Positions 1 to 64,000 of a DNA stretch of 64,000 bases are shown here, piece after piece. The stretch is from contig JAGBLF010000004.1 of assembly GCA_017635595.1 (NCBI GenBank), forward strand, positions 1 through 64,000, given 5' to 3'. The position numbers and the translations under genes were made by a program. The notes beneath the pieces are model-generated. The model was not told the origin of the DNA and did not search any database. It worked only from the letters and a program-made list of their open reading frames with translations. This DNA is from Alphaproteobacteria bacterium. GTDB taxonomy: Bacteria; Pseudomonadota; Alphaproteobacteria; RF32; CAG-239. The first letter of the stretch is position 1, and every line of letters begins with the position of its first letter.

Positions 1-25
1 AACCTCTAAATGTTGTTTTTACCAC

Positions 26-200
26 AAGCGGCGAAGTTTTGTTAATAAGCAAGCTAGCGTAAGCGAAGCGCGGCGAATTTACAAAACGAGTGACCGAAGC
101 GAAGTATAGCGAGCGCAAGAGCGCGAGCTTACGAAGCAAGACCGGTGAGTAAGCGCAAGCGAGACGGGAGTATCACCGCATAAAGCCGATGCAGCGGCGC
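26..200. repeat. Low-complexity GCGAAG/GCGAGC-rich stretch
   Basis: This stretch is dense in short near-repeats such as GCGAAGC, GCGAGC and GCGCAAG, and is clearly richer in G+C than the AT-rich DNA after it. No convincing reading frame crosses it on either strand. It is probably a non-coding degenerate simple repeat, or the end of a repetitive element that continues left of the window. The remaining 246-492 is AT-rich and holds no gene I can support; it should contain the promoter of the next gene. Confidence 0.5.
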
Positions 201-245
201 AGATTTTTTAACAAAAAATCAAGCCAATCTCGAAAGCCCCGACCA
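196..245 (+). repeat. Direct repeat copy 1 with tRNA-Pro-like 3' end
   Basis: The blocks GGCGCAGATTTT (196-207), the 20-mer at 213-232 and CCCCGACCA (237-245) recur in the same order and orientation at 1284-1330. The centre is a hairpin: GATTTTTT, a 3-nt loop, then AAAAAATC (202-220). GCGCAG followed at the end by CCCCGACCA resembles the D-arm start and the acceptor-CCA end of a bacterial tRNA-Pro with the middle missing. The repetition is seen directly; the tRNA origin is inference. Confidence 0.6.
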
Positions 246-492
246 AAACAAACAAATCGTCTTTGAATGCGACTTTTTCTTTATTTTCAATAACTTAATC
301 TGTTCCGTGTTATATATTTTTAAAATAGCCTATCCCAACCAACTACACGGACTGTTTGAAATGACAATACAACAAAAATAAGCAGTCACCAGCTTCAACA
401 TATTTTTGCATATTTTTATTATAATAATTTACAATAACCATTATTTATTCTAGTATTTTTATTGTTAAGAATGTAACCTTGAAAGTAATAAT

Positions 493-1272
493 ATGAAAAA
501 ATTCGGATTTAAGATATTTAGCACAAATTTAGAAACAGCCCCACACCTGATTAAGGAGTGTTCAGATTTTGCAACTGCACAATCTGATGTTTTTATTGAA
601 CTTATGGTTGTTGCAAGTTCTACGGAAAATGATTTTAAAAAGATAAAAAGTCAAATTGGTAATATTGAGGTGAGAATACATGCGCCTCATAACACAATGG
701 GGTTCGATGCTGGAAATAAAGAACTGGAACAATCAAATAAGAAAATCTTGGCTTTATCACAGAAAGCAGCGGATGTTTTTAATGCAAAAACAATTGTTGT
801 TCATGCAGGATGTGGACATGGCGAAAAATATATTTCAGAAACAGCAAGACAGTTTAAATTGTTTAATGATTCACGAATTGTTGTTGAAAATTTACCATTA
901 TTTGCAACAAATGGAGAAAAATTACATGGTAACACGACAGAAGAAATAAAATATATTATGAACGAAAGCGGTTGCGGTTTTTGTTTTGATTTTTCACATG
1001 CAATTTGTGCCGCCTTAAGTTTGAATAGGGATATTGAAATGCAGTTAAAAGAGTTTTTTGCCTTGAAACCATCTGTATATCATATGTGCGATGGCGACAT
1101 CAATGTGCCAGAAGATTCTCATATGCATTTCGGAACCGGCAATTATCCTTTGAAACATTTTTTAACAGACTTTACTGATAAAAATGCTTATATTACAATG
1201 GAAACAGGAAAAGGAATTATTCAACATGCCGATATTTGGATTAAGGATTACAATTATTTAAAATCGTTGTAA
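493..1272 (+). CDS. TIM-barrel sugar-phosphate isomerase/epimerase-like protein (paralogue A)
   Basis: The 259-residue protein has the look of the xylose isomerase-like TIM-barrel family (AP endonuclease 2 fold). Candidate metal or substrate residues lie in the strand-end motifs HAPH (about residue 63), HAG (about 105), VENLP, DFSHA (about 167), YHMCDGD and HMHFGTGN. It starts MKKFGFK, matching the start of a second copy at 5613-6407; by eye the two are about two-thirds identical along their whole length. This copy is noticeably AT-richer in codon choice and lies between two direct repeats (196-245 and 1284-1330), which suggests a different history from its paralogue. The substrate cannot be read from sequence. 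Confidence 0.8.
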   Translation: MKKFGFKIFSTNLETAPHLIKECSDFATAQSDVFIELMVVASSTENDFKKIKSQIGNIEVRIHAPHNTMGFDAGNKELEQSNKKILALSQKAADVFNAKTIVVHAGCGHGEKYISETARQFKLFNDSRIVVENLPLFATNGEKLHGNTTEEIKYIMNESGCGFCFDFSHAICAALSLNRDIEMQLKEFFALKPSVYHMCDGDINVPEDSHMHFGTGNYPLKHFLTDFTDKNAYITMETGKGIIQHADIWIKDYNYLKSL

Positions 1273-1283
1273 ATTCATTCTGT

Positions 1284-1330
1284 GGCGCAGATTTTATAAA
1301 AAAATCAAGCCAATCTCGTCACCCCGACCA
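1284..1330 (+). repeat. Direct repeat copy 2 with tRNA-Pro-like 3' end
   Basis: This is the second copy of the element at 196-245. It has GGCGCAGATTTT (1284-1295), the same 20-mer (1299-1318) and CCCCGACCA (1322-1330). Here the end reads CACCCCGACCA and the start reads TGTGGCGCAG, both even closer to tRNA-Pro ends. The element begins 11 bases after the stop of the 493-1272 gene, so the two copies bracket that gene. Confidence 0.6.
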
Positions 1331-1410
1331 GACACAAAAAAAGTTTGAGGTTGCTATTTTATTATAATGTTTGTAAATTTATTTATAAGCCAAAATTGGA
1401 AGTCCCGTTT

Positions 1411-3471
1411 ATGAACAAAATTGTCTTATTCTCTATTGCGTTTGTCACCTGCTTTGCCGGTTCAGGCTATGCAAAATCTGTCGATGATTTATTCAGTTCG
1501 GGCGACAGTTGTCCGCTATCTGATGTTTTGGAAGAAAAGAAGCAAATAAGATATGAAGTATACTCGCCGGTCGGAGATGCGACAATTAAACAAATCAAGC
1601 AAGCACCACGCCTTGATACGTTAGATAATAAAACAATAGCTGTTGTCGGCGGCAGTTTTATGGCTAGCGTAACGCATCCCGAAATTAAAAGGCTTATATC
1701 AGAAAATTATCCGAATGCCAAAGTAATATTGTTAAATGAAATCGGTTCGGCGGGACCATATCCGGCACCAGGTGTCAAAAGAGCACAAAAAGATGAATTT
1801 GAGCGAAAACTTAAAGAAATGAGCGTTGATGCCGTTATTTCCGGCAACGGCGGTTGCGGTATTTGTACACCGAAAGAAGAGGGCTCGTGTATTACGGCAG
1901 AATATTCGGGTATTCCTTGCGTGATGATAGCGGCTCCGGGATTTGTTGAACAGGCAAAATCCACAGCCTTAACCGCCGGCGTAACCGTGCAAAGAGTAGC
2001 CGTGTATCCCGGAGCTTTTTCTGCCCATACAAACGAAGAATTAAAGCAGAATACTCAAAATATTTTATGGCCGCAAATCGTAGATGGTTTAACCAAACCG
2101 ATTACAAAAAAAGAAATACAAGAAGCCTCGGCTAAAATTAAGATTGGCAAAGATTTTGTAACATCACTAAACTCTTTGGAAGAAGTGCAGGAATTTTTTG
2201 AAAATCAAGGCTGGTCGGACGGCTTACCGATTGTACCGCCAACCAAGAAAAAAGTTGATGAATTTCTTAAATTTACCTCACTTGACAAAGATTATGTCAT
2301 CGGCGATATTCCGCCGAGTTATCGTAAGGCAACCGTGCATACGGTGGCGGTTATCGGTGCAATGAGCGGGGCAAAACCTGAATATATGCCGATATTGATA
2401 GCGTTTACCAAAGCAATGATGAATGGTGATTTTAGAAGAACACTGTCCAGTACGCATGCGTGGACACCTTTCGTTTGGCTCAACGGACCACTTGCAAGAC
2501 AACTTGGTATCAGTTCCGAACAAGGCGAAATATCGGCGCAGAACAACAAAAAAATCGGTCGGTTTATTGATTTGGCAATGCTGAATCTCGGCGGATATGA
2601 TATCAAGAAAAACCGCATGGGAACATTCGGGTATTTGTCATCTTGGGCAATGGCGGAAGATGAAGAGGCAAATGCACGTATCGGTTGGTTGCCGTATCAT
2701 GTGCAACAAGGGTATAATATCAACGATAATACTTTAACGGCGGCATCTTCTTTAAACTGGGGGAACAATTTAACACCGGCAACATCTGATGCAGAGAAAA
2801 TTATGGAATTGATGGCTTGGGATGCGGTTGAAAAAGAGCAGTTTGCTTTAGGCGGCGGTACACCTTTTGTTTATCGCACTTTCTTTATCACCGAATATGT
2901 CGCAAGAGATTTAGCTTCAAAATACAGCAAAGACGAACTTGAAGATGCTTTGATTAAAAATGCTCGCCGTCCGCTCGATGAAAGAGCCTATGCCAATTTT
3001 TATGCAAACCCCGGCAGTTCTTTTGACGGCAGACATTATACTTTAGAGCAGCATAAAGCTAAAATAGCCGGAGCAGAAAACGCATTAACAACAGAAACAC
3101 CGAATTGGTTAAAATGGATAGGGAAAACACAAATGAAAACCGTTCCGGTAATGAAAAAAGGTAAAACCGCTATCGTTGTTACCGGAGATGCCAACAGAAA
3201 TAAGGTTTTAACCGTGCCGGGCGGCGGTATGGCAACCATAAAAATTGATTTGCCGAATAATTGGAATGATTTAATGCAAAAATTGGGATATGAACCGCTT
3301 GAAAGCTTCTATTTGCCTGAAATTACACCTAAGAAATTTTCTCTGCAAGGCAGTCAGCGGGAAAAAAACGTGACAAACCATCCGTATAATCGCCGGCCGA
3401 CCAAAGAACAATATCAAAAAATGCGCCGGCAGCGCAGAGTTTATAATAAGAATAATCATCGTCGGAAATAA
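1411..3471 (+). CDS. Exported protein resembling the UGSC (seleno)protein family, cysteine form
   Basis: I start the protein at the ATG at 1411 (686 aa), because it gives a clean signal peptide (lysine, hydrophobic core, cleavage near GYA/KS); the same frame stays open back to 1345. An N-terminal domain of about 230 residues carries GNGGCGICTP followed by an AEYSGIPCV stretch, resembling the U/C-G-x-C motif region of UGSC proteins with cysteine in place of selenocysteine. A longer C-terminal domain starts with WSDGLPIVPPT and has glycine-rich, NxxPGSS-type segments. The chemistry is unknown to me; a thiol or metal redox role in the periplasm is only a guess. The last 30 residues are Arg/Lys-rich. 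No obvious operon partner. Confidence 0.6.
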   Translation: MNKIVLFSIAFVTCFAGSGYAKSVDDLFSSGDSCPLSDVLEEKKQIRYEVYSPVGDATIKQIKQAPRLDTLDNKTIAVVGGSFMASVTHPEIKRLISENYPNAKVILLNEIGSAGPYPAPGVKRAQKDEFERKLKEMSVDAVISGNGGCGICTPKEEGSCITAEYSGIPCVMIAAPGFVEQAKSTALTAGVTVQRVAVYPGAFSAHTNEELKQNTQNILWPQIVDGLTKPITKKEIQEASAKIKIGKDFVTSLNSLEEVQEFFENQGWSDGLPIVPPTKKKVDEFLKFTSLDKDYVIGDIPPSYRKATVHTVAVIGAMSGAKPEYMPILIAFTKAMMNGDFRRTLSSTHAWTPFVWLNGPLARQLGISSEQGEISAQNNKKIGRFIDLAMLNLGGYDIKKNRMGTFGYLSSWAMAEDEEANARIGWLPYHVQQGYNINDNTLTAASSLNWGNNLTPATSDAEKIMELMAWDAVEKEQFALGGGTPFVYRTFFITEYVARDLASKYSKDELEDALIKNARRPLDERAYANFYANPGSSFDGRHYTLEQHKAKIAGAENALTTETPNWLKWIGKTQMKTVPVMKKGKTAIVVTGDANRNKVLTVPGGGMATIKIDLPNNWNDLMQKLGYEPLESFYLPEITPKKFSLQGSQREKNVTNHPYNRRPTKEQYQKMRRQRRVYNKNNHRRK

Positions 3472-3622
3472 GCGGAGTTAAATTTGAAGGTGTCTCCGAA
3501 AATTGAGACCGATCTTTAATAATAAATTTGTATTGTCCGTATGTATTTTAAAATAATAGCATTCTTGTTTTTTAATTTTTTTTGCGGTAACATGTCGACA
3601 ATTTTACCAAGCGGGAGAAACC

Positions 3623-4186
3623 ATGTCGTCTTTTATACAATTTATCAAACTGTTTATATCCGGAAATACGTTAAAAGGGATTAAGTTTAGAACGATACTG
3701 TCCGTTATTTTAACTTTTTCCGTTCTTATTATTGAAGTTGCCATGTATTATACCTATTGGGATTCTATTCCGGATATGATTCGGTATGATTATGATTTTT
3801 CCGGCCAGCCCAATGATATATGCGAAAAAAAACAGATATGGTATAATGTTTTGTTGCAAATATTTATTTGCGCTTTCGTGTTTGTTATAAAGTACTTGTC
3901 TTACCGAACGAAGCGTGTTCATCGTATTGTTTATGATGAGGATAACAAATTAATTCCGATTATGGATAAGCGATTTTCGATGTTTGCATGGGAAACGGCT
4001 ATGCTTTTCGTAACAACGGAGCAAGGTTATATTTTTGCTCTTATCGATATTATTGAAGGGCGAATGTGTGATGATATCGTGACACTTATTTTCCTTTTTT
4101 GGCAGATTATTCTCATCATTGAGTTTCGGTCTGATTTGAGGGTATTGCGAGGTAAAAACCTTGTCTATAACGAAAAAAGAGCATAA
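3623..4186 (+). CDS. DUF1648-like membrane protein
   Basis: The 187-residue protein has four or five hydrophobic segments. Just after the first is a stretch reading WDSIPDMIRYDYDFSGQPND and then a KKQ segment. This matches the signature of DUF1648 proteins (IP, then H/Y-x-x-x-G, then a basic residue before the next helix), which include the SdpI immunity family. GGGAG at 3613-3617 sits six bases before the ATG. It stands alone, convergent with the lipoprotein gene downstream. No function can be assigned; an SdpI-type immunity role would need more than this domain. Confidence 0.65.
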   Translation: MSSFIQFIKLFISGNTLKGIKFRTILSVILTFSVLIIEVAMYYTYWDSIPDMIRYDYDFSGQPNDICEKKQIWYNVLLQIFICAFVFVIKYLSYRTKRVHRIVYDEDNKLIPIMDKRFSMFAWETAMLFVTTEQGYIFALIDIIEGRMCDDIVTLIFLFWQIILIIEFRSDLRVLRGKNLVYNEKRA

Positions 4187-4207
4187 CAACTCATATTGCT
4201 ATGCTCT
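4173..4207 (-). terminator. Rho-independent terminator for the Bor-like gene
   Basis: AGAGCATA (4178-4185) pairs with TATGCTCT (4200-4207) across a 14-nt loop. Read on the minus strand, the stem is followed by a run of Ts (the A run at 4173-4178). It therefore serves the minus-strand gene 4227-4526, and it overlaps the 3' end of the plus-strand gene ending at 4186. Confidence 0.7.
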
Positions 4208-4226
4208 CGGATAAAAAATTTCAGAA

Positions 4227-4526
4227 TTAATTGCAATAAATCGAAAAACTTTCCGGTGCATAAATTCCCATAGTTAAACCACCCATTAAAGAATCATAAA
4301 ATGTCCAATGGGCATCTATGGCTTTAACCCCGTTTACGGGACAGATATTGGCTAAATTATAATCTGTTTTTTGCCACATTCCCCACAAGAAAAAGTGGCT
4401 TCTGCCGCTGTATGCCGGTTTGGCATTTAAATTTTGTTGCGGCGCAAGATTAAAACGGATAACATGGTCACTGCCGCAAGCGGAAAGCATTAAAGCAAGA
4501 CCGATACAAATTAAAATTTTTTTCAT
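4227..4526 (-). CDS. Bor-family outer-membrane lipoprotein
   Basis: The 99-residue protein has a lipoprotein signal with lipobox LSAC (Cys17). The body matches the phage lambda Bor/Iss family pattern: a SHFFLWGMWQ segment, an early Cys (NICPVNG), then GGLTMGIYAPES and a C-terminal YC. Bor lipoproteins are surface-exposed and linked to serum resistance in enterobacteria; here the role is unknown. The gene is monocistronic with its own terminator and a start codon preceded by GGGAG. Bor genes often travel with phages, but no other phage gene is seen nearby. Confidence 0.8.
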   Translation of the reverse strand: MKKILICIGLALMLSACGSDHVIRFNLAPQQNLNAKPAYSGRSHFFLWGMWQKTDYNLANICPVNGVKAIDAHWTFYDSLMGGLTMGIYAPESFSIYCN

Positions 4527-4877
4527 ATATTGCTCCCTTGTAAAAACAGCATTGCGGTCTAAAGTTCTTTATTGAGAATTTCAGATGCTTACCGAATTAT
4601 AACCCGTTATCTTTTTACTATAAATATGTCAGAATGTCAACGGCTGTTAAAAAGAGTTTTATACAATCGAACGGTTGATATTGTCGAAATTATTGTGTAT
4701 CAGGTGATAAATTTTCAGTATTCATCTTTAATGCAGTCGGTAAAAAATGGCAGAAGCAGATTATGACGAAATATTGCCTTCGGATGTTGAAGACAAGGCC
4801 GAAGATTTATCACAAAAATATTAAAATATTTGCAATTTTATGCAAAATCCTCTATGTTTGAAAATAAGAGGCCGATT
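4527..4877. other. Intergenic stretch without a supported gene
   Basis: About 350 bases lie between the divergent bor-like gene and the next plus-strand gene. The only open frames are a 64-codon one (4572-4766) with no family resemblance and no ribosome site, and a 25-codon acidic one (4747-4824) also without a ribosome site. Promoters for both flanking genes should lie here. I see no conserved RNA or repeat. Confidence 0.5.
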
Positions 4878-5561
4878 ATGACGATGGAAGAAAAGATATT
4901 CAGATGCGCGATTATTGATTTCAGCCGGCTGGAAAAATTCGGATTTGTCAAGTCAGACGGCAAGTGGACTTATGACGAGTTATTTATGGACGGCGATTTT
5001 AGGGCGGCGGTAACTATTACGCCGCAAGGCAGTGTGACGGGAACAGTGTTTGATACTTCCGCCGAAGATGAGTTTTTGCCGTTGCGTGTTGAAAATATGG
5101 AAGGTTTCGCCGGCGAAGTGCGTACCGAATATCAAAAGATTTTGGAAAATATCAAGGTCAACTGCTGCCGGATTAATTATTTTACGCATCCGCAAACCAA
5201 TCGCTTGACTCAGAAAATTTTTGAAGTATTCGGCGATAAACCGGTTTTTCCGTGGGAAAATTATGATGCCGGCGTTTTCAAAAATCCTGAAAACGGCAAA
5301 TGGTATGCATTGATAATGACAATCGACAGAAGTAAGCTTGATAAAAAGCTTTCCGGTGAAGTTGAAATCGTGAATGTTAAGTCAGATGAGGCGAAAATAC
5401 CGGAGTTGCACAGTCAAAACGGCTTTTATCCGGCATATCACATGAATAAGAAAAATTGGCTCACAATTACACTTGATGAAAGTGTATCGGATGATGTTTT
5501 GCTTAAGCTGATTGATGAAAGCCACACTTTTACACTTAGAAAACACAAACGCTGCCGGTAA
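4878..5561 (+). CDS. MmcQ/YjbR-like protein with an extra N-terminal region
   Basis: I place the start at the ATG at 4878 (227 aa), with GAGG at 4868-4871 six bases upstream; the frame is open from a TTG at 4830. The C-terminal half (about residues 120-225) matches the MmcQ/YjbR (CyaY-like fold) family: FGDKPVFPW, VFKNPENGKWYALIMTIDRSKL, the GFYPAYHMNKKNWLTITLD segment and a final SHTFTLRK. The N-terminal 110 residues look like a degenerate repeat of the same fold, since ERIF-type starts and FMDGDFRAAVTI resemble the family's strand pattern. Function of the family is unclear. The stop abuts the frame of the next gene. Confidence 0.75.
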   Translation: MTMEEKIFRCAIIDFSRLEKFGFVKSDGKWTYDELFMDGDFRAAVTITPQGSVTGTVFDTSAEDEFLPLRVENMEGFAGEVRTEYQKILENIKVNCCRINYFTHPQTNRLTQKIFEVFGDKPVFPWENYDAGVFKNPENGKWYALIMTIDRSKLDKKLSGEVEIVNVKSDEAKIPELHSQNGFYPAYHMNKKNWLTITLDESVSDDVLLKLIDESHTFTLRKHKRCR

Positions 5562-5612
5562 TTGTTTGTTAAAAACCGTGCCGGGGAGTCAAAAACATTT
5601 ATGGAGGGAAAT

Positions 5613-6407
5613 GTGAGAAAATTCGGATTTAAAGTATATAGCTCAAATTTGTATGATGCGCCGGAATTAATAAAAGACTGCGCAAAATATGCATCTTCAG
5701 TTTCGGATGCTTTTATAGAACTTATGATTGTACCGGCATCTACACCGGAAGATTTGAAAAAAATTAAAGAACAAATCGGCGATGTTGAAGTAAGAATACA
5801 CGCCCCGCACGATTCAATGGGTTTTGATCCGGGAAATAAGGAGTTGGAAAAGCAGAATCAGAGCCTTGTGGCTTTATCTCAAAATGCTGCCGATTTTTTT
5901 AATGCGAAAACAATTGTTGTTCATGCCGGATTAGGCCACGGCTTGCAGCATATTGATGAAACCGTCAGACAATTTAAGCTTTTTAACGATTCTCGTATTT
6001 TGGTCGAAAATCTGCCTTATTTAGATTACGGAACCACGCCGATGCACGGAAGTACCGCCGAAGAAATTGCGTATATTATGCAAGGAAGCGGATGCGGTTT
6101 TTGCTTTGATTTTTCACATGCTATTTGTGCGGCATTAAGTCTGAAAACGGATATTGATGTACAATTAAAGAAATTTTTTGACTTAAAACCTACGGTTTAT
6201 CATATGTGTGACGGAGATACCAATCAGGCAAATGATCTTCATATGCATTTTGGAACGGGTAACTTTCCGCTGCCGCACTTCTTAAACGATTTTACCGCAG
6301 AAGATGCTTATATTACCATAGAAACAAGTATGGGTGTTGAAAAAGATGCAACTCTGAGAATACAAGATTATTTGTATCTGAAAGCCGTTCAAAAAGCGTG
6401 CCGATAA
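5613..6407 (+). CDS. TIM-barrel sugar-phosphate isomerase/epimerase-like protein (paralogue B)
   Basis: I choose the GTG at 5613 (264 aa). GGAGGG at 5603-5608 lies just upstream and the resulting start VRKFGFK aligns with MKKFGFK of the copy at 493-1272; a TTG at 5562 and an ATG at 5601 are in frame but would add residues absent from the paralogue. The same motifs are kept: HAPH, HAG, VENLP, DFSHA, YHMCDGD, HMHFGTGN. Base composition matches the surrounding genes, so this is probably the resident copy. It lies 51 bases after the YjbR-like gene and may be co-transcribed with it. The substrate is unknown. Confidence 0.8.
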   Translation: MRKFGFKVYSSNLYDAPELIKDCAKYASSVSDAFIELMIVPASTPEDLKKIKEQIGDVEVRIHAPHDSMGFDPGNKELEKQNQSLVALSQNAADFFNAKTIVVHAGLGHGLQHIDETVRQFKLFNDSRILVENLPYLDYGTTPMHGSTAEEIAYIMQGSGCGFCFDFSHAICAALSLKTDIDVQLKKFFDLKPTVYHMCDGDTNQANDLHMHFGTGNFPLPHFLNDFTAEDAYITIETSMGVEKDATLRIQDYLYLKAVQKACR

Positions 6408-6482
6408 AATCCCGTTGTTATATGATATCCGCGGACTTAACAAACATCTGAGTAATGTCGATAAGGTGCTGTATATACAAAA

Positions 6483-7346
6483 TCAGCGTTCTGTTTGGTT
6501 ATTAAACGGCATTGTCAAACGCTTTTCAAACGGGTTAAATAAGGTTTTGATGCCGTTGTCTTTAGCCATGGTCTCGGCTTGGTCAAAATATTTGCCTAAT
6601 TGGTCTGCCGCATGGGCATCATCACTCATCAGTACCGGGATATTTGCATCGGCCAGCATTTTCATAATACGCGGACTCGGATACGGTTCATTGCCGAACT
6701 TGAAATAACTTGTATTCAGTTCAACTTTTACGCCGCTTTCTTTGATAAGGCGAACGGTGTTCTGTTCATCTTCCACCCATTCTTCGCTCTGTCCCAACCC
6801 GACTTTTTTCATTAAATCGAGATGTGCCATAAATGTAAACAATCCGGATTGTACCGCGGCACGTTCATTTTGCCAATAGCGATGTAACAGTTGATTTTGT
6901 TCAATGGCCGGCGCAGTCTTTAAGTCGTGCGAATTGTATAAGACGCCTTTATGCTCCACAAAATGTGCCGAGCCGATTAAATAGTCCGGTTTTAATTCAG
7001 CCAAAGCTTGAGAAAACCCCTCTCTCCATTCCTTTGATGCAAAATAATCAACTTCCATCCCTTTCAGGATTTTTATGTCGGTTTTGCGGCGTAATTCATC
7101 AATTTTTTGATAATGGGCAGCAAATTTTTCAACCGCTTCGTCAAAGGTCGAAGAATATATATTATCATAGCCGCCTTTAACGGCATATTTATACATAGGT
7201 GCATTTTTGATTTCGGGATGTACGATAAAATGATTGGAAAAACCGATGTGTGTCCAACCTAATTCTTCGGCTCTGGTAAGCATTTCTTCTTCGGTATTGC
7301 GACCGTCAAACCCTGTGGTATGCGTATGCAGTGAAAATTTTTGCAT
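6483..7346 (-). CDS. PHP-domain histidinol-phosphatase-type hydrolase
   Basis: The 287-residue protein has all the metal-site signatures of PHP phosphoesterases: HTHTT near the N-terminus, the H of SNHF, GMEVDY, GSAHF, MAHLD and the final SDDAHA. Length and order fit the HisK/HisJ-type histidinol phosphatase subfamily, which removes phosphate from L-histidinol phosphate. No other his gene is present, so another phosphoester substrate is possible. It is transcribed away from the hydrogenase operon across a 193-base divergent region. Confidence 0.8.
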   Translation of the reverse strand: MQKFSLHTHTTGFDGRNTEEEMLTRAEELGWTHIGFSNHFIVHPEIKNAPMYKYAVKGGYDNIYSSTFDEAVEKFAAHYQKIDELRRKTDIKILKGMEVDYFASKEWREGFSQALAELKPDYLIGSAHFVEHKGVLYNSHDLKTAPAIEQNQLLHRYWQNERAAVQSGLFTFMAHLDLMKKVGLGQSEEWVEDEQNTVRLIKESGVKVELNTSYFKFGNEPYPSPRIMKMLADANIPVLMSDDAHAADQLGKYFDQAETMAKDNGIKTLFNPFEKRLTMPFNNQTER

Positions 7347-7482
7347 TATTTACCCCTTTGTTTTGCTTGAACTTTGGGCATTTTATATCATGTTTTTCAG
7401 CTTGTCCAGACCAATGGTCGGATTTTATGTTTTTCTTTAGAATATCGGTGGCGAACGATGCTATTTTTTTATGCGATTTTTC

Positions 7483-7511
7483 TTGACATTAGCGATTGTT
7501 TTCGTTATTTT
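7483..7511 (+). promoter_or_regulatory. Sigma-70-type promoter of the hydrogenase-adhE-rex operon
   Basis: TTGACA (7483-7488) and TATTTT (7506-7511) are separated by exactly 17 bases. The -10 element runs directly into the Rex operator at 7510-7527, so a bound repressor would cover the -10 and the transcription start. The first gene begins at 7540 behind AAGGGGA. Confidence 0.75.
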
Positions 7512-7527
7512 GTGAAAAAAATCACAA
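7510..7527 (+). promoter_or_regulatory. Rex operator (ROP)
   Basis: TTGTGAAAAAAATCACAA is an 18-bp site with perfect TTGTGA and TCACAA arms around six As, matching the known Rex consensus (TTGTGAA-n4-TTCACAA) with arms in register. It overlaps the -10 box and start region of the operon whose last gene, at 14962-15576, encodes Rex itself. This implies NADH-responsive autoregulation of the whole operon. Confidence 0.9.
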
Positions 7528-7539
7528 TAAGGGGACAAA

Positions 7540-7770
7540 ATGGCGATTATAAAAGTTTGTTTGGGAAGTTCTTGCTTTGTACGCGGCAATGATAAAACAT
7601 TGGCTTTTTTGGAAGACTATATCCGTCGGAATAACAAAAATGCAACAATCGAATTACTGGGCTGCCGCTGTACGAATTCGTGTCAGGACGGTCCGACGGT
7701 TTTTGTTGATGATAAAAAATATTGTCATCCGACACAAGAAGAACTTTTACGCATATTGGAGGCTCTATGA
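7540..7770 (+). CDS. Thioredoxin-like [2Fe-2S] ferredoxin (NuoE C-terminal type), hydrogenase-associated
   Basis: The 76-residue protein is a bare thioredoxin-fold [2Fe-2S] domain. Cysteines are arranged as in the NuoE/HydC type: CLGSSC (C-x4-C) near the start and CRCTNSC later (C-x3-C for the second pair). It probably carries electrons to or from the hydrogenase encoded next. It is the first gene of the operon, behind AAGGGGA and directly downstream of the Rex-controlled promoter. Its stop overlaps the next start in ATGA, implying translational coupling. A related protein is encoded at 10647-10907 in front of the second hydrogenase, so each hydrogenase has its own small 2Fe-2S partner. Confidence 0.85.
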   Translation: MAIIKVCLGSSCFVRGNDKTLAFLEDYIRRNNKNATIELLGCRCTNSCQDGPTVFVDDKKYCHPTQEELLRILEAL

Positions 7771-9476
7771 ATATAAATCAGGGAATCGTCTACACCTTAT
7801 ACAACGAGTGCCAGGATTGTTATAAATGCGTTCGCCGCTGCCCGGTTAAGTCTATCCGCATTCAAGACGGCCATGCTTGCGTATTAGCCGATAAATGTAT
7901 TGCTTGCGGTCGTTGTGTTGCACCGTGTCCGAGCCATGCCAAGCGTGTGCGTAATGATTTGGATAAAGTCAGACAATTGATAAACGGCGGGAAACAGGTT
8001 TATGTATCATTGGCACCGAGTTGGCGTGCTTCTTTTTCGTGTACGTCGGGGCAAATGATCGCTACGCTCAAAAAACTCGGTTTTGCCGGCATAAGCGAAA
8101 CGGCCTTGGGTGCGCAGGAAGTCTCAATCGAAACCGCCCGTTTATTGAATCAAAAAGACAAAGGTTTGATGATATCAAGTGCTTGTCCGGTTATCGTTAA
8201 ATATATCCGGCTTTATAAACCGGATTTGGCCGAATATATTGTACCTATTGCTTCGCCGGCTTTAACGCATGCCAAATTATTGAAGAATACTTACGGCGAA
8301 GATGCGGCGGTGGTCTTTATCGGTCCGTGTATTGCTAAAAAAGACGAATCCGATACGCATAAAGATTTAATCGATTATGCCTTAACTTTCGAAGAATTGA
8401 AATTGTGGCTCAAAGAAACCGATACATCTATCGAATCCGGCGATTGCCTGGGTGAAGAATTTGTGCCGACTTTTGCTTATGAAGGTAATTTATATCCGAT
8501 GGACGGCGGTATGTGCGAAACAATCAAAAGAATCGGTATTGAAGACAAAGTCCATTTATATCAGGTTTGCTCTTTAGAAGCTTTTGATTTGGCGGTTGAT
8601 GAGTTTGCTAAAGAGAATTTGAAAAATCCGGTGTTTATCGAGGCTTTGGCCTGTGCCGGCGGTTGTATGCACGGTCCGTGTATAGCCACGAAATTATCTG
8701 ATGTTAATAATGTTTCGCGTGTTTTGCGCCATGTAAAATATCGCGATAGTATTCCGACAACACCGGATGTGGTTGTACCGCAGGAATATGCACCTTTGGA
8801 TGTGGATCGGCGCACCTATTCGATGGATGAAATTCAGGAAGCTCTGCATCGAATCGGCAAATATTTGCCGGAAGATGAATTGAATTGCGCCGGCTGCGGA
8901 TATCAAACCTGCCGTGACATGGCAAAGGCTCTGTTAAACGGTGATGCCGAGCCGTCAATGTGCGTTTCGTATATGCGAAAATTGGCGACTAAAAAAGCCA
9001 ATGCCATGCTTAAAAGTATTCCTTCGGCAATGGTTATGCTGGATAAAGATTTGCGTATTATGGAGGCCAATGAAGCTTTTGCCCGGATGTTTACCGGTGA
9101 AGAACAAGAAACTTATTTATCGGATTTGCAAAAATTGGCCGGCTTGCCGATACAAACATTTTTCAGTGCCGACAAAGTTTTCGCTTCGGTGTTGGCGAGT
9201 GGCAGTGAGGCTCATAAAGAAAACTATAAATTTAATAATAAATTTTATGATTTGCACGTCTTTCCGATTGAGCAAAACACCAGTATAGGCGTGACGATTA
9301 CCGATATGACCAATGCTAATCATGCACGTGAGATTGTGGCGCAAAAAGCTAAAGAAGTTATCGATAAAAATATTTCTACCGTTCAGCAGATAGCTTGTTT
9401 GCTCGGTGAACATATGGTGCAGACCGAAACGATTTTGAACACGATTGCCAATGAATATAATACGGATGAGGAATAA
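7767..9476 (+). CDS. PAS-containing [FeFe] hydrogenase, sensory (HydS/group C-like)
   Basis: I start at the ATG at 7767 (569 aa; GGAGG at 7758-7762). In order: two [4Fe-4S] ferredoxin motifs (residues 15-55); the H-cluster domain with SSACP (137-141), GPCIAKKDE (186-194) and CAGGC (296-300); a further Fe-S motif with cysteines at 374, 377, 382 and 399; and a PAS domain (about 410-530). In catalytic enzymes the first motif reads TSCCP. Here alanine replaces the proton-relay cysteine while the cluster-binding cysteine stays, as in group C sensory hydrogenases. With a PAS domain and a phosphatase gene next door, it more likely senses H2 or redox state than makes bulk H2. Cytoplasmic. Confidence 0.88.
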   Translation: MNINQGIVYTLYNECQDCYKCVRRCPVKSIRIQDGHACVLADKCIACGRCVAPCPSHAKRVRNDLDKVRQLINGGKQVYVSLAPSWRASFSCTSGQMIATLKKLGFAGISETALGAQEVSIETARLLNQKDKGLMISSACPVIVKYIRLYKPDLAEYIVPIASPALTHAKLLKNTYGEDAAVVFIGPCIAKKDESDTHKDLIDYALTFEELKLWLKETDTSIESGDCLGEEFVPTFAYEGNLYPMDGGMCETIKRIGIEDKVHLYQVCSLEAFDLAVDEFAKENLKNPVFIEALACAGGCMHGPCIATKLSDVNNVSRVLRHVKYRDSIPTTPDVVVPQEYAPLDVDRRTYSMDEIQEALHRIGKYLPEDELNCAGCGYQTCRDMAKALLNGDAEPSMCVSYMRKLATKKANAMLKSIPSAMVMLDKDLRIMEANEAFARMFTGEEQETYLSDLQKLAGLPIQTFFSADKVFASVLASGSEAHKENYKFNNKFYDLHVFPIEQNTSIGVTITDMTNANHAREIVAQKAKEVIDKNISTVQQIACLLGEHMVQTETILNTIANEYNTDEE

Positions 9477-10637
9477 ATGTTCATTGATATAGACTGTGCA
9501 CAAATTAAAAAATACGGCCAAAATGCCTTCGGGGATTATTTTGTATCAAAACGCACGGATAATCAGGAGCGTGTGATAGCCGTATTATCCGACGGTTTGG
9601 GTAGCGGTGTTAAGGCAAATATTTTATCGTGTATGACATCAACCATGATGATGCGCTTTATTGAAGAAGATATCCCTATTCAAAAAGCAGCGCAAACGAT
9701 TATGGACTCGTTGCCGGTTTGTCAGGTTCGTAAAATCAGTTATGCCACTTTTTCGGCAATAGACTGTTGGAATGACGGCTCGGTTTGGGTGGTTGAAGAG
9801 GGAAATCCGACGTTTTTATGGATGCGCGGCAATCAGGAAGTTGAGCCGGAATATCAGGAATATACCTCACCTAAATTTCCGGACAGACATTTGAAAATAT
9901 ATCAGTTTAAGGCCGAAGTCGGTGATAGGCTGGTATTTTGTTCCGATGGTGTTACACAGGCGGGGATTGGTACTTCGGGTTATCCGATTGGGTTTAAAAG
10001 AGAAGGTTTTTTGCGGTATGTAAAAGATTGCATAACCCAAAAATCGGATATTTCAAGTACCGAATTGTCTTCAAAAGTTATTCAAAAAGCGTTGTCGGTA
10101 GAGCCGGAAGAACACGCCGGTGATGACATATCGTGTGCGGTTTTGTATTTCAGAAATCCGCGCAAAGCTATGGTTTTTACCGGTCCGCCGTATAATAAAA
10201 TGAAAGACCGCGAATATTGCTTGTCTTTTAGTTTCTTTAACGGTAAAAAAGCAATTTGCGGCGGTACGACGGCCAATTTGGTTTCCCGCGAGCTTAAACG
10301 GGATATCATTAATTTGCCGCAACCGCAATCGGGCGATTTGCCGCCGGTGGCCGTTATGGATGGGATTGAGTTGGTTACCGAAGGTATTCTGACTCTTACC
10401 CGAGCGGCGGAATATCTCGAGCGTGAAGAGCTTAAGCATCAAGATGCCGCCGGTCAGCTGGTTGATTTCTTTTTAAGTTCGGACATGATTGAGTTTATGG
10501 TCGGTGCTATGCTTAATCAGGCACATTATGATCCGACATTGCCGATTGAAATAGAAGTCAGAAGAACTATTATTAAGAAAATAAAGAAACTGTTGGAAGA
10601 AAAGTATTTTAAACAAGTTACGATCCATTATATGTAG
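9477..10637 (+). CDS. SpoIIE/PP2C-type serine phosphatase linked to the sensory hydrogenase
   Basis: The 386-residue protein carries the PP2C/SpoIIE phosphatase core: LSDGLGSGVKA near residues 37-47, LVFCSDGVTQAG at mid-length and HAGDDISCAVL near residue 215, which supply the aspartates of the metal centre. The C-terminal 150 residues are a different domain that I do not recognise. It has no spacing from the hydrogenase stop, so translation is coupled. SpoIIE-type phosphatases adjoin sensory [FeFe] hydrogenases in anaerobes, so a natural reading is that the PAS-hydrogenase signals through protein dephosphorylation. The phosphoprotein substrate and matching kinase are not in the window. Confidence 0.85.
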   Translation: MFIDIDCAQIKKYGQNAFGDYFVSKRTDNQERVIAVLSDGLGSGVKANILSCMTSTMMMRFIEEDIPIQKAAQTIMDSLPVCQVRKISYATFSAIDCWNDGSVWVVEEGNPTFLWMRGNQEVEPEYQEYTSPKFPDRHLKIYQFKAEVGDRLVFCSDGVTQAGIGTSGYPIGFKREGFLRYVKDCITQKSDISSTELSSKVIQKALSVEPEEHAGDDISCAVLYFRNPRKAMVFTGPPYNKMKDREYCLSFSFFNGKKAICGGTTANLVSRELKRDIINLPQPQSGDLPPVAVMDGIELVTEGILTLTRAAEYLEREELKHQDAAGQLVDFFLSSDMIEFMVGAMLNQAHYDPTLPIEIEVRRTIIKKIKKLLEEKYFKQVTIHYM

Positions 10638-10646
10638 GAGAGCCAA

Positions 10647-10907
10647 ATGGAAAAGATAAAAGTAAAAGTATGTCAGGGAACAACTTGTTACGTTATGGGC
10701 GGCGATGTTGTTAAATCTATCCTTGATACCTTAACCGAAAAATATGCCGATAAAGTCGAAATCGTATCTGTCAGATGTTTTGAAACATGCCATAAGCAAG
10801 ATTCTTTTTCGAAAGCACCGTTTGTTTATATTGATGATGAGGTCGTATCATCTGCCAGCGTCGAAAAAGTAATTAATGCGATTGAAAGTAAATTAAGTGA
10901 TGAGTGA
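10647..10907 (+). CDS. Thioredoxin-like [2Fe-2S] ferredoxin, second copy
   Basis: This 86-residue small protein has the same fold signature as the first gene of the operon: CQGTTC (C-x4-C) and CFETC (C-x3-C), ending in a hydrophobic strand and helix. It is preceded by GGAGAG right after the phosphatase stop. Its 3' end overlaps the next gene by eight bases. It probably passes electrons to the second hydrogenase. The two copies are clearly diverged, so this is not a recent duplication. Confidence 0.85.
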   Translation: MEKIKVKVCQGTTCYVMGGDVVKSILDTLTEKYADKVEIVSVRCFETCHKQDSFSKAPFVYIDDEVVSSASVEKVINAIESKLSDE

Positions 10908-12372
10908 AGAACTGGAAACCAGAAGATTAAAACGCGAAGTTTTAGTGCGTATCATTAAAGCTTTTATGTCTGACAATTATGCGGAAAATGTTCGTCTTAT
11001 TCCGTATGAAATGCGTCCGAAAGGGTGCGAAGTCCCGTTCCGTTGCTGTGTGTATAAAGAACGTGCCGTTTTACGTTCCAGAACCATTGCCGGATTGGGT
11101 TTTGCTATGGAAGATGATGATGAGCGCACTCTTCTTTCGGATTTTGCCGAAAAAGCTTTGGAAAGAGAACATCCCGAACCGGAACCTTTAACGGTTTTGC
11201 AAAATGCTTGCAAAGGATGTCCGTCATCAAAAGTTTTTGTAACCGAATTGTGCCAAAATTGCGTGGCTAAGCCGTGTATGAAGGCCTGCCGTTTTGGTGC
11301 CATCAGCAATGACGGTCATCGCTCGGTTATTGATAGTGAAAAATGCAAAAAATGCGGTTTGTGTATGGCAGCATGCCCGTACAGAGCCATTGTTAAAACA
11401 ATAGTGCCGTGTGAAGAAGCTTGTCCGGTCGGGGCTATTGCCAAAGGTGAAGACGGCTTGGCTCATATTGATAAAGATAAGTGCATTTCGTGCGGTAAAT
11501 GTGTATCGGCTTGTCCGTTCGGAGCACCGCATGCTAAATCGCAAGTTATCGATATTTTGAAAAATATTAAAGCGGGCAAAGAGGTTATCGCCCTCATTGC
11601 ACCGGCATTAATCGGACACTTGCCGTGCAAGCCGGAGCAAATTCAAGATGCGTTTTTGAAAATCGGATTTTCTGCCGTTTACGAAGTAGCGCAGGGAGCT
11701 GATGTTACCGCTAAGACAGAAGCTAAAGATTTTCAGGAGCGCTTGGAAAACGGGGCGCCGTTTATGACAACTTCCTGCTGCGCCGGATGGAATGAGCTTG
11801 TTAAGAAGCACATGCCGGAAATCACACCGTATGTTTCAGATGCCAAAACACCGCTTTATTACACGGCGGAAATCGTTAAAAAAGAACATCCGGATGCGGT
11901 AACAGTATTTGTGAGCCCGTGTTTTGCCAAACGCCGCGAGGTTTTGGATAACCCGAATGTTAATTATTTGCTGAATTTTGAAGAATTAGGCGCTATGCTT
12001 ATTGCTTTGGGTATAGAAATTGATGTTTGCGAAGAAAAAGAATTTGAATATCAAAGTTCTAAAGAAGCCAGAGAATTTGCATTAACCGGCGGTGTTGCCC
12101 GCTCGGTTCAAGCTGCCTGGAAAGGTGAAGAAGGTGCCGTCAAACCGGTTGTTGTCAACGGGTTGGATAAAGCGGCTGTTCGTAATTTAAGAGCATATGC
12201 CAAGATGGGTAAGTGCCCTGACGGAAATTTAATTGAAATTATGTGCTGTCAAGGCGGCTGTATAGCCGGTAATGCCTGCCTGGGCTCTCTTAAAGATGCC
12301 TTCAAAAAAGTTACGGATTATGGAAACAAAGGTCAATCATTAGAAACAGAAAGGAAAATTATTAATGACTAA
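10900..12372 (+). CDS. Catalytic-type [FeFe] hydrogenase (group B-like, monomeric)
   Basis: I use the ATG at 10900 (490 aa) overlapping the previous stop; a GTG sits one codon upstream. Residues 1-100 are a non-cysteine-rich N-terminal region. Then come clustered cysteines (104-205), including CKKCGLCMAACP and CISCGKCVSACP ferredoxin motifs. The H-cluster motifs are TSCCAGW (291-297), SPCFAKR (339-345) and MCCQGGC (448-454). The relay cysteine absent from the sensory paralogue is present, so this should be the H2-producing enzyme. The usual TSCCP proline is alanine here. Electrons may come from ferredoxin or from the small 2Fe-2S proteins. The H-cluster needs HydE, HydF and HydG, none of which is in the window. 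Confidence 0.88.
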   Translation: MSEELETRRLKREVLVRIIKAFMSDNYAENVRLIPYEMRPKGCEVPFRCCVYKERAVLRSRTIAGLGFAMEDDDERTLLSDFAEKALEREHPEPEPLTVLQNACKGCPSSKVFVTELCQNCVAKPCMKACRFGAISNDGHRSVIDSEKCKKCGLCMAACPYRAIVKTIVPCEEACPVGAIAKGEDGLAHIDKDKCISCGKCVSACPFGAPHAKSQVIDILKNIKAGKEVIALIAPALIGHLPCKPEQIQDAFLKIGFSAVYEVAQGADVTAKTEAKDFQERLENGAPFMTTSCCAGWNELVKKHMPEITPYVSDAKTPLYYTAEIVKKEHPDAVTVFVSPCFAKRREVLDNPNVNYLLNFEELGAMLIALGIEIDVCEEKEFEYQSSKEAREFALTGGVARSVQAAWKGEEGAVKPVVVNGLDKAAVRNLRAYAKMGKCPDGNLIEIMCCQGGCIAGNACLGSLKDAFKKVTDYGNKGQSLETERKIIND

Positions 12373-14959
12373 TGTTGTAACAGTGGAAGATCTGGATAAA
12401 CTTCTGGATCGTGTTCATATTGCGCAAAATCAATTTGCGACATTTTCTGAAGAAAAAGTCGATGCCATTTTTAAGGCAGCTGCCACAGCCGCCAATAAAA
12501 TGCGTATCGATTTGGCCGAAATGGCTGTCGAAGAAACCGGAATGGGTGTTTTGGAAGATAAAATCATCAAAAATCACTTTGCATCGGAATATATTTATAA
12601 CAAACATAAAGGTGTTAAAACCTGCGGTATCATTAAGCGCGACAAAGCTAACGGTATCAAAATTGTTGCCGCTCCTTTAGGTGTTTTGGCCGGTATTGTT
12701 CCGACAACCAACCCGACATCAACGGCTATTTTTAAATCTCTTATTTGTTTGAAAACCAGAAACGGTATCGTTTTTTCACCGCACCCGCGTGCTAAAAAAT
12801 CAACAATTGCTGCTGCAAAAGTCGTATTGGATGCTGCTGTTAAGGCCGGTGCGCCGAAAGATATTATCGGTTGGATTGAAGAACCGACAATCGAGCTTTC
12901 AAATGCTTTGATGACACATCCTAAAATTCAGGGTATTTTGGCTACCGGCGGTCCGGGAATGGTAAAAGCCGCATATTCAAGCGGTAAGCCGGCTTTAGGT
13001 GTCGGGTCGGGTAATACACCGGCGATTATCGATGAAACGGCAGACATTAAATTGGCCGTATCTTCCATTTTGATGTCAAAAACTTTTGATAACGGTATGA
13101 TTTGTGCTTCGGAACAATCTGTTGTTGTGGTTAAAGATGTTTACGAAGAAGTCAAAAAAGAATTTGTATATCGCGGTGCTTATTTGCTCAACAAAAAAGA
13201 AGCCGAAATGCTGTCCAAGATTATTTTGACGGACAAAGGCGTTAATGCCGCCATCGTCGGTCAGCCGGCGTATAAAATTGCCGAATTGGCCGGATTTAAG
13301 GTGCCGGAAAGCGCCAAAATTTTGCTTGCCGAACAGACAGACTATACCAATGCCAATCCGTATGCACATGAAAAATTGTCTCCGATTTTGACAATGTACA
13401 AGGTTGATAATTTTGAAAAAGCCACCGATGTTGCTTGGGCTTTGATTAATCTCGGCGGTTTGGGGCATACATCTGTTTTATATACGGATGCCCGTGTTCA
13501 AGACAGAGTAGATTTCTATGCGCAAAAAATGCCGACAGGCCGTATTTTGATTAATTCGCCGGCATCACAGGGCGGTATCGGTGATTTATATAACTTCCGT
13601 CTGGAGCCGTCTTTGACACTTGGTTGCGGTTCATGGGGAGGCAACTCGGTCAGCGAAAACGTCGGTGTCAAGCATTTGTTAAACTATAAAACAGTGGCAG
13701 AAAGGAGAGAAAATATGTTATGGTTTAAGGTTCCGCCGAAAATTTATTTCAAACGCGGTTCAACAGATTTGGCTTTGCGTGAATATGAAGGTAAAAAACG
13801 TGCCTTTATCATAACCGACAGATTCCTGTTTGACAGCGGTGCGGTACGTACCATTACCGATACATTGGAAGAAATCGATATCGACTATCAGATTTTCTTT
13901 GATGTTAAGCCGGATCCGACACTTTCTACCGCTAAAACCGCTTTGGCTATGGTTAATACCTATCAGCCGGATTTGATTATCGCTTTGGGCGGCGGTTCGC
14001 CGATGGATGTCGGTAAAATCATTTGGTTGATGTATGAACAACCGGAAACCAACTTTGAAGATATTTCTATGCGCTTTATGGATATCAGAAAACGTATTTG
14101 CTCGATTCCGGATTTGGGTAAAAAAGCCGATTTGGTATGTATTCCGACGACATCGGGTACCGGTTCGGAAGTGACACCGTTCTCTATTATCACCGATGAT
14201 GAAACACACGTTAAATATGCCATTGCCGACTATGCTTTAACGCCGAAAATGGCAATTATCGATGCTAATTTTGTGGACGGTATGCCTAAAGGTTTGACTT
14301 CGGCCGGCGGTATTGATGCTTTGGTACACTCTATCGAAGCCTATGTTTCTTGTATGGCAACAAACTATACCAACTCTTTGGCTCTGGAAGCAATCAAACA
14401 AATTTTCCGCTATTTGCCGCGTTCGTATGAAAATGGTGCAAATGATCCGGTTGCTCGCGAAAAAATGCACAATGCGGCAACGATTGCCGGTATGGCGTTT
14501 GCCAATGCCTTTTTGGGGCTTTGTCACTCCATGGCTCATAAATTGGGTGCTATGTACAACATTCCGCACGGTATAGCCAATGCTTTGTTGTTGTGCCAAA
14601 TCATTCGCTTTAACGCAACGGATTGCCCGAAAAAACAAGCTATTTTCCCGCAATATGTTGCTCCGGAAGCTAAAAAGCGCTATGCTCAAATTGCTCATGT
14701 TTTATATTTGGGTAATGAAAACAGCACTGATGACGAAAAAGTCGAGTTGTTGTTAAAAGCTATTGTTGAATTAAAGAAAAAAATCGGTATTCCGTCTTCT
14801 ATTCGCGAATACGGTATCGATGAAAAACTCTTTAAGGAAAACTTGGATAAACTTGTTCGTTTGGCCTTTGATGACCAGTGCACCGGCGCTAACCCGGTAT
14901 ATCCGTTGATGAGTGATATCAAACAGATTTATCTGGATGCTTTCGAAGGAAAATTTTAA
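12365..14959 (+). CDS. adhE: Bifunctional acetaldehyde-CoA/alcohol dehydrogenase AdhE
   Basis: The 864-residue protein has full AdhE architecture. An N-terminal CoA-acylating aldehyde dehydrogenase domain (about 1-440) has the catalytic cysteine in GMICASEQS. A C-terminal iron-dependent alcohol dehydrogenase domain has GGGSPMDVGKIIW, TTSGTGSEVTPFSII and the metal-binding HSMAHKLG and IPHGIANA histidines. It reduces acetyl-CoA to ethanol, reoxidising two NADH. Its start overlaps the hydrogenase stop by eight bases, which makes it part of the Rex-controlled operon. It has the usual length for the family. AdhE normally assembles into spirosomes. Confidence 0.95.
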   Translation: MTNVVTVEDLDKLLDRVHIAQNQFATFSEEKVDAIFKAAATAANKMRIDLAEMAVEETGMGVLEDKIIKNHFASEYIYNKHKGVKTCGIIKRDKANGIKIVAAPLGVLAGIVPTTNPTSTAIFKSLICLKTRNGIVFSPHPRAKKSTIAAAKVVLDAAVKAGAPKDIIGWIEEPTIELSNALMTHPKIQGILATGGPGMVKAAYSSGKPALGVGSGNTPAIIDETADIKLAVSSILMSKTFDNGMICASEQSVVVVKDVYEEVKKEFVYRGAYLLNKKEAEMLSKIILTDKGVNAAIVGQPAYKIAELAGFKVPESAKILLAEQTDYTNANPYAHEKLSPILTMYKVDNFEKATDVAWALINLGGLGHTSVLYTDARVQDRVDFYAQKMPTGRILINSPASQGGIGDLYNFRLEPSLTLGCGSWGGNSVSENVGVKHLLNYKTVAERRENMLWFKVPPKIYFKRGSTDLALREYEGKKRAFIITDRFLFDSGAVRTITDTLEEIDIDYQIFFDVKPDPTLSTAKTALAMVNTYQPDLIIALGGGSPMDVGKIIWLMYEQPETNFEDISMRFMDIRKRICSIPDLGKKADLVCIPTTSGTGSEVTPFSIITDDETHVKYAIADYALTPKMAIIDANFVDGMPKGLTSAGGIDALVHSIEAYVSCMATNYTNSLALEAIKQIFRYLPRSYENGANDPVAREKMHNAATIAGMAFANAFLGLCHSMAHKLGAMYNIPHGIANALLLCQIIRFNATDCPKKQAIFPQYVAPEAKKRYAQIAHVLYLGNENSTDDEKVELLLKAIVELKKKIGIPSSIREYGIDEKLFKENLDKLVRLAFDDQCTGANPVYPLMSDIKQIYLDAFEGKF

Positions 14960-14961
14960 TA

Positions 14962-15576
14962 ATGACGGCAATTTCAAACAAAATAATTAATCGATTGACA
15001 CTGTATCACTGCATTTTGAAGTATACGGCGAAAGATCAGACGAATATTTCAAGTTTTGAAATTGCCGATTTATTGAATTTAAATGATTCTTTAGTGCGCA
15101 AGGACATCGCTCTGTGCGGTGTCCTCGGGCACAAAAAACAAGGCTATTTTATCGATGATCTGAAAAAAGCTATTGAGCAAAAACTCGGTTTTACCGAACA
15201 TAAGGAAGTATTTGTTATCGGTGCCGGTAATCTCGGGACGGCGCTTGTCAAATATGCCGATTTTAAAGATTATGGTATAGATATTTTGGCTTTATTTGAT
15301 AATAATGTCGATAAAATAGGGCAGGAAGTTAACGGCAAACGCGTTTTGGCACTTAAAAAACTTGAAGATCTGGTTGCCAGAATCAATGTCAAAAATGTTA
15401 TTTTGGCGGTACCGCCGCAAGTTGCGCAGGAAGTTACCGATTATGCCGTTAAATGCGGCGTACGTTTTATTTGGAATTTTACACCGACGGTTTTAAAAGT
15501 GCCGAAGTCGGTTACGGTTTACTACGAAAATATTGTCAGCAGTTTTATGCAAATGCGTAATTCAACAATTTCATAA
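14962..15576 (+). CDS. rex: Redox-sensing transcriptional repressor Rex
   Basis: The 204-residue protein has the Rex layout: an N-terminal winged helix (about 1-80, with SSFEIADLLNLNDSLVRKDI as the recognition region) and a Rossmann domain with GAGNLGTAL around residue 88. The C-terminal helix fits the domain-swapped dimer. Rex binds DNA when NAD+ prevails and releases it when NADH rises. It starts two bases after adhE, and a perfect Rex operator lies at the operon promoter (7510-7527), so it controls its own synthesis. Rex is common in Firmicutes and Actinobacteria but, to my knowledge, sparse in Alphaproteobacteria. Confidence 0.93.
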   Translation: MTAISNKIINRLTLYHCILKYTAKDQTNISSFEIADLLNLNDSLVRKDIALCGVLGHKKQGYFIDDLKKAIEQKLGFTEHKEVFVIGAGNLGTALVKYADFKDYGIDILALFDNNVDKIGQEVNGKRVLALKKLEDLVARINVKNVILAVPPQVAQEVTDYAVKCGVRFIWNFTPTVLKVPKSVTVYYENIVSSFMQMRNSTIS

Positions 15577-15658
15577 ATTTCGGCTTAAGCAATAAAATAT
15601 TAAATATTTCGGTGTATTTGATGATTATATATAAATAGTAAAGAACAGGCGCCGATCT

Positions 15659-16342
15659 ATGGTTCATCATCACCATCTTCATTCAATAAACAGGGAAAAC
15701 GAAAAGAAAACATTGTGGGTTATTGTTTTAACCTTTATAACAATGGGGGCTGAAATAACTTACGGATATCTGACCAATTCCATGGCCTTATTGGCAGATG
15801 GTTATCACATGGGTACACACGCATTGGCGCTCGGGTTGACGTATGCGGCGTATGTGCTTATGCGCTGTTGTGCCGGTTCGGTCCGGTTTCCGAACGGTAC
15901 CGATAAAATAGGTACTTTGGCCGCTTATACAAGCTCTTTGTTTTTAGGTTTGACAGGTGTATGGATTATTTTTGAAGCAATTTTGCGTTTTATTTCTCCG
16001 CGGCAAATTGATTTTAATGAAGCTATTGTGGTCGCCATTATAGGCTTGGCAGTTAACGGCATTTGCATTGCCGTTATGGAAACCGGCCATCATGAGCATA
16101 ATAAAGCCGGACATCACGATGAAGATTATAATTTTAAGGCGGCATACTATCATATTTTGGCAGATGCGTTGACATCGGTTTTGGCGATTGTTGCACTTAT
16201 TGTCGGAAAACAAGCCGATATTGTTTGCTTAGATGCCATTGTCGGTGCCGTAGGCGGTGTTCTTATTGTTAAATGGGCAGGAGGGTTGCTCTATCATACG
16301 ACGGTTGTTTTGGTTGATATGCGGCAGCAGGAAAAGTCTTAA
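15659..16342 (+). CDS. Cation diffusion facilitator (DmeF-like), short form
   Basis: The 227-residue inner-membrane protein has about six transmembrane helices. It keeps both CDF metal-site halves: DGYHM in helix 2 and HILAD in helix 5. It starts with a histidine cluster (MVHHHHLH) and has a second histidine-rich loop (GHHEHNKAGHHDED), typical of the DmeF branch that exports Co, Zn or Ni. It ends soon after helix 6, so the cytoplasmic C-terminal dimerisation domain of most CDF exporters is missing. The frame is otherwise intact, and domain-less CDFs are known. It stands 82 bases after rex. Confidence 0.85.
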   Translation: MVHHHHLHSINRENEKKTLWVIVLTFITMGAEITYGYLTNSMALLADGYHMGTHALALGLTYAAYVLMRCCAGSVRFPNGTDKIGTLAAYTSSLFLGLTGVWIIFEAILRFISPRQIDFNEAIVVAIIGLAVNGICIAVMETGHHEHNKAGHHDEDYNFKAAYYHILADALTSVLAIVALIVGKQADIVCLDAIVGAVGGVLIVKWAGGLLYHTTVVLVDMRQQEKS

Positions 16343-16344
16343 CC

Positions 16345-18681
16345 TCAGTCGGCGAGCGTTGCCGTTATTTTAACGACGGAGGCTCGGCCTAAATTATCGA
16401 CGGCTTTAATTTCATTTGCACCGATAACGGGATGAGCCTCGATAATTTGTCCGGCAGCGGTTTCACCGACCAATCGGTTGTTAATAAACCAGTAAATCTT
16501 TTCGGCATCAGCATCGGCGGAGGCTTTTAAGGCTATTTTTTCGCTATCGAGCTTATGTGAGCGCAGCAAAAAATGCGTTCCGTCCGTCGGGAGGAGTATT
16601 TGCGGCGCTGAACCCTGATTAAATATGTCCACCATTGAACAGTTTTCCTTAAATTCCGGCGGTTTACGCAAATGTATACCGGCTTTGGCATAGGCTTGCA
16701 ATACATCGGACGGCCAGAAATTAAAGCTTTTCATAACGGTTGTCGGCGGTGTATGACGGCAGGCACGTAAACCGGTTTTACTATCTATCGGTATTTTGCG
16801 GGCAATATTTGAAACTTTTATGGTGGTAACATTCGGTATAAAATAAGTCACAATCGTTTCCGGACAGTCGGCGTTAGCAATATCACCGGTATCACGGCAA
16901 ACTTCTACCGCCGATATGTTTAAGGAGGCCGGCAATTTCAATTTAGGCGGAATTTTTGTTTGTTTGGCTAAATTGCGCACTAATTTGAAAAACAGCGGAG
17001 CGGCAATATCCCGACCGACAAAGGCATTGTTCGGGGTGGCATCAAAATTACCTATCCAAACCGCAATAACATAACGCCCGATAATGCCGATACTCCAAGC
17101 ATCCTTAAATCCGTAAGATGTTCCGGTTTTCCAGGCTACCGGATAGTCTTTTGGTTTATCTGAAAAACTGATTTCGGTACGGTCGGTCGGTTTATTTTCC
17201 GCAAGCATATTCAGGGTGATGTAAGCTGCTTCCGGTGTTAACAGCTGTGTGGGTATCGCTTTATCTTCTTTAGTCAGGCGCAAAGGTTTGAATTGGCCGT
17301 TATTATAAAGCATGGCATATAATTCGGTCAAATTCTGCATTGAGATTTCAACACCGCCGAGAGCCATCGCCAGTCCGTAAAAATCGATCGAGCGCAATTT
17401 TCTGGCGCCGCTTTTTTGCAACAGTTCGTAAAAGCTGTTCGGTCCGATTTTAAGCAGTAAATCGACTGCCGGAATATTACGGCTCAAAATCAAAGCTTGT
17501 GTGGCATCTATTATACCGTAAAACGAGCGGTCGAAGTTTTCCGGTGTATAAAGGCCGTAATTTTTAGGGACATCTTTGAGCATGGTGCGCGGATGAATAA
17601 GTCCTTTTTCCAGAGCAATGGCATAAATAAAAGGCTTAAGCGTCGAACCGGCCGAGCGTAAAGCGATTACACCATCAACCTGTCCGTCGATTTTTGTGTT
17701 GTAAAAATTATCGGAACCGATATAAGCTAATGTTTCCGAGGTATCGGCATCCATAATTAAAGCGACGGCGTTGTATACGCCCTTGCTATGGTTTTCGCGC
17801 ACATATTTATGCAATATTTCTTCTGCCTGATGCTGATAATTCAAATCGAGTGTCGCTATGGTTTCGCCATGGTGCTGCTGCAAAATACGGCGCACAAAAT
17901 GCGGTGCTTCATCGGGTAAAAAAATGCCGGCGGTGAGCGGCATATCCAAATATTCATTTTCTTTGTGATTATATTTTCCTTTCCACATTTGTCCCAATCT
18001 TTTGTATGCTTCGGCGTTGTTTTGCCGACCCAATGTGTTTAATAAAGAGCGTTTGGCCGGATTTTGCGGAATAACCGTTAATGCCGTTATTTGCGGTAAA
18101 TTGAGCTTTTCGGCACGATTGTTGAAATAAATCAGTGAAGCGGCACCGATACCCTCGATATTGCCGCCATAAGGTGCCAGATTAAAATAGGCTTCCAGTA
18201 TTTCTTGCTTGGAGTAAAACATTTCAATTTGCAATGCGCGCAACATTTGCTTGATTTTACCGCTGATTGTTGATGAATCAATGTGAAAAATAATACGGGC
18301 CACCTGCATGGTTATGGTTGAGGCGCCGCGCTTACGTCCGCCGGCGGCTGTTTGCATGGCGGCCTTAAACACGCTGAACGGATTAATACCGATATGATAA
18401 TAAAAACCGCGGTCTTCGTATAAAATAAGGGCTTGTTTAGCCTCTTCAGGGATTTGTTCTATCGGTGTAAACAGACGATATTTGTCATCTAAACTTAAGG
18501 ATAATTTTAAGAGTTTGCCGTTTTTATCGTAAACTGCTGAAGAAAAATTATAGTTTTCATACAGTTGCGGTTTGGGTGTCAGGATATAAACAGCGAGCAT
18601 TACTAAAACCAGACCGCCGATTATTTTGGTAAACCGACGGTCAGTCAGAGATTTGAGTTTATTTTTCAGTTCATTCATCAA
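16345..18681 (-). CDS. pbpC: Penicillin-binding protein 1C
   Basis: The 778-residue protein has a short cytoplasmic tail and one transmembrane anchor (about 18-36). Next comes a GT51 transglycosylase domain with EDRGFYYHIGINPF, and a transpeptidase domain with catalytic STLK, SRN and KTGTSYGFKDAW. A C-terminal BiPBP_C-type domain follows (about 680-778). It polymerises and may cross-link peptidoglycan in the periplasm. It overlaps the alpha-2-macroglobulin gene upstream by 11 bases, the classic pbpC/yfhM pairing. Its end is three bases from the convergent dmeF-like gene, with no room for a terminator between them. Confidence 0.93.
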   Translation of the reverse strand: MMNELKNKLKSLTDRRFTKIIGGLVLVMLAVYILTPKPQLYENYNFSSAVYDKNGKLLKLSLSLDDKYRLFTPIEQIPEEAKQALILYEDRGFYYHIGINPFSVFKAAMQTAAGGRKRGASTITMQVARIIFHIDSSTISGKIKQMLRALQIEMFYSKQEILEAYFNLAPYGGNIEGIGAASLIYFNNRAEKLNLPQITALTVIPQNPAKRSLLNTLGRQNNAEAYKRLGQMWKGKYNHKENEYLDMPLTAGIFLPDEAPHFVRRILQQHHGETIATLDLNYQHQAEEILHKYVRENHSKGVYNAVALIMDADTSETLAYIGSDNFYNTKIDGQVDGVIALRSAGSTLKPFIYAIALEKGLIHPRTMLKDVPKNYGLYTPENFDRSFYGIIDATQALILSRNIPAVDLLLKIGPNSFYELLQKSGARKLRSIDFYGLAMALGGVEISMQNLTELYAMLYNNGQFKPLRLTKEDKAIPTQLLTPEAAYITLNMLAENKPTDRTEISFSDKPKDYPVAWKTGTSYGFKDAWSIGIIGRYVIAVWIGNFDATPNNAFVGRDIAAPLFFKLVRNLAKQTKIPPKLKLPASLNISAVEVCRDTGDIANADCPETIVTYFIPNVTTIKVSNIARKIPIDSKTGLRACRHTPPTTVMKSFNFWPSDVLQAYAKAGIHLRKPPEFKENCSMVDIFNQGSAPQILLPTDGTHFLLRSHKLDSEKIALKASADADAEKIYWFINNRLVGETAAGQIIEAHPVIGANEIKAVDNLGRASVVKITATLAD

Positions 18682-21600
18682 TCCGTATCGTACTTATGGT
18701 TGAGTTGGCTCTTACAAGCGGTTGATACAAGGCTGAAGCGAATGCCGGCGGTACGGTAAATGAACCGATGGCTACCGCTTTAACTTTATAGCGAATTTCG
18801 CTGTTTTGCGGAGTGACCGTTAAATAGGTGTTTACGCGGTCATCACGGACTTCGGTGGTATCAGCGGTCCACGGAGATGTCAGCGAATTGCTGACAAATT
18901 CAAAGCCGCCGGAGAATAAGTCAACAATCGCGACATCTCGAATATTTTCTTTTTGCAGACCGCGGCAGTTGATAACAACAGTCAGCTCTTCGCCGATTTT
19001 TGCCGATGTGGCAATATCGCCTTTGGCATTGTAAACGGTTTTTTGTATTTCCATACCGTTTGCCGAAGCTTGGATGTTATTATCCTCTAAGAAACCGAGC
19101 TGGCTGACAACATAGTAGAAAGGTACGTCAGCCGTAACAACAACCTTTTGTGACTCAGAATTGAAATCGGCAGTCGGGAAAGGTGTGAGTTTATCGGCTT
19201 TTTGTCCGTTGAACAAAATACTTTGATCGGTTTCTTTACTTTCGGTGGCCGCTAAAGCCAGCGTTGACCATGCGGCGGAAGACGTTGTCCAATTGCCGTC
19301 CGATAAATGGCTGAGCAAAGCCTTTATTTTTTGAGCGCTGCTGTCGGCAAATAAATGCGGGAAGTGCGTGGCCGTCAGATAATCGTTTATAGCGTTATCT
19401 CGGGCATTGTCGGTGTCTTTATAATTATCAATCAAACCATCGGCTTTTTGATTGTTTTGCAACAGTTTATACGAAGCCGCCATAAATGAGGCACTCAGTT
19501 CTTTTTGCCAATTTTTAGGGTAATTGTCTTTATAATATTCTTCTAAATTCAGCAAATAATTCGAGGTAACCGTTCCGTTTAAGGTCAGTACATAAGCCGC
19601 ATAGGCCGGAATAAAGTCATGCAAACCATTTGGTTGCCGCGCAGCCTGCTCGGCACAGTAAGCCAAAGCACGATTAAGCATACCCTGCGGTACGTTAAAA
19701 CCGTAGTTCTTGGCCTTGATTAAGAAATGCGTTGCATAAACCGAGGCATAAGGTTCTGCAGGTGCGGTCGGCATATTCCAAGCGCTGAAGCCGCCGTCAA
19801 TAGTTTGACGCTCTTGTAATTTAGCCATGGCATCATTAAACAGGGCGTAAACATCGATATTTTTAACCAGTTCAGGATACCTAAACAACAGTTCTGTTGC
19901 CGGAAATACCTTGCTGACAGTCTGTTCGGTGCAAAAATGCGGGAATTTATCGAGGTATGCAAACAAGCCGGAAGCCAAAACCAACGGCGAACTTGATGCC
20001 GAAACCTGTTGTGTGCGATATTGCGGGTACAGATTTTCAATCTGTTTTAAGATAAATTTCGAGCGTTCGTGTCCCATTTGGAATTTACTGCTGTACGGTG
20101 TTGCCGGACGAATACTCATCGGATAACTCGTATGTGATTTGATTTTGGAGTCTTTTTTGCTTTGTGCGGTAAAAGACAGTTCTTTGGCACCGAGTTCATT
20201 TAATGTTTTGAATTTGAATTTGACAACCGCTTCACCGTTTTCGGATACGTTAACAGTTTGGACTTGCGAACCCGTAAGCTCAAATCCGTCAAAGTTGTCG
20301 ACACGGACTTCTATCGGATAATCGTTGCCCGAATTTTCGACCATATTGCCGATGCTGACACTGACGATAAATTCATCTTGCGGCGCAACATTAATAGGGC
20401 CGGACGGCAAAACGGCAAAATCACCGTGCGCTTTAACAGCTTTTTCGGTACTGCCCAATTTGTCGGCAGATACGGCAACAGCCATAACTTTGATTTCGCC
20501 GTTAAATTCATCCGGAATCGAATAGCGGTATTCTTGCGTTTCGTTGCCGGCGGAAAGTATACCGCTCCAAAAAGCAACCGGCTTACTGTTTTTACGGGCA
20601 AACGGATTTAGGTTTTTATCTAAAGCAAGGGCATCATAACTGTCATCACCGCCGCTGGAGGATAAAGTGCGCAAAAGCCGCATATCCGGCATAATCAAAT
20701 CCATAATTTGCGTTGTGATAACGCGCAAGGCTTTTTTAGGCAGGAAAGTTGCCAAAAGGTCAGGCAATTTATAGCGGGCCACCTGCAAAATACCCTGATT
20801 AACACCGTAAATTATGATTTTTGAATCCGAGTTTGTTTTGTATTTGATAACCAAGTCGTTCCCTGATTTTGCGGTGGTCGGCACATCTAAATCGATGGAC
20901 AGCCTGCGAGCCGATTTGTTAATGGCAAACGGAATGGCGGCGTAACTCATCGGTGACATAAAAATTTCGCGTGAACCAATATTACGGAATAATGCTACAT
21001 TAACATAGGCATTACCTTCAACCGTGTTCGGCAATTTGATTTTTTCGATACTCGACAAGGTATCTGTTCGGAACCACTTATAAGCGTAGACTTTATCTTG
21101 TTCGATTGTGATTAACCCGTAACCGGTGTAAGGTGCGGAAATCTGCATTTCTATTTCATCGCCGGCCGTGTATTCCGAGCGGTTGAGTTTTAAGCCTAAA
21201 TTGGCGTTTCGGTCAATTTGACCGGCAATGTTTGATGCGCCGGCAACCGACCATTCCGCTTTAGCCAAAAGTTTACCGTCAGATGTTTCAACTTGCAAAG
21301 CAAAATCGCCGGCCTCATCTGTCGGGAGCGTTTCTGTTGTATGTGTGGCAGAAACAGACCATTTTTGACGTGATAACTCAGTTTCTTTTTGTACCATTTT
21401 ATAGCCGTAAGTTCCGTTTGGCATTTCAACCAAATCGGAAACCGTTTCAATGCGCAAGATTTTTAATATTAAATTATCCTTATTTACAGTCTCCAATTTG
21501 TTATTCAGGGCAACAAAATCTATTTTTCGCGGAGAACCTTTAGAAATATAGTTCAGGTCATCGCCGGCTTTCCAACCGATTAAAAAGTCGTTTTCGGATG

Positions 21601-24160
21601 CCAGTGACGCCAATGATGTTTTAACGCCGCGCCCGCTGCCGTTTTCCAAACCATCGATAAACAGGCGCAGTTCATAAGGTCCGAACTCAAATTGTGAAAT
21701 ATCGACATTTAATATGGCTTGACCTTTGTCATCGGTTTTAATGACTGGTAAAGTGTTTTGATAAGTTTCGCGGCGGCGGTTAGGGTCGGTTTGCGGCGCT
21801 AAAAAGACATAACCGGCATACTCCTTAAAGCGGAAAATTGTCGGCGTTAAGGTATATGAAGCTTTGATTTCATGGTCGGCTGCCGGTGTACCATAGAGGT
21901 TTTGCAGATTAACGGCGGCCGTTATGGTTTTAGCCGTTGTCCATCCCTTAGCCGGTATATCTTGCCATTCGGCTTTTATCCTTAAGTTATCCGGCAAAAA
22001 CTCATCAACCTTGAATGGTGTTGATGTGATAAAGTAGTTGGTATCTTTGTTTTTGACGTATAAATTAATATAATAAATACCGGTCGGAGCGGTTTGGGCT
22101 ATATTATACTCATACGACATCAACCCAAAGTTATCGGTTTTGATATCTTGTCTGGCTACCAAATCGCCGTTCGGATTGGTTATTTCTATAACGAGCGGCA
22201 GCCGAGCCGGAACGGTTAAATCATTTTGGCGCAGGACTATTCCGAAGTTGGCCGTTTCTCCCGGTCGATAAATACCGCGGTCGCTGAAAACAGTACCTTT
22301 GAGATTATATTCGCCCTGTTGTTCATCATATTGCCCACCGACATCATAGCGAGATAAATTTAAACGACGGTCATTTTGGTTAATAGGTAAAAACGATAAA
22401 TCGTTATTTTTGCTGACCTTGTAGACTACAGCTTCTTTATCGTTTTTGAAACTGCTGAAATCCGGTATAACCGCTAAACCGTTTTGATCGGTTTGGACCG
22501 ATAGAACCGGTAAGCCGTTTTTACCCAGAACCTCGACTGTGGCCCCTGCAACAGGCTTTTCCTGTGCGATATCCGAAACAAATATATTGTGCTGACCGTT
22601 GATGTCATCTTTTACAACAATGCCCAAATCGGTAATCACAATTAAACGTGTGTCGGTGTTGCTGTAATAGTCTTCAGCCGATGTGCCGTTGGCGCGTATA
22701 AAAAAGACACCTTTTCTGTTTTTGAAATAGTCGTTTAAATCCAAAGAAGCATAATTGGCTTTAGCCGGATGTGCCAGATGTATGGCTAAATCTTTTTCAA
22801 ATACTTCGGAAATATTATTTTCATCAAAATTATAGTGCGTGAAAAACGGATGCGCAAAATCACCGGAAGTTTGCGTTACCAGATGGTTGAGGTTGTTTTC
22901 GGCAATACGGGCGACTTTGATGTGTAGTTTTGTGACACCGCGTGATATAAACATTGCTTCATGATTACCGCTGAGCGGCATAATCGCACCGGAGGCGGCA
23001 ATATTAACTTCACGCGGGTAACCGGCATATTCGACTGCAGATATAATACCATTTTGCATTATATAGCCTTCAGATGATTTTAAGCCGTTTTTGACAACGG
23101 CGATTAAACAGCCGAAAGGTGTTGTTTCGTCGTATTTGAAAATATGATTTTTAAAATTACCATTATTTGCGGATATCTCCGTAATTTTCAGTTTTTTAGG
23201 GTTTAAAGAGGCAAATCCGTTTTTGTCGGCCAATGCTGTACGCGTGTCGTAACAATCTTTACCGGTAAAGTATAAATCAAAATAGCCATTTAAGTCAGTC
23301 GGTTTAACGGCGGTTGTAAATCCGACGGCCACTATTTGCTCGGGATTATCATTATCGGCGCTGTTGCGGGTTATACTCGATGATATGGATTTCACCTGAA
23401 AGAAAGTGCTGCTGCTCGGGATTTTTATTTTGGCACTAACTTTATCTTTCAGCGGTTTTTTGTTATAGATATTGGATACACCGTCTACGGTAATCGTGGC
23501 AAAATTTTCTTGAGAAGTAATTTTCACCGGTTCGGAGATAATATTCAGAACCGTATTTTCTTTATCAAGTTTGTAAGTAAAACCGTAGCTTGAGCCGTCA
23601 ACGGTTTTGATATTGATTTTATCTTTGATATCTTGCGGGTTTAGCGGATAGTTAAAGGAAAATGAGGCAACCACGGCTTTGTCACCGGTTTGCGGATTTT
23701 CATAAAAATCACTACTGATGTTCCGGCCCTCGAATTTAGGGGATTTGAAGGAAAATTCGGCATCTTTAATTTTTATATTCGGGCTGAATATTTCCGGTGC
23801 GGCGGTAACTTCATATTCGGTATCCGGAATCAAACTGATTTCAGGTTCAAAGCTGAGGCAACTGTCACTCAGCCATTGCCACTTACCTTTAACGGTCGGA
23901 TGTACGGATAGGCTGTCTGTTATATCTTCGCCTATTTTACCGATGTTGGCAGCCGGTTGGTTGAAATAAACCAATATCGGTTCAGGTTTAAGAGAGGCTT
24001 GCGGTACTCTGATTTCACTGATTTCGGCAGTCGGTGTTGTGTCGGTTTTTATTTGGTAACTTTGTGACAGATGATACCATGCGGCGTATCCGCCAAAACA
24101 AGCGAATAAAATAACGGCATTCCATAAAATAAATTTTTTTGTTGTAAAATTAATTTTCAT
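18671..24160 (-). CDS. Bacterial alpha-2-macroglobulin (YfhM-like protease trap)
   Basis: This very large protein (1829 aa) has an N-terminal anchor (residues 10-30), a series of MG/bait-type domains, and the thioester motif CTEQ around residue 1390, followed by the alpha-helical thioester domain and a receptor-binding-like C-terminus. The CxEQ cysteine and glutamine are intact, so it can probably trap proteases covalently in the periplasm. The anchor ends FACFGG, which is not a good lipobox, so a membrane anchor is likelier than a lipoprotein. Overlap with pbpC supports the known idea that the pair guards and repairs peptidoglycan after host protease or peptidoglycan attack. Confidence 0.92.
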   Translation of the reverse strand: MKINFTTKKFILWNAVILFACFGGYAAWYHLSQSYQIKTDTTPTAEISEIRVPQASLKPEPILVYFNQPAANIGKIGEDITDSLSVHPTVKGKWQWLSDSCLSFEPEISLIPDTEYEVTAAPEIFSPNIKIKDAEFSFKSPKFEGRNISSDFYENPQTGDKAVVASFSFNYPLNPQDIKDKINIKTVDGSSYGFTYKLDKENTVLNIISEPVKITSQENFATITVDGVSNIYNKKPLKDKVSAKIKIPSSSTFFQVKSISSSITRNSADNDNPEQIVAVGFTTAVKPTDLNGYFDLYFTGKDCYDTRTALADKNGFASLNPKKLKITEISANNGNFKNHIFKYDETTPFGCLIAVVKNGLKSSEGYIMQNGIISAVEYAGYPREVNIAASGAIMPLSGNHEAMFISRGVTKLHIKVARIAENNLNHLVTQTSGDFAHPFFTHYNFDENNISEVFEKDLAIHLAHPAKANYASLDLNDYFKNRKGVFFIRANGTSAEDYYSNTDTRLIVITDLGIVVKDDINGQHNIFVSDIAQEKPVAGATVEVLGKNGLPVLSVQTDQNGLAVIPDFSSFKNDKEAVVYKVSKNNDLSFLPINQNDRRLNLSRYDVGGQYDEQQGEYNLKGTVFSDRGIYRPGETANFGIVLRQNDLTVPARLPLVIEITNPNGDLVARQDIKTDNFGLMSYEYNIAQTAPTGIYYINLYVKNKDTNYFITSTPFKVDEFLPDNLRIKAEWQDIPAKGWTTAKTITAAVNLQNLYGTPAADHEIKASYTLTPTIFRFKEYAGYVFLAPQTDPNRRRETYQNTLPVIKTDDKGQAILNVDISQFEFGPYELRLFIDGLENGSGRGVKTSLASLASENDFLIGWKAGDDLNYISKGSPRKIDFVALNNKLETVNKDNLILKILRIETVSDLVEMPNGTYGYKMVQKETELSRQKWSVSATHTTETLPTDEAGDFALQVETSDGKLLAKAEWSVAGASNIAGQIDRNANLGLKLNRSEYTAGDEIEMQISAPYTGYGLITIEQDKVYAYKWFRTDTLSSIEKIKLPNTVEGNAYVNVALFRNIGSREIFMSPMSYAAIPFAINKSARRLSIDLDVPTTAKSGNDLVIKYKTNSDSKIIIYGVNQGILQVARYKLPDLLATFLPKKALRVITTQIMDLIMPDMRLLRTLSSSGGDDSYDALALDKNLNPFARKNSKPVAFWSGILSAGNETQEYRYSIPDEFNGEIKVMAVAVSADKLGSTEKAVKAHGDFAVLPSGPINVAPQDEFIVSVSIGNMVENSGNDYPIEVRVDNFDGFELTGSQVQTVNVSENGEAVVKFKFKTLNELGAKELSFTAQSKKDSKIKSHTSYPMSIRPATPYSSKFQMGHERSKFILKQIENLYPQYRTQQVSASSSPLVLASGLFAYLDKFPHFCTEQTVSKVFPATELLFRYPELVKNIDVYALFNDAMAKLQERQTIDGGFSAWNMPTAPAEPYASVYATHFLIKAKNYGFNVPQGMLNRALAYCAEQAARQPNGLHDFIPAYAAYVLTLNGTVTSNYLLNLEEYYKDNYPKNWQKELSASFMAASYKLLQNNQKADGLIDNYKDTDNARDNAINDYLTATHFPHLFADSSAQKIKALLSHLSDGNWTTSSAAWSTLALAATESKETDQSILFNGQKADKLTPFPTADFNSESQKVVVTADVPFYYVVSQLGFLEDNNIQASANGMEIQKTVYNAKGDIATSAKIGEELTVVINCRGLQKENIRDVAIVDLFSGGFEFVSNSLTSPWTADTTEVRDDRVNTYLTVTPQNSEIRYKVKAVAIGSFTVPPAFASALYQPLVRANSTISTIRIDE

Positions 24161-24264
24161 AATACCTCCGAAATCAGCAGTTTTTTTCGTATATATTTAT
24201 GAATATTATAAATTGAATGATAATAAAACAATGTTTTGCGGTTTATTAACCGCTAAAAAAGTGC

Positions 24265-24310
24265 TTGGAATTTGCAAAAATGCCTGTATAATCGTCGTAA
24301 CAAATTGTTA
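24265..24310 (+). promoter_or_regulatory. Promoter and operator-like palindrome before the kinase/Nudix fusion
   Basis: TTGGAA (24265-24270), a 16-base spacer and TATAAT (24287-24292) form a plausible sigma-70 promoter. Just downstream lies TAACAA-A-TTGTTA (24298-24310), an exact inverted repeat around one base that could bind a repressor near the start site. The gene begins at 24325 behind AGGGAA. Confidence 0.55.
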
Positions 24311-24324
24311 TGATAGGGAAATAA

Positions 24325-26049
24325 ATGACAACCATTCATCTGATGTGCGGTTTTATCGGCTTTGGAAAAACAACAATAGCCCGACGGTTGGAAAAAAGTT
24401 TACCGGCAAGACGATTTACGCATGATGACATTATGTTTGAACGCTACGGACGCAACCCCGATGATTTTGCGATAAAATATGCGGAGGTCGATGCATATAT
24501 CAGAGCCGAAGCGGCAAAATATGTTGCAAAAGGGCAAGATGTGATTATGGACTACGGATTTTGGTCACATGAAAAAAGAAAAGAATATTATGATTGGGCA
24601 AAAACGCTGGCAGATAATGTTGTTTATCATGTTGTTAATTGTGATTTAGATACAGCCAAACAACGGCTTCTTGCCCGTACAAAAACGGACAAAAAAGCTT
24701 TGTTTATTAATGAAACGACTTTTGATACGCTTTTGAAAAATTATGAACCGTGGAATGGTGCGGATAAATATCCGGTTGTTTTGCATAATGCTTCAAATTT
24801 TCAATATATCGGCAAAACCGTTATGGTAAAAATCGACCGTCCGATGAAAAGTAAACATCCGAAATACGGTTTTGAATACCCGGTCAATTACGGCTTTGTT
24901 CCGTTTACGATTTCCGGTGACGGGGAGGAACTTGATGCTTATGTTTTAGGCGTTGATAAACCGATTGATCAATTTGTCGGAAAATGTGTGGCGGTGGTGC
25001 ACCGTACCGATGATAATGATGACAAACTGATTGTCGTACCGGATAATATGACAATTTCCGATGAAGAAACAGAGGCTCAAATTGCATTTCAGGAAAAGTG
25101 GTTTAAACATATTTTAGTGCGCAGCCCGAATGTGACGAAAACGCATTTTGGGGTGTATGGTTCGGTTATTCGTGATGATAAAATATTGCTGATTAAAAAA
25201 GCGCGCGGTCCTTATACCGGCTTGTATGACTTGCCGGGCGGCAGTCAGGAAGAAGGCGAAGACTGTTTGCAAACGCTTAAACGTGAAATTGCAGAAGAAA
25301 CCGGCTGTGAATTAATCCGTGCCGAAAACGAACGTTATAAATCTGTTATTTTTGCTGATTTTACGCCGCAGAGCGGTGAAAAAGGCGTGTTGCAGCACAA
25401 TGCGATTTTATATGACGTCGAGATTTCAGGTACCCCGCAAACGACAGGTGACGGATTGGATTCAAATGGTGCGGTGTGGGTTGATATTAATGATTTGACG
25501 GCTGAAAATGCCACACCGTATGCTTTAATAGCCGCCGGTTTTCCGATGATTTCGGTTGCCGATAAAAATGATAATGTGATAGCCGTTCATGTTCGCGGAA
25601 CACCGCTGAAACCGAACAGATACGTACGTATTGCGGCGGTTTTGGTGTTTAATTCCAAAGGTAATTTGATTATGCAAAAAATTGCCTCACATAAAAAAGG
25701 CGGCGGAAAATGGTTATATTCGGCGGCCGGACACGTTGATGCCGGCGAGGATTATCAAACGGCGGCACAGCGCGAAATGAAAGAAGAAATCGGTATTACC
25801 ACACCGATAGAAAAGGAAATTGTTGCTTTTCCGGTTATCCGCGAAGGCCGACAGACTGCTTTTCATCATGTGTTTATTGCCCATTCCGATGCACCGATCG
25901 CACCGGATCCGAGCGAAGTCGCGGAAATAAGAGAAATTCCCGTATCAGAACTGAAAAAGCTTATCGAGCAACATCCCGAACAGTTTTTTGATGCCTTTTT
26001 GACAGCTCTTAAACTTTATTTTGACGGAGAAAACAATGGCAGAAAATAA
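24325..26049 (+). CDS. Four-domain fusion: P-loop kinase, pyrophosphatase-like, Nudix, Nudix
   Basis: In this 574-residue protein I see an N-terminal AAA_33/zeta-like P-loop kinase (1-155) with Walker A GFIGFGKTT. Next is an inorganic-pyrophosphatase-like domain (165-265) with GFEYPVNYGFVP and DGEELDAYVLG. Two complete Nudix domains follow: their boxes begin GGSQEEGE and GHVDAGED, and end REIAEETG and REMKEEIGI with all box glutamates. The whole frame is continuous, so this is a true fusion. Each domain acts on phosphate or pyrophosphate bonds, suggesting nucleotide or nucleotide-sugar turnover. The next gene overlaps it by 14 bases and looks NADAR-like, which points to NAD/ADP-ribose metabolism (inference). 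Confidence 0.8.
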   Translation: MTTIHLMCGFIGFGKTTIARRLEKSLPARRFTHDDIMFERYGRNPDDFAIKYAEVDAYIRAEAAKYVAKGQDVIMDYGFWSHEKRKEYYDWAKTLADNVVYHVVNCDLDTAKQRLLARTKTDKKALFINETTFDTLLKNYEPWNGADKYPVVLHNASNFQYIGKTVMVKIDRPMKSKHPKYGFEYPVNYGFVPFTISGDGEELDAYVLGVDKPIDQFVGKCVAVVHRTDDNDDKLIVVPDNMTISDEETEAQIAFQEKWFKHILVRSPNVTKTHFGVYGSVIRDDKILLIKKARGPYTGLYDLPGGSQEEGEDCLQTLKREIAEETGCELIRAENERYKSVIFADFTPQSGEKGVLQHNAILYDVEISGTPQTTGDGLDSNGAVWVDINDLTAENATPYALIAAGFPMISVADKNDNVIAVHVRGTPLKPNRYVRIAAVLVFNSKGNLIMQKIASHKKGGGKWLYSAAGHVDAGEDYQTAAQREMKEEIGITTPIEKEIVAFPVIREGRQTAFHHVFIAHSDAPIAPDPSEVAEIREIPVSELKKLIEQHPEQFFDAFLTALKLYFDGENNGRK

Positions 26050-26662
26050 AGTCTTATCCGAATTAAACCAATTCAAAGAATTTAAAAAGAATTTCAAATT
26101 TGAACAAATGCCTCTCGAAGAAATTAACGGAGAGTTGTTTTGTGCCGATCGGCCGATTTATGATTCCGCCGGTGAATTAATAGGCGAATGTGACCGCTGG
26201 ATTAATGTGGCTATCAAAATAAAATCCCCGTTGTCGCGGATATTATCGAATTTGTTTCCGTATACATTTGAATTTCGCGGGTTTCAGCTGCAAAGTATTG
26301 AAGGCTTTTTTCAGGGTGTGAAGTTCAAAAACCCCGATACGCAAAAATACGTTTTTGCTTACAGCGGTATCAACGCTTATTTTATGAAAGGGGCAAGCGA
26401 CTATCGTTGGCAGGATGAAGGCAATATCTATTGGCAAGGTTCGCCGATTAAGAGAGACAGTGCCGAATATGAAGATATTGTTGATGAATTGTATATTTCG
26501 GCGGCACAAAATCCGCTGTTCAGACAGGCCTTAAAAAATGTCGACAGGCCTTTGATTCATTCTATCGGGCAGACCGATAAAAATATTACGCTTTTTACGC
26601 GCTATGAATACGAGCGAGAGGTGAATTGTTTGTCAGCTTTTCTTAAAACGGTTGATAAATAA
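26036..26662 (+). CDS. Divergent NADAR/YbiA-like protein
   Basis: I start at the ATG at 26036 (208 aa), with GGAGA at 26026-26030, overlapping the fusion gene by 14 bases. The segment SIEGFFQGVKF matches the S-x-E-x-x-x-Q-x-x-K core of NADAR/YbiA N-glycosidases. Further on, AAQNPLFRQALKNVDRPL resembles the NP-x-L-x-x-x-L-x-x-x-x-x-x-x-L helix of that family. The usual WGIG segment near the end is not kept. NADAR proteins cleave N-glycosidic bonds of riboflavin precursors or of ADP-ribosyl-guanosine. The overlap suggests coupled expression with the kinase/Nudix fusion. Assignment is tentative. Confidence 0.5.
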   Translation: MAENKVLSELNQFKEFKKNFKFEQMPLEEINGELFCADRPIYDSAGELIGECDRWINVAIKIKSPLSRILSNLFPYTFEFRGFQLQSIEGFFQGVKFKNPDTQKYVFAYSGINAYFMKGASDYRWQDEGNIYWQGSPIKRDSAEYEDIVDELYISAAQNPLFRQALKNVDRPLIHSIGQTDKNITLFTRYEYEREVNCLSAFLKTVDK

Positions 26663-26695
26663 ATGCGAAAATTTAAGAGCGCTGTTATAAAAATT

Positions 26696-26735
26696 AAAGG
26701 GAGATGCCGTTAAGCGTCTCCCTTTTGAGTTTTTT
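26696..26735. terminator. Bidirectional terminator
   Basis: AAAGGGAGA (26696-26704) pairs with TCTCCCTTT (26717-26725) around a short inner GC stem and loop. Plus-strand readout is followed by TTTTTT runs, and minus-strand readout by a T-rich stretch. It terminates the NADAR-like gene and the convergent gene 26710-27129, whose stop lies inside it. Confidence 0.8.
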
Positions 26736-27129
26736 CTTTTTTGAATAAAGGTTTTCCGTGTACCGCCCAGTTCCATATCGATGAAACGGTAATGGCTATC
26801 AGCAATATGGTTTTGATTATCAACCAGGCGGAAAAGAGCAGATACACCATTTCAAAAAGGATCCAAACAATTCCTTCCGAATTGCGCGGATCATTTACGG
26901 AAGCAACAACGGCACCGATGGTAAAAAGCACCAAACCGCCAATCCATGTGGTTCGCACAAAAGATTGCATATCAGCGTCATCATACTTTAGCTGCAGGCG
27001 CCAGAAGCGTCGCGGATTGCCGGCAAACCAACTGCAGAAGTTAGGGAGTAACAGAAAACACGTTCCTCCGGACAACAGCAAAATTCCGAAGAATTCGGCA
27101 GAGCCTAAATAATCTAATAATTCAGCCAT
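26710..27129 (-). CDS. Membrane protein of unknown function
   Basis: The 139-residue protein has about three or four transmembrane helices (around residues 10-32, 60-80, 88-102 and 105-125) and ends in a lysine-rich tail. I do not recognise a family. A tryptophan-rich FWRL segment follows the first helix. It is a single gene with a shared terminator, convergent with the NADAR-like gene. Function unknown. Confidence 0.6.
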   Translation of the reverse strand: MAELLDYLGSAEFFGILLLSGGTCFLLLPNFCSWFAGNPRRFWRLQLKYDDADMQSFVRTTWIGGLVLFTIGAVVASVNDPRNSEGIVWILFEMVYLLFSAWLIIKTILLIAITVSSIWNWAVHGKPLFKKEKTQKGDA

Positions 27130-27270
27130 ACGTCAATAATTAAGGTTAAACAATTATAAAGTAATTACCGATATACTAGTTTTCACTCTGTATTTTGTCA
27201 AGCTTTTTACTTGCAAATACCTATAAATCGTTTATAGCAGAGCAGTTTTTTAACAAAGAGAATTTTGACA

Positions 27271-27786
27271 ATGAAATTATCCAACTCTATTAAAATGTTT
27301 ACAAATGATGTTTGTTTTCAAACCGAAGATAATAGGCGTTTTCGCTTGCGAGCGGCGGCAATTATTATTGAAAAAGGATGTGTATTATTCGCTACAAATG
27401 ATATGGAAAATTACTATTATTCCATTGGTGGAGCTATTGAACTCGGTGAGAAAGCCGAGCAAGCTGTGTTACGAGAGGTTTTCGAAGAAACCGGAATCCG
27501 GTATGAAATAGATCGGTTGGCTTTTGTACAAGAGAATTTTTTTAAACGTGATGATGGTATGCTTAAGGGCTTAGCTTGTCATGAAATCACTTTTTATTTT
27601 TTGATGAAATCGCGAGGGACACAACAATTGAACAGCCATAGTAAAACTTGTAATAACACGATTGATGAGCAGATGGTGTGGTTGCCGATTGATAAACTTG
27701 CCGAATATGAAGCATATCCGATGTTTTTTAGGGAAAAATTGGGGAATATGAAACCATATCCGGAGCACATCGTTACGTTGCAGTAG
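27271..27786 (+). CDS. Nudix hydrolase
   Basis: I use the ATG at 27271 (171 aa), after AAAGAG; a TTG lies two codons upstream. A full Nudix box is present, beginning GGAIELGE and ending REVFEETGI with all catalytic glutamates. The order of strand segments (RAAAIIIEKGCVLFATN before the box, EITFYFLMK after it) is typical of small single-domain Nudix enzymes that cleave nucleoside diphosphates linked to another moiety. The substrate is not predictable. It is the third Nudix domain within 3.5 kb, although it lies on its own transcript. Confidence 0.85.
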   Translation: MKLSNSIKMFTNDVCFQTEDNRRFRLRAAAIIIEKGCVLFATNDMENYYYSIGGAIELGEKAEQAVLREVFEETGIRYEIDRLAFVQENFFKRDDGMLKGLACHEITFYFLMKSRGTQQLNSHSKTCNNTIDEQMVWLPIDKLAEYEAYPMFFREKLGNMKPYPEHIVTLQ

Positions 27787-27788
27787 TT

Positions 27789-28463
27789 TCAGGAAAAGCG
27801 TTTTAATACGGCATGAAGTTCTGGCATGGTGGTGCAAACGTCGGAAACATCAGCATTAAGGCATTTTTGCCTATAAACCTCGTTATTGTTACCCTCAGCA
27901 CCAATAAAGGCAATACACCTTATTCCGGCAGTTTTAGCTGCGGCAAAATCATTGAGGCTGTCACCGATAACCACACAGTCAGATAATGATTTACGGTTTG
28001 ATTTGGCGGCAAGCAAAAATAAATCAGGTGCCGGTTTTCCGTGTTCAACCATATCGGAAGTATAGCATTTTTCCAGAGGAATATATTGTTCCAGCCACGG
28101 AAATTTAAGCATTTTCATAGCTTGTTGCGGTTTGGTGGCGCCGGTCGCGATACAATGTTCAAAAACCGTGTCGGCGATAACATCACGCACGCCGGGTATT
28201 TCTTCCAAAAAATGCATACCCGCATAAATCTGACCGCGTTGAACTTCATCAATAAAAGCATCATCTAAGACCAAATCAGGAAATTCTTTTTGCAAACGTA
28301 ATGTTTTGGTTTTATCGGAAACACCGACCAATAAATCGGCGGTTTGTTTATCGGTTAAAACCAGATTTTTGCGCTGTTGCAATAAGTCACGCCAGACTTT
28401 GACCCAAAGTTTTTCGCTATCGGCAATTACACCGTCAAAATCCCAGATGATAAGTTTTTTCAT
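27789..28463 (-). CDS. HAD-family phosphatase
   Basis: I start at the ATG at 28463 (224 aa), behind GAGGTG; the frame is open further upstream but those residues look non-coding. HAD motif I is WDFDGVIADSE, giving the nucleophile and the acid/base aspartates. The later motifs include IATGATKPQ, GKPAPDLFLLA and VIGDSLNDFAAAKTAGI. The cap arrangement fits the phosphoglycolate phosphatase/beta-phosphoglucomutase group. Substrate unknown. It converges on the Nudix gene with only two bases between stops, and is divergent from the antiporter gene. Confidence 0.85.
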   Translation of the reverse strand: MKKLIIWDFDGVIADSEKLWVKVWRDLLQQRKNLVLTDKQTADLLVGVSDKTKTLRLQKEFPDLVLDDAFIDEVQRGQIYAGMHFLEEIPGVRDVIADTVFEHCIATGATKPQQAMKMLKFPWLEQYIPLEKCYTSDMVEHGKPAPDLFLLAAKSNRKSLSDCVVIGDSLNDFAAAKTAGIRCIAFIGAEGNNNEVYRQKCLNADVSDVCTTMPELHAVLKRFS

Positions 28464-28609
28464 CGACACCTCTTTTTTGAATACTAAATGAAAATCCATG
28501 CATGTCAAGAGGTGCGTTTTATTTGCAAAAATTTTGCGATGTTTTACTCTTTTTAAAGTAAATAAATTTATAATGCTTGCATAAATTTTCAAAACAGAGG
28601 GGTTTTAGA

Positions 28610-30532
28610 ATGAACGGTTTACATCCATTGATAGTAGATTTGATGTTAATCACGGTATATGCGGCAATTACCACATTGGTATTTAAAAAGTTGAAGCAAC
28701 CGATGGTTCTCGGGTATTTGCTTGCCGGTATTTTAGCCGGTCCGTTTTTTAATTTTGTGCCGACGGTTACCGATAGGGCCAACTTAAGTTTATGGGCGGA
28801 TATCGGCGTAATTTTCCTCTTGTTCAGTTTGGGGTTGGAATTCAGTTTCAAAAAAATGTTGGCGGTGGGTAAATCAGCGCTGATTACGGCAATGCTTAAT
28901 TTGTTTTTAATGCTGTTTGTCGGATATTATGTCGGTATGCTTATCGGCTGGAGTACCACCGACAGCTTTTTCTTGGGTTCAATGATTTCGATGTCGTCAA
29001 CCACCATTATCATCAAAGCGTTTGATGACTTGAACATCAAAAAACAAAAATTTACTGATTTGGTATTCGGGGTATTGGTGATAGAAGACATTGTGGGGGT
29101 TTTACTGCTTGTTTTGTTACCGACGGTGGCGGTCGGGCAGGGATTTAACGGCGGCGAACTCGGAATGAGCGTTGTTAAATTATTGTCATTTTTGGTATTG
29201 TGTTTTGTATTCGGAACCTATATTGTCCCGACGATTTTACGCAAACTGAAAGACTTTTTGAATGATGAAATGTTACTGCTGTTTGCGGTGGCTCTATGCC
29301 TGACAATGGTCTATTTGGCGGTTTCATTCGGATTTTCTTCGGCGCTGGGCGCATTTATTATGGGGTCAATCCTGTCGGAAACCGGTGTTATTCATCGGGT
29401 TGAAGGTGTTATTAAACCGCTTAAAGATTTCTTCGGCGCCGTGTTTTTTGTAACTGTCGGTATGATGGTTAACCCTGAAATGTTTATCACTTATGCTTAT
29501 CCGATAATGGTTATAACGTTGGTTGTTTTGTGCGGTATGGTCACTTTTTCTATTTTCGGGTTTGTGGTTTCGGGGCAGAATTTGAAAACGGCAGTCGCTT
29601 GCGGTTTTTCATTGGCGCAAGTCGGCGAATTTGCTTTCATTATTGCCTCACTCGGTATGGATTTGGGAGTGTTGGATGATTTTGTGTATCCGATTATCGT
29701 GGCGGTTTCGGTTATTACAACCTTCTTAACGCCGATTATGATAAAATCTGCCGGCAAGGCCCAAAAACTTTTAGAAAAACAATTGCCGGAGAATTGGCTG
29801 GCTTATATTAATCAAAATTCTAAAATCAATGCCAAAACTTCGGAAGAGGACGAATTGTGGCGCGAGCTGTTCAAAAATACGTTTATTCGCATTTTTCTGT
29901 TTTCGATTATACTTTCCGCCATTTTGATTTTTGTCGGCAAGTGGGTGCGCCCGTATATGCTTTTGTGGTTGCCGAATTGGTTTGCACGCGGCGCAACAAC
30001 GGGTATTACATTGCTGTTAATGGCACCGTTCTTGAAAGGGTTGGTCGGATGGAATATTTTGTTGTCGGAAAAAGTAAAAATTCTGTTCAATAAAATTTCT
30101 TTCAAAAAGACCGGAAATACGGAAGAAACGCCCGAAACCGCTGAAGCCGGACAGGAAGTTGCCGATAAAAAGGCCAAATTTGCCGTGCCTGAACGCGTTA
30201 AGGAAGTGTTGCAGGAAAATAAAGATAAAGTCAAAAGCATACTTTCAAAAGACAGAATGCTGCAAATATATACAGATTTATGGTTTTCAAACCGTTCTAA
30301 CAGATTATTATTGGTTATTTTGACCAGTGTTCGTATGTTGGTGGTATCGTTTTTCATTGTGACGGCGGTACACCAATTCTTAACTGAAAATCCGCGCGTA
30401 ATATTTGTTTTACTGCTGTTTTCAATTTTGTTAATCACTCGTTCAAAATGGCTTTTAAAACAGTATGTTAAAATGGAAAATCGCTTTTTGGATAACCTAA
30501 AAGGCGATTTGGAAGAAGAGGAAGATATTTAA
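28610..30532 (+). CDS. CPA2-family cation:proton antiporter, no RCK domain
   Basis: I start at the ATG at 28610 (640 aa), with AGAGGGG at 28596-28602; 11 upstream codons in frame look non-coding. Twelve or so transmembrane helices form the Na+/H+ exchanger domain, with LGYLLAGILAGP, SLGLEFSFKK, SSTTIIIKAF and VVIEDIVGVLLL, giving the conserved ion-path acidic residues. Kef-type proteins usually carry a TrkA-N (RCK) domain after this. Here there are instead two further pairs of helices separated by a charged cytoplasmic loop (about 500-560), ending EEEEDI. It probably exchanges K+ or Na+ for H+. The stop shares one base with the next start. Confidence 0.85.
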   Translation: MNGLHPLIVDLMLITVYAAITTLVFKKLKQPMVLGYLLAGILAGPFFNFVPTVTDRANLSLWADIGVIFLLFSLGLEFSFKKMLAVGKSALITAMLNLFLMLFVGYYVGMLIGWSTTDSFFLGSMISMSSTTIIIKAFDDLNIKKQKFTDLVFGVLVIEDIVGVLLLVLLPTVAVGQGFNGGELGMSVVKLLSFLVLCFVFGTYIVPTILRKLKDFLNDEMLLLFAVALCLTMVYLAVSFGFSSALGAFIMGSILSETGVIHRVEGVIKPLKDFFGAVFFVTVGMMVNPEMFITYAYPIMVITLVVLCGMVTFSIFGFVVSGQNLKTAVACGFSLAQVGEFAFIIASLGMDLGVLDDFVYPIIVAVSVITTFLTPIMIKSAGKAQKLLEKQLPENWLAYINQNSKINAKTSEEDELWRELFKNTFIRIFLFSIILSAILIFVGKWVRPYMLLWLPNWFARGATTGITLLLMAPFLKGLVGWNILLSEKVKILFNKISFKKTGNTEETPETAEAGQEVADKKAKFAVPERVKEVLQENKDKVKSILSKDRMLQIYTDLWFSNRSNRLLLVILTSVRMLVVSFFIVTAVHQFLTENPRVIFVLLLFSILLITRSKWLLKQYVKMENRFLDNLKGDLEEEEDI

Positions 30533-31098
30533 TGGAGATACTGTCTTTTATATCTTTAGTTGTTTTGTTTATTATAATTGCGGCGATTTTAATCGTCAGT
30601 ATCGTTTTTATCTATTTTACGGTCAGTTCCGGTTTTATGCACTCTTCGCCGCCGGTACCTTCCTGCGGTAAGGTTAAAGATGCTATGCTTAAAGACGTTG
30701 CCGAATATCTTAGAGATAAAGAAGGTAAAATTGTTATGGATTTAGGCAGCGGTTGGGGAACACTTTTATTGCCGCTTGCCAAGCAATTTCCGCAGCATAC
30801 GTTTATAGGTATCGAATACGGGCGTATTCCGTATATGGTCAGTTGCTTGCGCGCCAAAAAATACAAAAACGCCCGATTTTATCGTCAGAACTTTTTTGAT
30901 ACCGATATCTCGCAAGCAGACGTAATTTTTTTGTTTTTACTCAATTCGACGATGGCTAAATTATCAAATAAGTGTATCAGTGAGGCTAAAAAAGGCGCGT
31001 ATGCGTATGCCAATCGTTTCCCGATACAAGGAAAAGAACCGCAAAAAGAAGTTTCGCTCGGTTCGAAATATTATACCTATTATATTTATAAGTTTTAG
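30532..31098 (+). CDS. Membrane-anchored SAM-dependent methyltransferase
   Basis: The 188-residue protein has an N-terminal transmembrane helix (about 4-32). A class I methyltransferase core follows: motif I is VMDLGSGWGTLLLPLA and the acidic ribose contact is in FIGIEYG. The fourth strand region reads ADVIFLFLLNS. The substrate cannot be told. Its start overlaps the antiporter stop (TAATG), so the two are an operon. A linked role at the membrane is possible but not shown. Confidence 0.8.
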   Translation: MEILSFISLVVLFIIIAAILIVSIVFIYFTVSSGFMHSSPPVPSCGKVKDAMLKDVAEYLRDKEGKIVMDLGSGWGTLLLPLAKQFPQHTFIGIEYGRIPYMVSCLRAKKYKNARFYRQNFFDTDISQADVIFLFLLNSTMAKLSNKCISEAKKGAYAYANRFPIQGKEPQKEVSLGSKYYTYYIYKF

Positions 31099-31310
31099 TA
31101 TTTATCGCGTTCTAAAACAAACATAAATGACTCGCGAGAGTAAAACAGCATAGTGCGGCGGTTTTCACGCTCTACGGCTTTGACTGTCCAGCCTTCTTCG
31201 GCAAATTCGTTTAATTGTTTGGTTAGGCGATTAGGATCAATTTTTCCGCTGCTGAAAAAAATGGAAGAGAAAATACTTTCACTGTACATAAAGATTTTAT
31301 ATTCTTTCAT
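31095..31310 (-). CDS. DUF4177 small protein
   Basis: The 71-residue protein starts at the ATG at 31310, with GGAG just upstream. Its pattern KEYKIF, then KQLNEFAEEGWTVKAV, then FMFVLERDK fits the DUF4177 family, which is widespread and uncharacterised. It is downstream of the histidine phosphatase gene on the minus strand with 13 bases between them, so it is probably co-transcribed. The four-base overlap with the convergent methyltransferase gene (31095-31098) is a tail-to-tail arrangement. Confidence 0.75.
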   Translation of the reverse strand: MKEYKIFMYSESIFSSIFFSSGKIDPNRLTKQLNEFAEEGWTVKAVERENRRTMLFYSRESFMFVLERDKY

Positions 31311-31323
31311 GGTAACTCCAAAA

Positions 31324-31908
31324 TCAGAGAATTTCTGTAATTTTCCAAGTGCCGTCGGTATATTCCAGGCAGATAATCGTACCGTTTGCAATTTCGATTT
31401 CTTTGTAACCCAAGCGGACCAAGATCTGAGAAAGCATAATACCATGCGACGAAATGGCTATGTTGGTAAATATCGAATTTTGAGCATAATACTCCAAGCC
31501 TTCAAATATGCGTTGGCGAACTTCTTTTTTGCTTTCGCCGCCCTCAAAGCGGAAATCTTCGTAAATAACATCATGACTGCGCCATTTTTTATATTCGTCG
31601 GCATATTTTTGTTCGATTTCGGAAAATTTCATTCCCTCAATAATACCGACATCAACTTCAATAAAGCGCATGTCATCAATAATCGGAACATTTAAAGATT
31701 GATTAACTAAAACGGCGGTTTGTTTGGAACGTCGCAAAGGTGAACAAATAAGGAGTTCTATTTTGCGATTTTTTAAGCGTTGACCTATATTAAAGGCTTG
31801 TTTCCGCCCTAAATCTGTCAGTACAGAGGTGTTGGTTTGTCCTTGTGTGCGCCCTTCAACATTATAAGTGCTTTGCCCGTGTCTGAAAATATAAAAGCGC
31901 TTTTTCAT
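31324..31908 (-). CDS. Histidine phosphatase (phosphoglycerate mutase-like)
   Basis: The 194-residue protein begins with the catalytic RHGQSTYNVEGRTQG segment of the histidine phosphatase superfamily. The second catalytic histidine is probably in ISSHGIML near residue 142, and arginine and glutamate contacts are in CSPLRRSKQT and VDVGIIEG. It is more like the cofactor-dependent phosphatases (CobC/GpmB group) than true glycolytic mutase. Substrate unknown. Its neighbours on the same strand are a DUF4177 gene downstream and a pilin-like gene upstream. Confidence 0.85.
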   Translation of the reverse strand: MKKRFYIFRHGQSTYNVEGRTQGQTNTSVLTDLGRKQAFNIGQRLKNRKIELLICSPLRRSKQTAVLVNQSLNVPIIDDMRFIEVDVGIIEGMKFSEIEQKYADEYKKWRSHDVIYEDFRFEGGESKKEVRQRIFEGLEYYAQNSIFTNIAISSHGIMLSQILVRLGYKEIEIANGTIICLEYTDGTWKITEIL

Positions 31909-31929
31909 AAAACAATACCCTTTTGAGCT

Positions 31930-32634
31930 TTACAAAAACTTTAGTGCGAAACGGCAGTTTCTGCCAACACAATCGCAAGCCTTTAGGGCTTCTTGCTTGG
32001 TTAAGGACTTGCGTGATATAATGCCCTTATCTTTGGTTTTATATTTTGCTTCATCCAAGTTATCTACCAAGATATAATTTTGTAAATTATATAAACCGTT
32101 TTGTTGTGAGGATAATGTGACGAAAGCTGTTTCCTGCCCTAAGAAATTCGGGTGCTTATCTCGCCAATTTATTTGCGCTAAAGCCATACATTCCCTTTGC
32201 TTTAGGTTGGTGAACAAAATAACATAAGCACTGACACCTTTGTACACTTCTTTGTATTTTTTTTGATTGTTATAAAGACCGAAGTACAGCATACGTTCCT
32301 GTTGATTTCCGACAGCTTCGTAAAAAATCATTTTCCCGCCGAATCGGTTTGGAATTTGGTAGCCGAGGTCTGTTTCTTTGGGTAAAATATCAAAAGGCAA
32401 ATAGTTGCTGAAGGCCATAAAATTAGAGTCAAAACCTTTATACTTTTGTCCCATCAGACCGATAGATATATTTTTTGTAATAATGGCTACATCATCTTTG
32501 GTTTTGGTTATCTTTTTTTGCACGGTAAAATGAAAATAAAAGAAGTATGCGCCGAAAAATACTAAACAAACCGGTAATAAAATATACAACAATTTCAATA
32601 CGGAGCTTATACCGGATGATGAATGAGATCTCAT
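31930..32634 (-). CDS. Membrane-anchored protein with a pilin-like head motif
   Basis: I start at the ATG at 32634 (234 aa) behind AGGAA; 34 upstream codons in frame lack a ribosome site. A short cytoplasmic segment and a transmembrane helix (about 10-34) precede a helical stalk and a globular part. Around residues 155-177 the segment FTNLKQRECMALAQINW follows the pattern [GN]-L-x4-C-x2-[LM]-A-x2-[ND]-W found also in the genes at 46299-47324 and 55955-56644. The latter is a recognisable type IV pilin. There is no GxxxxE prepilin site here. It could be an unprocessed pilin-like or secretion-associated protein. Function is inference only. Confidence 0.55.
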   Translation of the reverse strand: MRSHSSSGISSVLKLLYILLPVCLVFFGAYFFYFHFTVQKKITKTKDDVAIITKNISIGLMGQKYKGFDSNFMAFSNYLPFDILPKETDLGYQIPNRFGGKMIFYEAVGNQQERMLYFGLYNNQKKYKEVYKGVSAYVILFTNLKQRECMALAQINWRDKHPNFLGQETAFVTLSSQQNGLYNLQNYILVDNLDEAKYKTKDKGIISRKSLTKQEALKACDCVGRNCRFALKFL

Positions 32635-32704
32635 AGCACGAATTCCTGATAAACGTTCTCTTATGTTGTTACTTATAAAGCGTATAAGTTTATATTTGGT
32701 TAAT

Positions 32705-33358
32705 TTAATATTTGCGCAGGATCCCGGATAAAACACCCTGAATTTTTACGCGGGAGGCCTCTATGGTTCTGGTTTTATAGTCTTTATTGCACGGCACGAG
32801 TTTAACCGTATCGCCGTTTTTTTTCAATACTTTCAGAGTGGCTTCATTGTTATCTATCAGGGCCACGACAATTTTCCCGTCATCGGCTTGGTTTTGCTTG
32901 CGGATAATGGCGGTATCACCGTCCAAGATACCGGCTTCTATCATGGAATCCCCTTCTATTTTAAGGGCATAATATTGCCCTAAAGAAACCATCTCGAACG
33001 GAACGGAAACGGTTTCGGTTTCATCGGCTATGGCTTCAATGGGCAGACCTGCGGCGATTTTACCATACAGCGGTATACTGACAACACTGTTTTGTAAAGC
33101 CTGTTCACGCTTTTTCTCTTCTTCGACGATGGCCTGCGGTTTGAAACGTGGTAAACGGATTACTTCTAAAGCTCGAGCGCGGTGTTTCAGCCGGCGAATG
33201 AAATTTCTTTCTTCCAAAGCATTGATTAGGGCATGAATACCTGATTTAGATTTTAGACCTACGGCTTCTTTCATCTCGTCAAATGACGGGCAGCGGCCGG
33301 TTTCTTTGTTAATTTTATTAATGAACATTAGTAAATTATACTGTTTTTCCGTAAGCAC
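32705..33358 (-). CDS. lexA: LexA, SOS repressor and self-cleaving protease
   Basis: The 217-residue protein has an N-terminal winged helix (1-70) with LTEKQYNLLMFI and the CPSFDEMKEAVGLKSKSGIHAL recognition region in two parts. The C-terminal S24 peptidase domain has the cleavage bond Ala103-Gly104 (IAAGLP), the catalytic serine Ser138 (GDSM) and the lysine Lys176 (EATLK). RecA filaments trigger its self-cleavage. A perfect alphaproteobacterial SOS box, GTTC-N7-GTTC (33381-33395), lies 22 bases upstream of its start, so it is autoregulated. Confidence 0.95.
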   Translation of the reverse strand: MLTEKQYNLLMFINKINKETGRCPSFDEMKEAVGLKSKSGIHALINALEERNFIRRLKHRARALEVIRLPRFKPQAIVEEEKKREQALQNSVVSIPLYGKIAAGLPIEAIADETETVSVPFEMVSLGQYYALKIEGDSMIEAGILDGDTAIIRKQNQADDGKIVVALIDNNEATLKVLKKNGDTVKLVPCNKDYKTRTIEASRVKIQGVLSGILRKY

Positions 33359-33380
33359 AAGCGTATCTCCTTAAAAATTT

Positions 33381-33395
33381 GTTCTATTTTAGTTC
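33381..33395 (-). promoter_or_regulatory. SOS box (alphaproteobacterial LexA operator)
   Basis: GTTCTATTTTAGTTC is an exact GTTC-N7-GTTC direct repeat, the LexA target in Alphaproteobacteria (reads GAAC-N7-GAAC along lexA). It lies in the lexA upstream region on a short intergenic segment. It supports both autoregulation and the taxonomic placement. Confidence 0.9.
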
Positions 33396-33485
33396 TATTT
33401 TTTAAGGAATGTCAACAGCGTTTTTTCTTATGCATTAAGAAAAATCATAAGTACCGATTTTTGCTGTTCCGATTTTTGTAAAACC

Positions 33486-34472
33486 TTATTTTTTTATATC
33501 TGTGGCTTGTACAAACTGTGAGCCGATTTTCATAAATTTTTCGGTTCTTTGTTTTTTAAGCTTATCATAACTGACGGTGATTAAGGTTTGCAGATTGGTT
33601 TTTAAGGCTTGACGCAAATTTTCGAAAGCTTTTTCCGGTTCCCGGTGGGCACCTCCCATAGGTTCCGGCACAATTTCATCTATAATGCCGAGTTTTTTCA
33701 AATCCTGGGCAGTTAAATGCAAGGCTTCGGTTGCTTCTTTGGTTTTGTCGGCCGAGCGCCACAAAATAGAAGCACAGCCTTCAGGAGAAATTACCGAATA
33801 AATCGAGTGTTCAAGCATCAAAACTTTATCGGCAACCGCGATTGCGATTGCACCGCCGGAACCGCCTTCACCGATAACCGTGGCAATAATAGGTGTTTTG
33901 ATGCGTAAACATTTTTCAATAGATGAGGCGATGGCTTCGGCCTGACCGCGAGCTTCGGCATCAATGCCCGGATATGCACCGGCCGTATCAACAAAGGTTA
34001 ATACAGGTAATTTGAATTTTTCGGCCATATCCATCAGGCGTTGTGCCTTACGATAGCCTTCCGGTTTAGCCATCCCGAAATTGTATTTAATCCGTGAATC
34101 TAAATCCTTACCTTTTTCCTGACCGATAACAACAACCGGAATGTCTTCAAAAATACCGATACCACCGACAATAGCAGCATCTTCGCCGAAACAACGATCA
34201 CCGCACAAAAGTGTAAAATCACTGATTAAGGCCTTGATATAATCCAAACAATGCGGACGTGCCGGATGGCGGGCAATTTGTGCTTTTTGCCAAGGCGATA
34301 AATGACGATAAACCTGCTCTAATTGCTTATTTAAGTGCTTTTCAAGTTTTTTGATTTCTTTGCTGATATCTAAATCTTTGTTGTCGGTTAAAGATTTCAG
34401 GTGCTCGATTTTTTCTTCAAATTCGATAATTGTTTTTTCAAAATCAAGAATAACGTTTTCGGTATCGGTCAT
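33486..34472 (-). CDS. accA: Acetyl-CoA carboxylase carboxyltransferase subunit alpha
   Basis: I start at the ATG at 34472 (328 aa), with GAGG upstream; an upstream in-frame extension of 14 codons lacks support. The sequence is typical AccA: an N-terminal helical region with FEKTIIEFEEKIEHLK and RHPARPHCLDYI, then the carboxyltransferase core with GEGGSGGAIAIAVADKV and SVISPEGCASILWR. It works with AccD, AccB and AccC to make malonyl-CoA, the first step of fatty acid synthesis; those partners are elsewhere. It is about the usual length (310-330). No operon partner in the window. Confidence 0.95.
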   Translation of the reverse strand: MTDTENVILDFEKTIIEFEEKIEHLKSLTDNKDLDISKEIKKLEKHLNKQLEQVYRHLSPWQKAQIARHPARPHCLDYIKALISDFTLLCGDRCFGEDAAIVGGIGIFEDIPVVVIGQEKGKDLDSRIKYNFGMAKPEGYRKAQRLMDMAEKFKLPVLTFVDTAGAYPGIDAEARGQAEAIASSIEKCLRIKTPIIATVIGEGGSGGAIAIAVADKVLMLEHSIYSVISPEGCASILWRSADKTKEATEALHLTAQDLKKLGIIDEIVPEPMGGAHREPEKAFENLRQALKTNLQTLITVSYDKLKKQRTEKFMKIGSQFVQATDIKK

Positions 34473-34648
34473 TTTTGCCTCATTAATATTTTTTCCGGTG
34501 GCAGTGTAGCACATTTTTTTTAAATGTTTAGCTTTTTTTTTAAACTGTTAATCTTTGTTGATTTTTTTATAAAAAACTTTGAAAATTGGGTGAAAACGAA
34601 TATAATACCACATATTGATGTGTTTTAGCGTTGGCAAAGGATAATAAA

Positions 34649-35962
34649 ATGCTGGTATTTGCTTTTTTTGCGGCCGTTTTTTCTTCCGTCAGTTGGCTGA
34701 TTTATGCCGTTATGTTTGTTAACACAAAATTGCTGGAAGAAAATTTGTGGGAACAAAGCTCTCAAGATATGCTTTTGTTTTTGGCTGTTATCTTTTTACC
34801 CGTGTTGGTTATTTGGTCGGTTTTCGGTTATGTAAACCAATTCTTGGTTAATCGCGGTATGAGCCGTAAGCAAAACGAGTTGCTGAAACAATTGCAAAAA
34901 AATCAGGATTATACCGATTTGGTCGTGCGTGTTATGCTTGATGCCGAACATGAAATTAAAGACGGTTTTGTCTTAAATAAATTCGACGTCTTCATCAACG
35001 ATATGAATGAGGCTTTGGGCGAGGTCATTCAACGTTGCAATATTGCTTCATCGGCTCAGCTTGACCAACTTTGGCAGCGTGTTCGCCGCGGTGAAAAATG
35101 GGCTTTGGGTAAGGCTGTACTGGAAGCCAGTAAAAATCAGAGCACTTTTGATGCATGGGTACGTGAAAAAGTCGGCCGTGATAAAGTTTTCCGCGGATCA
35201 CTTTTGGAATTTTGCTCGCGATATCAAAATCTGATGCAGCTTTTGGAAAAACATGACCGGGATCGTGTTTTTCTGAGTATGATTGAAACCGGTGTTTTCG
35301 GCAAGGTATATTCGGTTATTGCACCGCTCAGCGAGCGCTCGGATGATTTGAAAATCGAAGTAAAAGAAAAAATTATGCCGCATACCGCAAAAACGCAGGA
35401 CTACACTTCGGTATTGAAAATTGCCACAATAGAAGAACCGAAAGCTGATGAAACAATCGTCAATGTCGATAAAGATGATGACGATGAAGAAGAATATATC
35501 GCTCCGAAGCAATCGTTTTTTTCGCGCATTAATCCGTTTCGTCGTAAAAATAATACCGATGAAATCGATGAAGACGAGCAAGATCCTTTTTTTCAAGCAT
35601 TGCAGAACAGTTTTCAGGATAACGGCAGACCTCTTGCCGAGGAGAATAATGCCCCGTTCAGTGGGTTATCTACGGCAGCTCCGGAAAAAAGTGAGCCTTC
35701 GTTCGGCGCGTCTGTCGTTGCCGAACCGAGTTTATCCTCCGGTCCGACTTTCGGCAGCGTTGAAGATACGCTGGCAAATTTACGCAGCCGGCAATCAACA
35801 GCCGAACCGGTTGTATCTGAATCGCGCCTGAAACAGGCGGTAGTAAAACCGGAAACCGCATCAACATTAAAAGTGGACAGAGTTTCCGAAAAAAAGGAAG
35901 ATAATGAGGATTTAGTGTATCCTTTCGGTGGTTGGACAGATGAAAACAAATATAATAAATAA
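34649..35962 (+). CDS. Membrane protein with acidic C-terminal tail, unknown
   Basis: I start at the ATG at 34649 (437 aa), with AAAGGA at 34636-34641; a TTG six codons upstream is in frame. Two transmembrane helices (about 3-25 and 42-62) are followed by a helical cytoplasmic domain (to about 250). An Asp/Glu-rich, low-complexity region comes next, then a Ser/Pro-rich disordered tail. I recognise no family. Residues 95-235 (DAEHEIKDGF, GEKWALGKAVLEAS) look well folded. It overlaps the yejA-like gene by 23 bases, so it is transcribed with it. An envelope or division scaffold role would be a guess. Confidence 0.6.
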   Translation: MLVFAFFAAVFSSVSWLIYAVMFVNTKLLEENLWEQSSQDMLLFLAVIFLPVLVIWSVFGYVNQFLVNRGMSRKQNELLKQLQKNQDYTDLVVRVMLDAEHEIKDGFVLNKFDVFINDMNEALGEVIQRCNIASSAQLDQLWQRVRRGEKWALGKAVLEASKNQSTFDAWVREKVGRDKVFRGSLLEFCSRYQNLMQLLEKHDRDRVFLSMIETGVFGKVYSVIAPLSERSDDLKIEVKEKIMPHTAKTQDYTSVLKIATIEEPKADETIVNVDKDDDDEEEYIAPKQSFFSRINPFRRKNNTDEIDEDEQDPFFQALQNSFQDNGRPLAEENNAPFSGLSTAAPEKSEPSFGASVVAEPSLSSGPTFGSVEDTLANLRSRQSTAEPVVSESRLKQAVVKPETASTLKVDRVSEKKEDNEDLVYPFGGWTDENKYNK

Positions 35963-37739
35963 TTTGTTCTGTCTGCTGCTGTGTGGTTTTATAGGCACGG
36001 CTAACGCCAAAGTTTCCGATAAAATCGCTTTGTACGGCGAATCGAAATATACCAGTGGTTTTAAGGCTTTTGATTATGTCAATCCGGATGCACCGCAAGG
36101 CGGTAAAATCGTTCTTCCGGCCTATGGAACATTTGATAATTTCAATCCGTATATTTTCAAAGGTGTTGCCGCAACATTTGTTGCGCCGCTGAGTTTTGAA
36201 ACGCTCGGAACGTCACCGGTTGATGATCCGTTTACGGTTTATCCGCTTTTGGCTGAAAAATTTGACTTGCCCGAAGATAAGTCGTATATCGGCTTTATCC
36301 TAAATAGAAACGCTCGTTTTTCTGACGGATCGCCGGTAACGGCCGATGATGTAGTGTTTAGTTTTAATGCCATTATCGAAAAGGGTTCTCCGGTATACAG
36401 GATGTATTATGCCGATGTTGATCGGGTTGAAAAAATAAATGATTATGAAGTGCGTTTTTACGCTAAAGAAGGGACAAATAATAAAGAATTACCTCTGATA
36501 CTATCGCAATTTTCGGTTTTTTCGGCCAAGGACTGGCAAGGCAAAGACTTTGATAAACCGACATTGCAAGTACCTCTCGGCAGCGGACCTTATATTGTCA
36601 AAGATTTTCAGGTTAATAAATATGTCGAATTGCATAAAAATACCGAATATTGGGGCAAAGATTTACCGGTAAGGCGCGGATTTAATAATTTTGATATTGT
36701 TCGTTATGACTATTATCAGGATACGACCGTAACCTTGCAGGCCCTTTTTTCCGGAGATATTGATGCCCGTGAGGAATATATCGCCAAAATCTGGATGACG
36801 GGTTATGATAATAATTTGATTAAATCTGGCAAAATCAAAAAAGAAAACATTGAACATAATGAGCCGGCAGTTTTGCAAAATTTTGCCTTTAATATTCGCC
36901 GTGATAAATTTAAGGATTCCCGTGCACGTCAAGCTATCGGGTTGGCCTTTAATTTTGAATGGGCAAACGAAAAATTGTTTTATAACCAATATAAGCGATT
37001 GTACAGCTATTTTACCAATACCGGTATGGAAGCAACCGGACTGCCGCAGGGAAAAGAAAAAGAAATTTTACGGCAATATACCGATATTTTGCCGGCAGAT
37101 GTGTTTGAAAAGCCGTATACGCCGGTTGTTAACGAAGATATTTATAATTCACGTGAAAATCTTAAAAAAGCGGTGGCTTTGCTTAAATCGGCCGGTTATG
37201 ATTTTAAAAACGGCAAAATGGTTAATTTAAAAACCGGCGAACCTTTGGAATTTGAAATTTTAAGCAATTCAGCGAATGGCGCAACTTTTACCAAAGTTAT
37301 GCTGCCGTTTATCGAAAATTTGCGTAAAATCGGTATAAAGGCTGTTTTCCGCAATTTAGAAGTTAATATTTTCAAAAACCGGTTGGATAAATTTGACTTT
37401 GATATGGCAATTATCTCATACAGAATTTCGCAAATGCCGGGAAGTGAACTGCGAGACTTTTTTGGAAGTGAATCGGCCGATATTCCAGGAAGCAATAATA
37501 TTATAGGTATTAAAAATCCGGCGGTTGATAAACTGATTAAAGGAATTGTCGCCGCTCAGGAAAAAGAAGATTATATGGCTTATGTTAAAGGTCTCGACAG
37601 AGTTCTTTTGCACGAATATTACATTATTCCGCAATGGTATTCAGCCGTTTCGCGGGTGGCATATTGGGATAAGTTCGGCCAACCGAAAACCGACATCAAA
37701 ACCGGCTTTCAGCCGTTTATCTGGTGGAAAAAGGAGTAA
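35940..37739 (+). CDS. yejA: ABC transporter solute-binding protein, YejA-type (family 5)
   Basis: I start at the ATG at 35940 (599 aa), with a GGTGG upstream; the signal peptide runs to about TANA/KV. Family 5 binding-protein features include [19 protein letters not shown] near residue 125, the [14 protein letters not shown] segment, and the NPAVDKLI region near the C-terminus. The start of the mature protein ([21 protein letters not shown]) is typical of YejA, which binds peptides, including microcin C in enterobacteria. It feeds the permease YejB encoded three bases downstream, but the YejE permease and YejF ATPase genes are not present. Confidence 0.88.
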
Positions 37740-37741
37740 AA

Positions 37742-38815
37742 ATGCGCCAATATATTTTAAAAAGACTACTGCTTATTCCTTTGACACTGTGGGGTATTAT
37801 TACGGTCAATTTTGTCATTATCCAACTGGCACCGGGCGGACCTGTCGATTATGTTTTGGCGCAATATCGGGGAATGAATACCGATGCTAAATCGCAATTT
37901 ACGGCAACATCGGAAGTAAAGACGGAATCTTCATCCTCTAAATATATCGGAGCGCAAGGTGTGCCTGAAGATTTGATTAAGGCGTTGGAGCAACAGTTCG
38001 GATTTGATAAACCGTGGTACTACCGCTACGGAAAAATGTTAAAAGATTACGTATGCTTTGATTTCGGCAAAAGTTATTACCGTGATAAAACCATTATCGA
38101 ATTAATAAAAGAACGCCTACCGGTGTCGATTTCGCTTGGCTTGTGGTCAACACTGATTATTTATCTGATTGCTATACCGCTTGGTATAAAAAAAGCACAA
38201 TATGACGGAAGCAGGTTTGATACGCTTACTTCGTTTATGGTGGTTGTCGGTTCGGCGTTACCGGTTTTCTTGTTAGCAGTATTCTTCATTGTCTTTTTTG
38301 CCGGCGGTATCTATTGGCAGTGGTTTCCTTTGCGCGGGCTTGTATCGGATAACTGGACATCTTTGAGCCTTTTTGCAAAAATAACAGATTATTTTTGGCA
38401 TATTACCTTGCCGGTGATAACAATGGTTATCGGTGGCTTTGCCGGCTTGACAATGCTGACTAAAAATTCTTTTCTGGATGAAATTAATAAACAATACGTT
38501 TTAACGGCGCGCGCTAAGGGTGTGCCGGAAAATAAAATACTGTACGGCCATATTTTCCGCAATGCCATGCTGATTATTATTGCCGGATTTCCTTCACTTT
38601 TAATCAAAATGCTGTTTACCGGCTCACTGTTAATCGAAGTTATTTTTTCGCTCAACGGTATCGGTTTGCTTGGCTATGAGGCCATTACTACCCGTGACTA
38701 TCCGGTTGTGTTCGGCACTCTGTACATTTTCGCTTTATTGGGCCTGGTTCTGAAACTGATTAGCGATTTAACTTATTGTATTGTTGATCCGCGTATCAAC
38801 TTCGAAAAGAATTAA
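37742..38815 (+). CDS. yejB: ABC transporter permease, YejB-type
   Basis: I start at the ATG at 37742 (357 aa), with GGAG at 37733-37736, so translation follows yejA closely. The protein has the six-helix permease layout of the DppB/OppB family: an N-terminal [23 protein letters not shown] helix (two parts), a long periplasmic loop with [11 protein letters not shown], the EAA-type loop ([18 protein letters not shown], in parts) and later helices. It imports peptides with YejA. In most genomes yejE and yejF follow directly. Here the gene is followed at once by a 98-bp repeat array, so the operon is incomplete. Confidence 0.9.
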
Positions 38816-38917
38816 AACTCGTCTGACGGGGAACTGCTTGTTACTTTTCTCCTCGTGTACCCGTTATGTACACGTCGTCGAAAAATAACGGCGCATTTCC
38901 CGCGTCAGCCGAGTTTT
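38814..38917. repeat. Long imperfect hairpin at the yejB 3' end
   Basis: AAAACTCG (38814-38821) and CTGACG later in the left arm face CGTCAG and CGAGTTTT (38910-38917) in the right arm, giving a long imperfect inverted repeat of about 20 bases each side. Inside lies a second perfect stem, CGTGTAC, seven bases, GTACACG. The left arm overlaps the last two bases of the yejB stop codon, so the element sits immediately against the gene and may also act as its terminator. Confidence 0.6.
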
Positions 38918-39095
38918 CCCCATAAGCCGTGCCTGCTGTGGTAATTTTCCTTGTGTACGTTTGTTGTACACGTCGTCGAAAAATAACGGCGCATTTCCCG
39001 CGTCAGCCGAGTTTTCCCCATAAGCCGTACCTGCTGTGGTAATTTTCCTTGTGTACGTTTGTTGTACACGTCGTCGAAAAATAACGGCGCATTTC
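38855..39095. repeat. 98-bp tandem repeat, about 2.5 copies
   Basis: Matching landmarks occur at exactly 98-base intervals: CACGTCGTCG at 38871, 38969 and 39067, and CGCGTCAGCC at 38901 and 38999. Each unit holds a GTGTAC...GTACAC stem with a seven-base loop. The first unit differs from the others in its stem (CGTGTAC/GTACACG with another loop) yet stays able to pair. As 98 is not a multiple of three, the 69-codon frame across it (38905-39111, minus) is not a gene. Function unknown. Confidence 0.85.
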
Positions 39096-39145
39096 TTTTA
39101 AGAAAAGTCATTCTTGCGCCAAAGGCGCGAGGATCTCGGCTGATT

Positions 39146-40117
39146 CTATAATTTTTCGATTAATTCGGCAATTTCTTTGGCGGCGTTAAGACTGTTTCGC
39201 GGTTTGAAAGTTGCAGCATTTTCATCATCAATTAATGTGGCGCATTTACTGTCACATAAAGACCGCACGAATCTTAAGTGTTTGGGTGTCAGCCAATTTT
39301 TACCGATAAACAAATAAATCGGTTTACCGGTGCCGGTGGCTTCGCAGCACATCGAAACGGAATCGCCGGTAACTATAATATTGTCGGCACAAGCTAGAAA
39401 GCCGCTGTACGGATTTTGTTGTGTATCACCCCATAAAAAAGTGTATTGCGGAATATTTTTGATGGCATTCATTATGATTTTTTCCGGTCCGGCCCCTGTG
39501 CGGCGCGAGGTTGTGATTAAAATCGATCCGCCGGTTTTCTCCTTAAATTTTTTGATGGCTTCTCCTAAATCTGTTGCATTTTCGTCGGAAAAAGGTTTGC
39601 CTTTAATGGCTCCGCCGACAATTACGGCCGTTAACGGTTTCGGCAAATGGGCAAATTTTTGCTCCCATTCTTCTTTGGCCGCCTTAAGATACTCCGGCGT
39701 GATACGGTGCGGACAGCCAACAATATAGTGAACGCTCGGGGTACATTTTTTATTTTTATCGTGTTCCGGCACAACAATTAATGAAAAATCGTTAATGCCG
39801 GTGTTGCCTGGGTGCATGAGCTGAATAAGCTTTGTTTGCGGCGATAATTTTTTAATATACCGGGCAACCGGTACCGTGCGACGGCTTATTGACATAACAT
39901 AATCCGGAAACGGTGCTTTAATTTCGGTTTTACTTTCGGCGGTTAACCCCAAAAGACTGCGGCCGCGCAGCCAGTTCGGCAACGAAGCTGTTTTTGTGTA
40001 TACAATTTTCTTTTCGATAATGGTTATTTTTTCGCCGTTGAGGGCTGCAATCACACCTAAAGCCTGACCGACACTGCCACGTCTGTCATCCATTAAAACC
40101 CAAAGTGTTTTTTTCAT
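39146..40117 (-). CDS. ELM1-family protein (mitochondrial fission ELM1-like)
   Basis: The 323-residue protein has the pattern of the ELM1/GtrOC1 family, common in Alphaproteobacteria: an N-terminal VLMDDRRGSVGQALGV segment, HPGNTGINDFSLIVVPEHD, VIVGGAIKGKPFSDENA, then ITTSRRTG and GDSVSMCCEATGTGKPI. It resembles a GT-B glycosyltransferase and is thought to modify cell-surface glycans; the enzymatic role is not established. It is monocistronic with a start about 90 bases before the next gene's start on the other strand, so the two share a divergent control region. Confidence 0.85.
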   Translation of the reverse strand: MKKTLWVLMDDRRGSVGQALGVIAALNGEKITIIEKKIVYTKTASLPNWLRGRSLLGLTAESKTEIKAPFPDYVMSISRRTVPVARYIKKLSPQTKLIQLMHPGNTGINDFSLIVVPEHDKNKKCTPSVHYIVGCPHRITPEYLKAAKEEWEQKFAHLPKPLTAVIVGGAIKGKPFSDENATDLGEAIKKFKEKTGGSILITTSRRTGAGPEKIIMNAIKNIPQYTFLWGDTQQNPYSGFLACADNIIVTGDSVSMCCEATGTGKPIYLFIGKNWLTPKHLRFVRSLCDSKCATLIDDENAATFKPRNSLNAAKEIAELIEKL

Positions 40118-40205
40118 ATCAAACTCCGCAATTTAATTTTGCTTTTTGCTTAATATATGTTATATGCAAAATATGGCAAGCAAAATTTAATAAGGAGATG
40201 TAAAG

Positions 40206-40571
40206 ATGCTGAAATTTGTAATGTTATTGGTATCAATGCTGTTCATAATGCCTTGTGATACGCAGGCTTATGATAATCAGATAAAAGATAATCCAGTTGT
40301 GAAGACTATGCGCGGCTCGCTTCGCAATTCGGGGGATGATAAAATAGCGCGCAATCTGTTGGTTGTTAAGGAGGTGGCTGATTTTAAAATTGGTGATGAA
40401 AAATATGCCAAAAACTTTGAAACTGTTGAAAATACGCGGGCGTTTGATCGTAAAATGGAAAAAATAATGGAAAAGCTCAGCAACAATAAAAGACGTAATA
40501 TGAAAAATGACGAAGTTGTCAAAATTTTAAACGAAGCCGGTGAGAAGATTTATAATCTTTTGGGCAATTAA
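40206..40571 (+). CDS. Small exported protein, unknown
   Basis: The 121-residue protein starts behind AGGAG (40193-40197) and has a signal peptide (cleavage near TQA/YD). The mature part is helical and strongly charged (KKIMEKLSNNKRR, NMKNDEVVKILNEAG). I do not recognise a family. It is followed by a lipoprotein gene in the same direction, 70 bases away. Between the two, CTATGG and related short repeats (40600-40630) occur, but no clear terminator is seen. Confidence 0.6.
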   Translation: MLKFVMLLVSMLFIMPCDTQAYDNQIKDNPVVKTMRGSLRNSGDDKIARNLLVVKEVADFKIGDEKYAKNFETVENTRAFDRKMEKIMEKLSNNKRRNMKNDEVVKILNEAGEKIYNLLGN

Positions 40572-40641
40572 GAATTGTTTAATATCTTTCATCTATAATC
40601 CGTAGCTATAGTATATGGCTCTATGGCTATAAAGAGAGGTT

Positions 40642-40992
40642 ATGATGAAAAAACTTGCATTTATCGTGTTGCTTTCGGTGTTATGTTCTTGCCGTGCCCG
40701 GACCGTTAATCAGCCGGTTCCTGCCGCAACTTATGACGAAACCGGTTACACAGCCGAATATACCATACCGGAAGAAGATTTATACCGCTATAATATTTCT
40801 GTTAAAGCTATGGGTGAAGATTATGTGGTTTACGAGTATTCCGATGTGCGGGTAGATAAGGTTGCCACTTTGGCCTCGGCATATTGTTTTGAAACAAATC
40901 CGGGGAAAAAAGCTTATTTACGCGATATATACTTACATAAAAATCATAAAAGAAGAGCCACATTCGACTGTGTTGACCTTGCAACAGAGTAA
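40642..40992 (+). CDS. Small lipoprotein, unknown
   Basis: The 116-residue protein begins with two adjacent ATGs (40642 and 40645) behind AGAGAGG, and has a lipobox LCSC with the lipidated cysteine near residue 17. The rest is a small domain with YEYSDVRVDKVATLASAYC and a late AXXXCVDL. It may sit in either membrane, as no sorting signal can be read. No family recognised. It lies 32 bases ahead of the DnaJ-like gene and may be transcribed with it. Confidence 0.65.
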   Translation: MMKKLAFIVLLSVLCSCRARTVNQPVPAATYDETGYTAEYTIPEEDLYRYNISVKAMGEDYVVYEYSDVRVDKVATLASAYCFETNPGKKAYLRDIYLHKNHKRRATFDCVDLATE

Positions 40993-41029
40993 TTTTGTCC
41001 CTATATCTATATTTAGGGAGTGAATGATT

Positions 41030-41953
41030 ATGGTAAAGGATTTATACCAGATTTTAGGCGTTAGCAAAACAGCAACGGAAACAGAGATTAAATCTGCATA
41101 CCGTAAGCTTGCGCGAAAATATCATCCGGATTTAAACAAAGATGATAAAAATGCTGCTGAAAAATTTAAGGAAATATCAAATGCTTATGATATCATAGGC
41201 AATGCCGAAAAACGCAAAAAATACGATAATAACGAAATAGATGCCGATGGTAAACCGACAGGGTTCGGTGCCGGCTTCGGCGGTGCCGGCGGTTCTTACG
41301 GTTATGGTGGAGGTAATCCGTTCGGTTCGGGTTTCGGCGGTGCACAAGGTTTTGATTTTTCATCCATTTTTGGTGAAGATATCTTTTCTCAATTTACCTC
41401 GGCGGGCCAAACAAGAAGTTCTCGTTCTTCTCGCACTGCAATGAAGGGACGTGATATTTCCTTTAATATGAGAGTTGACTTTTTGGATGCTGCGCGCGGT
41501 GTTGAAAAACAGGTAAATTTGGGTGGTAAAAATGTTAATGTTAAGGTGCCGGCCGGCACGCAAAGCGGTCAGACACTCCGTTTAAAAGGTATGGGAGATA
41601 TCAGTCTGAACGGCGGTGAAAACGGTGATGCTTTAATCACTGTAACCGTCGCGGAACATCCGTATTTTAAGGCAGACGGGTTGAATATTTTATTAGATTT
41701 GCCGATTTCGGTCGTAGAAGCGATAAAAGGTGCTAAAATAACGGTACCGACTATTAACGGCAAGGTTGCCATAACGGTTCCGCCGTTTTCATCCAGCGGT
41801 GAAAAATTGCGCTTAAAAGGTCAGGGAATCAAATCGCGTTCGAAACAAGGCGATCAATTAGTTAATTTGCAGATTGTTATGCCAAAAGGCGGGGATGCAG
41901 CCTTAACGGCCGTTGCCGACCAAATGAAAAATTACGCTGTCAGGAGTTTTTGA
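41030..41953 (+). CDS. DnaJ-like co-chaperone (CbpA type, no zinc domain)
   Basis: I prefer the second ATG at 41030 (307 aa), since GGGAG (41016-41020) is nine bases away; 41024 is the other choice. The J-domain (1-65) has the catalytic HPD in YHPDLNKDD and the YRKLARK helix. A glycine/phenylalanine-rich linker (70-115) follows, then two C-terminal substrate-binding domains. There are no CxxCxGxG zinc repeats, so it is CbpA- rather than DnaJ-type. It stimulates DnaK ATPase. The gene after it overlaps by one base (TGATG). Confidence 0.9.
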
Positions 41954-42516
41954 TGCTTTTGGAAACGCTTAAAGAATTTGACTGGATGAATGAACCGCAA
42001 CGTGTACGTTTTGATGATGACGGTATGCATGTCGTTTCAAAATATCGTACCGATTTTTGGGCTTGCGCACGCTATGATTTCAGAAAAGACGATGGACACT
42101 TTTTTTTCAGTTATGTTTTAGGTGATTTCTGTTGTGATTTGGATTGGATATTTAATAAACCTGAATCGTTTGATCAATGCGGAATTATGGTGCGTGTCGA
42201 TGTTAATAACTGGTTTAAGGCCTCAATTATGTATGAAAGAGATGATGCACCGATGTTGGCAACTTGTCTGACTAATGATGGTTATTCCGATTTAGCAACC
42301 ATTCCGTTGCCGCAAGGCACCAAGCATGTCTGGTATCGTCTTAAAAAGCGCAAAGGCTGTTATATCGCCAGCTATTCTTTAGACGGCGAAGAATATATGC
42401 AGTTACGCAAATTTTACTTAATTCACGATGCAGATGATGTTAAAGCAGGTGCGTATATTTGTTCGCCGCAACGCGAGGATTTTGAGGCGGTTTTGGGTGG
42501 ATTACAAATGTCTTAA
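41953..42516 (+). CDS. DUF1349 protein
   Basis: The 187-residue protein starts in the TGATG overlap with the DnaJ-like gene. Its pattern (KYRTDFWACARYDFRKD, FDQCGIMVRVDVNNWFKA, YSLDGEEYMQLRKFYL and a final AGAYICSPQREDFEAVL) fits DUF1349, a family with a concanavalin-like beta-sandwich fold. Such proteins probably bind carbohydrate or protein ligands, but the role is not known. A bidirectional terminator follows 17 bases downstream. Confidence 0.8.
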   Translation: MLLETLKEFDWMNEPQRVRFDDDGMHVVSKYRTDFWACARYDFRKDDGHFFFSYVLGDFCCDLDWIFNKPESFDQCGIMVRVDVNNWFKASIMYERDDAPMLATCLTNDGYSDLATIPLPQGTKHVWYRLKKRKGCYIASYSLDGEEYMQLRKFYLIHDADDVKAGAYICSPQREDFEAVLGGLQMS

Positions 42517-42532
42517 CTTTTTACTGAAAAAC

Positions 42533-42564
42533 AAAAAAATCCTCACTGCAAGTGAGGATTTTTT
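42533..42564. terminator. Bidirectional terminator
   Basis: CCTCACT (42541-42547) and AGTGAGG (42551-42557) form a perfect stem with the loop GCA, flanked by an A run on the left and a T run on the right. It serves both the DUF1349 gene and the convergent parvulin gene. Confidence 0.9.
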
Positions 42565-42582
42565 CACCGGATAAGCCGATTA

Positions 42583-43452
42583 TTATTTCGCTTCGGCCGG
42601 TTTAGCTTCAACAGCTTCTTTTTTGGAAGCTTCGATTTTTTTACCGTTTAGGTCAAATTTTTCAATTTGAGCGTTTTGTGTTAAACCGGTAACAATTTGT
42701 TCAACAGCCTTACGAGCCAAGTTACCTTTGATTTGTTCTTCTAAGGCTTCAAGCGGCAACGGCTGCGAATCGCGAATATCTTCAACAAAAATAACGTGAT
42801 AGCCGAATTCCGTTTTAACCGGTTCTTTTGAATAGGTATTTTTTTCCATGGCAAAAGCAGCTTTTGAAAAATCAGGAACCATCATTTCTTCTGTAAAGAA
42901 GCCGAGTTCCGGCTGATCATCGGAATATTTTTGAGCCAATTCATCAAAATTTGCTTCTTTGCTGTCTAATTTAGCAATAATTTCTTTAGCTAAATCTTCG
43001 GTTTGTACCAAAATGTGTTTAGCTTTTACTTCTTTGCTGCTTTTGAAACCGGCAACATATTCATCGTAAGCTTTTTTAATTTCGGCCGGTGTAATTTTAG
43101 CGTTGATTTGCTGATCAAGATAAACTTGACGAGCAATTTCATCTTGTACGGCAGCTAATTGCTTTTGATATTCAGGAGTGGCCTGAATGTTAGCTTTTGT
43201 GGCAGCCTGTAATGCTAATTTGGCATTTACCATAATATCAAGAGCATAGTTATAAAAATCTTCAAATTTAGCATTTGCTCTGAATTGCGGATTTTGATCA
43301 TAAGCTTCTTTAACTTCGGCTACCGTGATTTGTTCACCGTTAACAATTGCGGCGATGCCGTTGTTTCTTTCGGCGTATACTTTGTAGGTGAAAGCGCCGG
43401 CAATCAAGACAACCAAAGCGGCTGATGTTGCGAAAATATATTTCTTTTGCAT
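42583..43452 (-). CDS. Periplasmic parvulin-type peptidyl-prolyl isomerase
   Basis: The 289-residue protein has an N-terminal signal or anchor (about 5-24), a helical SurA-N-like region (30-130) and one parvulin domain, with KAKHILVQTEDLAKEI, LGFFTEEMMVPDFSKAAF and GYHVIFVEDI. The C-terminus is lysine/glutamate-rich. It should assist folding of exported proteins in the periplasm. It is alone, convergent on the DUF1349 gene and divergent from secA. A PpiC/PrsA-type assignment is safe, a specific orthologue is not. Confidence 0.88.
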   Translation of the reverse strand: MQKKYIFATSAALVVLIAGAFTYKVYAERNNGIAAIVNGEQITVAEVKEAYDQNPQFRANAKFEDFYNYALDIMVNAKLALQAATKANIQATPEYQKQLAAVQDEIARQVYLDQQINAKITPAEIKKAYDEYVAGFKSSKEVKAKHILVQTEDLAKEIIAKLDSKEANFDELAQKYSDDQPELGFFTEEMMVPDFSKAAFAMEKNTYSKEPVKTEFGYHVIFVEDIRDSQPLPLEALEEQIKGNLARKAVEQIVTGLTQNAQIEKFDLNGKKIEASKKEAVEAKPAEAK

Positions 43453-43558
43453 TTAAATTCCTCCATAAAACAATCGACCTCATAATATATGCATATTTTT
43501 AAATTTCAATTAAAATTCAAATATTTTTTATAATAAGTTTATAACTTTTGCGCATATA

Positions 43559-43587
43559 TTGACTTTATTGTTTATTCAAACTAAGTA
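43559..43587 (+). promoter_or_regulatory. Probable secA promoter
   Basis: TTGACT (43559-43564), a 17-base spacer and TAAGTA (43582-43587) lie 32 bases upstream of the secA start. The -10 is weak (a shifted GTATAA also fits), so confidence is moderate. The SD is AGGAA right before the ATG at 43619. Confidence 0.45.
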
Positions 43588-43618
43588 TAAGGTGACGTAA
43601 TTTATATAGGAAACAATA

Positions 43619-46291
43619 ATGTTAGGACAAATAGCTCGTAAAATTTTTGGCAGCGCCAATGATCGCTTTGTAAAAAAACAATATAAAATAGTAAATCAAA
43701 TCAATGCTTTAGAACCAAGTTTCGAAAAACTTTCCGATGAAGAATTAAAAGCTAAAACTGAAGAGTATCGCAATCGTATTAAAGATGGTGAAACTTTAGA
43801 TGATTTATTGCCGGAGGCCTTTGCAACGGTGCGTGAAGCCGCTAAACGCGTTATGGGACAACGTCATTATGATGTCCAACTTATCGGCGGTATCGTCTTA
43901 CATAAAGGTATGATTGCTGAAATGAAAACCGGTGAAGGTAAAACTTTGGTGGCCACTTTGGCGGCATATTTAAATGCTCTTGAAGGTAAAGGTGTGCATA
44001 TCGTTACCGTTAACGATTATTTGGCTCAGCGTGATGCTCAATGGATGGGACAGATTTATCGCTTTTTGGGCCTGAGTGTTGACTATATTATTCACGGTAA
44101 AAATGATAATGAGCGCCGGATAGCCTATAATGCCGATATCGTCTACGGGACGAACAATGAGCTCGGATTTGACTATTTGCGCGATAATATGAAATTTAAT
44201 TTGTATGAAAAAGTTCAACGTGATTTTAATTATGCCATTGTTGATGAAGTTGATTCCATTTTAATCGATGAAGCCCGTACACCGCTCATTATTTCGGGAG
44301 AGGCCGAAGATTCTTCGGCAACGTATTTAACAATTGCCAAAATCATTCCGCAGCTTAAAGATTCCGATTACGAGAAGGATGAAAAGCAAAAAAGCGTTAC
44401 CCTTACCGAAAGCGGTATGGAACATATCGAACAGCTTTTGCGTGAAGCCGGCTTGATCAAAGAAGGTTCACTGTATGATATCGGTAATGTCAATTTGGTT
44501 CAGCACGTTAATAACGGCTTGCGTGCACATAAGATGTTTCAACGCGATGTAGACTATATTGTTAAAGATGATAAAGTTGTTATTGTCGACGAGTTTACCG
44601 GTCGTATTATGGAAGGCCGTCGTTTCAGTGACGGTTTGCATCAGGCTTTGGAGGCAAAAGAAGGTGTTACGATTCAATCCGAGAACCAGACGTTAGCATC
44701 TATTACGTTCCAAAATTATTTCCGTTTGTATCCGAAATTGGCCGGTATGACCGGTACGGCTATGACGGAAGAAGCCGAATTTTGCGATATTTATAATTTG
44801 GTTTGTGTTGAAATTCCGACCAATAAACCAGTTAAGAGAGAAGATTTGCAGGATGAAATTTATCGGACGGCTGCAGAAAAATATCGTGCCATTATTAATA
44901 CGATATTGGATTGTCATCGTCGCGGCCAACCTGTTTTGGTCGGTACAACTTCTGTCGAAAAGTCGGAAATTGTGGCCGAATTATTGCATAAAGCGGCACC
45001 GGATGTCAAATTTGAGGTATTGAATGCCCGTCATCACGATAGAGAGGCCGCTATTGTCGCTCAGGCCGGTGTTTCCGGTGCAATCACGATTGCAACCAAT
45101 ATGGCCGGACGCGGTACCGATATTCAGCTCGGCGGTAATCCGGAGATGAAGTTAAAAGACCAACTGACCGGTGAAGAAACACCGGAGCAGGTTGCGGCTC
45201 TAAAAGAGAAAATCGAAAAAGAAGTTGCGGCTGATAAAGAAAAAGTTTTGGCGGCCGGCGGTTTGTTTATTATCGGCACCGAGCGCCATGAAAGCCGCCG
45301 TATCGATAATCAGTTGCGCGGCCGTTCCGGCCGTCAGGGAGATCCGGGGACATCTAAATTTTTCCTTTCAATGGAAGATGATTTGATGCGTATATTCGGT
45401 TCGGAAAAAATGTCCAGCGTTTTGCAACGTTTGGGGCTGCCGGAGGGTGAGGCACTGGTTCACCCGTGGATCAGTAAGGCGCTTGAAAAGGCTCAGAAAA
45501 AAGTTGAAGAGCGTAACTTTGATATTCGTAAAGACTTGTTGAAGTTCGATAATGTGATGAATGATCAGCGTAAAATTATTTATGCCGAGCGCCGCGAAAT
45601 TATGGAACAGGAAGATGTTTCCGACAGTATTAAAGAAATGCGCGATGACTTTTTAAGCACTATAATTGATGCCCACGCTCCTTACGGCACTTCGGTTGAG
45701 GAGTGGAATAAAGACGGCTTGAAACAAGATTTGCAAAACATAACAAGTTTTACACTGCCGATAACAAATTGGTGCAATCTTCCGGATATTGACAGTGAAA
45801 AACTTAAAGAAATGATTTTGGCAGAAGTCGATAAACGTTTGGAAGAAAGAAATGCCAATATTCCGCAGGAAGCTGTTCAGATGATTCATAAAAGTTTGTT
45901 GTTGCAGGTATTAGACCAGCTGTGGAAAGATCATATTGCCGCACTTGATTTAATGCGTCGAACCATTGTTTTAAGAGCTTATGGTCAAAAGGATCCTTTG
46001 AACGAATATAAAAAAGAAGCATTTATGATGTTTTCGAATTTGCTTAAGACTTTAAAAGAGCGATTGGTCGTTATTGTCTGCCATACGGTTTTACAACCGG
46101 AAACGCGTGAAAAAATGGAACAAGCGATGGAAAAAGAGCAAAATCGTAAAGTATCTATTGTTCATGACGAAGCAGGTGTATCCGGTGAAAAACCGGACCC
46201 TAAGATTTTTGCCAATGTCGGACGAAATGATCCGTGTCCATGCGGCAGCGGTAAAAAGTTTAAACATTGCCACGGGCGTATAACGGGATAG
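43619..46291 (+). CDS. secA: Preprotein translocase ATPase SecA
   Basis: The 890-residue protein has the full SecA layout. Nucleotide-binding domain 1 has Walker [10 protein letters not shown] (about 101-109) and the [15 protein letters not shown] Walker B region. The preprotein-binding region follows, then the second motor domain with [15 protein letters not shown] and [13 protein letters not shown]. The C-terminal zinc tail is [14 protein letters not shown], the SecB/lipid-binding finger. It drives Sec-dependent export through SecYEG. The next gene begins seven bases after its stop. Confidence 0.97.
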
Positions 46292-46298
46292 TTTGTAT

Positions 46299-47324
46299 AT
46301 GGAAGAGATAAAGCAAAAAACAGAAGCAGAATTAGCTCAGGAAGCCATCGAACGTAAAATACTCGAGGAGCGCCGAGCCGCGCGCCGCCGTAAAGAAGCA
46401 CGTGATGCCAAGACAAAATTGATTCTGGAAATTCTGTTTTTGCTTGTTGTTATGGTCGGCAGTGCTTTATATCAAATGCACAAAATGGCTGTCCGCTCTA
46501 AACAAAAATTAGAGCAAGATACACTCTTAAACGCTACGACACAGCAGGTATCGCAAATTATTGATAACGTTCGTCAAGCCTATGCTATTTACAGTGAGGA
46601 AAAAGAATTTTCGATGGAAAGGCTTATTGAACTCGGTGTTATTCCGGAATCAATCGTTGACGATAAAGAAGCTTATAATTTGTATAACGGGAACATTGTG
46701 ATCGAACCTTCCCGACCGCTTGAGAACATTAAAGAAGCCGTCGAATCCCCGACATTTAAAATGGCATATCGCGGATTGCCGCACGATGTGTGTGTTAATT
46801 TGGCCATTATGAATTGGGGTGATAAGGTAGAAGGTTTAATGGCCATTGCAATCGGTGATTATGATGGCGAAGTAGACACGGCTTTGGAGGAAATTGATAA
46901 AATATATAAAGAAGAAAAGCCTATAGAGTTTATTGATAAATACGGGCGTAAGCGTACCCTTCAGCCGCGTAAGCATTTTGCGCTTAATGTAGCAAAACCG
47001 GGAGATGCGTTTATTCCGACACCGTTTAGCAAAGGTAATGCCGAGGGTGGTTGTTCCTGTCCGCGGAATGTGGCTTCCTGTTCGTTTGCATGGCGTTATG
47101 CCATTTATGCCGTCGATAAACCGAATCGTGTCGAATCGGAAATCGAAAAAATGGAACGCTTGATGAGAGAGCGTCTTGAACAGCGTGTTAAAGAGCAGGA
47201 GGCCGAGCAGCAACGTTTGCGTGAGGAAGAATTGAAAAAACGGGCAACCGAGGCCATGAAACGAGAGATGGAAACTCAACAGCAAACACAGCCGCAAACA
47301 GTAAAGCCGCAAGCCGTAAAGTAG
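46299..47324 (+). CDS. Membrane-anchored coiled-coil protein with a pilin-like head motif
   Basis: I start at the ATG at 46299 (341 aa), since the TTG at 46293 has no ribosome site. An Arg/Glu-rich cytoplasmic start precedes a transmembrane helix (about 42-60). Near residue 160-180, YRGLPHDVCVNLAIMNW matches the pattern [GN]-L-x4-C-x2-[LM]-A-x2-[ND]-W seen at 31930-32634 and 55955-56644, and the preceding LYNGNI strand matches LYHAFGGKV there. Paired cysteines (CSCPRNVASC) follow, then a long charged coiled coil and Gln-rich tail. No prepilin cleavage site is seen. It is co-transcribed with secA and terminated at 47365. Role unknown. Confidence 0.6.
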   Translation: MEEIKQKTEAELAQEAIERKILEERRAARRRKEARDAKTKLILEILFLLVVMVGSALYQMHKMAVRSKQKLEQDTLLNATTQQVSQIIDNVRQAYAIYSEEKEFSMERLIELGVIPESIVDDKEAYNLYNGNIVIEPSRPLENIKEAVESPTFKMAYRGLPHDVCVNLAIMNWGDKVEGLMAIAIGDYDGEVDTALEEIDKIYKEEKPIEFIDKYGRKRTLQPRKHFALNVAKPGDAFIPTPFSKGNAEGGCSCPRNVASCSFAWRYAIYAVDKPNRVESEIEKMERLMRERLEQRVKEQEAEQQRLREEELKKRATEAMKREMETQQQTQPQTVKPQAVK

Positions 47325-47364
47325 CCAGTGCAGCTACCTGAGACAGATACTTTGCCGACACAAT

Positions 47365-47392
47365 AAAAAAGCCGCTTAATGCGGCATTTTTT
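47365..47392. terminator. Bidirectional terminator
   Basis: GCCGC (47371-47375) and GCGGC (47381-47385) enclose the loop TTAAT, with an A run before and a T run after. It ends the secA-linked gene and also the convergent trpS, whose stop is just beyond. Confidence 0.85.
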
Positions 47393-47393
47393 G

Positions 47394-48416
47394 TTATAAA
47401 TTACCGAACAGTGTTTCTTTTAATCTCTGCAATGTTCTTTGGGCATAAGGGCGCGCTTTGGATGCCCCATCTTCCAAGAAACCTTTAACTTCATTGTAGT
47501 GGTTCATATAGTAGTTGTAGACCTCTTTGGCATCCTTCGTGTGTTCTAAAATTGTATCCAGCAACATTGCTTTAATGTGTCCGTAGCCGAGTTTACCCTG
47601 TTTCAAACCATCGGCCATTTCGGCGACTTGTTCCGGCCGAGCCAGACATTTATAAATTTGGTAAACAATAACATCATCCGGATTTTTAGGCTCTTCAATC
47701 GGTTTTGAGTCGGTTACGGTAGAATAGACGGCTTTTTTAATGATTTTATCTTCTTCAAATATAGGTATGACATTGTTGTATGATTTGCTCATTTTGCGAC
47801 CGTCTATACCCGGTAAGACGGCAACATTTTCCGCTGTAATGTAGCTTGGAAGCTTCAAAATTTCTTTATCATAGTAGGCATTGACGGCACCGGCAATATC
47901 GCGCGCGATTTCCACATGCTGAATTTGGTCTTTGCCAACCGGTACAATATCGGTATCCATCGAAAGAATATCAGCCGCCATTAATGTCGGGTAGGTATAT
48001 AAACCCATATTAATACCATCATCATTCGGTTTGTTGTCGGCTAAATTTTTATCAACGGCAGCTTTGTAAGCATGCGATTTATTCATAAATCCTTTAGGTG
48101 TGAAAGCGTAAAGAATCGTCGTAATTTCATTGATTTCAGGAATATCGGATTGACGATAAAAATAATCTTTCTTCGGATCCAAGCCGGCTGCCAAATAAAT
48201 GCAGGCAATATCCCTGATTTCTGTTTGTAAAAGTTCGGGATCTTTCATAAAATTTATGGCGTGGTAGTCGGCGATAAACAGGTTAAAGCGTGCGGCTTGA
48301 TGTCCCATTTCAACAGCCGGCTTAATCGCGCCGAAATAATTACCGATATGTGGTTTTCCGGTCGGTTTAACCCCGGTTAGTATGCATTTATTCGCAAAAT
48401 CATTAATATTTGTCAT
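47394..48416 (-). CDS. trpS: Tryptophanyl-tRNA synthetase
   Basis: The 340-residue class I synthetase has the HIGH-type motif PTGKPHIGNYFGA (about 16-28) and the KMSKS loop GRKMSKSYNN. Its length is usual for the bacterial TrpRS (330-350). It charges tRNA-Trp. The gene is monocistronic; it is divergent from serS with about 170 bases between them. ATG at 48416 follows AAAGGAA. Confidence 0.96.
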   Translation of the reverse strand: MTNINDFANKCILTGVKPTGKPHIGNYFGAIKPAVEMGHQAARFNLFIADYHAINFMKDPELLQTEIRDIACIYLAAGLDPKKDYFYRQSDIPEINEITTILYAFTPKGFMNKSHAYKAAVDKNLADNKPNDDGINMGLYTYPTLMAADILSMDTDIVPVGKDQIQHVEIARDIAGAVNAYYDKEILKLPSYITAENVAVLPGIDGRKMSKSYNNVIPIFEEDKIIKKAVYSTVTDSKPIEEPKNPDDVIVYQIYKCLARPEQVAEMADGLKQGKLGYGHIKAMLLDTILEHTKDAKEVYNYYMNHYNEVKGFLEDGASKARPYAQRTLQRLKETLFGNL

Positions 48417-48586
48417 TACATATTCCTTTCTGGTTCTTTGCTAAATTATTCCGATTTATGCAAAAAATCAATATTTATTGCGTTTGCTGTGCGATAAAGA
48501 GTCAATAAGCTGAAAATTTGTGTTGTATTCTTACGTAAACAACGTATAATTTCGCCAGGTTTAATTTATTTTGAAGGCACAAAACT

Positions 48587-49867
48587 ATGTTGGATATAAA
48601 ATTTATTGTCGATAATGTTGATTGGGTTAAAAAAAGCTTGGGGAAAAAAGGGTTCCCTGCCGAAAAAGTTGACGAGCTGGTACAAACTTTTTATGACATG
48701 AATAAGTTAAAAACATCATCACAATCTCTGGCTGAAGAAAAAAATAAGCTGAGTAATTCGATAAAAAGTGCCTCCAACGAAGAACGTCCGGCCATTATTG
48801 CCAAAAGTAAAGAAGTCGGAGAACAATTTAAGGCCGAGCAGGAAAAATTATCGGAGCTGGAAGCAAAATTTAATGATATGATGCTCAGAATGCCGAACTA
48901 TCCGAGCGAAGACAGTCCGGAAGGGCCGGATGACAGTGCTAATGTTGTTTCGCGTAAAGTCGGTGAGTTGCCTCATTTTGATTTTACACCGCGTGATCAT
49001 ATTGAGTTAATGGAAATCAATGATTGGAGCGAAATGGAGAGGATTGCTAAAGTTTCCGGTTCCAGAACATATGCAATCAAGAATGATTTGGCGCAGCTCG
49101 AATTAGCTATTCATATGATGGTTATGGATAAATTGCGCGCGAACGGTTTTACTTTGATAACCGTACCGGCTATTTCTAAGGAAAAACCTTTGTATAATCA
49201 AGGATATCTGCCGTTTGCACGCGATGAAATTTATTATATGCCGGCCGATGATATATATTTATCCGGTACAGCGGAATTAATTTTGAACTCTCTGCGTGCC
49301 GATGAAATGCTGACAGAAGCCGAATTGCCGATTTTGTATGCCGGTTTTTCACCATGTTTCCGTCGTGAGGCCGGCGCCGCCGGTAAAGATACCCGCGGGT
49401 TGGTTCGAGTTCACCAATTTTTCAAAACCGAACAATTTGTTATTTGCAAAAACGATATAGAGGAAAGTGAAAAATGGCATAAGAAATTATTGCAGATTTC
49501 CGAAGAAGTTTTGCAGGATTTGGAATTGCCGTATCAGGTTTTGGAGGTTTGTACCGGAGATATGGGCGCGCCGAAATATCGCCAATATGATTTGGAAGCT
49601 TGGGTGCCGTCACAAAATTGCTATCGTGAAACCCACTCTTGCTCGAATATTACCGAATGGCAGGCACGTCGTACGAATTTGAGATATCGTGCCAATGACG
49701 GTAAAGTCAGATTTTGCCATACGCTGAACAATACCGGTATTGCGACACCTCGTGCATTGGTTCCGTTTATCGAAAATCATCAACAGGCTGACGGGACGGT
49801 TCGGATACCGGCAAAATTGCAACCGTATATGGGCGGTAAGAAGTTTATAGGTAAAAATGCAAAATAA
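48587..49867 (+). CDS. serS: Seryl-tRNA synthetase
   Basis: The 426-residue class II synthetase has the N-terminal coiled-coil arm (about 30-105, QSLAEEKNKLSNSIKSAS) that reads the long variable arm of tRNA-Ser. The catalytic core has motif 2 around PCFRREAGAAGKDTRGLVRV and motif 3 around TLNNTGIATPRALVPFIE. It also charges tRNA-Sec where present. It overlaps the next gene by 11 bases, so it leads a short operon with an HD hydrolase and a HAD phosphatase. Confidence 0.96.
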   Translation: MLDIKFIVDNVDWVKKSLGKKGFPAEKVDELVQTFYDMNKLKTSSQSLAEEKNKLSNSIKSASNEERPAIIAKSKEVGEQFKAEQEKLSELEAKFNDMMLRMPNYPSEDSPEGPDDSANVVSRKVGELPHFDFTPRDHIELMEINDWSEMERIAKVSGSRTYAIKNDLAQLELAIHMMVMDKLRANGFTLITVPAISKEKPLYNQGYLPFARDEIYYMPADDIYLSGTAELILNSLRADEMLTEAELPILYAGFSPCFRREAGAAGKDTRGLVRVHQFFKTEQFVICKNDIEESEKWHKKLLQISEEVLQDLELPYQVLEVCTGDMGAPKYRQYDLEAWVPSQNCYRETHSCSNITEWQARRTNLRYRANDGKVRFCHTLNNTGIATPRALVPFIENHQQADGTVRIPAKLQPYMGGKKFIGKNAK

Positions 49868-50483
49868 AGCCGAACAAATTTTACAATTTATGAAAGTGTT
49901 GGATAAGGCGTGTTTGGTCGAACGTGCCACGCGTCTTTCTGACGGTCGGTTTGAAACAGATTCTTCGCATACTTTTAAGCTTTGTTTTTGGTGTATGCTG
50001 GTTTATCCGTATTTGAAACATAAATATAATTATACGCGTTTATTGGAATTGGCGTTGGTGCATGATATTGCCGAGGCCGAAACCGGTGATTGTCCGCGTT
50101 CGGTACAGCGCCGGCATCCGGAAATGAAGGCGCAAAAAGATTTGAATGAACGTGAAGCCATGCTTAAATACAAAAATATGCTACCGGCACCGCTCGGTGA
50201 GCAAATAATGACTTTGTATCAGGAATACGAAGGTAAAAATACACCGGAATCTCGGTTGGTATCAGCCTTGGATAAAATAGATGCCAATCTGCAGGCAAAT
50301 CAATATCATGACGGTGATGTTCGCTATTGGCTTGATTTGGAAGACGGCGATGAATATCTGACAATTAATACCGAAAAAAAAGAAGTTGTTGCCGTTTTAG
50401 ATGAGAAAATCGTCGAAGAAGTCGAAGATGCCGTCATCGCTTTAACCAAAGGAAATATTAAGAAGTGCAAGCTCAAACCCTAA
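49857..50483 (+). CDS. HD-domain hydrolase (YfbR/HDDC2-like)
   Basis: The 208-residue protein has the HD signature: DSSHTFKLCFW near residue 37, ALVHDIAEAETGD near residue 66 (the H-D pair), and a later SALDKIDANLQANQYH that gives the final aspartate. This arrangement fits the YfbR/HDDC2 group of nucleoside 5'-monophosphatases. It probably acts on dNMPs or similar, but the substrate is not proven. It overlaps serS by 11 bases and the HAD gene follows after two bases. Confidence 0.82.
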   Translation: MQNKAEQILQFMKVLDKACLVERATRLSDGRFETDSSHTFKLCFWCMLVYPYLKHKYNYTRLLELALVHDIAEAETGDCPRSVQRRHPEMKAQKDLNEREAMLKYKNMLPAPLGEQIMTLYQEYEGKNTPESRLVSALDKIDANLQANQYHDGDVRYWLDLEDGDEYLTINTEKKEVVAVLDEKIVEEVEDAVIALTKGNIKKCKLKP

Positions 50484-50485
50484 AT

Positions 50486-51139
50486 ATGGAAAAGTTAGGC
50501 GTCGTTGCCTTTGATTGGGATAACACATTATCTCTTAATCGCGATGTTTTGGTTAAATCAGTTGATAAAGTTTTAGCCGAATATGGTCTGCCAAAGTGGG
50601 AAGTCGTTAAAAATAAACGCAATCCGGATTTGTCTTTTAGGGATAATTTTCCACTGATTTTCGGCGATAGATATATAGAGGCGTATGATCAATATTGTGC
50701 ATATTATCGTTATTTAGCTCCGAGCATGGTGCATGCTCCGGCAAAAGCTACGGAACTGCTGTATTCTTTACGCAAAAAAGGTAAAAAGATTGTTTTGGTA
50801 ACTAATAAAGACCGTAATTTGCTCGAATTTGAATTACCTTTGTTGTATGAGCCGAACTCATTTGATAACATTGTTTGCGGTCATGAGGCACCGAAAGATA
50901 AACCGAATCCGCAGCAACTTGAGTTTGCTGTGCAAAATTTTGTGACAGACATCTCGTCTGAAAACGTATGGATGGTCGGGGATAGTCCGATGGACAGTAA
51001 ATGTGCTTTGGCCGCCGGTGCTAAAGCAATCCGTATCGGTACTTCTATTTGGAATGATGAAGAAGCGCAAGATGCACGGATAGAATATTTTAGCAACTTC
51101 AATGAATTTTATTATAGATATTTTGGAGTTGAAAAATGA
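50486..51139 (+). CDS. HAD-family phosphatase
   Basis: I use the ATG at 50486 (217 aa), two bases after the HD gene; an in-frame GTG seven codons earlier is possible but has a poor ribosome site. HAD motif I is FDWDNTLSLNRD, motif II is VLVTNKDRN, and motif III/IV are GAPKDKPNPQQ-like and VGDSPMDSKCALAAGAKAI. It most resembles phosphoglycolate phosphatase-type enzymes. Substrate unknown. Its stop overlaps the next start (ATGA), coupling it to the MEMO-AMMECR1-like gene. Confidence 0.8.
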   Translation: MEKLGVVAFDWDNTLSLNRDVLVKSVDKVLAEYGLPKWEVVKNKRNPDLSFRDNFPLIFGDRYIEAYDQYCAYYRYLAPSMVHAPAKATELLYSLRKKGKKIVLVTNKDRNLLEFELPLLYEPNSFDNIVCGHEAPKDKPNPQQLEFAVQNFVTDISSENVWMVGDSPMDSKCALAAGAKAIRIGTSIWNDEEAQDARIEYFSNFNEFYYRYFGVEK

Positions 51140-52416
51140 CTCGGAAAGTGAAATTATCTTTGAAAAAAATTTGCGCTTTTATTCTTGGATTAGCCGTCTT
51201 GTGGTGGATTGTTCAGGCAAATATAAAAAGATTTAACGATAATCTTTATGCTAATTATGAAAAAATCGTCGATTACGGTCGGGTCAGAGAGAACGAAGAA
51301 GTAATTTCTCCCGTGATGGCGGCAATTTTTTATGATGATAAGGTTTCGGTGCAAAAGAGTATAACTTCTTATTACAACCATTTTGATAACTACAAAAAAA
51401 GAAATGTGAAAATGGTTGTCGTACCTAAAGATTTAACACCGGACAGCCGCTCTATTATTCGCCGATTATATGCCGAAATTTATAAATATAATCAAGTTGA
51501 TGATATTGCCTTGGTATTAAGTACCGACAGTGATGTTTCCGCACACATAAAAATGCTGAAAAAAGTAATGCAGGTAAACCATATTAAAAGCCTGATCTTG
51601 ACTGAAGAAAATCTGGAAGCGGAAAATATTATTGATTCGTATCTGAAGTCTGCACATAAAATGATTGTTGTGTTGGCGGACTTGTCGGACGGCTTTAACG
51701 GTAAGCAATCGGATTTTTTATTGGAAGAAACAATTTATTTTGCGCAGAAAAATTTTTATCATATGGAAGTGTTTGATGTTATCGATACAAAAATTGCGCA
51801 GTCGGTGGATAAAGATTATAGAGCATTATTATCTTTAACAAACAATAAAGATGATCAACCGATGGCGGTGAAGCAACAACGTAATTTAAGACTTTTTGCT
51901 ACTTACTATAAAAAAGAGATAAAACACTATTTAAAGATGAATCTGAATGCGGAAGAAGATATTGTGTGGCCGGAAAAAACTACCGGAAATTTCAGACTGT
52001 TTGATCGCGGGTGGGTATATGTACGCTTTTATGATGAGGAAATGCAGGAAGTGTTTGCGCGCAAAGCCATCGATGGTGACAAGGGCGTTATCGTTTCGCT
52101 AATAGAAATTGCCCGTAAAGCGGCGATGAAAACAGATGCTAAAAAAATAAAATATATTAAAATAAGCTTATTGACGGATGCAGAGGAACTTTCTAAAGAT
52201 AAAGATACATTATTGATAAGTTATCTGGATCAGGATGATGGTATTATGATTCGGTCCGGCTCGAAAAAAGCGTTGCTTGTTGCCGATGAAAGGCCCGATG
52301 ATCCGTCCGAATTGGAAAAATTACTGCGCCAAAAAGCGGAAATACCGGATGATGAACCGGAAGAAAACATTCAGTTTTACAAATTTAAATCAGTGGAGAT
52401 AGAAGATGAAAATTAA
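51136..52416 (+). CDS. Membrane-anchored degenerate MEMO-AMMECR1 fusion
   Basis: The 426-residue protein has one N-terminal transmembrane helix (about 9-27). The next part (to about 230) follows the MEMO layout (MAAIFYDDKVSVQKSI, then VKMVVVPKDL, then VVLADLSDGF), but the metal-binding PHAGY motif reads PKDLT, so the site is lost. The C-terminal part (about 270-420) matches AMMECR1: GVIVSLIEIARKAAM, IKYIKISLLTDAEEL, GIMIRSGSKKALLVADE, EKLLRQKAEIP and FYKFKSVEI. In other bacteria AMMECR1 and MEMO are separate proteins next to a radical-SAM enzyme. No radical-SAM gene is near. It overlaps the peptidase gene downstream by 11 bases. Confidence 0.6.
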   Translation: MTRKVKLSLKKICAFILGLAVLWWIVQANIKRFNDNLYANYEKIVDYGRVRENEEVISPVMAAIFYDDKVSVQKSITSYYNHFDNYKKRNVKMVVVPKDLTPDSRSIIRRLYAEIYKYNQVDDIALVLSTDSDVSAHIKMLKKVMQVNHIKSLILTEENLEAENIIDSYLKSAHKMIVVLADLSDGFNGKQSDFLLEETIYFAQKNFYHMEVFDVIDTKIAQSVDKDYRALLSLTNNKDDQPMAVKQQRNLRLFATYYKKEIKHYLKMNLNAEEDIVWPEKTTGNFRLFDRGWVYVRFYDEEMQEVFARKAIDGDKGVIVSLIEIARKAAMKTDAKKIKYIKISLLTDAEELSKDKDTLLISYLDQDDGIMIRSGSKKALLVADERPDDPSELEKLLRQKAEIPDDEPEENIQFYKFKSVEIEDEN

Positions 52417-54121
52417 CGGATTTAACATTAAATATTCGGCAGAAGAATTAAAGCATAAATTAAATACGGAAACCAGGCAGGTCATTTTGATAGATGCAGA
52501 GCATCCTTCTTACCAGAATTTATCGGAAGGCGATAAAAAGGCGTTTGGCTATTTGATTAATGCGGCAAAAATCATGAATGATGTTGCGCTTGAAATGGAT
52601 CATCCGCTGAATTTAACGCAAAAACAGGCATTGGAAGTGGCCGCTGCCGATGATGAATATGCGGCCGATGCCTTAAAATTATTTAATTCGTTAAACGGGG
52701 TTGCCGGTTCAAACGGTATTGATAAAGAACCTGTCGAAATCTTTGACGGGATTCACATGTATCAGGGGCGTAATTTTTATCCGACCGACTTGTCGGAAAC
52801 GGAATTTCGCCAGATAATCGGCAAAATGCTGGATGAAGGTAAAACAGATGAAGTTAAAAAGATTTTAAGTGCCCGCACCATGGTTCGTCGTCAAGGTGAC
52901 GAATTGACAGGTATTGACTATACCGAATACTTTGCCGATGAATTTTCGGAAATTGCCAATGAGTTGGAGTGTGCGGCGCATTTCACAACCGACGAATTGT
53001 TTAAGGATTTTCTCGGTTGGCAGGCACAAGCCCTATTGCAAAATAATGATGAAATGGATGAACTGGCCGATAAGCACTGGGCGCGTATGCAAGATACCCC
53101 GCTTGAATTTACCATAAGCCGTGAAAACTACGATGATCATCTGACTCCGACAATTTTTTCCGATAAGGAATTATGTGCACGTTTAGAAAAATTGAATATT
53201 AAACCGGTTCCGAAAGATATGCTCGGTGTACGTGTCGGTATCGTCAATAAAAAGGGGACAAAGCTGTTGCTTACCTTTAAAGAGGAAATGATAAAATTAG
53301 CCGGCTTGATGCCGTTTGCCGATACATATACACAAAATGTGGGTGGTGATAAAGGACTTAAACAAACAATGGTTGATGCCGATATTGCGGCTTTAACCGG
53401 TGATTATGCGCTTTGTCGCGGTAGTATTACCTTGGCGCAAAATTTACCGAATAATGATAAACGTTCGTTGCAACATGGCGGCGGACGGCGTAATGTTTAC
53501 CACCGTCAGGTTCGGCAAAGCTATGATAAAACAAAAGCACAAAAAATTCTGGAGCATTTGGTTTGTCCTGAGTTGCATCGCTATTATGATGAAGAGGCCG
53601 ACCATTTGTTTGTTATCGGACACGAAAACGGGCATTCTTTAGGGCCGGACAGCTCATATCAGACAGCCTTGGGTGTTTATCAGCATATTATTGAAGAGCA
53701 TAAAGCCGATGTTATATCCGCTTCAATGATGCCGCAGTATGTCAAAGCCGGTATTATAACGGCTGAGCAGCTGAAAAAAATCTATACAACATGGGTGGTT
53801 CGTCGCTTATTTATGACTGCATATCCGGAAGATAAAGAGGCGCATCGTGTTGCGGATTTAATTGAGTTTAACTATTTGCATGATCATAAGGCATTTTATT
53901 TCGATAATGATAAAAAATTGCATATCGATTTTGACAATATGGAAAAAGTTACAAGACTACTTTTGGAAGATATTATAAAGGTACAGTTATCGAAATCTCC
54001 GGAATATGCTAAAGAATTTGTTGACAAGTGGACACAATGGGGCGATATATCAAAATATATTTCGGAATATAAACGCAGCTTAGGCGTTAAACCATATATC
54101 GAAATCGTAACATCATTTTAA
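52406..54121 (+). CDS. M49-like (dipeptidyl-peptidase III-type) zinc metallopeptidase
   Basis: The 571-residue protein has the zinc motif HENGHSLGP near residue 405 and a downstream EEHKAD, matching the second glutamate motif of the DPP III family. DPP III itself has a six-residue HEXXGH; here it is the shorter HEXXH form, as in related Nudix-fused plant proteins (HECCHGIGP). It has no signal peptide, so it is probably cytoplasmic. It likely cleaves short peptides, but substrate and activity are not established. Translation is coupled with the MEMO-AMMECR1-like gene. Confidence 0.75.
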   Translation: MKINGFNIKYSAEELKHKLNTETRQVILIDAEHPSYQNLSEGDKKAFGYLINAAKIMNDVALEMDHPLNLTQKQALEVAAADDEYAADALKLFNSLNGVAGSNGIDKEPVEIFDGIHMYQGRNFYPTDLSETEFRQIIGKMLDEGKTDEVKKILSARTMVRRQGDELTGIDYTEYFADEFSEIANELECAAHFTTDELFKDFLGWQAQALLQNNDEMDELADKHWARMQDTPLEFTISRENYDDHLTPTIFSDKELCARLEKLNIKPVPKDMLGVRVGIVNKKGTKLLLTFKEEMIKLAGLMPFADTYTQNVGGDKGLKQTMVDADIAALTGDYALCRGSITLAQNLPNNDKRSLQHGGGRRNVYHRQVRQSYDKTKAQKILEHLVCPELHRYYDEEADHLFVIGHENGHSLGPDSSYQTALGVYQHIIEEHKADVISASMMPQYVKAGIITAEQLKKIYTTWVVRRLFMTAYPEDKEAHRVADLIEFNYLHDHKAFYFDNDKKLHIDFDNMEKVTRLLLEDIIKVQLSKSPEYAKEFVDKWTQWGDISKYISEYKRSLGVKPYIEIVTSF

Positions 54122-54139
54122 GTGAGGAAAGAAAGGCTA

Positions 54140-54529
54140 ATGTTTAAGAAACTTGGTGCAGGTGAATATCCCTTAAAAACGGTTTTTTGGCTGTTCGGTT
54201 TGTTAGGTTTTTTCTTTTTTTATATCATAACCAGTATGACGCATAGCGGTATACTTCGATTGATTTGCCCTTATCACACCCTATGTACGCGCAATCTTCT
54301 TTCATATATTCATTTAAATGCGCCGACGATTATGTTGCATAGAGGTAATTTGTTGCCTTACATTGCAGCACATGTTGTTTTGGGTACAGCGTTTGTCGTT
54401 TATATGTATGTCGTTTTACGCAGCTTGTGGAAGTGTTGTGAAACGTATGAAGGCAGCAAATTTTGGGAATACAGTGCTAAATTTATTTTAATAAGTTTAA
54501 GTTTATTGTGTTTTAACTCTTTAATATAA
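54140..54529 (+). CDS. Small membrane protein, unknown
   Basis: I start at the ATG at 54140 (129 aa) behind GAAAGG; a GTG six codons upstream is in frame. Three transmembrane segments are likely (about 11-30, 62-85 and 103-122). Cysteines cluster in LICPYHTLCTRN and WKCCETY. No family recognised. It lies 18 bases after the peptidase gene and may end that operon. Confidence 0.6.
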   Translation: MFKKLGAGEYPLKTVFWLFGLLGFFFFYIITSMTHSGILRLICPYHTLCTRNLLSYIHLNAPTIMLHRGNLLPYIAAHVVLGTAFVVYMYVVLRSLWKCCETYEGSKFWEYSAKFILISLSLLCFNSLI

Positions 54530-54541
54530 GGTATTCGGACT

Positions 54542-54709
54542 ATGAAAAAACTTTTTATATTATGTGCTCTTATCTTGGTAACGTCCTGTACGGTTTTCGA
54601 AGCCGGAAAAATGAAAGAAGAACGTAAAAGACTATATGATCATAACAACAATAAGGCGTACTGTGATAAGTATCCGAAGCGATGTGTTAATAATATTCCG
54701 TGGTCTTAA
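54542..54709 (+). CDS. Very small lipoprotein
   Basis: This 55-codon gene starts MKKLFILCALILVTSC, with a lipobox VTSC that makes Cys16 the lipidated residue. The mature peptide of 40 residues is charged, with two late cysteines (YCDKYPKRC). It begins 12 bases after the previous gene and ends 13 bases before a terminator. Entericidin-like or toxin-associated roles cannot be told from the sequence. Confidence 0.7.
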   Translation: MKKLFILCALILVTSCTVFEAGKMKEERKRLYDHNNNKAYCDKYPKRCVNNIPWS

Positions 54710-54722
54710 TTTAAGATAAAAT

Positions 54723-54756
54723 AAAAAAAAGCCTCTGTTCAGAGGCTTTTTTTTAT
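54723..54756. terminator. Bidirectional terminator
   Basis: GCCTCTG (54731-54737) pairs with CAGAGGC (54740-54746) around a two-base loop, with a run of eight As before and eight Ts after. It serves the small lipoprotein gene and the convergent gene at 54758. Confidence 0.9.
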
Positions 54757-54757
54757 T

Positions 54758-55264
54758 TTATTCTATGGCATAAATGTCTTTAACGCGCCATTCTTTGATG
54801 TTATTGCCAGTTGGTGTCAGTACGTAAATAACCGTGCCTTGGCATAATCCGAACCATCTGGCGTTGCATACGCTGTCGGTGTAAATTTCAATAGTGTTAT
54901 TCGGCAAAACCTTTTTGTTAACAAATTTATAACTGATTTCCGTCGGTCTTTCTATACTTTGATCATTCATAAATATAAATTTAGGCAAGTTAAGGTTTGA
55001 ACAATTTTTCATATCGACATTGATTGTACATTTAATCGCTTGTTCGACTGCACATAGCATTTCATTTTGTTCGGTGCATTCTTCCGGTAAGTTTTCGACA
55101 TTGAAAGTATATAAAGTTTCCGGTAATTTTTCTTCTTCTTTTTGAATGACATCCTCCTTGTCACGGACATCGATTTTTTCCTGAGGTTCGGATTTTTTCA
55201 ATAAAGAGCAGCTGAAACCCAACAACCCCAACATACATAAAATGACAATGATTTTTCTTAACAT
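54758..55264 (-). CDS. Lipoprotein, unknown
   Basis: The 168-residue protein has a lipoprotein signal with lipobox GFSC (Cys19), then an acidic/lysine linker and a cysteine-rich domain with about seven cysteines (EECTEQNEMLCAVEQ, KCTINVDMKNC, CNARWFGLC). Disulfide formation in the periplasm is likely. No family recognised. It is nine bases after the beta-barrel gene upstream, on the same strand, so they form a two-gene unit. Confidence 0.65.
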   Translation of the reverse strand: MLRKIIVILCMLGLLGFSCSLLKKSEPQEKIDVRDKEDVIQKEEEKLPETLYTFNVENLPEECTEQNEMLCAVEQAIKCTINVDMKNCSNLNLPKFIFMNDQSIERPTEISYKFVNKKVLPNNTIEIYTDSVCNARWFGLCQGTVIYVLTPTGNNIKEWRVKDIYAIE

Positions 55265-55273
55265 GTTTTTTCC

Positions 55274-55828
55274 TTAATTAAAGTGGTATTCAATACCGAC
55301 GGCATATTCGGTTGCGTGTCTGTAATTACTCAGATGATCAAAATTGATGTATCGAGCCAACAATCGTGTCTGCCATGACGGTGTGATAAGATATTTCAAT
55401 CCGCCGCCGAAACGATATCCGTAGCCGTGTTCGTTTTGGTGTTTTTGCGGGCGATTTTTGATTTTGAAAACATACTCGCCGATTCCGGCTGTTGCCATTA
55501 ATGAAATTTTTTTATCACAGCCGAGCGGCAGATAAGCCGCGGCATCTAAACCATAAGCCCGATATGATTGTTTATTTTCTGAGTTCGGATAACTGTGCTT
55601 ATCAGTATCGCTTTGCATAAAAAACAATTCCGTACCGAAATAAGAATTGTATTCGGAACCGATTCTTAAACTGATATTATGATGGTGCGGCGAGAACTTT
55701 TTGGCAGAGGTCTCGGTGTATGCATAATCCGTACCAATGTACGGGACATACTTATTTGTATCGGCTTTAACAATCGGGCTTGTACCTATAAAAACGGCGG
55801 TTGTTAAAAGAAATGTAATTTTTTTCAT
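55274..55828 (-). CDS. Outer-membrane beta-barrel protein
   Basis: The 184-residue protein has a signal peptide (cleavage after VKA/DT) and a repeat of amphipathic strands with aromatic girdles. It ends YAVGIEYHFN, the aromatic-rich final strand that BAM recognises, although the last residue is Asn rather than Phe. About eight strands are likely, as in OmpA/OmpW-type small barrels. A role in surface structure or small-molecule passage is possible; nothing more specific. The downstream lipoprotein gene may be its partner. Confidence 0.75.
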   Translation of the reverse strand: MKKITFLLTTAVFIGTSPIVKADTNKYVPYIGTDYAYTETSAKKFSPHHHNISLRIGSEYNSYFGTELFFMQSDTDKHSYPNSENKQSYRAYGLDAAAYLPLGCDKKISLMATAGIGEYVFKIKNRPQKHQNEHGYGYRFGGGLKYLITPSWQTRLLARYINFDHLSNYRHATEYAVGIEYHFN

Positions 55829-55954
55829 TTAATATTCCTTTTGTTAATCAGGTGACATTATAATAAAAATATTGCAAAAATAAAGTATTTTATAAAAAAT
55901 ATTGTTTATGAATAATTTTTATGCTAACTTAGATAAGTAGACGAGGTGTTTGTT

Positions 55955-56644
55955 ATGTTAAGACGAGATAATGAAAAAGGCCGTTCAATGGTCGAAATGA
56001 TGGGTTATATGGCTGTGGCTATTTCGTTGGTAGCTTCCGTCGGTCATTTGGTGTCAAAAGCCTTTGATGAATATAAATACAGTAAGGCTTATATTCAATT
56101 AACCGATTTAGTCGGCAGTATCGTGAGGGCTTCGGCAATAGATGCCGATTATCAGGAAGTCGTTAAAATGGTAAACGGTGACAGCATCGATGCCAATAAA
56201 AATAAAGAAGGGCAAAAACTTATTCCCGGATCGTATCGGCGAATCGGTAATACATTGTACCATGCTTTCGGCGGCAAAGTTACAATCTCGTTACCACCTG
56301 TCGATGGCGGAATTAATTTGGGTGAAGCAATCAATGAAGCCGAAGATGAAACGGCTCATTCGGATAAATTTGCCGTAACTTTCGAAGGTTTGACGCGTAA
56401 ACAGTGTATCGAAATGGCATTAAAAGATTGGAATAATAATAAAAATATCGATTTATATGCTATTATCATTAATTCAGCGCATTATTGGTATTGGCCGGCT
56501 TATACGGTATTTACCGAAGTTGAAGGGGTTGTGGTTGATAATACACTTCCCGTAACCCGTGTTGCCGTTACCGGAACCGGAGACGATGATGAAGGACAGT
56601 GTGACCGTGAGACCGATAATTCGATTATGTGGATATTTAACTGA
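55955..56644 (+). CDS. Type IV pilin-like protein
   Basis: I start at the ATG at 55955 (229 aa), with GAGG at 55943-55946. A prepilin peptidase site is present: NEKG/RSMVEMMGYMAV, with the conserved glutamate at +5 of the mature chain and a long hydrophobic helix. The head domain holds FEGLTRKQCIEMALKDW, matching the motif also seen at 31930-32634 and 46299-47324, and a second late cysteine (EGQCD), which may form the D-region disulfide of type IVb pilins. No pilus assembly genes are in the window. It is probably a minor pilin or pseudopilin. Confidence 0.75.
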   Translation: MLRRDNEKGRSMVEMMGYMAVAISLVASVGHLVSKAFDEYKYSKAYIQLTDLVGSIVRASAIDADYQEVVKMVNGDSIDANKNKEGQKLIPGSYRRIGNTLYHAFGGKVTISLPPVDGGINLGEAINEAEDETAHSDKFAVTFEGLTRKQCIEMALKDWNNNKNIDLYAIIINSAHYWYWPAYTVFTEVEGVVVDNTLPVTRVAVTGTGDDDEGQCDRETDNSIMWIFN

Positions 56645-56680
56645 TAACTTTGTGTGGTTAATTTATAATAACACTTGAAG

Positions 56681-56699
56681 TTATCATGTTTTGTGATAA
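56681..56699. promoter_or_regulatory. Inverted repeat upstream of dksA
   Basis: TTATCA and TGATAA are separated by seven bases, in the 91-base gap between the pilin and dksA genes. No T run follows, so it is not a good terminator; a regulator site is possible. TGATAA occurs again at 56642-56647, just after the pilin stop. Confidence 0.3.
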
Positions 56700-56735
56700 T
56701 TATTGTAAAAATATACTTTTATAAAGGAGATAAAG

Positions 56736-57164
56736 ATGACCGGTTCTATTGTATTACCACCTGATTATAAGCCGTCTGCCGATGAAGAATATATGAATGA
56801 AATGCAGTTGGAATATTTCCGCCAAAAATTAGAAGCCTGGAAAAAGTCTTTAGTGTCGCAATCTGCCGGTACTTTGGATGATTTGCGTCAAGGCGGTTTG
56901 AACCAGCCTGATGAAATAGACAGAGCTTCTCTTGAAACAGATAAAGCTTTGGATTTACGTACCAAGGACAGAATTCGTAAGTTAATTAGCAAAATAGACC
57001 AAGCGTTAGACCGTATTGAAGACGGCTCGTATGGTTATTGTGAAGAAACGGGAGAACCTATCGGTATTGACCGTTTGGAGGCACGTCCGGTCGCAACTTT
57101 ATCGGTTGAAGCTCAAGAACGCCACGAGCGCATGGAAAAAACCTTCGACGATGAAAATGCTTAA
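56736..57164 (+). CDS. dksA: RNA polymerase-binding factor DksA
   Basis: The 142-residue protein has the DksA coiled coil with the tip DEIDRAS (about 68-74), and a TraR/DksA-type finger reduced to YCEETGEPIGIDRLEARP with only one cysteine. That single-cysteine form is normal in Alphaproteobacteria. It binds the RNA polymerase secondary channel with ppGpp to control rRNA and amino acid operons. It is followed by maf with 18 bases between them. Confidence 0.93.
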   Translation: MTGSIVLPPDYKPSADEEYMNEMQLEYFRQKLEAWKKSLVSQSAGTLDDLRQGGLNQPDEIDRASLETDKALDLRTKDRIRKLISKIDQALDRIEDGSYGYCEETGEPIGIDRLEARPVATLSVEAQERHERMEKTFDDENA

Positions 57165-57182
57165 ATTTTCTTAAGAGTTCTT

Positions 57183-57755
57183 ATGGAAAAGAAAGATTTT
57201 ATTTTAGCATCCGGCTCGCCGCAACGTATCGCACTGTTGCGGCAAGTTGCTTATGAACCTAAAGAAATTTGTCCGGCTGACATTTGTGAAGACTGCCTGC
57301 CGCATGAAAAACCTTTGCCTTATGTACGGCGTATGGCACTCGAAAAAGCCAAGCATATCGCCGAGCTGAAAAAAGATGAAAATATTTTGGCTTGCGATAC
57401 GGTTGTTGTCGTCGGACAGCGTATTTTGCATAAATCAAAAGATGCCGATGAACAGCGTGAGCACATGAAGCTTTTATCCGGTCGAACACACCGAGTCATC
57501 AGTTCGGTTTGTGTTATCGATAAAACGGGACGGATTTCTCAACGAACGAATTCTACAAAAATTTCAATGAAACATCTGACAAAGGGTGAAATAGAAGATT
57601 ATATTGCTTGCGGCGAGTGGATCGGTGTATGCGGATACAAAATCGAAGGCCGGCTTGCCGCCTACGTGACCAAAATGGTCGGTTCGTATTCCGGTGTTGT
57701 CGGTTTGCCGCTGAATGAAACGGTTAATTTATTAAAAGGAGTAGGGGTAAAATGA
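57183..57755 (+). CDS. maf: Maf-family nucleotide pyrophosphatase
   Basis: The 190-residue protein starts with LASGSPQRIALLRQ, the Maf phosphate-binding signature, and has ACDTVVVVG with the catalytic aspartate and LSGRTHRVISSV. It matches the YhdE/YceF class, hydrolysing non-canonical or pyrimidine nucleoside triphosphates. Its stop overlaps the start of the ribonuclease gene by four bases (ATGA), the common alphaproteobacterial maf-rng order. Confidence 0.92.
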   Translation: MEKKDFILASGSPQRIALLRQVAYEPKEICPADICEDCLPHEKPLPYVRRMALEKAKHIAELKKDENILACDTVVVVGQRILHKSKDADEQREHMKLLSGRTHRVISSVCVIDKTGRISQRTNSTKISMKHLTKGEIEDYIACGEWIGVCGYKIEGRLAAYVTKMVGSYSGVVGLPLNETVNLLKGVGVK

Positions 57756-58915
57756 AGGCAGAAAAAATAGTTTATGACAGAAATGATGATGCATTCGGAA
57801 TTGCCGTGTTTGATGCCGAAGGCTTAATGGAAATAGATATTTATAACGATCATCGCGCTATTGAAGGAAACGTTTATTTGGGGCGTATTGTTAAAAAAAT
57901 CAATTTGGCAAATGATAAATACGGTTTTATGGTTAATATCGGAGATGGTCACGAGGCTTTCTTAAACTCTTACGAACCGGCCTTAAAAGAAGCCAATATG
58001 AATGAAGGGCAAAGTGTTGTCGTTCAAGTCAGTCAGGAAAAGCGTGCCGAAAAAGGAGCTAAACTGGTTCGTAATGTTCAGCTTGTCGGAACTTATTTGG
58101 TCTATTGTCCGTTTAAGTATTCGGTTGAGACATCTCGCAAAATTGAAGATGTTGAAAAGGCCGAAAAATATACTAAATTAGTTCAAGAACATTCAACCGG
58201 CCAAGAGGGGTGGATTTTACGTACACTGGCGGCTGAGGCCTCCGAACAACAAATTGTCGATGAAATGACGGCTTTGCGGAATATTTATGAAAATATTCGC
58301 AAAAAAGCACGTGTTGAACAAGCACCCGCTTTACTGTATGCAAAGGAGAATCCTTTGTTTGAGTACATTCGCCGCTATCGTGACAGCTTAAAAGAAATTG
58401 TTGTCGATACACCGAAACTGGCAGAAGAAGTGAAAGCTGCATTTTCCGGTACCGTTACTCTGAAAAAAGAAGGCTTTGAGGAATATGGCGTCGATGATGC
58501 TATTGTTGAAGCTCTGAAGCGCACGGTTAAATTAAAGCACGGCGGAAGTTTGCAAATTGAAGAAACTCGTGCTTGTGTGGCTATTGATGTCGATAGCGGT
58601 AATGTTCATAATGTCGGCGATATCGACGGTTTGAATATGGAAGCTGCAAAAGAAATTGCCCGTCAGGTGCGCTTGCGCAATTTATCCGGTAAAATTATAG
58701 TTGATTTTGCCGGTTCTTCGGAATATCGTTTTATGAAGAACATTATTGACTGCTTGGAAGAAGAATTTGCCGACGATGCTTGCCATAGCCGCGTTTTGGG
58801 TTTAAGTCGCGCCGGCAATATCGAAATTTTACGCCAAAGACGCCGACCGAGCTTACGTGATTTATATACGGTAGAATGCCCGACCTGCTCGGGTACGGGG
58901 AGAGTGGAGCCGTGA
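57752..58915 (+). CDS. rng: Ribonuclease G/E family endoribonuclease
   Basis: The 387-residue protein contains the S1-like N-terminal domain (about 25-100), the catalytic DNase I-like core with CVAIDVDSGN and the second acidic residue in KIIVDFAGSSEYRF, and the zinc-link CPTCSGTGRV at the very end. It lacks the long RNase E C-terminal scaffold, so it is the RNase G type. It processes rRNA and other 5'-monophosphorylated RNAs. It overlaps maf and yacG on both sides. Confidence 0.92.
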   Translation: MKAEKIVYDRNDDAFGIAVFDAEGLMEIDIYNDHRAIEGNVYLGRIVKKINLANDKYGFMVNIGDGHEAFLNSYEPALKEANMNEGQSVVVQVSQEKRAEKGAKLVRNVQLVGTYLVYCPFKYSVETSRKIEDVEKAEKYTKLVQEHSTGQEGWILRTLAAEASEQQIVDEMTALRNIYENIRKKARVEQAPALLYAKENPLFEYIRRYRDSLKEIVVDTPKLAEEVKAAFSGTVTLKKEGFEEYGVDDAIVEALKRTVKLKHGGSLQIEETRACVAIDVDSGNVHNVGDIDGLNMEAAKEIARQVRLRNLSGKIIVDFAGSSEYRFMKNIIDCLEEEFADDACHSRVLGLSRAGNIEILRQRRRPSLRDLYTVECPTCSGTGRVEP

Positions 58916-59124
58916 GTAATGTGGTGAAAACACATAAGTGCCCTATATGTAAAAAGATTTTTACGGATGAAAAATATGCCCCGTTTTGCTCGAAAAGATG
59001 TGCGGATGTTGATTTGGGACGTTGGTTTAACGGCAGTTATGCCGTGCCGTTGGTTGAACCTGATGAATTAGATACGGAAGAGTTAAATGAAATCGCCGAA
59101 AGTAACGGATATACCGATGAATAA
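58912..59124 (+). CDS. yacG: DNA gyrase inhibitor YacG (zinc protein)
   Basis: I choose the GTG at 58912 (70 aa), overlapping the previous stop (GTGA) with GGGGAGAG at 58897-58904 as its ribosome site; GTGs at 58921 and 58924 are alternatives. The zinc motif is C-P-I-C, then FCSKRCADVDLGRWF, the typical YacG signature. It binds GyrB in other bacteria. The following STAS-MlaE gene overlaps by eight bases. Confidence 0.9.
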   Translation: MSNVVKTHKCPICKKIFTDEKYAPFCSKRCADVDLGRWFNGSYAVPLVEPDELDTEELNEIAESNGYTDE

Positions 59125-60226
59125 CATCGTAATTACGGCTGAAAATGATAAACTTAATATCATTTTCAGCGGTGATGTGCTCGGTTGCGACAGTGCCGGC
59201 GCAGTTCAAAAGATTCAAGGTATGCTGCAATCCGGTATTAAGCAAGTCGTCATTAAGGCGGAAGATCTCGAACAGTGGGATTCTTCGCTTTTGGTTGTTA
59301 TATACGAAACTTTGCGCTTGGCTCAGGCAACTAAATTGAAAGCGGATATTAAGGGCTTGCCTAAAAATCTGCGCGATTTGATGCAATTGGCCTTTGCCGA
59401 TGATCGTAAGCCGACACATGGCGGAGAGGATTACTCGTTTTTAGAAAGTATCGGAAAAGCGACAATAGATTCTGCAAAGACTGTTTCTGCGGTGTTTTCT
59501 TTTTTGAAACAAACGTTGTCGTCGCTCGGGCGTTTTTTCAGCGGTAATTCGGTTATGCGCGGTGTCGATTTTTGCAGTGCGCTTGAAGATTGCGGACCCA
59601 AAGCGATAGCCATAGTTTCACTTATCAGTTTTTTGGTCGGCTTGATTTTGGCTTTTGTCGGCGCGATTCAGCTACAAACATTCGGCGCGCAGATTTATGT
59701 GGCCAGTTTGGTTACTATCGGTATGTGCCGGATTATGGGGGCGATTATGGTCGGTATTATTATGGCCGGCCGTACGGGTTCATCATATGCTGCAACTATC
59801 GGTACCATGCAGGTTAATGAAGAATTGGATGCTTTGCAAACTATGGGGCTATCCAGGGTTGATTTTTTGGTTTTGCCACGGATATTTGCTCTGATTCTGG
59901 CAATGCCGATTTTAACGATGTTGGCAGATATTATGGGTATGATCGGCGGTGCAACGGTTGGGGTGTTTATGCTTGATTTACCGTATGAAGAATATTTGAA
60001 ATATACGCTTAATGCTTTTAATTTGAAGAACTTTCTGGTTGGTATTTTCCACGGATTTTGTTTCGGTATCATTATTGCTTTATGCGGTTGTTACAGCGGT
60101 TTGACTTGCGGGCGCAACGCCGACAGTGTTGGTGTGGCAACAACAAAATCGGTGGTTAGCGCTATTGTCTGGATGATAGTGACAACCGGCATTATCACGG
60201 TTATCTGTTTGGAGTTGGGTATATGA
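59117..60226 (+). CDS. mlaE: ABC phospholipid transporter permease MlaE with N-terminal STAS domain
   Basis: I start at the ATG at 59117 (369 aa). Residues 1-100 are a STAS domain (AENDKLNIIFSGDV, then QWDSSLLVVIYETLRLA). The rest is a standard MlaE permease with five or six helices, including MAGRTGSSYAATIGTMQVNEE and LGLSRVDFLV-type segments. Enterobacteria encode the STAS part as separate MlaB, so this is a natural fusion known in other Alphaproteobacteria. It moves phospholipids between membranes with MlaF and MlaD. Confidence 0.92.
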   Translation: MNNIVITAENDKLNIIFSGDVLGCDSAGAVQKIQGMLQSGIKQVVIKAEDLEQWDSSLLVVIYETLRLAQATKLKADIKGLPKNLRDLMQLAFADDRKPTHGGEDYSFLESIGKATIDSAKTVSAVFSFLKQTLSSLGRFFSGNSVMRGVDFCSALEDCGPKAIAIVSLISFLVGLILAFVGAIQLQTFGAQIYVASLVTIGMCRIMGAIMVGIIMAGRTGSSYAATIGTMQVNEELDALQTMGLSRVDFLVLPRIFALILAMPILTMLADIMGMIGGATVGVFMLDLPYEEYLKYTLNAFNLKNFLVGIFHGFCFGIIIALCGCYSGLTCGRNADSVGVATTKSVVSAIVWMIVTTGIITVICLELGI

Positions 60227-60978
60227 AGAAGGCGGTTAAAATAGATGTTAAAGATCTAACCGTCGGCTACGGCGATTATGTGTTGCTACACGATGCAAAC
60301 TATCAGGTTAATCAGGGCGATATTTTCATCATTATGGGCGGCAGCGGCTGTGGCAAAAGCAGTATGTTGCGTGTTTTAACAGGGTTAATTCCGCCGCTTA
60401 AAGGGGATGTTGTTATTGATGGGATTAATATGGTTTCCGGCGCCGCAGATAAGGTACAGAAAATTCGGGAAAAATCCGGTATTTTGTATCAAAGCGGTGC
60501 TTTATTCAGTTCAATGACACTATCCGAGAACATAATGTTGCCTTTACAGCAATATACCGATTATTCACCGGCAACCATGCGTGAATTGGCCAGTTTGAAA
60601 TTAGCGCTTGTCGGTTTAACCGGTTTTGACGATTTTTATCCGTCGGAAATCAGCGGCGGTATGAAAAAACGCGCCGGCTTGGCGCGTGCATTGGCACTTG
60701 ATCCGGATATTGTGTATTTTGATGAACCGTCAGCCGGTTTGGACCCGATAAGTTCGCGTAACTTAGATGATTTGATTTTGGAAATTAATCAGAGTTTAGG
60801 TACAACCATAGTTGTCGTTACGCACGAGCTGGCTTCGATTTTTGCCATCGGGAACAATTCGATATTTTTGGATGCCGAAACCAAAACAATATTGGCACGC
60901 GGCGATCCGCACGAACTTTTGAAAAATCCGCCGAACGAGGCTGTCTATAAATTTTTAACACGCGGGGAGAAGAAATAA
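60223..60978 (+). CDS. mlaF: ABC phospholipid transporter ATPase MlaF
   Basis: The 251-residue ATPase has Walker A GGSGCGKSS, the signature SGGMKKRAGLARAL, and Walker B IVYFDEPSAGLDP with the D-loop after it. It powers the STAS-MlaE permease in the inner membrane. Its start overlaps that gene by four bases (ATGA), so the two are coupled. It is slightly shorter than enterobacterial MlaF (about 270). Confidence 0.94.
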   Translation: MKKAVKIDVKDLTVGYGDYVLLHDANYQVNQGDIFIIMGGSGCGKSSMLRVLTGLIPPLKGDVVIDGINMVSGAADKVQKIREKSGILYQSGALFSSMTLSENIMLPLQQYTDYSPATMRELASLKLALVGLTGFDDFYPSEISGGMKKRAGLARALALDPDIVYFDEPSAGLDPISSRNLDDLILEINQSLGTTIVVVTHELASIFAIGNNSIFLDAETKTILARGDPHELLKNPPNEAVYKFLTRGEKK

Positions 60979-60979
60979 A

Positions 60980-61756
60980 ATGCAACAGAAGAAAACGTTT
61001 AAAATGGTTGGTTTATTTGTCCTTATCGGTTTTCTCGGTTTGGGCTCGATAATTTTTTATTATGTGCACAAGCAGTTCGCGGTTAATACAAGAGATTGGG
61101 TTGTTATGTACTTTGAAGAATCCATTCGCGGTCTGAACGTCGGTTCGTCGGTTGTTTTCAAGGGCGTTGAAATAGGCAAAGTTGCTCAAATAAAATTAAG
61201 AACAAACTTAAAAGAAGGGACTTTTCAGACACCGGTTTTTGTAAATATTGAGGGTAATGAAAAAATTATCGAACGTGAGGATACCGGAGAATATGAAGAA
61301 TACATGCTGACTAATTTGATAAAGAAGGGTTTGCGTGCAAAATTAATCAGCGCCAATTATTTAACGGGGCAGTTAATGATAGAACTGGTAATGGACCCAA
61401 GTGTTAAGGCCGAATTTCGCGGTACGGGCAAGTATCCTGAAATTCCGACAATGCTTTCGCCGTTTGCCGCTATTTCAAATGATTTAAAAGAAATCCCGAT
61501 GCGTGAAAGTTTAATGCGGTTCGGCAATATTTTACAGGATATTGAAGATAAATTGCCGCAGATTTTGGATAATACAACGCAAATTACACAAAAAATGAAT
61601 GTGATGTTGGATAAAAAATCAGGAGAGGCTTCTAAGTCTATGAACAGTTTTAATTCGACAATGGAAGAAATCAGTAAAACCAGTCGCTCGATTAAAAATC
61701 TCACAGACTATCTTGAACGCCATCCGGAAGCTTTGCTAAGAGGAAAGGAGAAGTAA
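60980..61756 (+). CDS. mlaD: MlaD-family (MCE) substrate-binding protein
   Basis: The 258-residue protein has an N-terminal inner-membrane helix (about 9-30) and one MCE domain (about 38-135, with GLNVGSSVVFKGVEIGKV, then KGLRAKLISANYLTGQL). A coiled-coil tail follows. It forms the hexameric periplasmic ring above MlaE. The gene starts after one base behind mlaF. It is longer than E. coli MlaD (183), mainly in the helical tail. Confidence 0.9.
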   Translation: MQQKKTFKMVGLFVLIGFLGLGSIIFYYVHKQFAVNTRDWVVMYFEESIRGLNVGSSVVFKGVEIGKVAQIKLRTNLKEGTFQTPVFVNIEGNEKIIEREDTGEYEEYMLTNLIKKGLRAKLISANYLTGQLMIELVMDPSVKAEFRGTGKYPEIPTMLSPFAAISNDLKEIPMRESLMRFGNILQDIEDKLPQILDNTTQITQKMNVMLDKKSGEASKSMNSFNSTMEEISKTSRSIKNLTDYLERHPEALLRGKEK

Positions 61757-61757
61757 T

Positions 61758-62321
61758 ATGAAAAAGTTTATTTGTGGACTCTTCTTGGTTTTATGCGCAT
61801 GCAGTTTTCGCTCGCCGAGCTCGACTTTTTATATGATGAACAGTCAAAATCTGCAACCGGTGTCAACCCGTCAAATCAGTGTGGCGGTGGCACGAGTAAA
61901 AGTTCCGGATTTGCTTGATCGCTCGCAAATGGTGGTGTATGAAAGCGGCAGCGATGAGGTTCAGATTATGGAATTTAATCGCTGGGGCGAGGCTTTTCCG
62001 GATATGCTGCAGGCAACCGTAACCAACGATTTAATCGCGTATTTGCCGAATGCATACGTTAAACGTACTTATTTTGATAACGGCAAAATGTCATATAGCG
62101 TAAATATAGAAATTAATAATATTCAGGCATATTCCGATGGTAAGATTGTCCTTTCGGCATGGTGGAATATTGTCAATGCTTCAGGATATGTGGTTAAACG
62201 CCAACAGGTTTCTTATCAGTCTGAGGCTAAGGGTAAAAGTATGCAGGATCTGGTTAATGCCCAAAGTGAAGCCGTACACCAGATGTCGCGCGGCATTGCT
62301 GAAGCATTGTCTAAGCTGTAA
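61758..62321 (+). CDS. PqiC/ABC-type transport auxiliary lipoprotein
   Basis: The 187-residue protein has a lipoprotein signal with lipobox LCAC (cysteine at about residue 15). Its body fits the ABC_trans_aux family: a YMMNSQNLQPV start of the mature protein, VAVARVKVPDLLDRSQMVVYES, then NRWGEAFPDMLQATVTNDLIAYLP. It resembles PqiC, an outer-membrane partner of MCE proteins. It ends the Mla-type operon, one base after mlaD. No MlaA or MlaC gene is present. Confidence 0.85.
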   Translation: MKKFICGLFLVLCACSFRSPSSTFYMMNSQNLQPVSTRQISVAVARVKVPDLLDRSQMVVYESGSDEVQIMEFNRWGEAFPDMLQATVTNDLIAYLPNAYVKRTYFDNGKMSYSVNIEINNIQAYSDGKIVLSAWWNIVNASGYVVKRQQVSYQSEAKGKSMQDLVNAQSEAVHQMSRGIAEALSKL

Positions 62322-62340
62322 AGATATTACGCAAAAAAAC

Positions 62341-62373
62341 GAAAACCGCACGTCTGTTAACGTACGGTTTTCG
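62341..62373 (+). terminator. Probable terminator of the Mla operon
   Basis: GAAAACCG and CGGTTTTC, extended by ACGT/ACGT across one mismatched position, form a stem of about 12 pairs around the loop CTGTTA, beginning 20 bases after the operon's stop. The following T run is weak, so termination could be partial. Confidence 0.6.
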
Positions 62374-62392
62374 GTTTGTTGATATATTAAAC

Positions 62393-62722
62393 TTAGTTGC
62401 AAAATGTTTTTGAGGCATCTATGCACTTTGCAAGTTGCCAATTATGGTATATTTCTTCATTATACCGAGTGATAAGGCATATAGCTATGCCAAGAATTAA
62501 AACGCTGGCAGTGCGCCAAGGCTTAAATGATAATAATATGCACCAAATACACGCTGCATAAAAGGCCAAACAAGCCACGGTTAGAATATAAAAATTAGTT
62601 ACATTTTCGTATTTTGCCGCAATACCTACATCAATATAAAGCATACCGATTAAAAACATAGGTATGATTAATATAAAACAGCGTTTTAAGATTCCAAATG
62701 TTACAAAAAGCATTTTGTTCAT
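62393..62722 (-). CDS. Small membrane protein, unknown
   Basis: The 109-residue protein has about three transmembrane helices (10-32, 44-66 and 70-86). An AGGA lies about 10 bases before the ATG at 62722; a second ATG three codons later is possible. Cysteines occur in AACIWCILL and near the end (KTFCN). No family recognised. It sits downstream of the small gene at 62780-63202 on the same strand. Confidence 0.55.
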   Translation of the reverse strand: MNKMLFVTFGILKRCFILIIPMFLIGMLYIDVGIAAKYENVTNFYILTVACLAFYAACIWCILLSFKPWRTASVLILGIAICLITRYNEEIYHNWQLAKCIDASKTFCN

Positions 62723-62779
62723 TTTATTTATATTCCTATTAAGAGTTTAAATAAAATTAAACACCTATTTGGTTTAATG

Positions 62780-63202
62780 TCAATATATATCTTCGTAATC
62801 ATCAGGATTTACATAAGATTTCGGATTTGTTGGACAAGATTGTCCTAATGTTAAACCTTCCTTTGCACCATTCCACCCTCGCTGGTTTGCGTGCCAATCT
62901 TTTCGTACGTCAGCTAAAGGATCACCTGAAGCTATACCCCAAAGTTCTCTACCGGTACTTATTGTCTTACCGATGGTCTTTCCCCAAAATCCGCGTTTTG
63001 CGGTCTCATAGTTTGCTTTACAATGAAAGAAATTGTCTGCGCCTACTAAGCCTGTTTCTCGCAAATCTCGATCATTTCGTAACATATCTTTTGCGGGAGC
63101 CAATATTCCTGTGTGAGTTGTCCCTGGATATTCTTGATAATTATCCAAATAATTATTTAATCGTTGAGCAGTTCTTTCACCCCAATTAGATAAGGTGTGC
63201 AC
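62780..63202 (-). CDS. Orphan small domain resembling C-terminal domains of RHS/polymorphic-type proteins
   Basis: The frame starts at a GTG (63202, 140 aa), and no upstream ATG is available before a stop, so the start is uncertain. The segment GLVGADNFFHCKANYETAKRG (in parts GADNFFHCKANYE and TAKRGFWG) is like a short domain I have seen at the C-termini of RHS-type or other secreted proteins, but I cannot name it. There is no signal peptide. The upstream sequence stays open without a start (back to a stop near 63256), so this may be the C-terminal remnant of a longer gene. Confidence 0.4.
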   Translation of the reverse strand: MHTLSNWGERTAQRLNNYLDNYQEYPGTTHTGILAPAKDMLRNDRDLRETGLVGADNFFHCKANYETAKRGFWGKTIGKTISTGRELWGIASGDPLADVRKDWHANQRGWNGAKEGLTLGQSCPTNPKSYVNPDDYEDIY

Positions 63203-63292
63203 TTCTTGTGGAATGAGGTAATTGTTTATTTTTTGTTTTGCTCTTTCAAGTTACCTAATGTCAAAATTTTCTACAACCTGTGGATAAAATTA

Positions 63293-63937
63293 TTAATTTT
63301 TACAACTTATTTTATCAAAACTTTGGCAGTAATCATAAATAGGACACCGGTCGCACAACGGCTTTTGTGCTTTACAGGTATAGCGACCAAACAGCACCAG
63401 CCAATGATTGGTGTTGATAACCATATCTGTCGGCAGAATTTTCATTAAATCATTTTCAATTTCGAGCGGGGTTTTGCCGTGGCTGAAATCCAAGCGGTGC
63501 GCGATACGCATAACGTGCGTATCGACGGCCAAAGTCGGTTGATGATACCACACGTTCATAACTACATTGGCGGTTTTGCGGCCGACACCGGCGAGTCGAG
63601 TTAAAACATCGCGATCAGCCGGAACTTCGCCGCCAAAATCATCAATCAATTGTCGGCTCATCAGGATAATATTTTTGGCCTTATTGTTAAATAAACCGAT
63701 GGTTTTGATGTACGATTTAAGCTTTTCTTCGCCCAAATTGAGCATTTTCTGCGGCGTGTCGGCAATTTTGAACAGTTCTTCGGTAGCGCGATTAACGCCT
63801 TTGTCGGTGCTTTGCGCCGACAGCATAACCGCTACCAGCAGCGTATATGGGTTATGAAAGTGCAGTTCGCATTGCGGATTGGGATTTTCGCGGCGGAAAA
63901 CCTCCATAATTTCCAATATTTCTTTTTTTGAGCGCAT
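63293..63937 (-). CDS. nth: Endonuclease III
   Basis: The 214-residue DNA glycosylase/AP lyase has the helix-hairpin-helix ending LAGVGRKTANVV, with catalytic lysine, and VDTHVMRIAHRL with the catalytic aspartate. The [4Fe-4S] loop is C-x6-C-x2-C-x5-C (CKAQKPLCDRCPIYDYC). It removes oxidised pyrimidines. The gene starts immediately after the stop of an upstream partial gene, so it is second in an operon that continues beyond the window. Confidence 0.95.
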   Translation of the reverse strand: MRSKKEILEIMEVFRRENPNPQCELHFHNPYTLLVAVMLSAQSTDKGVNRATEELFKIADTPQKMLNLGEEKLKSYIKTIGLFNNKAKNIILMSRQLIDDFGGEVPADRDVLTRLAGVGRKTANVVMNVWYHQPTLAVDTHVMRIAHRLDFSHGKTPLEIENDLMKILPTDMVINTNHWLVLFGRYTCKAQKPLCDRCPIYDYCQSFDKISCKN

Positions 63938-64000
63938 TTAAGCTTTGACCCCGCCGGCACCCGGTGCTTTCGGGGCATTTTCATCCAGAGGCCAACGCGG
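63938..64000 (-). CDS. C-terminal end of a partial gene upstream of nth
   Basis: The last 20 codons of a minus-strand frame read through the window edge and end in a stop at 63938-63940. The tail is Pro/Ala/Gly-rich (PLDENAPKAPGAGGVKA). It abuts the nth start with no spacing, implying translational coupling. The product cannot be told from this much. Confidence 0.55.
   Translation of the reverse strand, partial: PRWPLDENAPKAPGAGGVKA

Follow-up and report, generated by a model that had tools for sequence, protein, structure and literature searches.

What might be sensed by an [FeFe] hydrogenase (HydS) that has lost the relay cysteine of its active site, carries a PAS domain and is followed directly by a phosphatase gene, and to what protein could such a signal be passed? 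The locus that raises this question lies in a window of 64,000 nt, by which we mean the whole stretch of DNA analysed, from contig JAGBLF010000004.1 of an Alphaproteobacteria bacterium (CAG-239; GCA_017635595.1), a small-genome gut alphaproteobacterium whose genome is 96% complete.

Layout and distribution of the fermentation operon

The pair belongs to a predicted seven-gene fermentation operon on the forward strand (7540–15576), with the order trxA, hydS, phosphatase, trxB, hydB, adhE and rex, downstream of a predicted sigma-70-type promoter (TTGACA-N17-TATTTT, 7483–7511, + strand; 10/12 matches in a consensus scan). The first gene, trxA (7540–7770), encodes a NuoE-like thioredoxin-fold [2Fe-2S] ferredoxin of 76 aa (PF01257, 40.4 bits), and its stop overlaps the start of hydS (ATGA). 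The product of hydS (7767–9476) is a putative sensory [FeFe] hydrogenase of group C3 type, 569 aa long, recognised by PF02906, PF04060, PF13237 and PAS matches, by trees, and by residues conserved in 99 relatives. Its TAA (9474–9476) is followed on the very next base by the ATG of a SpoIIE/PP2C-type Ser/Thr phosphatase of 386 aa (9477–10637; PF07228, 56.8 bits, cut-off 25), just as the first-pass annotation had described. From trxB through rex, consecutive genes overlap or are separated by no more than 9 bases: trxB (10647–10907) encodes a second NuoE-like [2Fe-2S] protein (86 aa; PF01257, 30.2 bits), hydB (10897–12372) a monomeric catalytic [FeFe] hydrogenase of group B1 with the usual TSCC (TIGR04105, 506 bits, cut-off 450), adhE (12365–14959) a bifunctional acetaldehyde-CoA/alcohol dehydrogenase (NF010378, 1372.6 bits, cut-off 951), and rex (14962–15576), last in the operon, an NADH/NAD+-sensing repressor (NF003994, 199.4 bits, cut-off 130). 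The catalytic enzyme does therefore share the operon with HydS, as had been proposed, even though trxA as operon start, and adhE and rex as operon end, had been overlooked. Two similar xylose-isomerase-like TIM-barrel proteins, apparently paralogues, are encoded nearby (493–1272 and 5562–6407).

The HydS and phosphatase genes adjoin in 98/98 related loci, across several phyla, where both are on the contig, and such pairing is far beyond chance. Most of 100 loci from Alphaproteobacteria, Gastranaerophilales and Margulisbacteria keep the order trxA-HydS-phosphatase-trxB-HydB, and in nearly all cassettes the pair lies between the two NuoE-like [2Fe-2S] proteins. Within the same family (35 genomes), the ~390-aa phosphatase is found in every genome with HydS and in no genome without it; a phylum-wide search of 398 genomes found it in the window's genome only, and it is common in Gastranaerophilales and present in Margulisbacteria. 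Viral contigs yielded no relative of the phosphatase and one partial HydS-like match. Two separate HydS lineages occur in the host family, and that of the window is 53–56% identical to the Gastranaerophilales and Termititenax proteins, compared to only 42–45% to the family's other lineage. Quick trees of HydS and of HydB both put Termititenax beside the window's lineage, and the simplest reading of these comparisons is probably horizontal transfer of the whole cassette across phyla. When adhE and/or rex accompany the cassette, they do so in at least three arrangements, namely downstream (alphaproteobacteria), upstream (some Gastranaerophilales), or on both sides (Termititenax). A record titled 'Lactobacillus sp.' (L082; JAISFX010000169.1), whose HydS groups with those of Termititenax and Adiutrix, is probably a mislabelled bin.

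Active site and class of HydS

From its N-terminus, HydS contains two [4Fe-4S] motifs, an H-domain (PF02906, 153.8 bits, cut-off 22.1), a C-x2-C-x4-C-x16-C motif (C374/C377/C382/C399), a PAS domain, and, at the C-terminus, a signalling helix of 47 residues (517–563). The PAS domain recognised in the first-pass annotation is supported by PAS_8, which passes its cut-off (22.9 bits against 21.8), with PAS_9 just below (26.3 against 27), and residues 421–513 show a mixed alpha/beta order compatible with PAS in a predicted structure that is weak overall (pLDDT 72.6, and <50 for the signalling helix). Also correct was the observation that SSACP replaces TSCCP: this motif spans residues 137–141, with A139 at the relay position of CpI C299 and C140 as a ligand of the H-cluster. 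In 99 related sequences, the H-cluster cysteines (C140, C188, C296, and C300) and all 12 accessory FeS cysteines (C15/18/21/25, C44/47/50/54, and C374/377/382/399) are invariant, and A139, G186 (CpI M353) and L294 (CpI M497) represent a fixed Ala/Gly/Leu combination, found in 99/99 relatives in place of C/M/M. Sensory enzymes overall, on the other hand, have Ala at C299 in ~43% of cases and Cys in 17%, and show no conservation at M497 (PMC10055695); the present HydS lineage has therefore fixed its pocket.

Loss of the relay cysteine does not, however, equal loss of activity. TmHydS of Thermotoga maritima (PMC10055695, PMC8163306), which resembles HydS in having Ala at CpI C299, Gly at M353 and a PAS domain, and differs from it at M497 (Ser, as opposed to the Leu seen in 99/99 sequences here), is active with its alanine, and less so as an A131C variant (PMC10055695). 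SSACP is thus a class marker and no proof of inactivity, and both a lost relay and high hydrogen turnover are weaker tests than was first assumed.

A C-x2-C-x4-C-x16-C motif combined with PAS is how group C has been described (PMC8163306), and within it HydDB names subtype C3 'phosphatase-linked (putative)' and lists its role as undetermined (PMC5037454). HydS shares with that subtype the H-domain, the PAS, the C-terminal FeS motif and the neighbouring Ser/Thr phosphatase gene, and departs from it in having an alphaproteobacterial host. Because it combines the H-cluster cysteines, the FeS motifs, a PAS placed after the H-domain and the phosphatase neighbour, and falls outside groups A and B, we regard HydS as a putative member of HydDB [FeFe] group C3, an assignment made by anatomy. 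Scores against the curated models for groups A and B stay far under their cut-offs (TIGR02512, 94 bits, cut-off 405.95; TIGR04105, 176.8 bits, cut-off 450), and in a tree of H-domains, a check suggested at the outset, HydS branches as a clade of its own (support 99), away from catalytic group A (100) and group B (93) as represented by the other [FeFe] hydrogenases of this genome, one of group A6 and two of group B. The second of these group B enzymes (G000:C30:31538-34147; L001, L003) is 85% identical to the window's HydB over the compared columns and adjoins a group A6 NADH-dependent HydA, and is probably the result of a recent hydB duplication to a bifurcating or NADH-linked locus.

We consider it rather doubtful that redox state, and not H2, is what HydS senses, with its clusters set by electrons from ferredoxin or the two [2Fe-2S] thioredoxin-like proteins and with any H2 turnover incidental. 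The two NuoE-like proteins that flank the pair, the invariant relay cysteines of the N-terminal [4Fe-4S] motifs, and the redox repressor (Rex) in the same operon would all suit such a sensor, but the invariance of every H-cluster ligand in the 99 sequences, together with a HydF maturase encoded in the genome (481 bits, cut-off 325), by which the H-cluster presumably can be made, argues for actual use of the H-cluster. We think it highly improbable that HydS is a slow catalytic hydrogenase, for H2 uptake or evolution, beside a phosphatase that works independently. Although the active, alanine-bearing TmHydS (PMC10055695) gives this reading a precedent, it would leave a PAS domain and a conserved C-terminal helix to account for, along with a phosphatase that strictly adjoins HydS and co-occurs with it, an operon already equipped with a full catalytic group B enzyme, and A/G/L fixed in place of C/M/M.

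The phosphatase and its possible output

The phosphatase consists of a PP2C domain (~1–226) and an uncharacterised alpha/beta domain (~228–386). In its AlphaFold2 model (pLDDT 86.9), the Foldseek matches shown, to SpoIIE, RsbU, and RsbX, are all to the PP2C domain, whose aspartates D20/D39/D157/D216/D217 do not vary across 99 sequences. The fold and the metal-binding aspartates are those of the RsbP/RsbU-type phosphatases of the SpoIIE family, and RsbP is arranged as sensor, then helix, then phosphatase, the same order in which these elements follow one another in the HydS-phosphatase pair. Unlike in those proteins, sensor and phosphatase are here separate polypeptides, the phosphatase has an extra C-terminal domain, and the genome encodes no RsbV/RsbW partners. 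A fusion of HydS to the phosphatase, sought as direct proof of interaction, was found in none of ~100 loci. For the C-terminal domain, no noteworthy Pfam, NCBIfam or PDB sequence match was obtained, even at E 10 with an alignment as query; given its near-invariant motifs (GPP, GGTTAN, RE, LVTEGILTLT, and N-x-A-H), this orphan domain appears to be the likeliest route to the phosphatase target.

Of the sensor-phosphatase reading first proposed for this locus, the pairing itself is in agreement with the anatomy of both proteins and with the published class C3, but the suggested anti-sigma output lacks its components in this genome. No match to STAS (PF01740) was found genome-wide, the sole STAS_2-like match being the MlaE permease (59087–60226), and no RsbW-type ATPase scored above cut-off, weak matches being histidine kinases. 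Four other genomes with HydS (G082, G122, G034, and G117, in 8–20 contigs each) were likewise found to have neither RsbW nor a free-standing STAS protein. For the window's genome we therefore reject an RsbV/RsbW output and regard a standard anti-sigma switch as unlikely. That the phosphatase, given a PP2C domain of the SpoIIE/RsbU kind, drives a classical RsbU-RsbV-RsbW partner switch to free a sigma factor is therefore very improbable in a genome that has no PF01740 match, no STAS-like protein but MlaE, and no RsbW-type ATPase above cut-off. MlaE itself, with an N-terminal STAS domain, belongs to a set of mlaE-mlaF-mlaD lipid transport genes (59087–61756).

The search for a partner kinase, also suggested by the first-pass annotation, did return one protein-kinase-domain protein (G000:C14; L159:623-2092), of 489 aa and with C-terminal hydrophobic segments, but similar matches are present in nearly all searched relatives, those without HydS included, and no opposing kinase or target could be identified in the genome. 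The genome's second SpoIIE phosphatase (G000:C15; L160:1938-3611), with a Cache-type sensor and HAMP, is unrelated to HydS. Some relatives (G028:C17:12816-15415, G066:C26, G042:C15, and others) have, beside a free STAS protein, a separate ORF of ~780 aa that combines a SpoIIE domain and an RsbW-type ATPase domain; this ORF is not in the window's genome and its occurrence among relatives is independent of HydS.

Rex, its candidate operator, and a proposed control unit

The operon's rex is the only one in the genome, as a single PF06971 match was found genome-wide. A palindrome, TTGTGAAAAAAATCACAA (7510–7527, + strand), overlaps the -10 box of the predicted promoter, and its exact sequence occurs nowhere else in the window or the genome; in shuffles of the upstream region, an exact palindrome match arose in 0/20000 cases and one with a single mismatch in 27/20000. 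Among alphaproteobacterial loci with a full downstream flank, and accepting up to 2 mismatches, the palindrome was present in 7/7 lineages in which rex closes the operon and in 0/5 without rex (Fisher p 0.001, a test that ignores relatedness). In four genomes whose operons lack rex (G077, G018, G076, and G069), no Rex was found genome-wide, G076 and G069 being only 76–81% complete. Yet another relative, G070, retains the operator on a contig that ends within hydB. The same palindrome, with one mismatch, is seen in Termititenax just 5' of adhE in a rex-carrying operon. No good match was found in Gastranaerophilales that have adhE-rex upstream of the cassette, so the operator rule holds for alphaproteobacteria and Termititenax only. 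A palindrome of the TTGTGA-N6-TCACAA type at the promoter, along with a rex gene, gives the operon the features of a Rex regulon, and we consider the site a putative operator. A Crp/Fnr protein as reader of TGTGA-N6-TCACA was also considered and rejected, because no HTH_Crp_2 match above cut-off was found in 27 genomes and the site overlaps the -10 box, a repressor position.

In our opinion, it is rather probable that the operon controls the H2/ethanol branch of fermentation as a self-contained unit, with the HydS-phosphatase pair and Rex as its inputs. Gene order, domains, ligands, conservation, co-occurrence and the operator-rex linkage, all read directly from sequence, form the base of this proposal. 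HydS would bind H2, the ligand we infer, or exchange electrons at its H-cluster, and the redox or ligand state would reach the PAS by way of the C-terminal [4Fe-4S] cluster and, beyond it, the 47-residue helix, which by contacting the co-translated PP2C phosphatase would switch it on or off. The phosphatase, if active, might through its C-terminal domain dephosphorylate a protein other than an RsbV-type STAS factor, and this step would tune how strongly the co-transcribed group B hydrogenase and AdhE are expressed, or how active they are. The second input would be transcriptional, in that Rex, encoded by the same transcript, would repress the single promoter through the -10 palindrome until NADH/NAD+ rises. 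Against such a control unit, TmHydS keeps its activity with the same alanine, so a catalytic role for HydS is possible. More tentatively, the output of the pair may be of a novel kind, in which the orphan domain recruits a non-STAS phosphoprotein, perhaps the operon-encoded HydB, AdhE or Rex, to provide direct post-translational control of how H2 and ethanol are partitioned, beside the transcriptional control by Rex.

Two experimental systems offer parallels. In the hfsABCD operon of Thermoanaerobacterium, HfsB is a PAS-hydrogenase, HfsC a serine phosphatase, and HfsD a catalytic hydrogenase (PMC5707799, PMC11837493), and deletion of hfsB raised adhE expression and ethanol yield (PMC5707799). 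The order of sensor, phosphatase and catalytic hydrogenase is the same, and so is the tie to adhE, which in hfsABCD is genetic (expression), whereas here adhE and rex lie inside the operon and the catalytic partner is of group B instead of HydA2-like. The hydS locus of Ruminococcus albus is one eight-gene cluster, regulated by H2 level, in which a sensory hydrogenase, a phosphatase, a catalytic hydrogenase and a bifunctional aldehyde/alcohol dehydrogenase are found together as they are here, its catalytic enzyme being a ferredoxin-only group A1 hydrogenase and not of group B1 (PMC6776011, citing Zheng et al. 2014); when the bacterium was grown together with an H2 consumer, this hydS/adhE/hydrogenase cluster was down 111-fold (PMC6776011).

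Phosphatase-linked sensory hydrogenases are a type already known, and the pair in this window is a putative further case. What is new is the alphaproteobacterial host, the group B catalytic partner and the Ala/Gly/Leu combination fixed in 99/99 sequences, to which are added an operon-borne redox repressor gene with a matching putative operator and a genome that lacks the customary target of such phosphatases. Further gains are a cassette shared across phyla, the case against RsbV/RsbW and the phosphatase's orphan domain. The targets of these hydrogenases are an open question for the field, their role being listed as undetermined in HydDB (PMC5037454). The host family, with gut genomes of ~1.2–1.9 Mb in which HydS and phosphatase are gained or lost together and STAS and RsbW are sometimes missing, leaves fewer candidates for such a target. 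Several of its genomes argue against a standard anti-sigma switch, and the conserved orphan domain provides a handle on the target, in a module tied to a one-operon Rex circuit. How H2 and ethanol are partitioned in the gut and rumen, in turn, bears on methane formation.
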